Source: a virus
Strand: one strand, 5' to 3'
IMG/VR virus record: IMGVR_UViG_3300000651_000005
Location: 1 to 32,570 of that record
DNA length: 32,570 nucleotides
How positions within the stretch are numbered: the first letter of the stretch is position 1; each line of letters opens with the position of its first letter. The notes beneath the pieces are model-generated. The model was not told the DNA's origin. It did not search any database and saw only the letters and a program-made list of their open reading frames with translations. Of this stretch, positions 1-32,570 are shown piece after piece. The position numbers and the translations under genes were made by a program.

Positions 1-16
1 ACATCCTGATACGGCT

Positions 17-45
17 GGGCGCCAGAAGCATTACTCCTGGCGCCC
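17..45 (-). terminator. GC-rich hairpin after the leftward gene
   Basis: GGGCGCCAG (17-25) and CTGGCGCCC (37-45) form a perfect 9-bp stem around an 11-base loop. It lies six bases past the stop of the leftward gene at 51-512. There is no run of U on either side, so it is not a textbook intrinsic terminator; it may protect the 3' end or block readthrough. The right arm overlaps one copy of the dispersed CTCCTGGC octamer. Confidence 0.5.
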
Positions 46-50
46 GTTCG

Positions 51-512
51 TTACGCACTCACCTGTGTTGTCGTCACAGGCTTCTTGGCAGTCCGTGTCT
101 TCTTGGCATTCGCCTTGACAGCAGCCTTGCTATCTTCCGGAGAATACCAAACGAAAGTCTCGGACGCACCAGCCTTGGGACGCGTGCCGTTCAAAGCCTT
201 GGCCTTGACGGCATTGTCCTCAATCATCTTGGCAGCAATAACCTGCGCTTCCGTCTTGCTGGTGTAAGAACCAACGAGACGAACAACGTGCTTATTGCGG
301 CCATACTGGCGAATGCTGTCGTGAATCGGCTGGTTAAAGTTTGCGTCCCTCGAACCAACAACCAGCAAGTTAAGCAGTGCTGTGCTGCTGATGTTCTTGC
401 GAACGGACACATACTTGCCGCCGTTTGCATCGCAGCTAACCACGTAGATGTGGTACACCGGAGTAGCCTTGGCGATCAGACCAGCAACCTTAGAAGCAGG
501 AACCTTAGACAT
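51..512 (-). CDS. Basic protein with degenerate GIY-YIG-like pattern, function unknown
   Basis: A 153-residue protein encoded leftward, opposite to nearly all other genes. ATG at 512 follows an AGAAAGG-type ribosome site. Residues 18-100 resemble the spacing of GIY-YIG nucleases: HIY at 21-23, YVS at 34-36 (in place of YIG), IRQYG at 67-71, then EAQVIAAKMI at 88-97. The position where the family usually has its catalytic glutamate is alanine (A93), so a working nuclease is unlikely. Residues 125-153 are Lys/Ala/Thr-rich (for example AKKTRTAKKP), like histone H1 or HU tails, suggesting nucleic-acid binding. Lysine codons are nearly all AAG, and AAC, ATC and TAC are favoured, unlike the AT-rich replication genes; this fits strong expression or a different origin. 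The fold assignment is inference; the reading frame itself is well supported. Confidence 0.8.
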   Translation of the reverse strand: MSKVPASKVAGLIAKATPVYHIYVVSCDANGGKYVSVRKNISSTALLNLLVVGSRDANFNQPIHDSIRQYGRNKHVVRLVGSYTSKTEAQVIAAKMIEDNAVKAKALNGTRPKAGASETFVWYSPEDSKAAVKANAKKTRTAKKPVTTTQVSA

Positions 513-520
513 TGTGTTAG

Positions 521-634
521 CCTTTCTAGGATTACCCTCTGTGTTATCAGGCTTGGGACTGTCATGTGCCCGACCATTCGGACACTATGGCCACATTACA
601 GTGCCCACCCGGAGGTGAGCACCGCCTAGAAAGG
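521..634. repeat. Inverted repeat CCTTTCTAGG ... CCTAGAAAGG
   Basis: The perfect 10-bp inverted repeat has arms at 521-530 and 625-634. The left arm, read on the minus strand, is the ribosome-binding leader of the leftward gene (CCTAGAAAGG, then 8 bases, then ATG). The right arm puts the same leader on the plus strand, followed by ACA-ATG at 639 and a five-codon ORF (MDLDT, stop at 656). It looks like a duplicated, inverted 5' leader, either a leader peptide or a relic of a lost divergent gene. Confidence 0.5.
601..622. repeat. Hairpin
   Basis: GTGCCCACC (601-609) pairs with GGTGAGCAC (614-622), with one mismatch and a four-base loop. It lies just upstream of the mini-ORF at 639. It may be a transcript-level structure, for example attenuating rightward transcription, but there is no U run. 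Confidence 0.4.
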
Positions 635-695
635 AACAATGGATTTGGATACCTGAACTAAGTCCAACGCTTAGCCACCTACCTTGATCGTTTGT

Positions 696-756
696 GTATC
701 TACGCGATGACCTGCGCCCGTAGGCTAGTTGGCGGCTTATCTCTATGCGTAGATAC
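696..756. repeat. Long-range 10-bp stem, possible structured RNA
   Basis: GTATCTACGC (696-705) is the perfect reverse complement of GCGTAGATAC (747-756). The 41-base interval contains further complementary short segments (GCC/GGC blocks). In non-coding DNA this is a reasonable candidate for a folded RNA, but no known RNA family is recognised. Confidence 0.4.
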
Positions 757-1334
757 GCTCGTGTCAGGCAGACTTTCGTCCCTGGTATCCATTTAGTTGA
801 TTCAATTGTCAAAGAGTGCGGGAAGCCACGAATTCTAGCTGCGATGCGGAATGCCCCGGAATATCCTGGCGGACTATCGGCTGGACGCGCACCGGAGTGC
901 GGCTTACCCATTACCGATCCTGGACGGCAGGAGCGCGATATGCGCCCTAAATCCCCAGATCGCTGCCCCTAGGGTGGCCCTACGCCGGCCAGAAGAGACT
1001 GGCGCGATAGGTGCCCTAGGCGGCTGGACCTGCCCACCTAGCGCCAAAGGAGAGGCGCGACACGGGCGGTCCATCTAGAAACCTGATTCCCATTTGAAAG
1101 AGCGATAGGCGGTCCGGCTCTTCCGAACCCAGAAGAAGTCTAGCTGAAACCAGCCTTGATATCTATAGCGGCTTTTTAGACGAATCTTTGAATTTAGATC
1201 ACCAACCAATTTTGTAAAGAACAAACCGGGAACGAACAGCCCTACGAACCTGGGCACTAGGGTAGCACTGGGGTATCCCCTAGACGCCGCGTAGCCACAT
1301 CCTAGGCCCCATAGCGGCCAGGTCTAGGTGATCC

Positions 1335-1352
1335 GCTCCTGGCGCCAGGAGC
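1335..1352. repeat. 18-bp perfect palindrome made of two opposed octamers
   Basis: GCTCCTGGCGCCAGGAGC reads the same on both strands. It consists of CTCCTGGC (1336-1343) directly abutting GCCAGGAG (1344-1351). It is one of only two places where the dispersed octamer appears as an inverted pair. With no spacer, it could be a symmetric protein-binding site. Confidence 0.75.
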
Positions 1353-1458
1353 CTACCCAGAATTAAGGCCGGATCGGACTCATTGCCCGGGATTAGTCGC
1401 TGATCGGACCTATAAGCATGGATAGGTATACGTCCTGATCAATCAGGAAATGTAAACA

Positions 1459-1549
1459 TATACAAACGTATATACGAACGTATATACGAATATATATACG
1501 AATTGATTGACGCATACAAATTGATTGGGTATATACGAATTGATTGACG
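1459..1549. repeat. Iteron-like AT-rich direct repeat array
   Basis: Units starting TATAC(A/G)AA begin at 1459, 1471, 1483 and 1495, an exact 12-bp period. The later units are longer, with core ATAC(G/A)AATTGATTG: 1495-1512, 1513-1529 and 1532-1549, at 18-19 bp spacing. The array is sharply AT-rich beside GC-richer DNA. Such phased arrays are typical of initiator-binding iterons at replication origins or of repressor operators. The repeats have almost no spacers, so this is not a CRISPR array. The repeats are seen directly; their function is inferred. Confidence 0.75.
1507..1535 (+). promoter_or_regulatory. Candidate sigma70 promoter inside the iterons
   Basis: TTGACG (1507-1512) is separated by exactly 17 bases from TATATA (1530-1535). 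Both elements lie within the repeat array, so a protein bound to the repeats would control this promoter. Transcription would run right through a leader of about 150 bases to the gene at 1696. The adjoining repeat gives a second TTGACG at 1544-1549, with only a weak -10 match 17 bases further on. Confidence 0.5.
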
Positions 1550-1607
1550 TTAGCATATACCCGAAATAGTTATTGAGGCGGATTTACATGGCCTAGTGAC
1601 TAGACCG

Positions 1608-1653
1608 CTCCATCATTATGGAGTAGGCTTATCGTCTGGAAGCATTATGCTTC
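1608..1653 (+). promoter_or_regulatory. Two consecutive leader hairpins
   Basis: CTCCAT-CATT-ATGGAG (1608-1623) is a 6-bp stem with a four-base loop. GAAGCAT-T-ATGCTTC (1639-1653) is an odd palindrome. Both lie in the presumed 5' leader of the gene at 1696, about 40 and 70 bases before its start codon. The GAAGCATTA string also occurs in the loop region of the hairpin at 17-45. They may regulate mRNA stability or act with the boxA-like element just downstream. Confidence 0.4.
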
Positions 1654-1665
1654 TGGGGTGTCCGG

Positions 1666-1680
1666 CTTGTTCTTTGAAAT
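1666..1680 (+). promoter_or_regulatory. boxA-like antitermination element
   Basis: CTTGTTCTTTGAAAT resembles the boxA sequences of bacterial rRNA leaders (GTTCTTTGAAAA-type), which bind NusB/NusE. A similar string, CTCTTTGACAATTG, is present on the minus strand at about 800-813. The likeness is short and could be chance. It is noted because it sits in a leader directly before a gene. Confidence 0.25.
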
Positions 1681-1695
1681 TGTGAAGGAGACGTT

Positions 1696-2640
1696 ATGGC
1701 AAAACGTAGGAGCAAAACTTTGTCAGAGTATCAACATGTGCCCAATGTGCCAGAAAATTCGTTCCTACCTCCTGGCGCCCCGATGGCCAACACTGAAGCG
1801 ACCAATACTTCAGAAGCCCAAGGAACCCCAGAAGGATCGGAAGGCTACCCAGCAGTCCAAAACACAACGATGACTGCTGAAGAATTGAAGGCAAAAGAGG
1901 CTGCTGAAGCTGAAACGCGAGTCAATCGTGCCAAGCGTGCTACTGGCCCCCGTAGGCTCAATCCAAATGAGCGGAAGGTGGTTGGATGGTGGTTGGAAAA
2001 GTATATTGGGGAACACGACCCAATAGACAAGGAAGTGCCTTTCAGTGAAATTGACCATGACACAAAGGCATTTTTCCAGCCTTCCATGAAGGACAACGTT
2101 GTCCAGCGCGGCATCTTCAATGCTGTCTACGATACTGAGACACAGCAATTGAAGGCAGTAAAGCTCACCGAGATTGGAGCTACACTTTTCGCAGCACAAA
2201 TGCGTAAGTTGCCGCTCAATGATGGTGAGCCCAAGGGCAAAGTTACTCGTGGTATCCGCAAGACCAAAAGAGTATCGTCAGAAAATGGTGAAGAAGTTGT
2301 TAGCATCATTTATGATGATAATGTGCGTTTGCGGAAGCTTGCCGACAAAAACCCCAGGAGAGACAGAGTTCATGGTTGGTTCTCTTGGGAAATGTACGAA
2401 AATGGCATGACCTATCGCCAGTATCTGCGGAAGAAGTATGACGAAACTTGGACCACAGCTGGTGGTTCTGTGTTTAGTGGCCCACGCCGCGATCACTGGG
2501 AATGGGATCTGAACCACGGCTACACTGGTCTATACTATGCAGACCAGCCTGAGTTTTTGGAGGATGGATCTCCAAATCCGAAGTTCTGGTTCATTAACAA
2601 AATGAAGGAGGTCAAGACCAACGAACCTGCAACAGAATAA
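1696..2640 (+). CDS. Conserved-looking phage protein of unknown function
   Basis: A 314-residue soluble protein. ATG at 1696 is preceded by a strong GAAGGAG site. The first 90 residues are low complexity: basic at 1-8, then Pro/Glu/Thr/Ala-rich with an acidic Ala/Glu/Lys stretch near 60-85, probably disordered. Residues 88-314 are globular, with many Trp/Tyr/Arg (GWW near 95, HGWFSWEMYENG near 225, HWEWDLNHGYTGLYYADQ near 270-290). I recognise no catalytic motif. Codon use is more G/C-ending than in the replication genes, like that of the gene at 51-512, suggesting strong or early expression. It lies behind the iteron promoter and a hairpin-rich leader and is followed by a strong hairpin. It could be a single-strand-binding, recombination-associated or host-takeover protein, but nothing in the sequence decides this. 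Confidence 0.75.
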   Translation: MAKRRSKTLSEYQHVPNVPENSFLPPGAPMANTEATNTSEAQGTPEGSEGYPAVQNTTMTAEELKAKEAAEAETRVNRAKRATGPRRLNPNERKVVGWWLEKYIGEHDPIDKEVPFSEIDHDTKAFFQPSMKDNVVQRGIFNAVYDTETQQLKAVKLTEIGATLFAAQMRKLPLNDGEPKGKVTRGIRKTKRVSSENGEEVVSIIYDDNVRLRKLADKNPRRDRVHGWFSWEMYENGMTYRQYLRKKYDETWTTAGGSVFSGPRRDHWEWDLNHGYTGLYYADQPEFLEDGSPNPKFWFINKMKEVKTNEPATE

Positions 2641-2648
2641 CGTCTCTT

Positions 2649-2679
2649 GCTCCTGGCGCTCCCATCCGGCGCCAGGAGC
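2649..2679 (+). terminator. Strong hairpin built from an octamer inverted pair
   Basis: GCTCCTGGCGC (2649-2659) and GCGCCAGGAGC (2669-2679) form a perfect 11-bp stem with a nine-base loop, ten bases after the stop of the gene at 1696. The 3' flank lacks a U run. It may act as an mRNA 3' barrier or be a DNA site for whatever recognises the octamer. Confidence 0.5.
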
Positions 2680-2703
2680 GTCTCTTCATGTATGGAGGAT
2701 ACA

Positions 2704-2913
2704 ATGCCAAAGGTTGATGTCAGTTCATTAACGAATGAAGAAACAGCAGAGTTGCTTGAACAATTAATTGGTCTAGTGTCGTTTAATGCACTGAGAGATG
2801 CAATTGTGGAAAATCTTGATGCTGATATGTTGGAAGAATTAGCAATAGCATGTGAAGAGCAAGTTCAAGAACTGAGAGAAGCAGAAAATGAAGATGATGG
2901 AGATGAAGAATGA
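2704..2913 (+). CDS. Small acidic protein, unknown function
   Basis: A 69-residue, strongly acidic protein. A TTG-initiated reading is open from 2647 but would run through the hairpin. The ATG at 2704 follows a TATGGAGGATACA leader with a near-perfect ribosome site, so I choose it. Residues 10-60 look helical (ETAELLEQLIGLVSFNALRDAI, DMLEELAIACEEQVQEL), and the C-terminus is a run of Glu/Asp. This is typical of small early phage proteins or DNA mimics, but no family is recognised. Its stop overlaps the ATG of the next gene (ATGA), so the two are translationally coupled. Confidence 0.75.
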   Translation: MPKVDVSSLTNEETAELLEQLIGLVSFNALRDAIVENLDADMLEELAIACEEQVQELREAENEDDGDEE

Positions 2914-3056
2914 GTGATATAGAAAAGCAAGTTTTATTGAAGGCACGCGAATATGCAGATGTTCTAGGTTATTTTATGAATGGTGAGGTTGATTTAGAAA
3001 CATATCACAAAGCGGTAATGGAATTGTTGAGAGCAGCAGTTAAAATGGCAGAATAA
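2910..3056 (+). CDS. Small helical protein, unknown function
   Basis: A 48-residue ORF (begins MSDIEKQVLLKAREYAD, ends AAVKMAE) whose ATG overlaps the preceding stop codon (ATGA). The composition is mostly helix-forming, with two likely amphipathic helices, residues 1-22 and 31-47. It is followed after eight bases by a convincing terminator, closing this two-gene unit. Function is unknown; it may partner the acidic protein encoded just before it. Confidence 0.65.
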   Translation: MSDIEKQVLLKAREYADVLGYFMNGEVDLETYHKAVMELLRAAVKMAE

Positions 3057-3064
3057 TACAAATC

Positions 3065-3100
3065 GAGAGGCCAGAACGTATCTGGCCTCTCAGTTTGTTT
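3065..3100 (+). terminator. Rho-independent terminator
   Basis: GAGAGGCCAG (3065-3074) and CTGGCCTCTC (3082-3091) form a perfect 10-bp stem with a seven-base loop, followed by AGTTTGTTT. It directly follows the stop at 3056 and is the clearest intrinsic terminator in the window. It separates the left module from the replication genes. Confidence 0.85.
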
Positions 3101-3150
3101 CATGGGAAGGAAACGTTCAACAGAAAGAACAAGTGTCCGGCTCATTCTTA

Positions 3151-3168
3151 ACAGTCATTTTCGACTGT
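3151..3168. promoter_or_regulatory. Operator-like inverted repeat
   Basis: ACAGTC-ATTTTC-GACTGT is a perfect 6-bp inverted repeat with a six-base spacer, right after the second GTGTCCGGCT element. The size and spacing fit a dimeric repressor site. A short GC-rich region and a run of six T (3208-3213) follow before the end of the leftward gene. Confidence 0.35.
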
Positions 3169-3213
3169 CACGCGTATATAGCGCGGGAGGATCGCGCCCG
3201 TCTAGCGTTTTTT

Positions 3214-3492
3214 CTATATGTCTAATATTCTTATTTGAATTTGTTGCCAATTATCAACCAGCTTCTGGCCCTTGTCTGTTAGATGAACACTATCTTTATT
3301 GATATATTGAAAATCAATTCCTGCTTCACGATAAAAATTGAATATTGATTTAACCTTTTCTCCAAACAGTTCATCAAGATTATTGTTTGATAATGGAATA
3401 TTGTTGGTGTGACACCAATCAATTGTGCATAGCACCCACAGCATTGTAAGTTTATCAATAACTGTTACATTTGAATTCTGTGATCTTATCAT
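3214..3492 (-). CDS. Leftward 92-residue protein, unknown
   Basis: Reads leftward from ATG at 3492 to TAG at 3214. The sequence is protein-like, with a hydrophobic helix near residues 13-26 (KLTMLWVLCTIDWC), an Asn-rich loop, and a C-terminal HLTDKGQKLVDNWQQ (about 70-84) that looks like the last helix and wing of a small winged-helix domain. That suggests a transcription regulator, but weakly. It lies alone between two rightward units and is head-to-head with the primase promoter region, the position often held by a repressor or regulator. No clear ribosome site precedes the ATG. Confidence 0.55.
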   Translation of the reverse strand: MIRSQNSNVTVIDKLTMLWVLCTIDWCHTNNIPLSNNNLDELFGEKVKSIFNFYREAGIDFQYINKDSVHLTDKGQKLVDNWQQIQIRILDI

Positions 3493-3506
3493 AAAAGAAT
3501 TAAGGC

Positions 3507-3534
3507 TTTACGGTTACGTTATCCGCGCTATACT
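3507..3534 (+). promoter_or_regulatory. Candidate promoter for the replication genes
   Basis: TTTACG (3507-3512), 16 bases, then TATACT (3529-3534) is a fair sigma70 match, about 100 bases upstream of the primase start. The -35 overlaps a CGGTTA string (3511-3516) that recurs near 6.2-6.4 kb. The -10 is bracketed by a short CCGCG/CGCGG inverted repeat (3523-3543), so it may be a regulated promoter. Confidence 0.4.
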
Positions 3535-3549
3535 CGCTCGCGGAAAAGA

Positions 3550-3585
3550 GAACGCCAGCAACTCAGCGGTAAATTACTGGCGTTC
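3550..3585 (+). promoter_or_regulatory. Leader hairpin upstream of the primase gene
   Basis: GAACGCCAG (3550-3558) pairs with CTGGCGTTC (3577-3585), a perfect 9-bp stem with an 18-base loop. It lies between the candidate promoter and the ribosome site (GGGGAGG near 3612) of the primase. Position and strength suggest attenuation or mRNA stabilisation. Confidence 0.45.
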
Positions 3586-3629
3586 CAGGTTGCATTTTGC
3601 ACCTACCAAATAGGGGAGGAAACACCTAA

Positions 3630-4607
3630 ATGGCGCCCGCTATATACGACGATAGCGAAGAAAAAGCTAGTCCTAATTATAACACAGTTTGTGTTGCTTT
3701 AGCTCGTAATGGTAAAAGATTATGCAAGATAGTTTCTCCTGGCGGAGAAATCCCCTTTGATAATGCTTATTACTACAAATTCTTCAATGAACAAATAGAG
3801 TCATTACAAGATTTATTTCAATTAGTTCAGTATCTATTACATCGACCACAATGTTGTTTGATACGTGGTGTTGCTAAGGATGACAGTGTTCAAAGACAAA
3901 GACGATTGTTTCAAGGCGATTCAACTATTATTGAACAAGAACAGAACTGGTTTGCGTTAGATATTGATGGATTTAGCGAATCAACAGGAGATTTAAAGAT
4001 TGATCATCATAGAGTTCTCCTGGCGCTCAATATGAATGTGGAATCATTCGCAATACCTAGTGCTGGTTATTTGCGAAAACCAGGCATACATATCAGAATA
4101 TTTATGTGGAATCTATCTAAGGTAACATGCTCAGAATTGAAGAAGTATTTCACCAGATATAAAGATGTAGTAGATTTAGCACTCTTTCATCCTATCCAGC
4201 CTATCTATACTGCGCGGCCTTTATTTAATGGATGCTGCGATCCTTGTAATAAGTTATGGTCATGGCATATTAGTGATAATCAATTCGTTAATGTGCCAAA
4301 AATATACACAGATAGGTCTGGTAGACATGAAGAATTGTATACCAGAAAACAAGCTGATAGGTTTTTGAAAACTTTTCTTCGGAAAGTATTTCAAGACAGC
4401 GTTGCTTCTGGCCATAGGCATAGCTGGTTATTCGGAGTATCAGTAGCATTAGGCAAATGGATCGAACAGGACTTATTAGATGAAGAAGAAACAGTTGAAT
4501 TATTGTATCTAGCCACAGCAACATGGAAGGGTGACAGAAAGAAAGATATGCAAACTATACTTGACGGAATCAAACGGGGAAAACTGGCGATGGAGGGTGT
4601 AGTATGA
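3630..4607 (+). CDS. Archaeo-eukaryotic-type DNA primase
   Basis: A 325-residue protein, probably the phage primase that lays RNA primers for replication. The start at 3630 follows a GGGGAGGAAA site. Residues 106-114 (NWFALDIDG) carry the DxD metal-binding motif expected of AEP primases. Residues 144-158 (SAGYLRKPGIHIRIF) match the following Ser/Lys/His motif region, and TARPLF near 195 is also typical. The C-terminal 90 residues (HRHSWLFGVSVALGKWIE) resemble the helical domain linking primase to helicase in D5/VapE systems. The gene overlaps the helicase gene by four bases (ATGA), so the two are co-translated; elsewhere these are often one fused protein. Leu130-Leu131-Ala132 is encoded by CTC CTG GCG, a copy of the dispersed octamer in an AT-rich gene. 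Confidence 0.8.
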   Translation: MAPAIYDDSEEKASPNYNTVCVALARNGKRLCKIVSPGGEIPFDNAYYYKFFNEQIESLQDLFQLVQYLLHRPQCCLIRGVAKDDSVQRQRRLFQGDSTIIEQEQNWFALDIDGFSESTGDLKIDHHRVLLALNMNVESFAIPSAGYLRKPGIHIRIFMWNLSKVTCSELKKYFTRYKDVVDLALFHPIQPIYTARPLFNGCCDPCNKLWSWHISDNQFVNVPKIYTDRSGRHEELYTRKQADRFLKTFLRKVFQDSVASGHRHSWLFGVSVALGKWIEQDLLDEEETVELLYLATATWKGDRKKDMQTILDGIKRGKLAMEGVV

Positions 4608-6154
4608 TTATACAAGAGATACTTCATGAATTGAATTCATTTGCTGATTCATCTGCCAAGAGGATGTATCTTGAAGAACATATAAATGATATTATGGATG
4701 GAATATTCGTCCTTAGTGATACTGATAAACCATTTTATATTGAAAAGCTTTGTAATGCATTCGATGGAACAGGATCAAAAGCAGCAATTAAAAAATATAT
4801 TGATGCTGCATTAGAACATAGGGAAAAACAAGAAGCAAAGAATAGAATTGCCGATTTTTCTAGTGTTGATTACGATATTCTTGATATGAGTCCCTCTGGT
4901 ATGTTATTCCCTACACAAGATAACTTTTACAATATTCTCCTGGCGGCCAATCGCGTAAAGATGATTTGGGAGGATATGTCAGCAAATATATATTATACAA
5001 ATATTGATTGGGATACACCTTGGCCTACATTTAAAATACCAGGAGTTCCTGGTGAATATCATAGAAATTCTGAATATCATACTACAGAATTAAAACGCAA
5101 ATTAAATAAAAATGGATTTCCTTCTGAATCAAGATGGTTTTCGTTGAAAGAAGCTCATCAAAATGTAGCACAGAAAAATAGAGTTGATTTTTATCAGCTT
5201 TATATGAGAAATATTGAAGAAGAAAATCCAGATGATGGAATTGACAGATTTACAATAGACAATTGTTTCGCAGTTAAATATTTGGGTGCTCCAAAAGAAC
5301 AATGGAGTGCTATATGGTCACGCGTATTAATGATGTCTCTTGTTTGGCGCTGTTTTTCTCCTGGCTGTCCACAACGATATTACTTCACTATTGAAGGTGA
5401 GCAAAATATTGGCAAGACACAATTTTGTAGAGCATTGGTTCCTAATTTCTGGTATACAAGTGCAGCATTATCAGCAAGAGATGACATTATTGAATTTTAT
5501 CGTGGGACTTATGATAAGGCTGTAATTGAGTTTGCTGAACTTGGTGGAACTGATAGAGCATCAAAAAATTTATTCAAGAGAGTTGTTACTGAAACTCATT
5601 CAACATTTAGACGAATGAGAGCAGATGATGTAGTTGATTATCCAAAGAGAAATATTATCATTTTAACAACGAATGAAACGGAATTTCTTGGAAGAGACGA
5701 AAGTGGTGACACTAGAGCAGTGACATTGAGATCTGATTTAAGACAAAATGAATTTATGCTCCTGGCGGAATTTGCCAAAGAATATCCAAAAATACTTGCT
5801 CAAGCTATAAGAATGTATGATGCTGGAATTAGTTGTTATTTGAATCTAGAAGAATTTGATTTACAGAAGGCTCAAATTGAGAAAAGAGATGTGGTATTTA
5901 CATCAGAAGAATATGATATTATCTGTGGTTATTTCTTGGACAACAATGTATTAGATATAGCCAAACAACAAGGTGCTTATCTTGATCCTATTTATGATTA
6001 TGCAATGGGCGAGTGGAGTATGACCAAACCAGAAATAATGAAGCGTGCACGAGCCTTCAGTGCTGCTTTAAAGAAATATGGATTTAGTAAACATGACAAT
6101 AAAGCAGTGCAGATTGATGGTAAGCCCAGAAAAGTTTGGTATTGGAGAGATTGA
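4604..6154 (+). CDS. VapE-family superfamily 3-like replicative helicase
   Basis: A 516-residue ATPase predicted to unwind DNA at the phage origin together with the primase. The Walker A motif GEQNIGKT is at 265-272, the Walker B-like VIEFAELGG at 307-315, a sensor strand NIIILTTNE at 350-358, and a GDTRAVTL arginine motif near 368. This is the pattern of the virulence-associated protein E (PF05272) family. Residues 1-220 are a helical N-terminal region that in relatives couples to the primase. The start overlaps the primase stop by four bases. The gene is AT-rich, yet Leu112-Leu113-Ala114 and Leu386-Leu387-Ala388 both use CTC CTG GCG, and residues near 252 use TCT CCT GGC, three copies of the octamer. 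A repeat-rich region follows. Confidence 0.9.
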   Translation: MIIQEILHELNSFADSSAKRMYLEEHINDIMDGIFVLSDTDKPFYIEKLCNAFDGTGSKAAIKKYIDAALEHREKQEAKNRIADFSSVDYDILDMSPSGMLFPTQDNFYNILLAANRVKMIWEDMSANIYYTNIDWDTPWPTFKIPGVPGEYHRNSEYHTTELKRKLNKNGFPSESRWFSLKEAHQNVAQKNRVDFYQLYMRNIEEENPDDGIDRFTIDNCFAVKYLGAPKEQWSAIWSRVLMMSLVWRCFSPGCPQRYYFTIEGEQNIGKTQFCRALVPNFWYTSAALSARDDIIEFYRGTYDKAVIEFAELGGTDRASKNLFKRVVTETHSTFRRMRADDVVDYPKRNIIILTTNETEFLGRDESGDTRAVTLRSDLRQNEFMLLAEFAKEYPKILAQAIRMYDAGISCYLNLEEFDLQKAQIEKRDVVFTSEEYDIICGYFLDNNVLDIAKQQGAYLDPIYDYAMGEWSMTKPEIMKRARAFSAALKKYGFSKHDNKAVQIDGKPRKVWYWRD

Positions 6155-6159
6155 ATGAA

Positions 6160-6241
6160 CTTACAGTTAGGAACGGTTAGGTTATGAATTCTGAAATCCT
6201 TGTATATAAAGGATTAATTAGTTCTTATAACCAAACTAACC
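6160..6241. repeat. Extended imperfect dyad, possible origin or operator
   Basis: The gap after the helicase holds GTTAGGTTATGAA (from about 6178), mirrored by TTCTTATAACC...CTAACCTAA (about 6222-6243). At the centre is a perfect stem AATCCTT (6195-6201) / AAGGATT (6209-6215). CAGTTA and CGGTTA strings lead into it (6164, 6174). The whole is AT-rich and lies between the replicative helicase and nuclease genes. The dispersed octamer changes strand between 5766 and 6397, around this place. A replication origin is the preferred inference; an operator controlling the next gene is the alternative. Confidence 0.5.
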
Positions 6242-6279
6242 TAATAACTTGTTAAAATAGGAGAGGGGAGATTGACACT

Positions 6280-6462
6280 ATGATCGTAACAAACAAACAA
6301 CCGTCTAAAATCAGATACGTTTTTTCCCTTATAGTCATAGGGAAAAAATCGGTTATTCGGTTACGGTTAGTTAGGAATTTGATAAGAGAGAGGCGCGCCA
6401 GGAGAAAAATCATTAATAATTTGGTTGACAATGCCATGACAAGAGACGGCCCAGGAGCATGA
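6280..6462 (+). CDS. Tiny basic protein, unknown function
   Basis: A 60-residue ORF. ATG at 6280 follows GGAGAGGGGAG at a good distance, and the stop overlaps the ATG of the nuclease gene (ATGA), so it behaves like a coupled phage gene. The product is very basic, with SVIRLRLVRNLIRERRARRKIINN at about residues 29-51 forming a probable amphipathic, nucleic-acid-binding helix. No family is recognised. It may instead be a non-functional reading frame across DNA kept for its repeats: a 10-bp inverted repeat and three CGGTTA copies lie inside it. Confidence 0.5.
   Translation: MIVTNKQPSKIRYVFSLIVIGKKSVIRLRLVRNLIRERRARRKIINNLVDNAMTRDGPGA
6320..6369. repeat. Inverted repeat TTTTTTCCCT/AGGGAAAAAA plus CGGTTA direct repeats
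   Basis: TTTTTTCCCT (6320-6329) and AGGGAAAAAA (6339-6348) form a perfect 10-bp stem around nine bases. Two bases later CGGTTA occurs at 6350, 6358 and 6364, the last two in direct tandem. Other CGGTTA copies are at 6174 and 3511. The run lies inside the tiny basic ORF. It is not a normal terminator, because the T run is on the 5' arm. It is likely a protein-binding or origin element. Confidence 0.6.
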
Positions 6463-6890
6463 TTGAGCAACAATTACACTTGGAGTTTGATAAAACATTC
6501 CATGCTTACGCATTATGGAAACCGAATAACAGAGCATCAGGTTGGCCTGATCGAGCAATTCAAATAGGCTCATCAATTGTTTGGTGTGAATTGAAGATTA
6601 CACATATGAGAAAAGATGGCAGAATATTATTGAGTAATTTTGAAAGAGAACAAGCAGCATTTATGTATAAATGGTCAAGGAATGGCGGTTCTTGTTTTAT
6701 TCTATTTGCAGTATTGGACAAGGCCGGCCAGGAGAAATTAGGATATGGCATCGTTCGCCCTTTATTCTTTTCTGATTGGTTGATGGTAAGACAAAAATTG
6801 TATTCTTTAATTGACTTAGATTTATTTGCTGATAACATGAAAGAGGTGCTAGAATGGTTCAAACATACTTACGGGAAGCTCGCGATTTAG
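6459..6890 (+). CDS. VRR-NUC-like PD-(D/E)XK nuclease
   Basis: A 143-residue protein. GWPDRAIQIG at 28-37 followed by IVWCELK at 40-46 matches the GxPD...ExK active site of VRR-NUC and related restriction-fold nucleases, with metal-binding Asp31 and Glu44 and catalytic Lys46. RILLSNFEREQAAFMYKW (about 55-72) corresponds to the following helix with the conserved Gln. Such small phage nucleases act on branched DNA, in Holliday-junction or fork processing, and are usually placed with helicase and primase genes, as here. ATG overlaps the preceding stop by four bases; an upstream CCCAGGAG supplies a ribosome site but at very short spacing. The length is somewhat greater than the minimal domain of about 100 residues. 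Confidence 0.8.
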   Translation: MIEQQLHLEFDKTFHAYALWKPNNRASGWPDRAIQIGSSIVWCELKITHMRKDGRILLSNFEREQAAFMYKWSRNGGSCFILFAVLDKAGQEKLGYGIVRPLFFSDWLMVRQKLYSLIDLDLFADNMKEVLEWFKHTYGKLAI

Positions 6891-6949
6891 TTACTAGTAT
6901 GCGAGATAAAATTAGGCGTATCCTTGACATAATTACAGGAGCGAAACAA

Positions 6950-8149
6950 ATGCCAACGAGAGCAAATGGAACGCAAGTCCCCACTATGGAAGAATTTGAA
7001 GCTTTGACTGCTCGTGTGGTTCAATTAGAAAATAATGATGAGCTACAAGACAATAGACTTGATGAACTTGAAGGTAACAATGGAGGTGGTGAGGTGCCTG
7101 TGCCGCCAGTAGAATATGATGTAATTGTTGAGAAGCCATCAGCAGATGGTAACAATACAACTGAAATTAATAATGCTATAAAACAAGCTGCTGCTATGGG
7201 TGGCGAACGAACAGTATATATTGATGCCGGGGATTATCCACATGATGGAATTATTGAGCTTACTGGTGGAATTACCTTATGTGGTGCAGGAAGCTCTACT
7301 GTTATTCGTAGCACAAATCAAAACGGAGATGGTTGGCCTACTCTTTGTATTCATATGACAGGTGAAGCTCCTACACTTAGAAACCTCAAAATTACTACTG
7401 ATTGGAATGGTGATCGTCAAGGCACACCATACGCACAAGCAGTATGGGTTGATAGAGCCAATAGATTCTATATTTCTGGTGTTCATGTAGTTGGTGCTGG
7501 CGCTGGTGGTTTGTATTGTGAAACATCAACTAATGGTATTGTTGAAGATAACGAGGTTCAAGACACACTAGCAGATGGAATTGGTATTGGTTATTCTGGA
7601 AGTTCATTCAATATAGCTAGACGGAACAACGTCCATAATACTGGTGATGATAACATTAGTATTTGTTCTTATAAATCATATGATCAAAGTACAGGGAATA
7701 CAATTGAGGATAATATTTGTGATGGATCGTGGTTTGCTCGTGGTATTGTCGATCTAGGTGGTAAAGACACAATCATTAGACGCAATACTGTGAGAGGTGC
7801 TAAAGCAGCAGGTATATTTACAATTCGTGATGATTTGTGTGATACATACGAATGTACAAATTGTTTGATTGAAGATAATCTTGTTGATGGATGTTGTGAT
7901 CCTTCATCTGGTTATGTAGCTAACTATCAAATTTGTCAAGACACAAAGAATGTAAGTGTCATTAATAATATTTCAATGAATCCTAAACGAGAGCATTATT
8001 CAGTAGGTGCTAATTGTACTGGGCATTTTGAGGGCAATGAACCACCACCAGGAGCAGATGTTCAAGCAATGAAACAATCACATAATATTGATCCGAAAAG
8101 GTTTATGCGTCCTGCTCCAAAGTTGCCGCCTAAGCCAAAAGAGCGGTAA
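6950..8149 (+). CDS. Right-handed beta-helix (pectate-lyase-like) protein
   Basis: Start 6950 is chosen because CAGGAG precedes it by eight bases; the frame is open to an ATG at 6854, which would add 32 residues and overlap the nuclease gene. From 6950 the protein has 399 residues. Residues 12-45 form a coiled coil (EEFEALTARVVQLENNDELQDNRL), suited to trimerisation. A Gly/Pro linker follows, then NNTTEINNAIKQAAAMGG (start of the pectate-lyase superfamily fold), and from about 90 to 350 a parallel beta-helix with repeating IEDN, VEDN and IRRN turns. The C-terminus is Pro/Lys-rich. Cysteines are numerous near 300-330. Such folds serve as tailspikes or depolymerases cutting host polysaccharide. 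The position between replication and terminase genes is unusual. Catalytic residues cannot be assigned. Confidence 0.75.
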   Translation: MPTRANGTQVPTMEEFEALTARVVQLENNDELQDNRLDELEGNNGGGEVPVPPVEYDVIVEKPSADGNNTTEINNAIKQAAAMGGERTVYIDAGDYPHDGIIELTGGITLCGAGSSTVIRSTNQNGDGWPTLCIHMTGEAPTLRNLKITTDWNGDRQGTPYAQAVWVDRANRFYISGVHVVGAGAGGLYCETSTNGIVEDNEVQDTLADGIGIGYSGSSFNIARRNNVHNTGDDNISICSYKSYDQSTGNTIEDNICDGSWFARGIVDLGGKDTIIRRNTVRGAKAAGIFTIRDDLCDTYECTNCLIEDNLVDGCCDPSSGYVANYQICQDTKNVSVINNISMNPKREHYSVGANCTGHFEGNEPPPGADVQAMKQSHNIDPKRFMRPAPKLPPKPKER

Positions 8150-8230
8150 CGAAAATTTTATCCTCTACCACGATTTACTTTCTCTCGGAAATACGTTAGC
8201 GATAATCGTTTGTTATGAGGAGCGAATTTC

Positions 8231-8551
8231 ATTCCTGAAGGTTTTGATCCTCATAATGAACTAGCTCGCATTAATACATTGCGAGAACTCACGTTTGCTT
8301 GTCGGCAACGTGTTCCTGAGACATTGCGTCAAATCGACAATATGCTTGTCGATCCTAATTTGATGCCAAGTGATAGGATCAGATTAATCGAGATGGTTTG
8401 GAACCGTGGTTATGGCAAACCACGTCAAACAGTATATATTGCTGATGACTCTACTGGTCCAAATCAAGGGTCCAGTAGAGTCAGAGTATATTTGCCTGAT
8501 AATAACCGCACCAATACTCCAACTAAGATTATTGATGCGGAGTCCAAATAA
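8231..8551 (+). CDS. terS: Probable terminase small subunit, apparent AUU start
   Basis: The frame opens after a TGA at about 8214-8216 and ends one base inside the terL ATG (TAATG). A TTG at 8279 is possible, but the better-placed start is ATT at 8231: AGGAG at 8218-8222 sits eight bases upstream, and the added residues (IPEGFDPHNELARINTLRELT) read as real protein. This gives 106 residues. There are no ATG, GTG or TTG codons between the ribosome site and 8279. The protein is helical with a basic RIRLIEMVWNRGYGKP segment (about 54-69), as in terminase small subunits that bind DNA before packaging. Assignment rests largely on position directly before terL. An inverted repeat at 8447-8482 lies within it. 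Confidence 0.65.
   Translation: MPEGFDPHNELARINTLRELTFACRQRVPETLRQIDNMLVDPNLMPSDRIRLIEMVWNRGYGKPRQTVYIADDSTGPNQGSSRVRVYLPDNNRTNTPTKIIDAESK
8447..8482. repeat. 11-bp perfect inverted repeat within terS
   Basis: GACTCTACTGG (8447-8457) and CCAGTAGAGTC (8472-8482) enclose a 14-base loop, about 70 bases before the terL start. A smaller GTGGTT/AACCAC inverted repeat lies about 40 bases upstream. Packaging initiation (pac/cos) sites are often inside or beside terS, so this is a candidate recognition site. It could alternatively act as an mRNA hairpin affecting terL translation. Confidence 0.5.
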
Positions 8552-9942
8552 TGTGGGATGGATTTGACGAGTCAAATGATCTAGGCCCACAGAAAGGACC
8601 ACAAGAAGAATTTCTTGCTACACAAGCAGATATTGCTATTTATGGTGGTGCTGCTGGTGGTGGTAAAACGTTTGCTTTATTGCTTGAGCCATTACGCCAT
8701 ATAGACAATCCTGATTTTGGTGCTGTAATCTTTCGTCGTGAAGCTGTTCAAATAACATCTGAAGGAGGATTGTTCGACACAAGCTTCCAAATATATATGA
8801 AAGTTGATGGTCTACCAAAACTAAGCCCCTATCGTATGTGGCGCTTCCCGAGTGGATCTACAATAACATTTAGTCATCTACATAATGAACATGATGTTAG
8901 TGATTGGCAAGGATCACAAATACCATTAATTGGATATGATGAACTAACACATTTCAGCGAGAAACAATTTTGGTATATGCTGTCTCGTAATCGCTCAATG
9001 TGTGGTATTCGTCCATACATTAGAGCAACATGTAATCCAGATGCTGATTCTTGGGTCGCAGATTTAGTATCTTGGTGGATTGATCAAGATACTGGTTATC
9101 CTATTCTTGAACGATCAGGCATAATTCGTTATTTCATTCGTCTTGATGATAAGATGATATGGGGAGACAGCCGCCAGGAGCTTCTAGCTAGGCATCCTGC
9201 TTCATTGCCTAAGTCATTTACATTTGTGCCTGCTACTCTTGAAGATAATGTAATCTTAAATCAACAAGATCCAGATTATCGTGCTAATCTGGAAATGATG
9301 ACTAGAGTTGAGCGTGAAAGATTGCTGTATGGCAATTGGAAGATTAAGCCTTCTGCTGGTTCTTATTTCCCACAAACAGCCATAAGGATTATTCCTACTG
9401 AACCAACAGATGTAAAAGTCTGGGTTAGACGTTGGGATTTGGCAGCCACAGAACCTAGTGAGGTTAATCCATCGCCTAGCGCAACAGCATCTGTGGTGAT
9501 GGGTCGCAGAGAAAATGGACACATCGTTATTACTGACGGCATTAATCTTCGTAATAATGCTAGTGTTATTCGCAGCATTTTGCTTAATACTGCTTCTCAG
9601 GATAGAGCGAAATTCAAACGAATTACAACAGTCATACCTCAAGACCCTGGACAAGCTGGAAAAGACCAATCAGCATCTATCATTGCTCACCTCGCAGGAT
9701 ACAAAGTTAAAGCAGTTAGGGAAACAGGACCAAAGGAGACCAGAGCAGAGCCACTATCGGCCCAGTGGCAAGCCGGGAATATTGAAATTGTAGATGGGCC
9801 TTGGGTTCGTGATTACTTGAGGGAAATGCAAGTATTTCCTGAAGGCGATCATGATGATTATGTTGACGCCAGTAGCGGTGCTTTTCTTGAATGTATTTCT
9901 GGTGTAAGTGCCTATGAACGTTACATGGCACTATCATCATGA
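8551..9942 (+). CDS. terL: Terminase large subunit (ATPase and nuclease)
   Basis: A 463-residue DNA-packaging motor and headful/cos nuclease. The Walker A-type GGAAGGGKT is at 32-40 and Walker B-type YDEL at 129-132, followed by a coupling-motif region near ATCNPDA (159-165). The C-terminal RNase H-like nuclease has RRWDLAATE (Asp296), VIPQDPGQAG (Asp365) and GDHDDYVDASS (433-443), the three acidic clusters that bind metal. Length is normal for the family. The start overlaps terS by one base, and its stop overlaps the portal ATG. An octamer copy (9173) lies inside. Confidence 0.95.
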   Translation: MWDGFDESNDLGPQKGPQEEFLATQADIAIYGGAAGGGKTFALLLEPLRHIDNPDFGAVIFRREAVQITSEGGLFDTSFQIYMKVDGLPKLSPYRMWRFPSGSTITFSHLHNEHDVSDWQGSQIPLIGYDELTHFSEKQFWYMLSRNRSMCGIRPYIRATCNPDADSWVADLVSWWIDQDTGYPILERSGIIRYFIRLDDKMIWGDSRQELLARHPASLPKSFTFVPATLEDNVILNQQDPDYRANLEMMTRVERERLLYGNWKIKPSAGSYFPQTAIRIIPTEPTDVKVWVRRWDLAATEPSEVNPSPSATASVVMGRRENGHIVITDGINLRNNASVIRSILLNTASQDRAKFKRITTVIPQDPGQAGKDQSASIIAHLAGYKVKAVRETGPKETRAEPLSAQWQAGNIEIVDGPWVRDYLREMQVFPEGDHDDYVDASSGAFLECISGVSAYERYMALSS

Positions 9943-11387
9943 ACAAATATGTAAGATTTGACAATTATTCTAATTTGATGTCTGGTCTAGGCATTGGTGG
10001 CCTGGACAGAACTGCTAATACATTTTGGAACCCATCTAGAGGCAGCACTGGATGGCGTCCACATAATATGTCTGGTTATTGGCTAGGCTGGACAAATCAT
10101 TATGAATTAGCTGATATGTATATGCGGAAAGGATTGGCATCAAAGATAATAGACCGTCCAGCAGATGATGCTTTTCAACGGGGACTCCAAATTGAAGGAG
10201 ATGCTGATGGTATAATGATGGATGAATATGATCGTTTGTCAGTATTTACTGTTATGGCAAATGCTATTAGATGGTCAAGGTTGTTTGGTGGTTCTGCAAT
10301 TTTGTTGATTGCTAAGGATGGTGGAACATTCGCTGATCCATTGAATTTAAATTCATTGGAAACAATTGAAGAAATCAGAGTTTTAGATATCACACGTATA
10401 CAACCAACTGATAGATACTATCTTGATCCTATGCAATCTAACTATGGACAAATGGAATACTACACAATATCACAACCAGGATCAACTACATTCGATGTAC
10501 ATGAAACGAGGCTGATTACGATTGGTGGCGAGCCTATGCCACAATGTTATAATTTGAGAAACAGATTGTCTTGGGTTGGTCGCTCATCTCTTGAAGGATG
10601 TATTGATAGTCTATCAAAATATGAGCAAGCATTAGAGTGGTCTTTGCGGCTTATTGAGCGTAAGCAGCAAGGCATATACAATATGGTTGGTCTAGCAGAA
10701 ATGTTAGCGAATGGAGATGATAATCTAGCTGTCAAACGAATCAATATGGTTGATCAGGTTCGATCCAATCTAAACTCAGTGATGATAGATAATGAAGATA
10801 CATATAATGTATTGAATCTAGGATTAGATGGACTTGATACTATGATCAATGAATATCAAATCGCAATATCAGCGGATTGTAACATACCAATCACAATTCT
10901 ATTTGGCAAGTCAACAACTGGACTTAACGCTACTGGCTCTGGTGATTTAGAATCATATTATGGTATGGTGAAACACATTCAAGAAGTGCAAATTAGTCCA
11001 GCACTTGAAAAGCTTACAGCTATTCTTTGGGTTCAAAAATCATTAACTGGTCAAATTCCTGATGACTGGGAAATTGTGTTTAATCCGTTGTGGGTTCCAA
11101 CTGATATGGAGGTGGCACAAGCAGACAATCAGCAGTCTCAGGCCGACAATACAGAAGCAACTATGCTTCTTGCGCTCATGACGAATGGGATACTAGACCC
11201 AGAAGAAGTGAGAAAAGTTATAGTCAACGATATGTTGGATGAATATGACTTTCCAGATACTTTGCCTTCATCTGGTGGTGATATTAATTATGCAAATATG
11301 GTTGACTTGCAAAATTTAGTCAATGGAACAGCGCCAGGCTCTAATGCGACTGGCAATACAAATACATCATCAACGGCTACAAAGTAG
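9939..11387 (+). CDS. Portal protein, DUF1073 / phage_portal_3 type
   Basis: A 482-residue protein forming the dodecameric vertex through which DNA enters and leaves the head. The family signature is visible near the N-terminus (LADMYMRKGLASKIIDRPADDAFQRG, about 53-78), then the WSRLFGGSAILLI strand (about 108-120), and FGKSTTGLNATGSGDLESYYGMVKHIQE near 325-350, characteristic of DUF1073 portals. The C-terminal 50 residues are Asn/Thr/Ser-rich and probably disordered. ATG overlaps the terL stop by four bases without a clear ribosome site of its own, so translation is probably coupled. Confidence 0.9.
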   Translation: MNKYVRFDNYSNLMSGLGIGGLDRTANTFWNPSRGSTGWRPHNMSGYWLGWTNHYELADMYMRKGLASKIIDRPADDAFQRGLQIEGDADGIMMDEYDRLSVFTVMANAIRWSRLFGGSAILLIAKDGGTFADPLNLNSLETIEEIRVLDITRIQPTDRYYLDPMQSNYGQMEYYTISQPGSTTFDVHETRLITIGGEPMPQCYNLRNRLSWVGRSSLEGCIDSLSKYEQALEWSLRLIERKQQGIYNMVGLAEMLANGDDNLAVKRINMVDQVRSNLNSVMIDNEDTYNVLNLGLDGLDTMINEYQIAISADCNIPITILFGKSTTGLNATGSGDLESYYGMVKHIQEVQISPALEKLTAILWVQKSLTGQIPDDWEIVFNPLWVPTDMEVAQADNQQSQADNTEATMLLALMTNGILDPEEVRKVIVNDMLDEYDFPDTLPSSGGDINYANMVDLQNLVNGTAPGSNATGNTNTSSTATK

Positions 11388-11396
11388 GAGTGTTTT

Positions 11397-11783
11397 ATGG
11401 CAGCAGTTGAAGTGACGATTAATGGTGTGTTGTTCGACAAGCTTAGTCGAACAATGCAAAATGTAGTATTGTTTGGTGAAGCTACACTGACAGGACTAAG
11501 TGTTGGTGGCGGTCCTATGCCTCCTGGTTCTGGTGGCGGTGGTGGACAACCTGGTGTACCAACATTTCCTATTTGGGGTCCACCTGGCAGTAATTTTCCT
11601 GACAGGCCAGGCTATCCACCAGTAGCAGGTCACCCGTTGCCAGAGCCACCTCAGCAGCCTCCTGAGAATCCAAGTGAGCCTAAGCCGCCACCTCCTGGCG
11701 GTGGTTGGGGATGGCATCCTGAATATGGTTGGGGATACTTTCCTGGTCAAGGTGGCAAGCCACAACCTGGACAGCCTGGGTAA
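11397..11783 (+). CDS. Pro/Gly-rich low-complexity protein
   Basis: A 128-residue protein with a GTAGGAG ribosome site. The first 35 residues look like a folded beta segment (VEVTINGVLFDKLSRTMQNVVLFGEATLTG). The rest is almost entirely Gly/Pro with aromatic residues, including GGGWGWHPEYGWGYFPGQGG near 102-121. It resembles a collagen- or adhesin-like flexible extension and may be a head-surface fibre or a scaffold-like filler. No family is recognised. It lies between portal and MuF genes, where minor head proteins occur. The octamer at 11692 encodes part of the Pro/Gly run (CCT CCT GGC GGT). Confidence 0.7.
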   Translation: MAAVEVTINGVLFDKLSRTMQNVVLFGEATLTGLSVGGGPMPPGSGGGGGQPGVPTFPIWGPPGSNFPDRPGYPPVAGHPLPEPPQQPPENPSEPKPPPPGGGWGWHPEYGWGYFPGQGGKPQPGQPG

Positions 11784-11790
11784 TCAGTAA

Positions 11791-12639
11791 GTGCCAAATA
11801 AGCGCAAGCCGATTGTGCCAATGAAATACCCTGTGGGCCAGGAGTATGCCTATCGGCGCATTTTGCTTGCGCTTACACTTGCTATGAAGAAATTGCTGAA
11901 GATCATTATGTCACCTGAAGTGCCTAAAATGGTGGCAGAAGTAACAGCAGTTCATTTGCCTACTGGAAATGTTAGACAAGATCAGGAGGGATGGCAAGCA
12001 ACATTACACGACATTATTGACAGAATGACAAGGGAGATGGCAGACCCTACAACAAAAGCCATATATCAAGCATCAACACAAATCGGGCCAGGAGTAAATA
12101 ATTACAACAAGGCAGAATGGAGACGATTGATCAGACAGCAATATGGAGTTGATCCTACGCGTGAGGCGCCAGAAAAATATCAACATGTATTGGATAATTG
12201 GTCAAGGCAAAATGCTTTGCTGATCAAAGATATTCCATTTCAGGCTATGCAACAAATAGCACAAAAGACTGTAGAGGCACTGAAATCTGGTCAAGCCCCA
12301 AAAGATATGGCAAATGATATTTATGAAATAATGTCTGATAGAATGGATGTTACAGATTCACGAGCGAAATTAATAGCAAGAGATCAAGTATCAAAACTCA
12401 ATGGTAATTTAACTATGGAACGACAAGTAGATATGGGTGTGGATAGTTATACATGGCGTACTGTTGGAGATGAAAGGGTCAGGGAAACTCACGCGGATAA
12501 TGAGGGCCAAGTATTTGAGTGGGCTATGCCTCCAGAAGAAACAGGCCACCCAGGAGAGGATATAAATTGCAGGTGTTGGGCTGAACCTGTATTGCCTGAA
12601 GTTGTAGCATTTGAAGCCTCATTAGAGGATGCAGCATAA
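11791..12639 (+). CDS. Minor head protein, Mu gpF-like (MuF)
   Basis: A 282-residue head-morphogenesis protein found inside or at the portal of procapsids. GTG start at 11791 is the first in frame; the ribosome site is poor, so reinitiation after the preceding gene is likely. Residues 1-185 are mostly helical. The C-terminal MuF domain is clear: KLIARDQVSKLNGNLT (about 192-207), YTWRTVGDERVRETHADNEGQ (about 220-240) and the conserved PGEDINCRCWAEPV ending near 267. There is no C-terminal toxin extension. The stop overlaps the next ATG by one base (TAATG). Confidence 0.9.
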   Translation: MPNKRKPIVPMKYPVGQEYAYRRILLALTLAMKKLLKIIMSPEVPKMVAEVTAVHLPTGNVRQDQEGWQATLHDIIDRMTREMADPTTKAIYQASTQIGPGVNNYNKAEWRRLIRQQYGVDPTREAPEKYQHVLDNWSRQNALLIKDIPFQAMQQIAQKTVEALKSGQAPKDMANDIYEIMSDRMDVTDSRAKLIARDQVSKLNGNLTMERQVDMGVDSYTWRTVGDERVRETHADNEGQVFEWAMPPEETGHPGEDINCRCWAEPVLPEVVAFEASLEDAA

Positions 12640-13709
12640 TGGTCACTCGTTATGACTTTATTGAAATGAAAGCATCCGTATCTAATGAAGGATGGATTAG
12701 AGATCGACCTGTTATTACTAGGTCAGGAATTTTTGAATATCGTTCAATTGATGGAAAGGTTACAAGAGAATATAGACCAGATCAAGAAGTATTTGAAGAT
12801 GCTTCGCTTCGCACTCTTAACGGTATTCCTATTACAGATGGTCACAATGGCATTATTACTGCTAGCAATAGTAAAGGTATTATCGGCACAGTCTTGAGTC
12901 CTGGAATCAAACAAGATAACAGTATTGTAGCTGACATTATTATACATGATGCAAATAAACTCGGCAAACGTCGTGATTTGTCTCTTGGATATGAATGTGA
13001 CGTTGATGATACTCCTGGGGTAACTGAGAATGGAGAACGCTATGATGCTATTCAGAAAAATATAAAATATAACCATCTTGCTGTGGTGGTTAGTGGTAGA
13101 GCAGGCAATGCTAAATTGAGGCTTGATTCTACCTCAGCAGTGAATGGTCCGTTCTCCCAGGAGGGTGAAATGTCAGAACCAAAACTTGTTACAATTAGAT
13201 TTGATGATTTGGAATATCTTGGTAGTCCAGAAGTGGCCAAAAGATTGTCCAAATATGAAGAAGAGGCAGCAAGTTATCGCAGCAAAGCAGATGCTTTGGA
13301 AGCAGAACGCGATACATTGCGTGCCTCTTTTGAAGAAGAAAAGAACAAGACAGATAAGGCAACGAAAGCAGCACTTGCTGCTGCCAGGGCTAGAATTAAA
13401 CTGGAAGATATTGCTGGTAAATCTGGCGTCCAGTTTAAGGATGATTCAACAGATAATGACATTAAGATTGATGTCATTCACAAGTTGAAGCCTGGCGTAT
13501 TCAAGTTTGACGGTAAGTCAGACGATTATATTGCTGCTACGTTTGATCTAATTATTGCTGATCAGAATAACAAGCAAGAAAACGTTGCTGGTCAACGTAA
13601 GCAACTTACTGAACCTAGGGCTGATAGCAAGGACATTCCTGATCAGTCTCCCAATGCTGCTAGACAACGAATGATCGCCCGTATTCGGGGTGAGAAGGAG
13701 GCTGCATAA
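12639..13709 (+). CDS. DUF2213 prohead protease with C-terminal scaffold
   Basis: A 356-residue protein. Residues 1-165 match DUF2213: N-terminal RYDFIEM, ITRSGIFEYR near 26-35, LNGIPITDGHNG with a conserved His near 69, DLSLGYECD near 113-121, and YNHLAVVVSGRAGNAKLRLD near 149-168. These are thought to be HK97-like head-maturation serine proteases. Residues 178-356 are a charged coiled coil (about 200-245) plus a Pro/Asp/Arg-rich tail, the usual form of an internal scaffold. An in-frame ATG with its own strong ribosome site at 13170 lies at the join. The gene begins one base inside the MuF stop. Confidence 0.88.
   Translation: MVTRYDFIEMKASVSNEGWIRDRPVITRSGIFEYRSIDGKVTREYRPDQEVFEDASLRTLNGIPITDGHNGIITASNSKGIIGTVLSPGIKQDNSIVADIIIHDANKLGKRRDLSLGYECDVDDTPGVTENGERYDAIQKNIKYNHLAVVVSGRAGNAKLRLDSTSAVNGPFSQEGEMSEPKLVTIRFDDLEYLGSPEVAKRLSKYEEEAASYRSKADALEAERDTLRASFEEEKNKTDKATKAALAAARARIKLEDIAGKSGVQFKDDSTDNDIKIDVIHKLKPGVFKFDGKSDDYIAATFDLIIADQNNKQENVAGQRKQLTEPRADSKDIPDQSPNAARQRMIARIRGEKEAA
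13170..13709 (+). CDS. Nested in-frame scaffold protein (internal start)
   Basis: Within the protease gene, ATG at 13170 (codon 178) is preceded by AGGAGG at 13159-13164 with five-base spacing. It would yield a separate 179-residue protein consisting only of the coiled-coil scaffold. This is the arrangement of lambda C/Nu3, where a scaffold is made from an internal in-frame start in the protease gene. The ribosome site overlaps a CCCAGGAG variant of the dispersed octamer. The sequence signal is strong, but production of the short form is inference. Confidence 0.6.
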   Translation: MSEPKLVTIRFDDLEYLGSPEVAKRLSKYEEEAASYRSKADALEAERDTLRASFEEEKNKTDKATKAALAAARARIKLEDIAGKSGVQFKDDSTDNDIKIDVIHKLKPGVFKFDGKSDDYIAATFDLIIADQNNKQENVAGQRKQLTEPRADSKDIPDQSPNAARQRMIARIRGEKEAA

Positions 13710-14225
13710 ATGTCATTTTCACTCACATCTAGCCCATACTCCACTTATCAATACCCAGCTTTTGTGGGTATGAAAGAGGATAGTATGGACGATAATGTTG
13801 ACACCTTTGCTTGCGGTCCATCCGCAGTAGGTGTTGGCGTTGCTGTTCAGCGCACTGCCGCTAATGCTATCACAATTAAGAACGGAGCATCAGCTACTCT
13901 TGGTGTTGGTGTAGCTCTTCATGACCATACTGTTGGTTATTGGGGAACATGGCCACAATTGTTTACCGCTCCTTCTGGCCAGTATCAGCCGACGCAACCT
14001 GTATCTGTATTGACTCGTGGTCGATGCTGGGTTGCTGTGTCAGATGCTACTGGTGTTGCTGATGGAGTGGCCTGTAAGGCAGATGCTACTACAGGTCAAT
14101 TCAATACGACTGGCGTCGCTGTGACTAATGCTGTATTTCGTAGTTCAGCAATCAACTTGCTTAATGTTGATTGGACTACATTTACACTAGCCGCAGTTGT
14201 CGAACTACATTCACCATGGGTATAA
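13710..14225 (+). CDS. Head decoration/cement protein
   Basis: A 171-residue Gly/Ala/Val/Thr-rich beta protein with an AAGGAGG ribosome site, directly before the major capsid gene. The pattern of a short N-terminal arm (YQYPAFVGMKEDSMDDNVDTFAC), VGVGVAVQRTA and a later RGRCWVAVSDATGVADGVACKAD block is like the gp24-type structural cement proteins of related myoviruses, which lock the capsid lattice after expansion. Length and place fit. The exact family is an inference from pattern. Confidence 0.75.
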   Translation: MSFSLTSSPYSTYQYPAFVGMKEDSMDDNVDTFACGPSAVGVGVAVQRTAANAITIKNGASATLGVGVALHDHTVGYWGTWPQLFTAPSGQYQPTQPVSVLTRGRCWVAVSDATGVADGVACKADATTGQFNTTGVAVTNAVFRSSAINLLNVDWTTFTLAAVVELHSPWV

Positions 14226-14250
14226 GGCCTGAGCGCCAGGAGTAAAGACA

Positions 14251-15228
14251 ATGAGTGCCTCTACACACCAACATTACGATCCTGAAGATTTGGCAGTATT
14301 TAAGAACAATCCTAAATTCACTGCTGACTTTAGGCAAGACGCTGATACGATCTTTTTTGCGCATCAACTTAATTATGTTCGTGCGCAAACGTATGATCGT
14401 CAATTGCCTCCAATGAACGCTGATCGTTTGGTGCCAGACGATACTAGTGTTCCAGAATGGGCAGAAACTGTTACACAGTATGCCTATGATATGGTTGGTA
14501 TGGCGAAAGTCATTTCCAATTATGCTGATGATTTGCCACGAGCCGATGTGCGGGCAACTGCTAGACAAGTAACTGTAAGAACACTCGGTGATTCTTATGG
14601 TTTCAACGTCAATGAACTCCGTGCCTCTAGGGCAACAGGTTCGGGTCTAGATGTCCGTAAGGCTAATGCGGCCCGCAGATCTATGGATCTGAAAATAGCC
14701 TCTATTAAGCTGGTGGGTGATTCCGTATTTGGATTGTATGGGCTATTCACCAATCCTAATATTCCCACTCAGGTTCTGACCAATACTGGAGATTGGACAG
14801 CACTTACTGGCGATCAGATTTTGGCCAATCTCCTTGTGTGGATTATTGGTTTCCAGAATCAGTCCAAGGGTGTTCATGTTCCTGATCATTTGGAATTGGC
14901 ACCCAAGGCTTACAACGCAGCAGCATCTAAGTTTATTACTGCTTCTGGTGCTGCAGTTCCAGTAACACCTCTACAATGGTTGAATGCTAACTATCCTGGA
15001 ATTACTGTAGAGAATATCTGGGAACTCCAAGGCTCTGGTACAGGTGGAAAGGATTTGGGTCTGCTTTATGAGCGTAGCCCAGACAATCTTTCCCACATGT
15101 ATGTTATGCCATTTACGCAACTCCCGCCAGAAGCACGTAACCTTGAAATTGTTACTGACTGTCTGGCAAAGTCTGGTGGTGTAAATGTTTATTATCCACT
15201 CGCGCTGCTTAGTGCATTGACCACATAA
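14251..15228 (+). CDS. Major capsid protein, DUF2184 type
   Basis: A 325-residue HK97-fold shell protein of the DUF2184 family. Recognisable features are the N-terminal extended region with FFAHQLNYVRAQTYDRQLP (about 31-49), RATARQVTVRTLGDSYGFNVNELRAS (about 104-129), a helix with RRSMDLKIASIKLVGD (about 142-157), then GLYGLFTNPNIP and the C-terminal YVMPFTQLPPEARNLEIVTDCLAKSGGVNVYYPLAL. Codon use is enriched in C-ending and AAG codons, as expected for the most abundant virion protein. Its ribosome site AGGAG (14238-14242) is part of an octamer copy (CGCCAGGAG). Confidence 0.92.
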   Translation: MSASTHQHYDPEDLAVFKNNPKFTADFRQDADTIFFAHQLNYVRAQTYDRQLPPMNADRLVPDDTSVPEWAETVTQYAYDMVGMAKVISNYADDLPRADVRATARQVTVRTLGDSYGFNVNELRASRATGSGLDVRKANAARRSMDLKIASIKLVGDSVFGLYGLFTNPNIPTQVLTNTGDWTALTGDQILANLLVWIIGFQNQSKGVHVPDHLELAPKAYNAAASKFITASGAAVPVTPLQWLNANYPGITVENIWELQGSGTGGKDLGLLYERSPDNLSHMYVMPFTQLPPEARNLEIVTDCLAKSGGVNVYYPLALLSALTT

Positions 15229-15239
15229 GGAGAGTAAAC

Positions 15240-15500
15240 ATGCCTAAGTTTACTAATATATCCCAGCATCTAATTCATACTCATATGGGGACGATGATGC
15301 TGCCTGGTATGCCAATGGATTTGTCAGATGAGGAATCAAATAATGATCAATTCCAGGATATGGTAACTGCTGGCGATATTGTTGCTGGTGAGCTAACACC
15401 AGAGCAGAAGGAGCAACAAGAGCAGCGGCGTAGTGGTCAAACTGATGAACAGCAACGTGCTGGTGGCCCAACTAAGGCAGATGTAATGGGTCAACGATAA
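15240..15500 (+). CDS. Small head-region protein, unknown
   Basis: An 86-residue protein with an AAGGAGAG ribosome site, 11 bases after the capsid stop. Residues 1-30 form a probable beta motif with GTMMLPGMPMDL, resembling small virion proteins that carry an LxPG turn. Residues 50-86 are Gln/Glu/Arg-rich and polar. The role is unknown; genes here often code for small head-completion or decoration factors. Confidence 0.7.
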   Translation: MPKFTNISQHLIHTHMGTMMLPGMPMDLSDEESNNDQFQDMVTAGDIVAGELTPEQKEQQEQRRSGQTDEQQRAGGPTKADVMGQR

Positions 15501-15989
15501 GTGAGTGATGTCTTACAGCCTATTGAGCCTAATATTCAGGCATTCTTGATGCTGTTCTATCCACAGTATTTTGTGGAAGGTGGTCCGCATTACGTTGATC
15601 CAGTTGTAATGCAGACTTTGAATATTATTGCTGCTGAGGCTCGCCCATGGTGTTTATCAGAAGGCGAGCAAGATTTAGCACAAGCATTTTATTTGGCTTA
15701 TTTGATTAGTGTAAGACAGGAGACATCCAGCGGCCAGAAGTTTGCCACTTCTTCTGGTCCTGTGGTTATGGAAAAGGAAGGCGATATACAAGTTCAATAT
15801 GCTGATTTAACTAAGACACCTTCTGGTGCTACAAGTGGCAGACCGCCAAGTGATGCTTGGGATGCGTGGAATAGACTGTATATGCGTTGTGGTCAAGCTG
15901 CAATTCTAACAAGGTTTGGGGATCCATGTCGGGTAACGTCAAAATCACTGACAAGGACTTTGGTTACACGCGCTTTGAGTTTGATTTGA
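15501..15989 (+). CDS. Head-tail connector, DUF4054-like
   Basis: A 162-residue protein starting at GTG 15501, immediately after the preceding stop codon; no ATG is near the expected start. The N-terminal FLMLFYPQY followed by PVVMQTLNIIAAEARPWCLSEGEQDLAQAFYLAYLISV (about 33-72) matches the helical connector family placed after DUF2184 capsids. A polar Ser/Gly loop and WDAWNRLYMRCGQAA (about 116-130) follow. It probably adapts the portal to the neck. The end overlaps the next gene by 64 bases in another frame. Confidence 0.75.
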   Translation: MSDVLQPIEPNIQAFLMLFYPQYFVEGGPHYVDPVVMQTLNIIAAEARPWCLSEGEQDLAQAFYLAYLISVRQETSSGQKFATSSGPVVMEKEGDIQVQYADLTKTPSGATSGRPPSDAWDAWNRLYMRCGQAAILTRFGDPCRVTSKSLTRTLVTRALSLI

Positions 15990-16381
15990 AGGAGTTGGCA
16001 AAACGGCAAATCCATGTTGGATTGATGGGAGATGGATCTGTTGAGGGTGTAGCTGTTGTTGATTATGCTATGTATAATGAATTTGGAACCAGTACTATTC
16101 CACCTAGACCATTTATGTCTAAGACATATGAATTGTATGGTGACAAAACTAATAAACTAGTTGAACGTTTGTATAACAAAATTATTGAAGGTGAAATGAA
16201 TCCTGATCATTTATTGCAAGTAGTTGGTGCAGATTATCAATCCAAGATACAGAAAACAATTAGAGATGCTAAGAATTGGGCTGTGCCCAATCTTCCTGAA
16301 ACTATTGCTAGAAAAGGTTCTAGCTCTCCATTGATTGATACTGGAACTATGGTGGGTTTTGTAAGGTATGAAATAGATTGA
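15926..16381 (+). CDS. Neck / tail-completion protein, HK97 gp10-like
   Basis: A frame is open from 15887, but I choose ATG 15926 (151 residues): an AAGG site lies 11 bases upstream, and the protein then begins with sequence typical of the family. Residues 24-52 (IHVGLMGDGSVEGVAVVDYAMYNEFGT) followed by IPPRPFMSKTYE (about 54-66) are the hallmark of HK97-gp10-type neck proteins: hVGh, YAxxxEFGT, PxRPFh. It joins the head to the tail terminator. It overlaps the connector gene by 64 bases in a different frame, longer than other overlaps here. Confidence 0.8.
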   Translation: MSGNVKITDKDFGYTRFEFDLKELAKRQIHVGLMGDGSVEGVAVVDYAMYNEFGTSTIPPRPFMSKTYELYGDKTNKLVERLYNKIIEGEMNPDHLLQVVGADYQSKIQKTIRDAKNWAVPNLPETIARKGSSSPLIDTGTMVGFVRYEID

Positions 16382-16791
16382 CAACATCTTTTCGTCAAGC
16401 ATTCCAAGTTATTCAAAGGAATATTGGCCAAATTGTCAATGGTAAATATTACCTTTCTGAAGATGCTGGGACGATAATAACTGTAATGGCAACAGTTCAA
16501 ATGCCATCAATAAGGGATATGGCAGAAATTGAAACGTTGCCTATGGGGCGACGTGCTGGAAGACATATCAAAATATATACTGATACAAGATTGCGTTGTG
16601 TTAATCAAGAAATAGCTCCAGGGCGGGAGAGATATGCTGGCGATATATTCTTATATGACAATAGTCAATACTTGCTATATGGTGAATCAGATTTCACAAT
16701 GCTATCTAGAACACGCAGCACGACAGTTTCTCATTGGCGCTATTATGCTTGCGAGGTCATAGAAAACTTTGAACTAGAGCAAGCGCCATGA
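16378..16791 (+). CDS. Head-closure / collar protein
   Basis: A 137-residue protein starting at TTG 16378, which overlaps the preceding TGA (TTGA). There is no ATG in a sensible place; the next in-frame ATG codons would remove the N-terminal helix. The fold appears mainly beta (GKYYLSEDAGTIITVMATVQMPS, GRHIKIYTD, YAGDIFLYDNSQYLLYGE) as in head-closure and stopper proteins at this locus. TTG initiation by coupling is inferred. Confidence 0.65.
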   Translation: MTTSFRQAFQVIQRNIGQIVNGKYYLSEDAGTIITVMATVQMPSIRDMAEIETLPMGRRAGRHIKIYTDTRLRCVNQEIAPGRERYAGDIFLYDNSQYLLYGESDFTMLSRTRSTTVSHWRYYACEVIENFELEQAP

Positions 16792-17354
16792 TCGACAGTT
16801 TGTATAAATTGATTGAAGCCACTATGGGGTATAGTGGAATAATGAATTTTGGCTTGATCTTTGCCAATCAAAATATCTCACGTATGCCTAAGCCATATAT
16901 TGTAATGAATGTGATGAATATAGATATACCAGATCATTTGATTTATTTGAATGAAATAGATTCATTTGATTGTCGAGTAATGGCAGGCTGGAGAAAAGCT
17001 ACAGTAGAACTACAAATCTATAATGGGATCAAATCGCTTGATACAGCCAGTAGATTGGCAATGTATCTACAATCTGAACAATCATTAGAAGAACAACAAC
17101 GTTTAAATGTGGCTATTGGTGCTAGGTTGTTCTTTGCTTATATGCCTGAGATAATTAATACATCACAGTTTGAAGGTAGAGCAATCTATCATTTTGAATT
17201 CTTTTATACTGAACAGGCACCAGACTATGTTGGGGCTATCGAAACTGTTATTGTAGATGGGGATTATATTGGAAGTCTTACGGTTCCACATTGTCATGAA
17301 GTTATCGTTAGCCCACCTAGACCAATGCCTGTAGGGGAGTCAGAAAATGGCTAA
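16788..17354 (+). CDS. Neck / tail terminator protein
   Basis: A 188-residue protein; ATG overlaps the preceding stop (ATGA). The central region (KPYIVMNVMNIDIPDHLIYL about 36-55, ATVELQIYN about 70-78, then a helix and the ISxFEGRAxYHFEFFYTEQA block about 122-146) has the pattern of phage neck terminator proteins encoded just before DUF3383 sheaths, which cap the tail tube after assembly. The final 30 residues are a Pro/Val-rich tail. Its last eight bases overlap the sheath gene. Confidence 0.75.
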   Translation: MIDSLYKLIEATMGYSGIMNFGLIFANQNISRMPKPYIVMNVMNIDIPDHLIYLNEIDSFDCRVMAGWRKATVELQIYNGIKSLDTASRLAMYLQSEQSLEEQQRLNVAIGARLFFAYMPEIINTSQFEGRAIYHFEFFYTEQAPDYVGAIETVIVDGDYIGSLTVPHCHEVIVSPPRPMPVGESENG

Positions 17355-18504
17355 TATTGATCGTATCGTTAAAGTCGCAATTTCTCTTCGCACCACAGCG
17401 ATTGCAGAACAAAACTTTAATGATCTACTTTTATTTGGATCATTTACTCCAACAGGGGCAAATAAAGTATTTATCATTACTGATTCTGATGAACTACTTG
17501 ATACTTATGGATGTCAACCAACTGATCCGATCTATTTGGCAGCTCAAGTAGCATTTAGTCAAATTCCTTGTTTGCCTCGCATCTATATTGGACTTGATGC
17601 TAATTCTGCTAATGTTGCTAGTGATTTAGATGCTATTAATAATGAAAATAGCGATTGGTATGCTATATGTGATACTAAGCATACTGAAGCTAGAGCATTG
17701 GCTATGGGACAGTGGACAGAAGCTCACGAGAAGCTTTTTGTTACTTGCTTGACCAATGTCAATAATGCTAGTTCTCCTGGGACAGATACTACATCTGTTG
17801 CTCATCTATTGCAATCAAATAATTTGTTCCGTACAGCTTGGTGGTATACTGCTGATCCGAAGAATTTTGATGATGTGGCAATTACAGTAAAGAGCTTCAC
17901 AAAATATCCCGGCCAGGAGACATGGGCTAATCAGCGTCTTGATGCTGTGCCATACTATAGATTGACTGAAACGAACGCACAAAATATATTTGCTAAGAAT
18001 GGTAATACATTTGAGCCATTCCGTAATATTGCCATTACTCAAAATGGTAAGGTAGCTGGTGGCGAGTGGATTGATGTTATCCGCTTTAGGGACTGGCTTT
18101 GCGAAGAAATTAAAATCCGCATATTCCAACAAATGGTGGATAATCGCATACCTTATACTGACCCTGGGATTGCTATTATTAGAAGTCGCCTTACTGAAGC
18201 ACTTGATTTTGGAGTTACTCGCGGTGGTATTGCCCCACCTGAGGTAGACTCTGATGGTGATTTTATTCCTAGTTATACTGTTAGCGTTCCATTGGCCGCA
18301 AATGTCTCCAGTAATGATAAAGCTAATCGTATCTTGCGAGACGTTTATTTCACAGCAAGATTGGCAGGTGCGATTCATGTTGTAGAAATTCAAGGTGTAT
18401 TGACTTATGAAAATCTGCCTGTAGGAACTACAACATCCGCAACTGTTCAGGCTGCTGCAGCAGAATCAGCCAGGCGTTCTGGCACAGTTAATGTCTCAGT
18501 ATAG
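17347..18504 (+). CDS. Contractile tail sheath, DUF3383
   Basis: A 385-residue subunit of the contractile sheath. Matches to DUF3383: N-terminal ANIDRIVKVAISLRTTAIAEQNFNDLLLFG (about 2-31), SDWYAICDTKHTE (about 101-113), FRTAWWYTAD (about 158-167), AQNIFAKNGNTFEPF (about 212-226), GEWIDVIRFRDWLCEEIKIRI (about 240-260), and C-terminal LRDVYFTARLAGAIHVVEIQGVLT. It is shorter than T4-type sheaths but typical for AP22/Pam3-like phages. ATG follows GGGGAG. Its presence shows that the phage is a myovirus. Confidence 0.92.
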   Translation: MANIDRIVKVAISLRTTAIAEQNFNDLLLFGSFTPTGANKVFIITDSDELLDTYGCQPTDPIYLAAQVAFSQIPCLPRIYIGLDANSANVASDLDAINNENSDWYAICDTKHTEARALAMGQWTEAHEKLFVTCLTNVNNASSPGTDTTSVAHLLQSNNLFRTAWWYTADPKNFDDVAITVKSFTKYPGQETWANQRLDAVPYYRLTETNAQNIFAKNGNTFEPFRNIAITQNGKVAGGEWIDVIRFRDWLCEEIKIRIFQQMVDNRIPYTDPGIAIIRSRLTEALDFGVTRGGIAPPEVDSDGDFIPSYTVSVPLAANVSSNDKANRILRDVYFTARLAGAIHVVEIQGVLTYENLPVGTTTSATVQAAAAESARRSGTVNVSV

Positions 18505-18514
18505 GGGAACGTAA

Positions 18515-18952
18515 ATGGCAAGTGTTCGCACTTACAATCCTTCTCGAATTGTTATTATCGTATTGGGATTTCAGATAACAGGATATGCTGATGGTGCGTT
18601 CGTCAATATTACTATGCCTAGTGATGGCATTACGACAGCTGTGGGGGCAGATGGTGAGATTGCCCGAGCAGTTAATCCAGATAGAAGATGCACTGTTACA
18701 ATTACACTTCAACAGACTTCGCCTGCAAATGATTTTCTTTCTAGTTTGTTTAACATTGATATTCTTACTTGTGGAGGTCGCGTTGGCCCTATTCTAATTC
18801 AAGATTTGTGCGGCACAACTATCTTCTCAGCATCACAAGCTTGGGTAGCAAAACCTGCTGATCTTGAATTCAGTAAGGAAATCACCAATCGCGCATGGGC
18901 AATCCACACAGGCGCACCAGCAGTATATAATGTTGGTAGCAATCTAGGATAA
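18515..18952 (+). CDS. Tail tube protein, DUF3277
   Basis: A 145-residue inner tube protein, immediately after the sheath gene with an AGGGGA ribosome site. DUF3277 pattern: ASVRTYNPSRIVIIVLGFQITGYADGAFVNITMP (2-35), ARAVNPDRRCTVTITLQQTSPANDFLSSL (about 50-78), and C-terminal SKEITNRAWAIHTGAPAVYNVGSN. All beta. Sheath-tube adjacency is the rule in this phage group. Confidence 0.9.
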   Translation: MASVRTYNPSRIVIIVLGFQITGYADGAFVNITMPSDGITTAVGADGEIARAVNPDRRCTVTITLQQTSPANDFLSSLFNIDILTCGGRVGPILIQDLCGTTIFSASQAWVAKPADLEFSKEITNRAWAIHTGAPAVYNVGSNLG

Positions 18953-18957
18953 GGGTT

Positions 18958-19161
18958 ATGTCTGTGGCTGTTAAAACTGTAGAAGAAGCATTCACATTAA
19001 CTGCTGATGTATTCCAACGTTTATTGGATGAAAATCCTGAGTTGGAAAAGGAACTTTGGACATTGCTTAATGCTGGACAAAAACCATTTATTTGGCGAGA
19101 ATTGAAGGGCTTGAATGATTCATTTTTCCATATTGTTGTTTCTAAAGAGAAGGTGGAATAG
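18958..19161 (+). CDS. Small tail-region protein, unknown
   Basis: A 67-residue protein between tube and tail-chaperone genes. It starts five bases after the tube stop, with AAGGG close upstream. It appears helical, with an acidic central part (LLDENPELEKELWTLL). Its stop overlaps the next start by one base (TAGTG). The position suggests a tail-assembly helper, but no family is recognised. Confidence 0.65.
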   Translation: MSVAVKTVEEAFTLTADVFQRLLDENPELEKELWTLLNAGQKPFIWRELKGLNDSFFHIVVSKEKVE

Positions 19162-19613
19162 TGGCAACTGGCAGACAAGAATTTGTTCTGGAGAACGGCA
19201 ATAAATTTTACATCAAACGATATGATGCCTTTCTGTCTTTGCGTATATTGGGGGAGGTTCAAAAGAAATTTCTGACACCTATAGCAGCGTTGATGGAAGC
19301 CAATGATGTTAACTCACCTTCAGAGACTAGACTTGAGAATATATTGAAGGCAGTTGAAAAAGCTTCAATTAGTCTCGATGGTGAAAGCCTAGTTGCTTTG
19401 ACCAGAACTGTTTTGAATAGCCAATTCATTTCTGTATCTATAGATGGTGATCAGCCACAAATGCTAGATGAGGGTGCGCTCAATCTAGCAACAGATGGTA
19501 TTTATGATGTTATTGCATTAATTGTTGAAGTATTGAGGGTGAATTACTCAGAGCTTTTTACGCGGAGCAGAAACCTTATTGGACAGGCCCAAGAGGGTAT
19601 GGCGATCCATTAG
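19161..19613 (+). CDS. Tail assembly chaperone, short (G-like) form
   Basis: A 150-residue protein from GTG 19161, which shares its G with the preceding TAG. Residues 1-120 are the conserved part (FVLENGNKFYIKRYDAFLSLRILGEVQKKF about 7-36, then helices and LIVEVLRVNYSELF near 120-133). It corresponds to lambda gpG, a chaperone that coats the tape measure during tail assembly. The 185 bases from its stop to the tape measure remain coding in the -1 frame, indicating a longer frameshift product listed separately. Confidence 0.8.
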   Translation: MATGRQEFVLENGNKFYIKRYDAFLSLRILGEVQKKFLTPIAALMEANDVNSPSETRLENILKAVEKASISLDGESLVALTRTVLNSQFISVSIDGDQPQMLDEGALNLATDGIYDVIALIVEVLRVNYSELFTRSRNLIGQAQEGMAIH

Positions 19614-19798
19614 GGGTTCTGCGAGAAGATTTGGCTGCTGAACTAATTATCTGGCGTCCGATACTAGATGGTCTAGTGTCGATTGGGGAAGTGAAGAGGG
19701 GAGACGTAGACATAATTGATTTGCTTAAATTGAATGCTTTGTTGGATATGCGCGCTGCTATGGAAAAGCGCGCAGCAGACGCGGCCAGGAGTAAGTAA
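19161..19798 (+). CDS. Tail assembly chaperone, -1 frameshift (GT-like) form
   Basis: After codon 133 (TTT at 19557-19559, in the context C-TTT-TTA), a -1 slip gives a continuous frame to TAA 19796-19798, directly abutting the tape-measure ATG. The joined protein has about 212 residues. The extension begins YAEQKPYWTGPRGYGDPLGVL and continues with helices (EDLAAELIIWRPILDGLV, LLKLNALLDMRAAMEKRA). It has no good independent start, and the next gene's ribosome site lies in its last codons. This is the lambda G/GT design, common in tailed phages. P-site slippage on T-TTT is the likely mechanism, because a full X-XXY-YYZ heptamer in frame is lacking. The -1 reading frame is seen; use of it is inference supported by precedent. 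Confidence 0.75.
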
Positions 19799-21751
19799 AT
19801 GGCTGTTGTCAGAGAACTTGCCACACTCTTTACTTTTCAAGTAGAGCAAAGTGGTATTAATCAATACAAGGCAGCAGTTTCAAACCTAAAAGAAGTTGCC
19901 ATTAATGCTGGCAAATTATTTGGTCTTGCTTTTGGCCTTGAGAAGATTTACTCATTTGTTGACGGCCTTATTGATGCTGGTAAAGAAGTCAATCTTCTAA
20001 TCTTTCAAATTCAGCGTCTTGGCAGATCACAAGACGATTTAACTGATATTGGAGACACACTTCTTAATTCTGCACTTAAACTTGGTGTTGCTTATAAGGA
20101 TGTTGCTGAAACATTTAAATCTTTTCTGCGAGATAGTCAAGAATTAAAAATCTCGCAAGAAGATTTGCTAGCTGCTACAGAAAATATCTACAAGGCTATG
20201 CGGGTTGAACGGTTGCCCGCAGATCAAATGCATACTGTTATGCAATTTATGGAAAGGGGGTTCAGACGCGGAAGCTTTGAAGGCAGAGTATTGGGTGGCA
20301 TTATTCAGCAATCGCCTGAAGTTGCCAAGATTATGGCTGAGGCTTTAACTGGTGGGAGTGTCGAGAAGCTAAGGGAACTGGCCAAACATAAAGGTGCGTT
20401 GACTAGTGAAAAGGTTATTGAGGCTCTAGCTAGACGAAATGCTAGGCTCGATGTAGATTTTGCTAAAGCTCCAGTTAAACTGGGACAAGCTCTAACAAAC
20501 ATATATAGTCAACTCACCTCCATTGCTGGCAAACTATTCAAGATGGTTAGCCAATCGGAAGCAATGGGCAAGGCTATACAATGGGCATTTAATTTAGCTC
20601 TTGGTGCTGTTAAGGAATTTGTTAAGGCTCTTGGTGGTGCTGAAGCTACAATTAGATTAATAACAATAGCATTAACCACTGTTGCTGCCACTAAGATTAT
20701 ACCATGGCTAATTGCTGTTGTTAGAGGGATGAATCTGCTATCTCTAGCAACATTGAGAGCAGTAGCAATATGGTCAGCATGGGCCCTTGCTATTGCTGCT
20801 GTTGTTTTGACCCTTGAAGATTTGTATGTCTGGTTTACTGGTGGTGAGTCAGTTGTTGGTGACTTACTTGGTCCATTTGATAAGTTTGTACAGAAGTTTA
20901 CAGATTTCTTCAAGACATCTCCATCAATGGCGCCATTCCGCGCTATATGGGATGTATTCCTTGGTATCAAGGAATTTATTACTGATATAATGAGTGGTAA
21001 TGTTAGTAAAGCCTTTGGCGATCTATTTGCGCCAGAAGGCGGATTTATGAAAGGCTTAGGTGAGGTAAGGGAAAATCTATCAAGCATTAGTTTCTGGATA
21101 ACTGCTATTGGCGCTGTATTCTTTGGATGGAGCTTGTTAAAATTTACAGGCTTGATTAGTGTATTGAAATTGATATCAATTCCAGTTGTGGTGCTTCTTG
21201 AAAATGTCACTAGTGTAACAGCAGCATTTGGCGTTTGGAATACAATTAAATTTGGTGGATTGTTAGGCGCTCTTGGTATAGTTCTTGCCACTGCTGTTGC
21301 TGTAGCTGCTGCTGTTGGAGCGGCAGGATTTGCAGCATATAAGGAAGGTGAATTTGGTGCCAAAGCAGCCAAGCTAGGCTTTCGTCCTTCAGGAACTCCT
21401 GGCGCGGTTGATGAATTTGGCAATGTATATTCGTTTACTAATCCACAAACTGGAGAGACACTTGACCGTGAACAAATGAGAAAGAAGGTTGGCGAAATGC
21501 CGCCTTCAGTAGTTCCAACAGTCCCGCCAGCAGCAGTAGCACCTAGCTCAACTACAAATGCTCCAGTAACAGATAACAGAACAAATACTGTGAACCAAAC
21601 GAACAATATTACAGTTAACTTGACTCCAGAACAAGAACAAATAGCAGCATCAATCCGTTCACAGATGACTGGATTGAGTGAAGATATGATAGCCCAAATG
21701 GCTCGTCAACTAACTGGAGCATCTCCAAGAACTGAAAGAGCTACACAATGA
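19799..21751 (+). CDS. Tail tape measure protein
   Basis: A 650-residue protein that sets tail length and helps DNA pass the host membrane. Residues 1-250 are helical with Gln/Glu/Lys (LATLFTFQVEQSGINQYKAAVSNLKE at the start). Hydrophobic, probably membrane-inserting segments follow at about 280-345 (IRLITIALTTVAATKIIPWLIAV, AVAIWSAWALAIAAVVLTLEDLYVWFTGG) and 425-515 (ISFWITAIGAVFFGWSLLKF, IVLATAVAVAAAVGAAGFAAY). The C-terminus is Pro/Thr/Asn-rich. At about 1.5 Å per residue this predicts a tail shaft near 95-100 nm. Position after the chaperone genes and before the baseplate supports the call. ATG directly follows the frameshift gene's stop, with AGGAG from an octamer copy upstream. Confidence 0.88.
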   Translation: MAVVRELATLFTFQVEQSGINQYKAAVSNLKEVAINAGKLFGLAFGLEKIYSFVDGLIDAGKEVNLLIFQIQRLGRSQDDLTDIGDTLLNSALKLGVAYKDVAETFKSFLRDSQELKISQEDLLAATENIYKAMRVERLPADQMHTVMQFMERGFRRGSFEGRVLGGIIQQSPEVAKIMAEALTGGSVEKLRELAKHKGALTSEKVIEALARRNARLDVDFAKAPVKLGQALTNIYSQLTSIAGKLFKMVSQSEAMGKAIQWAFNLALGAVKEFVKALGGAEATIRLITIALTTVAATKIIPWLIAVVRGMNLLSLATLRAVAIWSAWALAIAAVVLTLEDLYVWFTGGESVVGDLLGPFDKFVQKFTDFFKTSPSMAPFRAIWDVFLGIKEFITDIMSGNVSKAFGDLFAPEGGFMKGLGEVRENLSSISFWITAIGAVFFGWSLLKFTGLISVLKLISIPVVVLLENVTSVTAAFGVWNTIKFGGLLGALGIVLATAVAVAAAVGAAGFAAYKEGEFGAKAAKLGFRPSGTPGAVDEFGNVYSFTNPQTGETLDREQMRKKVGEMPPSVVPTVPPAAVAPSSTTNAPVTDNRTNTVNQTNNITVNLTPEQEQIAASIRSQMTGLSEDMIAQMARQLTGASPRTERATQ

Positions 21752-22416
21752 GTGGTGCTCTTGGGATAATTGGTGCTGGTGCTAGTGTAGCTGCTAGTGG
21801 CACTAGTTCTGTATTCTCGATGTTCTATGGCACAGCTAATTCTCAGCTGGGCTATTTAGAATTGGATGTATTGGTTACTGAAAATCTATCATTGCCTTCT
21901 GATGTAACAAAGTATCCAATTGAAGATGGTTCACAAATCTCAGATCATATTACTGAGGGCGCAGAAGAACTAACCATTACAGGTTCTATTTCTTCTGGCA
22001 GTGCTTGGGGATTGGAGTTTGCTTTTTGTAAGTCCAGACTCATTGATGCTGTTGATGTTATGCGTAATATGCATAAGGATCGAAAGCTAGTCAAGGTTGT
22101 TACTGGACTTGGCACTTATGAGGATATGGGATTTACCGCTCTATCATTTAATCGTGGTGCTGGAGAGAAGGGTGGCAATTGGATAGACATTAATGCGTCT
22201 TTGCGCAAAGTCAAAAAGGTTAAATTAAAGCAAACAGAATTACCACCTGATCAAACCTCTGGAGATGGAACTGGTAAAACAGGGGCAACAGAAAAGAAAA
22301 CTGGGCAAAGCGGAACACAAAACAATCCTCCTAAGAATGAATCATTAGCACATAAAGCAGCAACTTCATCTCTTGGAAAGAAGCTTATTGAAGGTGCCAA
22401 AGGAATATTCCAATAA
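21748..22416 (+). CDS. Dit-like baseplate/distal tail protein
   Basis: A 222-residue protein overlapping the tape-measure stop by four bases. Residues 25-160 have the N-terminal Dit-type beta pattern (YLELDVLVTENLSLPSDVTKYPIEDGSQISDHI, EELTITGSISSG, DRKLVKVVTGLGTYEDMGFTALSFNRGAG). It would join the tail tube to the hub. Residues 170-222 are a polar Lys/Gly/Thr-rich tail, likely flexible. Confidence 0.8.
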   Translation: MSGALGIIGAGASVAASGTSSVFSMFYGTANSQLGYLELDVLVTENLSLPSDVTKYPIEDGSQISDHITEGAEELTITGSISSGSAWGLEFAFCKSRLIDAVDVMRNMHKDRKLVKVVTGLGTYEDMGFTALSFNRGAGEKGGNWIDINASLRKVKKVKLKQTELPPDQTSGDGTGKTGATEKKTGQSGTQNNPPKNESLAHKAATSSLGKKLIEGAKGIFQ

Positions 22417-22751
22417 TGTTTGTATTGGAAATAGCTGATCAAAATAGCCAAGCAATAGAAGCAAATCTTGATGATTTGATTTATTATGTTGTCATTAATT
22501 GGAATGAGTCTGGACAAGCTTGGGAAATGGGGATAAGGGATAGTGCTTATAGGATGTTGGTCAGTGGCATTAGAATGGTGCCAGAGTTTCCATTGCTACG
22601 CCAATTCAAGTATCCCGAAGTCCCGCCAGGAGATTTGTTGATACATGATTACACACTTACTCATAATACAAGGATACCTCGTGATGGGTTTGCATTAGGT
22701 AGATATGAATTGGTTTACTACACTCGTGATGATATATTGACTGGTGCATAA
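22416..22751 (+). CDS. Baseplate plug protein (Pam3 plug gp18-like)
   Basis: A 111-residue protein whose ATG overlaps the previous stop by one base. The pattern DDLIYYVVINWNESGQAWEMGIRDSAYRMLVSGIRMVPEFPLL (about 19-61), followed by PGDLLIHD and FALGRYELVYYTRDDI, is that of the small plug proteins closing the hub of Pam3-type baseplates. It overlaps the next gene by one base (TAATG), so this is a tightly coupled cluster. Confidence 0.8.
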   Translation: MFVLEIADQNSQAIEANLDDLIYYVVINWNESGQAWEMGIRDSAYRMLVSGIRMVPEFPLLRQFKYPEVPPGDLLIHDYTLTHNTRIPRDGFALGRYELVYYTRDDILTGA

Positions 22752-23701
22752 TGCTATTTGATAGAGTATATCGTTTGCAAGTGGGGACTAAAGGTTCCAA
22801 TACTGGAACTGAGATTACTGATTTGCGCATTCAATTCAATATTGAAAAGACAGCAAAGAAAAATCCTAATAAGAGTTCAATCAAGATATACAATCTACAG
22901 CAATCCACAAGAGAAGAATTTGAGAAGCCAGATACTCGTTGTTTATTATATGCTGGATATAAAGAAGAACAGGGACCGCTTCTGATATTTAATGGCAATG
23001 TAACATTTGCCTGGACGCAATTTGATGGTGCTGATGTTGTTACTGAATTTGAATTAGGAGATGGCCAGAAAGAGATTAGAGATACCACTGTGTCAGTTGG
23101 CTATAAGAAAGGTGTCAAATCTGGTCAAGTATTGAAAGATGTAGCTAAGCAAATGGGTATGCCGTTGACTTTGCCTAGCAATGCTCCAGAAAGATTATGG
23201 AATAATGGTTTGTCTTATTACGGCCCTGCTCATACATTGGTAGATAAAGTGACCAAGGCTACTGGGCTGGAATGGTCTATGCAGAATGGAACTCTGCAAG
23301 TTGTAGAATCAGGAATGGTAACCACTAGGGCTGGCATTCTAATTTCTATGGACTCAGGATTGCTTAAACATCCTGAGCGTATGAGGAAAGACAAGACTGA
23401 GAATAGCAAGAAGAAGAAATCTAAAGATCCACTTAAGCAAGCTGATGGCTGGAAAGTAGATTGTTTGCTTATGCCTACATTGAATCCTTGTGATCGAGTA
23501 AAGCTTGAATCAAGATCAGTAAATGGTGTGTTTCGCATTGAGAAACTAACGCATGATGGTGATACTCATGATGGAGATTGGCAAACCAAACTAACTTTAA
23601 TTGATCCTAAGATACCTATTGCTGAAGTTAAGGGAACCAAAGGAGGTCGTGGGTCTGCTGGTGGCCTTGAAGAAGAAGCAAATTTTGAGGGTGATCTGTA
23701 A
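22751..23701 (+). CDS. Baseplate hub protein (gp27/gpD-like)
   Basis: A 316-residue protein. The N-terminal half is beta with NIEKTAKKNPNKSSIKIYNL (about 31-50) and a hub-type strand set. SYYGPAHTLVDKVTKATGLEWSMQNGTLQVVE (about 156-187) is the typical hub helix and strand. The C-terminal third has a Lys-rich loop (about 215-226), GWKVDCLLMPTLNPCDRVKLES, and THDGDTHDGDWQTKLTLID, as in hub proteins preceding spikes. It forms the trimeric hub onto which the spike docks. No lysozyme domain is visible. Confidence 0.82.
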   Translation: MLFDRVYRLQVGTKGSNTGTEITDLRIQFNIEKTAKKNPNKSSIKIYNLQQSTREEFEKPDTRCLLYAGYKEEQGPLLIFNGNVTFAWTQFDGADVVTEFELGDGQKEIRDTTVSVGYKKGVKSGQVLKDVAKQMGMPLTLPSNAPERLWNNGLSYYGPAHTLVDKVTKATGLEWSMQNGTLQVVESGMVTTRAGILISMDSGLLKHPERMRKDKTENSKKKKSKDPLKQADGWKVDCLLMPTLNPCDRVKLESRSVNGVFRIEKLTHDGDTHDGDWQTKLTLIDPKIPIAEVKGTKGGRGSAGGLEEEANFEGDL

Positions 23702-24333
23702 TGTTTGATGATCTTACAGATGCAATACAACAAATGATAGAAAATGCTATTGGTAATATGAATACTCATTTGCCAGGTAAAGTAATATCATATGATGCTG
23801 CTAAAAATCGTGCTGTTGTAAAGCCTGATTTGCCTAAGGCTATTGCTTCTGGCGATGACTTGGACAGCCCTCAAATAGTTGAAGTGCCTGTGGTATGGTC
23901 AGCAAGTAATGGTGGTAAGTCTACATTCTCCATGCCACTACAGCCAGGAGATGGAGTGCTGTTAACTTTTCAGCAGAGATCCATCGAGAATTGGCTCGAT
24001 GGTAAAAACATAATGCCAGATGATCCTCGTCAACATGATCTCTCGGACTGTGTTGCCATTCCTGGTTGTGCTGCTAATGGTATTGTGGCTCATGATAAGA
24101 ACGTTGTATTGAAATTTAATGATACATCTTTAACAATTACTCCAGATAATACAATCATTATTGGCAATAAAAATGGAGGCATAACAATAGATCAAAGCGG
24201 CAATATGACCCTAAAAGCAAATACAATTAAAATAGATACACCACCTAAAACATTTACACTAGAAACGCATGTGCATGAATTTACTAAGCCTGGTAATAAG
24301 TTTGAAACTTCTGGAATGCCACAAGCATCATGA
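23701..24333 (+). CDS. Baseplate spike, Gp138-type OB domain
   Basis: A 210-residue protein forming the membrane-piercing tip. Residues 24-120 fit the Gp138 N-terminal OB-fold (HLPGKVISYDAAKNRAVVKPDLP, EVPVVWSASNGGKSTFSMPLQPGDGVLLTFQQRSIENWL). A short beta-helix follows (GITIDQSGNMTLKANTIKID, about 160-179). The THVHEF motif near 189-194 resembles the metal-binding His-x-His at spike apices, although residues after it continue for about 16 positions. Begins one base inside the hub stop codon. Confidence 0.85.
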   Translation: MFDDLTDAIQQMIENAIGNMNTHLPGKVISYDAAKNRAVVKPDLPKAIASGDDLDSPQIVEVPVVWSASNGGKSTFSMPLQPGDGVLLTFQQRSIENWLDGKNIMPDDPRQHDLSDCVAIPGCAANGIVAHDKNVVLKFNDTSLTITPDNTIIIGNKNGGITIDQSGNMTLKANTIKIDTPPKTFTLETHVHEFTKPGNKFETSGMPQAS

Positions 24334-24752
24334 GTTTAACACAAGGCCCATTTGATCTAGCGCTTCATCGTGTTGATCACGATATGGAATTTCAATCATC
24401 AGTTGTTGGTGGTGACAAGTTTTCTATTTGGCCTATTAATGGAGCAGATAAAGTAGCGCAACAAATCAAAATTAATTTGCTCACATTCTATGGTGAGTGG
24501 TTCTTGGATACTAGTTGGGGCGTGCCATATCTTGAAGACATTTTGGTTAAAAATCCTCGTATGGCTACAGTAGAAACTATATTGAGGTTTCATATCAATA
24601 GTGTTCCACATGTAACTCGTTTGACATATTTTGATTTGAGTTGGGATAGAAGGAGACGAACATTAACTGTAGTGTTTGGTTGCTCTACTGATTATGGTCC
24701 TATTAAAGACTCAGTAAAATTGGAAATGCCTAGGGTGGTGGCCAGTGTCTGA
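24330..24752 (+). CDS. Baseplate wedge protein, gp25-like
   Basis: A 140-residue protein overlapping the spike stop by four bases. Features of the gp25 / gpW-like wedge family are FSIWPINGADKVAQQIKINLLTFYGEWFLDTSWGVPYLEDIL (about 31-72), which includes the conserved Gly-Glu-Trp-Phe and Gly-x-Pro motif, and a helix with VETILRFHINSVPHVTRLTYFDL. It anchors the sheath to the baseplate. Its end overlaps the next gene by eight bases. Confidence 0.88.
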   Translation: MSLTQGPFDLALHRVDHDMEFQSSVVGGDKFSIWPINGADKVAQQIKINLLTFYGEWFLDTSWGVPYLEDILVKNPRMATVETILRFHINSVPHVTRLTYFDLSWDRRRRTLTVVFGCSTDYGPIKDSVKLEMPRVVASV

Positions 24753-26211
24753 TCTAGTTAATCCAAACAATTATGGTGTATTGCCTACTGGCTTTTCGCG
24801 TATGCGTTTGCCAGAGATACGGCAAGCCATCATCAATAGTCTACAGACTACAACTGGGTTAACCTTTGAAACTAGAACAGATAGTATAACAGGACAATTC
24901 ATAGATGTGTTCGCAGAGAGGGAAGCGACATTATGGGAATTGGCTGAGGCAGTTTATCATTCGATGTATCCCATTAGTGCCTATGGTATTAATCTTGATC
25001 ATGCTGTTAGTTTTGCCGGTGTAAGACGGCTGTTCCCAGAGAACACCTATGTGTGGTGTGTATGCTACGGCCAGGAGACTAGTCTTATTATTGTTGGTGC
25101 AAGAATTCAGTCTGAAGTAAATCAAGAAACTTTTATCCTACAGCATGATGTAACTATTAGCAGGCAACAGTGTATTGACTTTACTATATCAATTGATACT
25201 TTAACAATAGGTGTAGACTATTGGATTAGAATTGATAGTGCTCTGTATACATACCATAGTGTTGCTGGTGACAATACAGTTACAATTGCCTCTAATCTAT
25301 ATACCCAGCTTCTGGCGTCTGATTTGATTTTGTCTCTAGATGCTAACCATATTAGTGGTCATAGAATTGAGAATGTTCCTTTTAATCTTCAATTCTCAAC
25401 CAATATGAGTTTGTTGACTATAGGATCACCTGGTAACTTTACTGCAGAGAATACTGGACCTATTGATGCTACTGCTAATACTTTAACCAATATTTTAACC
25501 ACTCAAACAGGATGGGATAGTGTAAACAATATAGTTGATGGTCATTATGGACGTAATCTAGAGACAGATGAAGAATTAAGGCTGCGTTATAATACTGGCG
25601 TATTTAGACTTGGTGCTGCTACACTTCCTGCTATTAAAGCAAATCTTGAACAAAATGTGTTAGGTTTGCAAACAGTAGAAGTGTTTGAAAACGAAAATGA
25701 CGTTACTGATTCAGAGGGTCGTCCACCACATTCAATTGAAGTGGTCGCACTTGGTGGCGATCCTCAAGAAATTGCGAATCAAATTTTCTTGCTTAAGGCA
25801 GCAGGCATTGATACCTATGGAAGTATTTCTGTCACTGTTACCGATAGTAGTGGCTTTTCTCATCCTATTCATTTTAATCGCCCTACTCCAATATACACAT
25901 GGGTCAATGTGAGTGTAACTCTATACAATGAAGAAATATTTCCAAATGATGGTATTCAACAAATCCAAGCCCTTATTGTATCAACAGGTAATAGTTTTGG
26001 CATTGGCAAGGACATAATTATTCAACGCTTCCTAGGGCCGATTTATTCTCATGTGCCAGGTATAGCTAGGCTCGACATAACTGTAGCGACTGAACCAGAT
26101 CCCAATACAGTTCCAGCGCCAGGAGATTATGTATCATCTAATATTGCAATAGCAAGTCGTGAGGTATCTACATTTGATTTGTTGCGAGTGGCAGTAACCA
26201 TATTGCCATGA
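24745..26211 (+). CDS. Baseplate assembly protein J
   Basis: A 488-residue baseplate J-like wedge component. GTG start at 24745, eight bases inside the preceding gene. The N-terminal helix has IRQAIINSLQTTTGLTFETRTDSITGQFIDVFAEREATLWELAEAVYHSM (about 25-74). A beta middle domain follows, then GRNLETDEELRLRYNTGVFRLGAATLPAIKANLEQNVLGLQTVEVFEN (about 270-317), diagnostic of the J family. It is longer than P2 gpJ, with an added middle domain, as in related AP22/Pam3-type phages. Octamer copies lie at 25070 and 26118. Confidence 0.92.
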   Translation: MSDLVNPNNYGVLPTGFSRMRLPEIRQAIINSLQTTTGLTFETRTDSITGQFIDVFAEREATLWELAEAVYHSMYPISAYGINLDHAVSFAGVRRLFPENTYVWCVCYGQETSLIIVGARIQSEVNQETFILQHDVTISRQQCIDFTISIDTLTIGVDYWIRIDSALYTYHSVAGDNTVTIASNLYTQLLASDLILSLDANHISGHRIENVPFNLQFSTNMSLLTIGSPGNFTAENTGPIDATANTLTNILTTQTGWDSVNNIVDGHYGRNLETDEELRLRYNTGVFRLGAATLPAIKANLEQNVLGLQTVEVFENENDVTDSEGRPPHSIEVVALGGDPQEIANQIFLLKAAGIDTYGSISVTVTDSSGFSHPIHFNRPTPIYTWVNVSVTLYNEEIFPNDGIQQIQALIVSTGNSFGIGKDIIIQRFLGPIYSHVPGIARLDITVATEPDPNTVPAPGDYVSSNIAIASREVSTFDLLRVAVTILP

Positions 26212-27002
26212 ATGATATCTCAGTAATCAATGTTGATACTGATGATCTTGGCTTTATACATGATCATGCTGATATTGCATGGTCGCATTTCCTTGCTCAA
26301 CATTATGGTAAGATAAATACTGAGAATTTTGTCAAAGCATTTTATCAGCCCATTAATGTTTTAGATAAAGCACTCAATGATTTATATACCAAAAGATGGT
26401 TGGATACTGCAGAGGGCTTACAATTAGATGGCATAGGTAGCATTGTTGGGATAACAAGAGAAGTTCCCAATAGTGTATATTTGCCATTCTTTGGGTTTTT
26501 CTCACAACCTTCTGGCCGAGGATTTGGACAAGCTAGATTAAGGCACAGAAGAGAACCATATGCTGAATCTAGTTTTTTGGGGGATGAAGATTATCGTATA
26601 GCAATACATATGAAAATCCTGCTCAATAATGGGCATGGAACTGCAGAAGAATTAATGTATGGCGTTAACACTTCACTGAGGGTAACTAAAACCAGAGTAG
26701 AAGATCACGGAAATGCTAATGCTAGAATATACATCAATGATTTTATCTTACCCAATGACCCACGATATTCAATATTGTTGGATAATCTTGCGAAGGCGGC
26801 GGGTGTAAAGCTTTGGCCATACTTTGTAGATACAGATCATACATTTGGATTTAAGAATCAGCAAATCTATTATGGCTTTGGAATAGGTGTGTTAGCTAGA
26901 CGTGCTGAGTCCAATATACCTCCAATTGTTTTGGATATTAGCACTTGGGATGATGGCTTGAGTATCTGGGATAGCGGCAACAGTGTGTGGGATGGAGTAT
27001 AA
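26208..27002 (+). CDS. Baseplate protein, DUF2612 (tail protein I-like)
   Basis: A 264-residue protein overlapping the J stop by four bases. Recognisable parts are the N-terminal helix with NFVKAFYQPINVLDKALNDLYTKRWLDTAEGLQLDGIGSIVGITRE (about 41-86), DEDYRIAIHMKILLNNGHGTAEELMYGV (about 125-152) and the KLWPYFVDTDHTFGF strand near 209. These define DUF2612, which links the wedge to tail fibres. The C-terminus has a Trp/Asp repeat (WDDGLSIWDSGNSVWDGV), possibly a fibre-docking tail. Confidence 0.85.
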   Translation: MNDISVINVDTDDLGFIHDHADIAWSHFLAQHYGKINTENFVKAFYQPINVLDKALNDLYTKRWLDTAEGLQLDGIGSIVGITREVPNSVYLPFFGFFSQPSGRGFGQARLRHRREPYAESSFLGDEDYRIAIHMKILLNNGHGTAEELMYGVNTSLRVTKTRVEDHGNANARIYINDFILPNDPRYSILLDNLAKAAGVKLWPYFVDTDHTFGFKNQQIYYGFGIGVLARRAESNIPPIVLDISTWDDGLSIWDSGNSVWDGV

Positions 27003-27004
27003 CT

Positions 27005-30000
27005 ATGAGCAATATTGACTATACTAAGCCTGTATATGGTAATCCCACCACTCAAAGTGTAAGGGATAATTTTCATCTTGCTTATAACGAGATAACAGAC
27101 CTACAAAGTAAGACAAGTCTAGCGCCATATCTGCCAATCGCTGGCGGAACGATGAATGGTGCTATTACTTTACCAGGCGATCCTGTTTCTCCACTTCAAG
27201 TAGCAACAAAAAGATATGTAGACAATTTGGCTTTTGGAGTAACTGGAAATATTCCTGAAGCTCCAATTGATGGTTACTTCTATGCTCGTGGTCATATCAC
27301 TGCTGGTATGACATGGAGCAAGGATCCAATTTTCAATAGTGCTATATTTGGTGTATCTCCACAGAATGTTTTGACTATTGCTCCTGGCGCTGCTGCTGCT
27401 AGTATTATTAGTTTTGCTCAAAGTGGAACTGGTGGTTATCAATTTGGTGGAGATATTCTGCGCCTTACTGGCACTGGTGCAATTGGTCTCCCGCGCGGCA
27501 CCACTGCCCAACGACCCACAGCAACAGCAGGTGATCTTCGTTATAATACAACTTCTGCTTCTTTGGAATTTGTTGAGCCTGGTTTAACTGCTCTTCCAGT
27601 TCCTGTGCGTATTGCACACGCTGCGCATACAGGCGGATTGCGTGGCTTTGATGTTACTGGATTTGGAACGTCTACTTCTGTTATTGCACTTACTGATGCC
27701 TATTCTGGTACTACTGGAAGAACTGGTGGTGCCATATTTGATTGGGATGGTAACAGCCTTCTATTTGATGATGGCACTACTGCCCTAAGACCCAACTCTA
27801 TTACATCTGGTAATCCAGGACGTTGGATTAAACGAGTTTCTGCTGGAACGATTGCAGTAGAAGATGCTGGTGCTGTAGCTGACTATGTATTTCCAACGAG
27901 TGGTGTTGGTGAAGTTCTCGGCACAGATAATACTGCTGCATTGTCTGGTGCTTGCGGAGCAGTAGGTGCAAGTGGCACTATACATCGTGGTGGCACAGCG
28001 CAATTGCGCGCTGGTGCTTATCGTGTTACTGGCACTCTTGTTATGCCTCCTGGATCGCGGTTGCGTGGTATTCAAGGTTTGCCATATGCATTGAGCACTA
28101 CAACAAGATTTAATACTGGCTCTATCATCGTGCTCGACGGGCCAGGAGCACGTATTCAAATGAATCAGGGTGCTGTTCTTGAGAATGTTCGCATTATGCG
28201 ACGTGGTATGGATCTTGCACCAACCTCTACAGACACTAACGCATATTGGGCCGCGCGTCTTGATGAGGTTTGTGCAGGTCAACAATGGAAGCCTGCTACT
28301 GCATATTCCGTTGGTGCTGTTGTAATATCTTACAATCAAGTTTATAAATGTGATACTGCTGGAACATCTGGTGCTGCTACTTCTGGCGGGCCGCGCAGCC
28401 AACGTACAACAGCAAACTCCATTACTGATGGATCTGTTCGTTGGCATTGGATTAATGAATATACTTGGTATCGTTCCAAGCCTGTGCAAGTTAACGCACT
28501 GATGTGTTCTGGTAATAATGTTTATCAATGTGATACTGCTGGTGTTACTTCATCTACAGGCCAGGGGCCTTCCGCTACCACTACAGCTGCTAATAGCGTT
28601 ATTGATGGCACTGTCAGATGGCATTGGATTGGCCAATTTGGTATGGCAATTACCACACTAGATTATTGTAGTCTTGATACTGTTGCTATTGTTGGATTTG
28701 CCAAAGGTATTGGTTCTCTTACTGGTATGGGTATGCGTAACGTTTGGGTCGATGCGATCCATTGTGTTGATGTATGTAATTCTGGTGACCTTACTGTTAT
28801 GGAGCGTGTATTGTGTCGCGCACAATATATTGCTACTGGAGATATTCGGCGCAGACCAGGATATGGTATCTATTTGCATGATCGTATGGATGGTATTACA
28901 TTAACAACATGTGGTGTGCAATTATGGGCAATTGCTTATTGTCTTTCAAATGTTTGGCCTACGATGAGGGATTGTGGAGCGGAAACTGACAGCACAACGA
29001 ATGGCGATACTTGTATTCAATTACTTGGAACTATTACTGGTGGTCAGTTTGTAAATTGTTATGTGCTGGGTTGTATTGGTTGGCATGTAGCGGCGACAGA
29101 TTATAATCATAATCCTAATACTGTTGCTGGTTGGGTAGTAGGAACAAGCCAGCTTGAGATTATTGGAGGTTGGTGGGGAACCTATCCTGCTAGCTCAGGT
29201 GTTGGTTCTGGTATGTGGGGCAATCCTACTATCTTTTATATTGAAGGCCAGGCTCGCGTCTCTGTGCGTGGTGGCATCGTTAATCAGCAGGGCCAGATAG
29301 TAATTCAAGCCCCTGCTACAACTGATACCCAGAATTATTTTTGGACGTTCAGAGACATGACTATTTTGTCTGCGAACATCCTTACATATGCTGATTTGGC
29401 AACTATTGATTCTTCAGTAGCACCATATATTCATTTTTCAAATATATGGCATGCAGAACGCAATAGAATACTTGTTGCTCCTGATCATAACGATACCATT
29501 GCTGTAGTTTCTTCGCCAGTATCAGCTGGAACTTATGCCATTCCGAATGGAACCAAATGGGTCCATATTGATAATTCTTCAACACTTGCATCTTATACTT
29601 TGACTTTGCCTGCTGTGCCTATTGATCAGCAGATTGTAGAAATTACTGCTGATTCTGCTGTAACAGCATTGACTCTTTCTCCATCAGCAGGACAAGCACT
29701 TGGGCCTAGTGTTCCATCTACAATTTCTGCTGGCGGGACATTGCGGGTTCGGTGGTTTGCTTTTGAGAACCAATGGAAATATACTGGTGAATCGAATGGG
29801 CCTTATTTGCCGCTTATTGGTGGTACAGTTACTGGAGCTACAACGTTTAATGGGGCTACAACAGTTAATAATCAATTTGTAGTATCAACCAATACAGGTC
29901 CAGCTTTTAGATTGAGTGGCGCTGCTGGCGGTTATCGCACAATACGATTGGATACAGCTAATTCGCCTAGATTTAGTTTGGGTCTAGATAACGTTGCTGA

Positions 30001-32570
30001 GAGTGGTGGCGGAGCAGGAAGCAATTTTATTGTATCATCCTTTGATGATACTGGTGCTGGCTATTCATTTAATCCACTTATGACTATTAATCGTAACACT
30101 GGACGTATGCTGCTTAACACAGGTTATACTGTGTTTGGAACAATGGGTACAGGATTTAATATTGGCACTACTAATGGTATGCGCCAATCAATTAACTTTA
30201 CTGGATCAACTTCATTTAGTCCTCTTGCATCATTTAACCAATATGTAGTTAACTCAGATACTATGGCCTATACTGGTCAAGGATTATTCCATTCTGGTAT
30301 CTTTTATAATTTTGGCGGTGCTGGTTATTCTGGTGCACGTGGTGGCATTCTTATAACTTTGACACAGACTGGTCCAGCATCTAATATTGGTGGTGCTGGG
30401 GGACAAGTTTGCTTCCAGGCTGGTGCAATTCTTAATAATACTTGTGGTGGTGTTGCTGGCAATCATTCTGGTAGTGTATTTGGTATCAATATTTATAATC
30501 GACTTGATCCTGGCGCTGCATATGTGCAAGGGTCAAACGGTATGGAAATTGATATTGAAAGTGGAGCAGGTTCAACATATAATACTCAAACTGGTATGAG
30601 TGTCGTTCCAACTACTGGTCATAAATCAGTTCCAATTGTTAATTCTTATGGTTATGTTCTTGCTGGTCAAACAGGAACCATTGGTGTTGATATTGGTCTT
30701 CATTTTAATAGTTGGGCACTACAAGCTGGTAGCACTTTGCTAATGACAGAATGGGCTGGTGATAATCCTACATTTACAATGGGACGCGGATTTGATCTGC
30801 GTGCTCCAACATTTACTAATGATGTTATGGCTACAGCAGGATTTGCTGTTAGTCCTTCTGGCAGAGTGAGAGTGGGCACTGGTTACTTTGATGTAATTGC
30901 AGGTGGTGCTGCACTAAATGTTGATGGTGCTATTTGCACCGCTGGAACACTTACTGCATCTGTGACTACTACATATCCATCAGACGGCAATACATGGCAT
31001 TGCGAAGATCCATATGGCGGTGTTTGGCGCGTTACATTTGCCAATGGCACCAGTAGCATTACTGGTATTACAATGATAGTTGCGCCTACAATTAAAGGAA
31101 CGCCTCCTGCTAATCCAGTAACACTTACGCCACGTGGCAATCTCAAGAGATTTTCTCCTGGTGTTATTACAGCAAATTTAACTTGGGATACCTCTCGCAC
31201 AACTCTAGCGATTCAATCTGCTGGTGGGCCAACTACATTTGGCGGATCAGTAACATTGCCTGCAGGAACTACTGGTCCATTCTTGCCACTTACTGGTGGT
31301 ACAACAACAGGAAATATTCTTAATACACAATCTGGTAATACTATCACACTTGGACAAACAACTGGTAGTTTTATAGGCATTCAGTCATCTTCTAATTTGA
31401 ATGCTTATATTTCTAATGGATCCTCATTTACTGTTCGTGGACCTAATGGTATACTTGCACAAGTTGTAGATGCTACTGGTGGTAGTGCATCAGCTGATTA
31501 TATTAAATTGAATTCATTTTCTTCTGGTGGGCCGTCTATTACAACAAATAGTGGCACTCTTGGACTCACTATTAATCCAGGCACAGGCACCCTTTTTGTA
31601 GGGCCAACAGGTACAGGAACATTGTCCGCCAGGCAGTATACATCGCCCAACAGTACATTTACTGGCGCCTCCAATGCAATTCCACCGGTGTTTCTGTCCA
31701 ACCTCAATCTGGCAGGCACAGTTTCTGGTCAATCCTATGTGAATTACTTGGTTGTCAGCAGCGATACAGCAGATGCTCATTTAGGTGCGAACGGTGGCCT
31801 ATATGATCTTGGCATTGTTCACAATGTTGGTGCAGTTAATGGTGCGCGTGGCACAATCTGGTCACAATTAAATGTCGCAGCAATAACTAATCCAGCACAA
31901 GAAATGACTGGAATCAATTCAACTATTTTCGTTAATGGTAATACGAACGGCGCATTCTGTCAGCCATATTCTAGCAGTGTAGTTGTTAATAGCGGCGGCA
32001 CCGCTGGGAATACAGTGGCTGAATTTATGGTTACAGCGAAGGCTGGTTCAAGTGTTTCTGATAAATGCTTCTTGCAATTTACCTATGGTCCAAATGATGT
32101 GGTGGCCGGATCAGGGCAAGATGCGTGCTTGCGGTTTGCTAGTGCCAATACTATAGGTTCGCCAGGAGCAGGCACCCTTATTTGCGTTGGTAATAATGGT
32201 GAAGGATGGCCAGTTAATACAACGACTGGCACAATTATTGGTGTCAATTTACAGGTTGCTAATCAAGGTGCTGGTCGCAATTTACATTTTATTCCACCAC
32301 AATGTTTTGCTGGTATAGATTTCCGTTCTGTTAATTTTAGTCAAGCTTCTGGTTATGCATTCCGGTCTGGAGGTTTTTCTGTTGATGGCACTGGACAAAT
32401 TTCGTTTGGCAATGCTCGTTTTGGTATCATTGCTGGTGGAGTGTCTCTTGACATTCCTAATCAACGTGTAACAGCTGTTGCTGTTGCTGCAGGTGGTGGT
32501 GGTGGCGGAACTGGCACAAATGACTATTATGTAGGTGATATTCTTATCACAGCAAATGGTGGGCAATATC
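27005..32570 (+). CDS. Giant tail fibre / receptor-binding protein, 3' end missing
   Basis: ATG 27005 starts two bases after the previous stop. The frame stays open to the window end, giving at least 1,855 residues. Residues 1-40 (TQSVRDNFHLAYNEI) resemble baseplate-attachment ends. The fibre repeat (Y/F)LP(I/L)xGGTxxGxxT recurs near 40, 936 and 1427. Residues about 330-720 include a pectate-lyase-like beta-helix. Inserted in it are two tandem CBM5/12-like modules (W428-KPATAYSVGAVV...Y.CDTAGTSG and W488...YQCDTAGVTSS, each ending VRWHWI), suggesting sugar binding. The remainder is Gly/Ser/Thr/Asn-rich beta structure. Octamer copies lie at 27381, 28141 and 32161. Confidence 0.85.
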   Translation, partial: MSNIDYTKPVYGNPTTQSVRDNFHLAYNEITDLQSKTSLAPYLPIAGGTMNGAITLPGDPVSPLQVATKRYVDNLAFGVTGNIPEAPIDGYFYARGHITAGMTWSKDPIFNSAIFGVSPQNVLTIAPGAAAASIISFAQSGTGGYQFGGDILRLTGTGAIGLPRGTTAQRPTATAGDLRYNTTSASLEFVEPGLTALPVPVRIAHAAHTGGLRGFDVTGFGTSTSVIALTDAYSGTTGRTGGAIFDWDGNSLLFDDGTTALRPNSITSGNPGRWIKRVSAGTIAVEDAGAVADYVFPTSGVGEVLGTDNTAALSGACGAVGASGTIHRGGTAQLRAGAYRVTGTLVMPPGSRLRGIQGLPYALSTTTRFNTGSIIVLDGPGARIQMNQGAVLENVRIMRRGMDLAPTSTDTNAYWAARLDEVCAGQQWKPATAYSVGAVVISYNQVYKCDTAGTSGAATSGGPRSQRTTANSITDGSVRWHWINEYTWYRSKPVQVNALMCSGNNVYQCDTAGVTSSTGQGPSATTTAANSVIDGTVRWHWIGQFGMAITTLDYCSLDTVAIVGFAKGIGSLTGMGMRNVWVDAIHCVDVCNSGDLTVMERVLCRAQYIATGDIRRRPGYGIYLHDRMDGITLTTCGVQLWAIAYCLSNVWPTMRDCGAETDSTTNGDTCIQLLGTITGGQFVNCYVLGCIGWHVAATDYNHNPNTVAGWVVGTSQLEIIGGWWGTYPASSGVGSGMWGNPTIFYIEGQARVSVRGGIVNQQGQIVIQAPATTDTQNYFWTFRDMTILSANILTYADLATIDSSVAPYIHFSNIWHAERNRILVAPDHNDTIAVVSSPVSAGTYAIPNGTKWVHIDNSSTLASYTLTLPAVPIDQQIVEITADSAVTALTLSPSAGQALGPSVPSTISAGGTLRVRWFAFENQWKYTGESNGPYLPLIGGTVTGATTFNGATTVNNQFVVSTNTGPAFRLSGAAGGYRTIRLDTANSPRFSLGLDNVAESGGGAGSNFIVSSFDDTGAGYSFNPLMTINRNTGRMLLNTGYTVFGTMGTGFNIGTTNGMRQSINFTGSTSFSPLASFNQYVVNSDTMAYTGQGLFHSGIFYNFGGAGYSGARGGILITLTQTGPASNIGGAGGQVCFQAGAILNNTCGGVAGNHSGSVFGINIYNRLDPGAAYVQGSNGMEIDIESGAGSTYNTQTGMSVVPTTGHKSVPIVNSYGYVLAGQTGTIGVDIGLHFNSWALQAGSTLLMTEWAGDNPTFTMGRGFDLRAPTFTNDVMATAGFAVSPSGRVRVGTGYFDVIAGGAALNVDGAICTAGTLTASVTTTYPSDGNTWHCEDPYGGVWRVTFANGTSSITGITMIVAPTIKGTPPANPVTLTPRGNLKRFSPGVITANLTWDTSRTTLAIQSAGGPTTFGGSVTLPAGTTGPFLPLTGGTTTGNILNTQSGNTITLGQTTGSFIGIQSSSNLNAYISNGSSFTVRGPNGILAQVVDATGGSASADYIKLNSFSSGGPSITTNSGTLGLTINPGTGTLFVGPTGTGTLSARQYTSPNSTFTGASNAIPPVFLSNLNLAGTVSGQSYVNYLVVSSDTADAHLGANGGLYDLGIVHNVGAVNGARGTIWSQLNVAAITNPAQEMTGINSTIFVNGNTNGAFCQPYSSSVVVNSGGTAGNTVAEFMVTAKAGSSVSDKCFLQFTYGPNDVVAGSGQDACLRFASANTIGSPGAGTLICVGNNGEGWPVNTTTGTIIGVNLQVANQGAGRNLHFIPPQCFAGIDFRSVNFSQASGYAFRSGGFSVDGTGQISFGNARFGIIAGGVSLDIPNQRVTAVAVAAGGGGGGTGTNDYYVGDILITANGGQY

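Follow-up and report, generated by a model that had tools for sequence, protein, structure and literature searches.

Does the non-coding DNA that separates a helicase gene from a nuclease gene in this virus record serve as the replication origin of the phage? A sequence-only reading had proposed as much, on the grounds that the gap is rich in repeats and lies where a frequent octamer changes strand. The window, that is, the whole stretch of 32,570 bases analysed here, bears most of its genes beyond about 1.7 kb on the + strand and includes terminase, portal, head and tape-measure genes of its own, the relatives of this phage being 52–53 kb long. As judged from the comparison with these relatives, positions 6155–6458 very probably constitute a bidirectional replication origin of the PICI-type iteron kind, situated in a true phage.

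The gap and its neighbours

The genes and elements concerned are the following:

3630–4607, + strand: putative archaeo-eukaryotic-type primase (PHROG 3712 'replication origin binding', E 5.7e-8)
4604–6154, + strand: VapE-type helicase, proposed initiator (PF05272, E 2.8e-32)
5759–5766, + strand: last left-hand octamer CTCCTGGC before the switch
6155–6458, no strand: helicase–nuclease gap, 304 bases, non-coding, proposed replication origin
6164–6185, + strand: left iteron arm of the dyad, CAGTTAGGAACGGTTAGGTTAT
6186–6225, no strand: dyad interior, with the 7-bp stem AATCCTT/AAGGATT
6226–6241, − strand: right, inverted iteron arm, TATAACCAAACTAACC
6250–6348, no strand: AT-rich spacer with the 10-bp inverted repeat TTTTTTCCCT/AGGGAAAAAA at its end, proposed unwinding element
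6350–6374, + strand: three direct CGGTTA iterons (6350, 6358, 6364), running on into GTTAGTTAGG
6397–6404, − strand: first octamer to the right of the switch, reading GCCAGGAG on the + strand and preceding the nuclease gene
6459–6890, + strand: nuclease-like protein, with weak RecU and PHROG 2165 matches

In the primase, the motifs LDID and PGIHIRIF can be read by eye, and searches of Pfam and PDB with this protein gave no significant match. To the right of the nuclease gene follow the terminase, portal and tape-measure genes. A 60-aa open reading frame at 6280–6462 was considered as a gene and rejected, as it is without counterpart in any frame of the related locus L009. Elsewhere in the window, a 23-nt inverted repeat with a 5-nt loop and a GC-rich centre (3053–3103) is possibly a terminator, and a repeated element of the CTAGAAAGGAACAATGG type, present at 626–648 and also at 258–3944 of L009, which holds seven copies of CCATTGTTCC, resembles the ribosome-binding site and start codon of small minus-strand genes.

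Every element that had been described between the helicase and nuclease genes is indeed present, namely the imperfect dyad at about 6164–6241 (GGTTAG at 6175, CTAACC at 6236), the perfect 7-bp stem (6195–6201 and 6209–6215), the 10-bp inverted repeat (6320–6329 and 6339–6348) and the CGGTTA copies, three of them within the direct array and further ones at 6174 and 3511. To these can be added a copy at 29929 and a single reverse copy at 8503, both of which had gone unmentioned. The description of the gap as a dense repeat zone thus holds as regards its elements, whereas the clustering of CGGTTA, taken alone, is not significant in the window (shuffle P about 0.10). Shuffled versions of the gap seldom contain a perfect 10-bp inverted repeat (P 0.002); the repeat as such is not conserved in the relatives, whereas the iterons and the dyad are. 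At the position of the dyad interior, most relatives carry a core, GTAAGTCGYTGAAAT, of which the window has a degenerate form that retains CTGAAATC, and most relatives also have a T-rich stretch at the position of the AT-rich spacer. An Rfam search found no match, and the idea that the conserved core holds an IHF site was rejected, since 15 matches against 7.3 expected are only modestly above shuffles.

Iterons and helicase across the relatives

Relatives were gathered by helicase and primase searches, which led to one close relative and then to the family, and more were added by octamer scans. Together they amount to about 20 related uncultured phages from soil and plant roots, with a common gene order of primase, VapE-type helicase, non-coding gap, nuclease and terminase. 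After removal of near duplicates, 18 gaps were compared, and two further loci (L241 and L244) came later as a partly independent check. Most gaps follow one plan, in which inverted iterons around the short core are followed by the T-rich stretch and then by direct iterons, after which there is usually a GCCAGGAG octamer ahead of the nuclease start. To the right within the gaps of L035, L190 and L241, a second copy of the core-like sequence (ATCAAAGACTTACG and similar) is present in inverted orientation. Named phages yielded no DNA match to either the gap or the replication region, a helicase profile run against a genome collection found no relative, and a scan of the collection for octamer palindromes brought up mainly genomes of high GC content in which the octamer was not in strong excess.

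The iteron itself is specific to the phage, being CGGTTAG in the window and CGGTAAC, CGGTAAT, CGGTAGA, GCGTTAT, AAGTAAC, GTGTAAG or others elsewhere, and the consensus, roughly NNGTNRN, was picked by eye from k-mer tables. Repetition of 6-mers exceeded that of dinucleotide shuffles (P≤0.02) in 15 of the 18 gaps, the window, L025 and L027 being those without significance, as were L241 and L244. The iterons of the dyad half match those of the direct half better within a phage (0.439) than between phages (0.307), a difference reached in 0 of 100,000 permutations by a test that ignores phage relatedness and that is made conservative by the iterons shared among close relatives. This matching of the two halves within phages speaks against an explanation by common ancestry alone and in favour of a single binding factor in each phage.

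The pair L024 and L028 points to where such a factor may be encoded. These two loci are 96% identical in the left flank and 97% in the right flank, and differ across a single block that comprises the last third of the primase gene, the helicase gene and the iterons, with identity returning just ahead of the octamer and the nuclease start; L200 and L009 have the same kind of right-hand boundary. On the sequences of this pair, the primase C-terminus, the helicase and the iterons are exchanged as one block, so that the specificity factor should lie within it, in either the helicase or the C-terminus of the primase.

The best match of the helicase is SaPI PriRep1 (PDB 7pds), whether sequence (E 5.8e-30) or fold (E 3.2e-15) is compared, with about 16% identity over the fold match. 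Its residues 460–514 are predicted to form a helix-helix-helix-strand-strand arrangement that is winged-helix-like (AF2 mean pLDDT 83). When protein identities were compared with iteron similarity, the C-terminal domain of the helicase tracked it best, albeit weakly (Mantel test, Spearman 0.35, P 0.018), and the identities of primase, nuclease and terminase showed no significant relation to it. In L009, L025 and L027, the C-terminal domains of the helicase are 82–91% identical and the whole proteins 60–71%, as if the end of the helicase gene moved with the adjacent putative origin.

Octamer polarity, GC skew and alternative readings

The octamer CTCCTGGC occurs 28 times in the window against 0.43 expected, with nine copies on the + strand and two on the − strand to the left of the gap, and three and 14, respectively, to the right. 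The strand changes between 5759 and 6397, an interval that includes the repeat zone, as the sequence-only reading had placed it. Within 3 kb of the gap, the 18 phages pooled have 49 + and two − copies on the left and two + and 40 − copies on the right, figures that overstate independence, as do the other pooled counts, since octamer positions are partly common by descent. The pooled maximum-likelihood change point is 0, the centre of the gap (support interval −100 to +50 bp), and when close opposite pairs are left out, the counts within 10 kb are 103 + and 12 − on the left against eight and 69 on the right. In all 19 informative phages, those with octamers on both sides, L241 and L244 among them, the nearest octamer on the left is + and the nearest on the right is −.

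When two change points were left free in four contigs of 52–53 kb treated as circles (circularity being supported in one by overlapping ends that are 94–96% identical, and assumed in the other three), the first fell at the gap and the second, opposite switch at 0.53, 0.55, 0.60 and 0.53 of the genome, as is expected under bidirectional theta replication. The bias is strongest near the gap and mixed near 0.45–0.60 of the genome. In the G001 relative, the sole genome in which both were measured, the far switch adjoins a point where the genes change direction; it is thus partly confounded and constitutes weaker evidence.

One 52-kb relative holds 55 copies of the octamer, and nearly all contigs with a strong octamer excess that were retrieved by a scan for octamer pairs bear genes of this phage family; the excess is absent from the stretches read of two phages with related terminases. 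Close opposite pairs, CTCCTGGC followed by GCCAGGAG within 40 bp, were seen 25 times in the loci of the family, 22 of them in the same order (in the window at 1336/1344 and 2650/2671), and account for many of the exceptions to the polarity. A near variant, CTTCTGGC, is also frequent (for instance at 3262, 13972 and 21031 of the window), and lacks the polarity of the octamer.

GC skew had been named as a check on the proposed origin, with a minimum elsewhere, for example at the repeats of 1.46–1.55 kb, to count against it, and the outcome was adverse: the cumulative minimum lies at 1358, near those repeats and 4.9 kb to the left of the gap. In every relative the minimum is likewise to the left of the gap, generally by 4–9 kb where the loci reach that far, and it adjoins a change of gene direction. 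Since the minimum tracks gene direction in the relatives, the skew test measures gene direction and not the origin, and GC skew was rejected as an origin marker.

The same observations bear on another reading, in which the gap would be an operator or promoter whose iterons bind a regulator of the nuclease–terminase operon, with the real origin at the 1.46–1.55 kb repeat cluster. Repeats placed ahead of an operon do fit an operator, and the skew minimum stands next to the repeats at 1458–1550, which consist of GTATATAC along with ATTGATTG. Against this, GTATATAC is dispersed in the relatives, a single locus having as many as 16 copies, and is missing from L035; no octamer switch occurs at these repeats; the skew minimum is well to the left of the gap in loci of sufficient length; and the gap iterons travel with the helicase gene. 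We therefore consider this reading improbable. The 1.46–1.55 kb repeats were rejected as an origin, GTATATAC being a dispersed element, and its distribution over many sites suggests the operator of a regulator.

It has also to be considered whether the gap could be a packaging site (cos or pac), the octamer taking its polarity from recombination or from the direction of packaging. The gap is about 2 kb upstream of the terminase in the window, and the action of Chi in lambda is oriented relative to cos, both of which speak for this possibility. A packaging site, however, predicts a single polarity around the genome rather than two switches half a genome apart, and the iterons have been exchanged together with the helicase while the terminase side stayed 97% identical, which leaves this explanation with very little probability. 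That the octamer merely follows transcription or coding constraint, and is uninformative on replication, agrees with the position of the far switch in the G001 relative, yet is equally improbable. The genes that flank the gap share one direction, whereas the octamer goes from sense on their left side to antisense on their right, and octamers occur in all three reading frames as well as between genes, so that the switch at the gap does not stem from transcription or protein sequence; nor is it produced by composition, given that GC skew keeps its positive sign on crossing the gap, both in the window and in most relatives.

Proposed mechanism and known counterparts

The placement of a replication origin at the gap, together with the octamer switch, is thus supported by phage-specific iterons repeated in both of its halves, and further by the cassette exchange, the octamer reversal that every informative phage has there, the opposite switch and the relatedness of the helicase to PriRep. 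In the mechanism that we propose, the VapE-type helicase would bind the phage-specific iterons, CGGTTA(G) in the window, by means of its C-terminal winged-helix domain, and would assemble on the iterons of both the inverted dyad and the direct array. It would then melt the AT-rich stretch between them and load as opposed hexamers, the upstream primase would start synthesis, and two forks would leave the gap and meet about half a genome away. If forks do leave in both directions, both arms would carry GCCAGGAG on the leading strand, which is the lagging-strand template, and its orientation would accordingly reverse at the origin.

An arrangement of this kind has precedents. In PICIs, the origin directly follows rep on its 3' side and consists of an AT-rich region between two sets of iterons (PMC6092414), and for the opposed repeats at SaPI and PICI origins it has been proposed that they load a pair of helicase hexamers in head-to-head orientation (PMC9894130, where Ubeda 2012 is cited for the SaPIbov1 origin). 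The gap resembles these origins in its position immediately 3' of a helicase/initiator gene with the primase upstream, in its two iteron sets around an AT-rich stretch, in iterons that differ between elements, and in a helicase related to SaPI Rep/PriRep. In contrast, it belongs not to a satellite but to a phage, about 52 kb in size, that has terminase, portal and tail genes of its own; one of the two iteron sets forms an inverted dyad with a conserved core in its middle; the octamer changes polarity at the gap; and the primase has a gene to itself, unlike in SaPI PriRep1 (7pds). A known kind of origin would thereby be placed in a new setting, a family of complete phages, which at the same time offers a natural series of iteron variants with their own helicases, useful for working out a recognition code.

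With regard to the octamer, the main candidate roles are those of a priming site, a fork-restart site or a Chi-like site, the last of which would imply recognition by RecBCD or AddAB of the host and enrichment in the host chromosome. It may be, although we regard this as a tentative and rather unlikely proposition, that GCCAGGAG is a phage-encoded fork signal which the phage primase or helicase reads, for instance to prime the lagging strand or to restart forks, and which occurs about once per kb on the lagging-strand template in both replichores and reverses at the origin; if true, it would be a replichore-polar signal of a virus and not of its host. Assuming that forks leave the gap, the octamer is similar to AIMS, KOPS and Chi in that it prefers the leading strand and reverses at origin and terminus. 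It differs from these motifs of bacterial chromosomes in being seen only in this phage family, and from AIMS, whose bias rises toward the terminus (PMC5993296), in that its own bias is strongest near the putative origin and fades toward the terminus. For these uncultured phages, it could serve as an alignment-free marker of origin and terminus.

In the satellite phage P4, the alpha protein is a helicase-primase that recognises short ori/crr repeats at the origin, its protein architecture being different. Other phages with VapE genes were also inspected. In five named VapE phages (L222–L226), repeat arrays stand directly 3' of the VapE gene, right after the helicase stop codon, namely in APSE-1, 2638A, Pasteurella PMP and Acidovorax phage ACF1 (each with 0 of 200 shuffles) and in Brevibacillus phage Emery (P 0.015); next to the array, 2638A, Pasteurella PMP and Emery have a gene for a VRR-NUC protein or an annotated endonuclease. 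These five differ from the family of the window in a helicase identity of only about 25–29%, in having other iterons and in lacking the octamer in the stretches read. No significant iterons follow the helicase in the VapE phages Haddon and phi1605. The PICI-type layout thus seems to be common among VapE phages, and no published account of it was found in the literature searched. More distant VapE contigs (L214, L215, L216 and L209, about 22–28% identity) have, by eye, repeats of the GGTCAG, TGTCAG or GGTCC type after the helicase stop.
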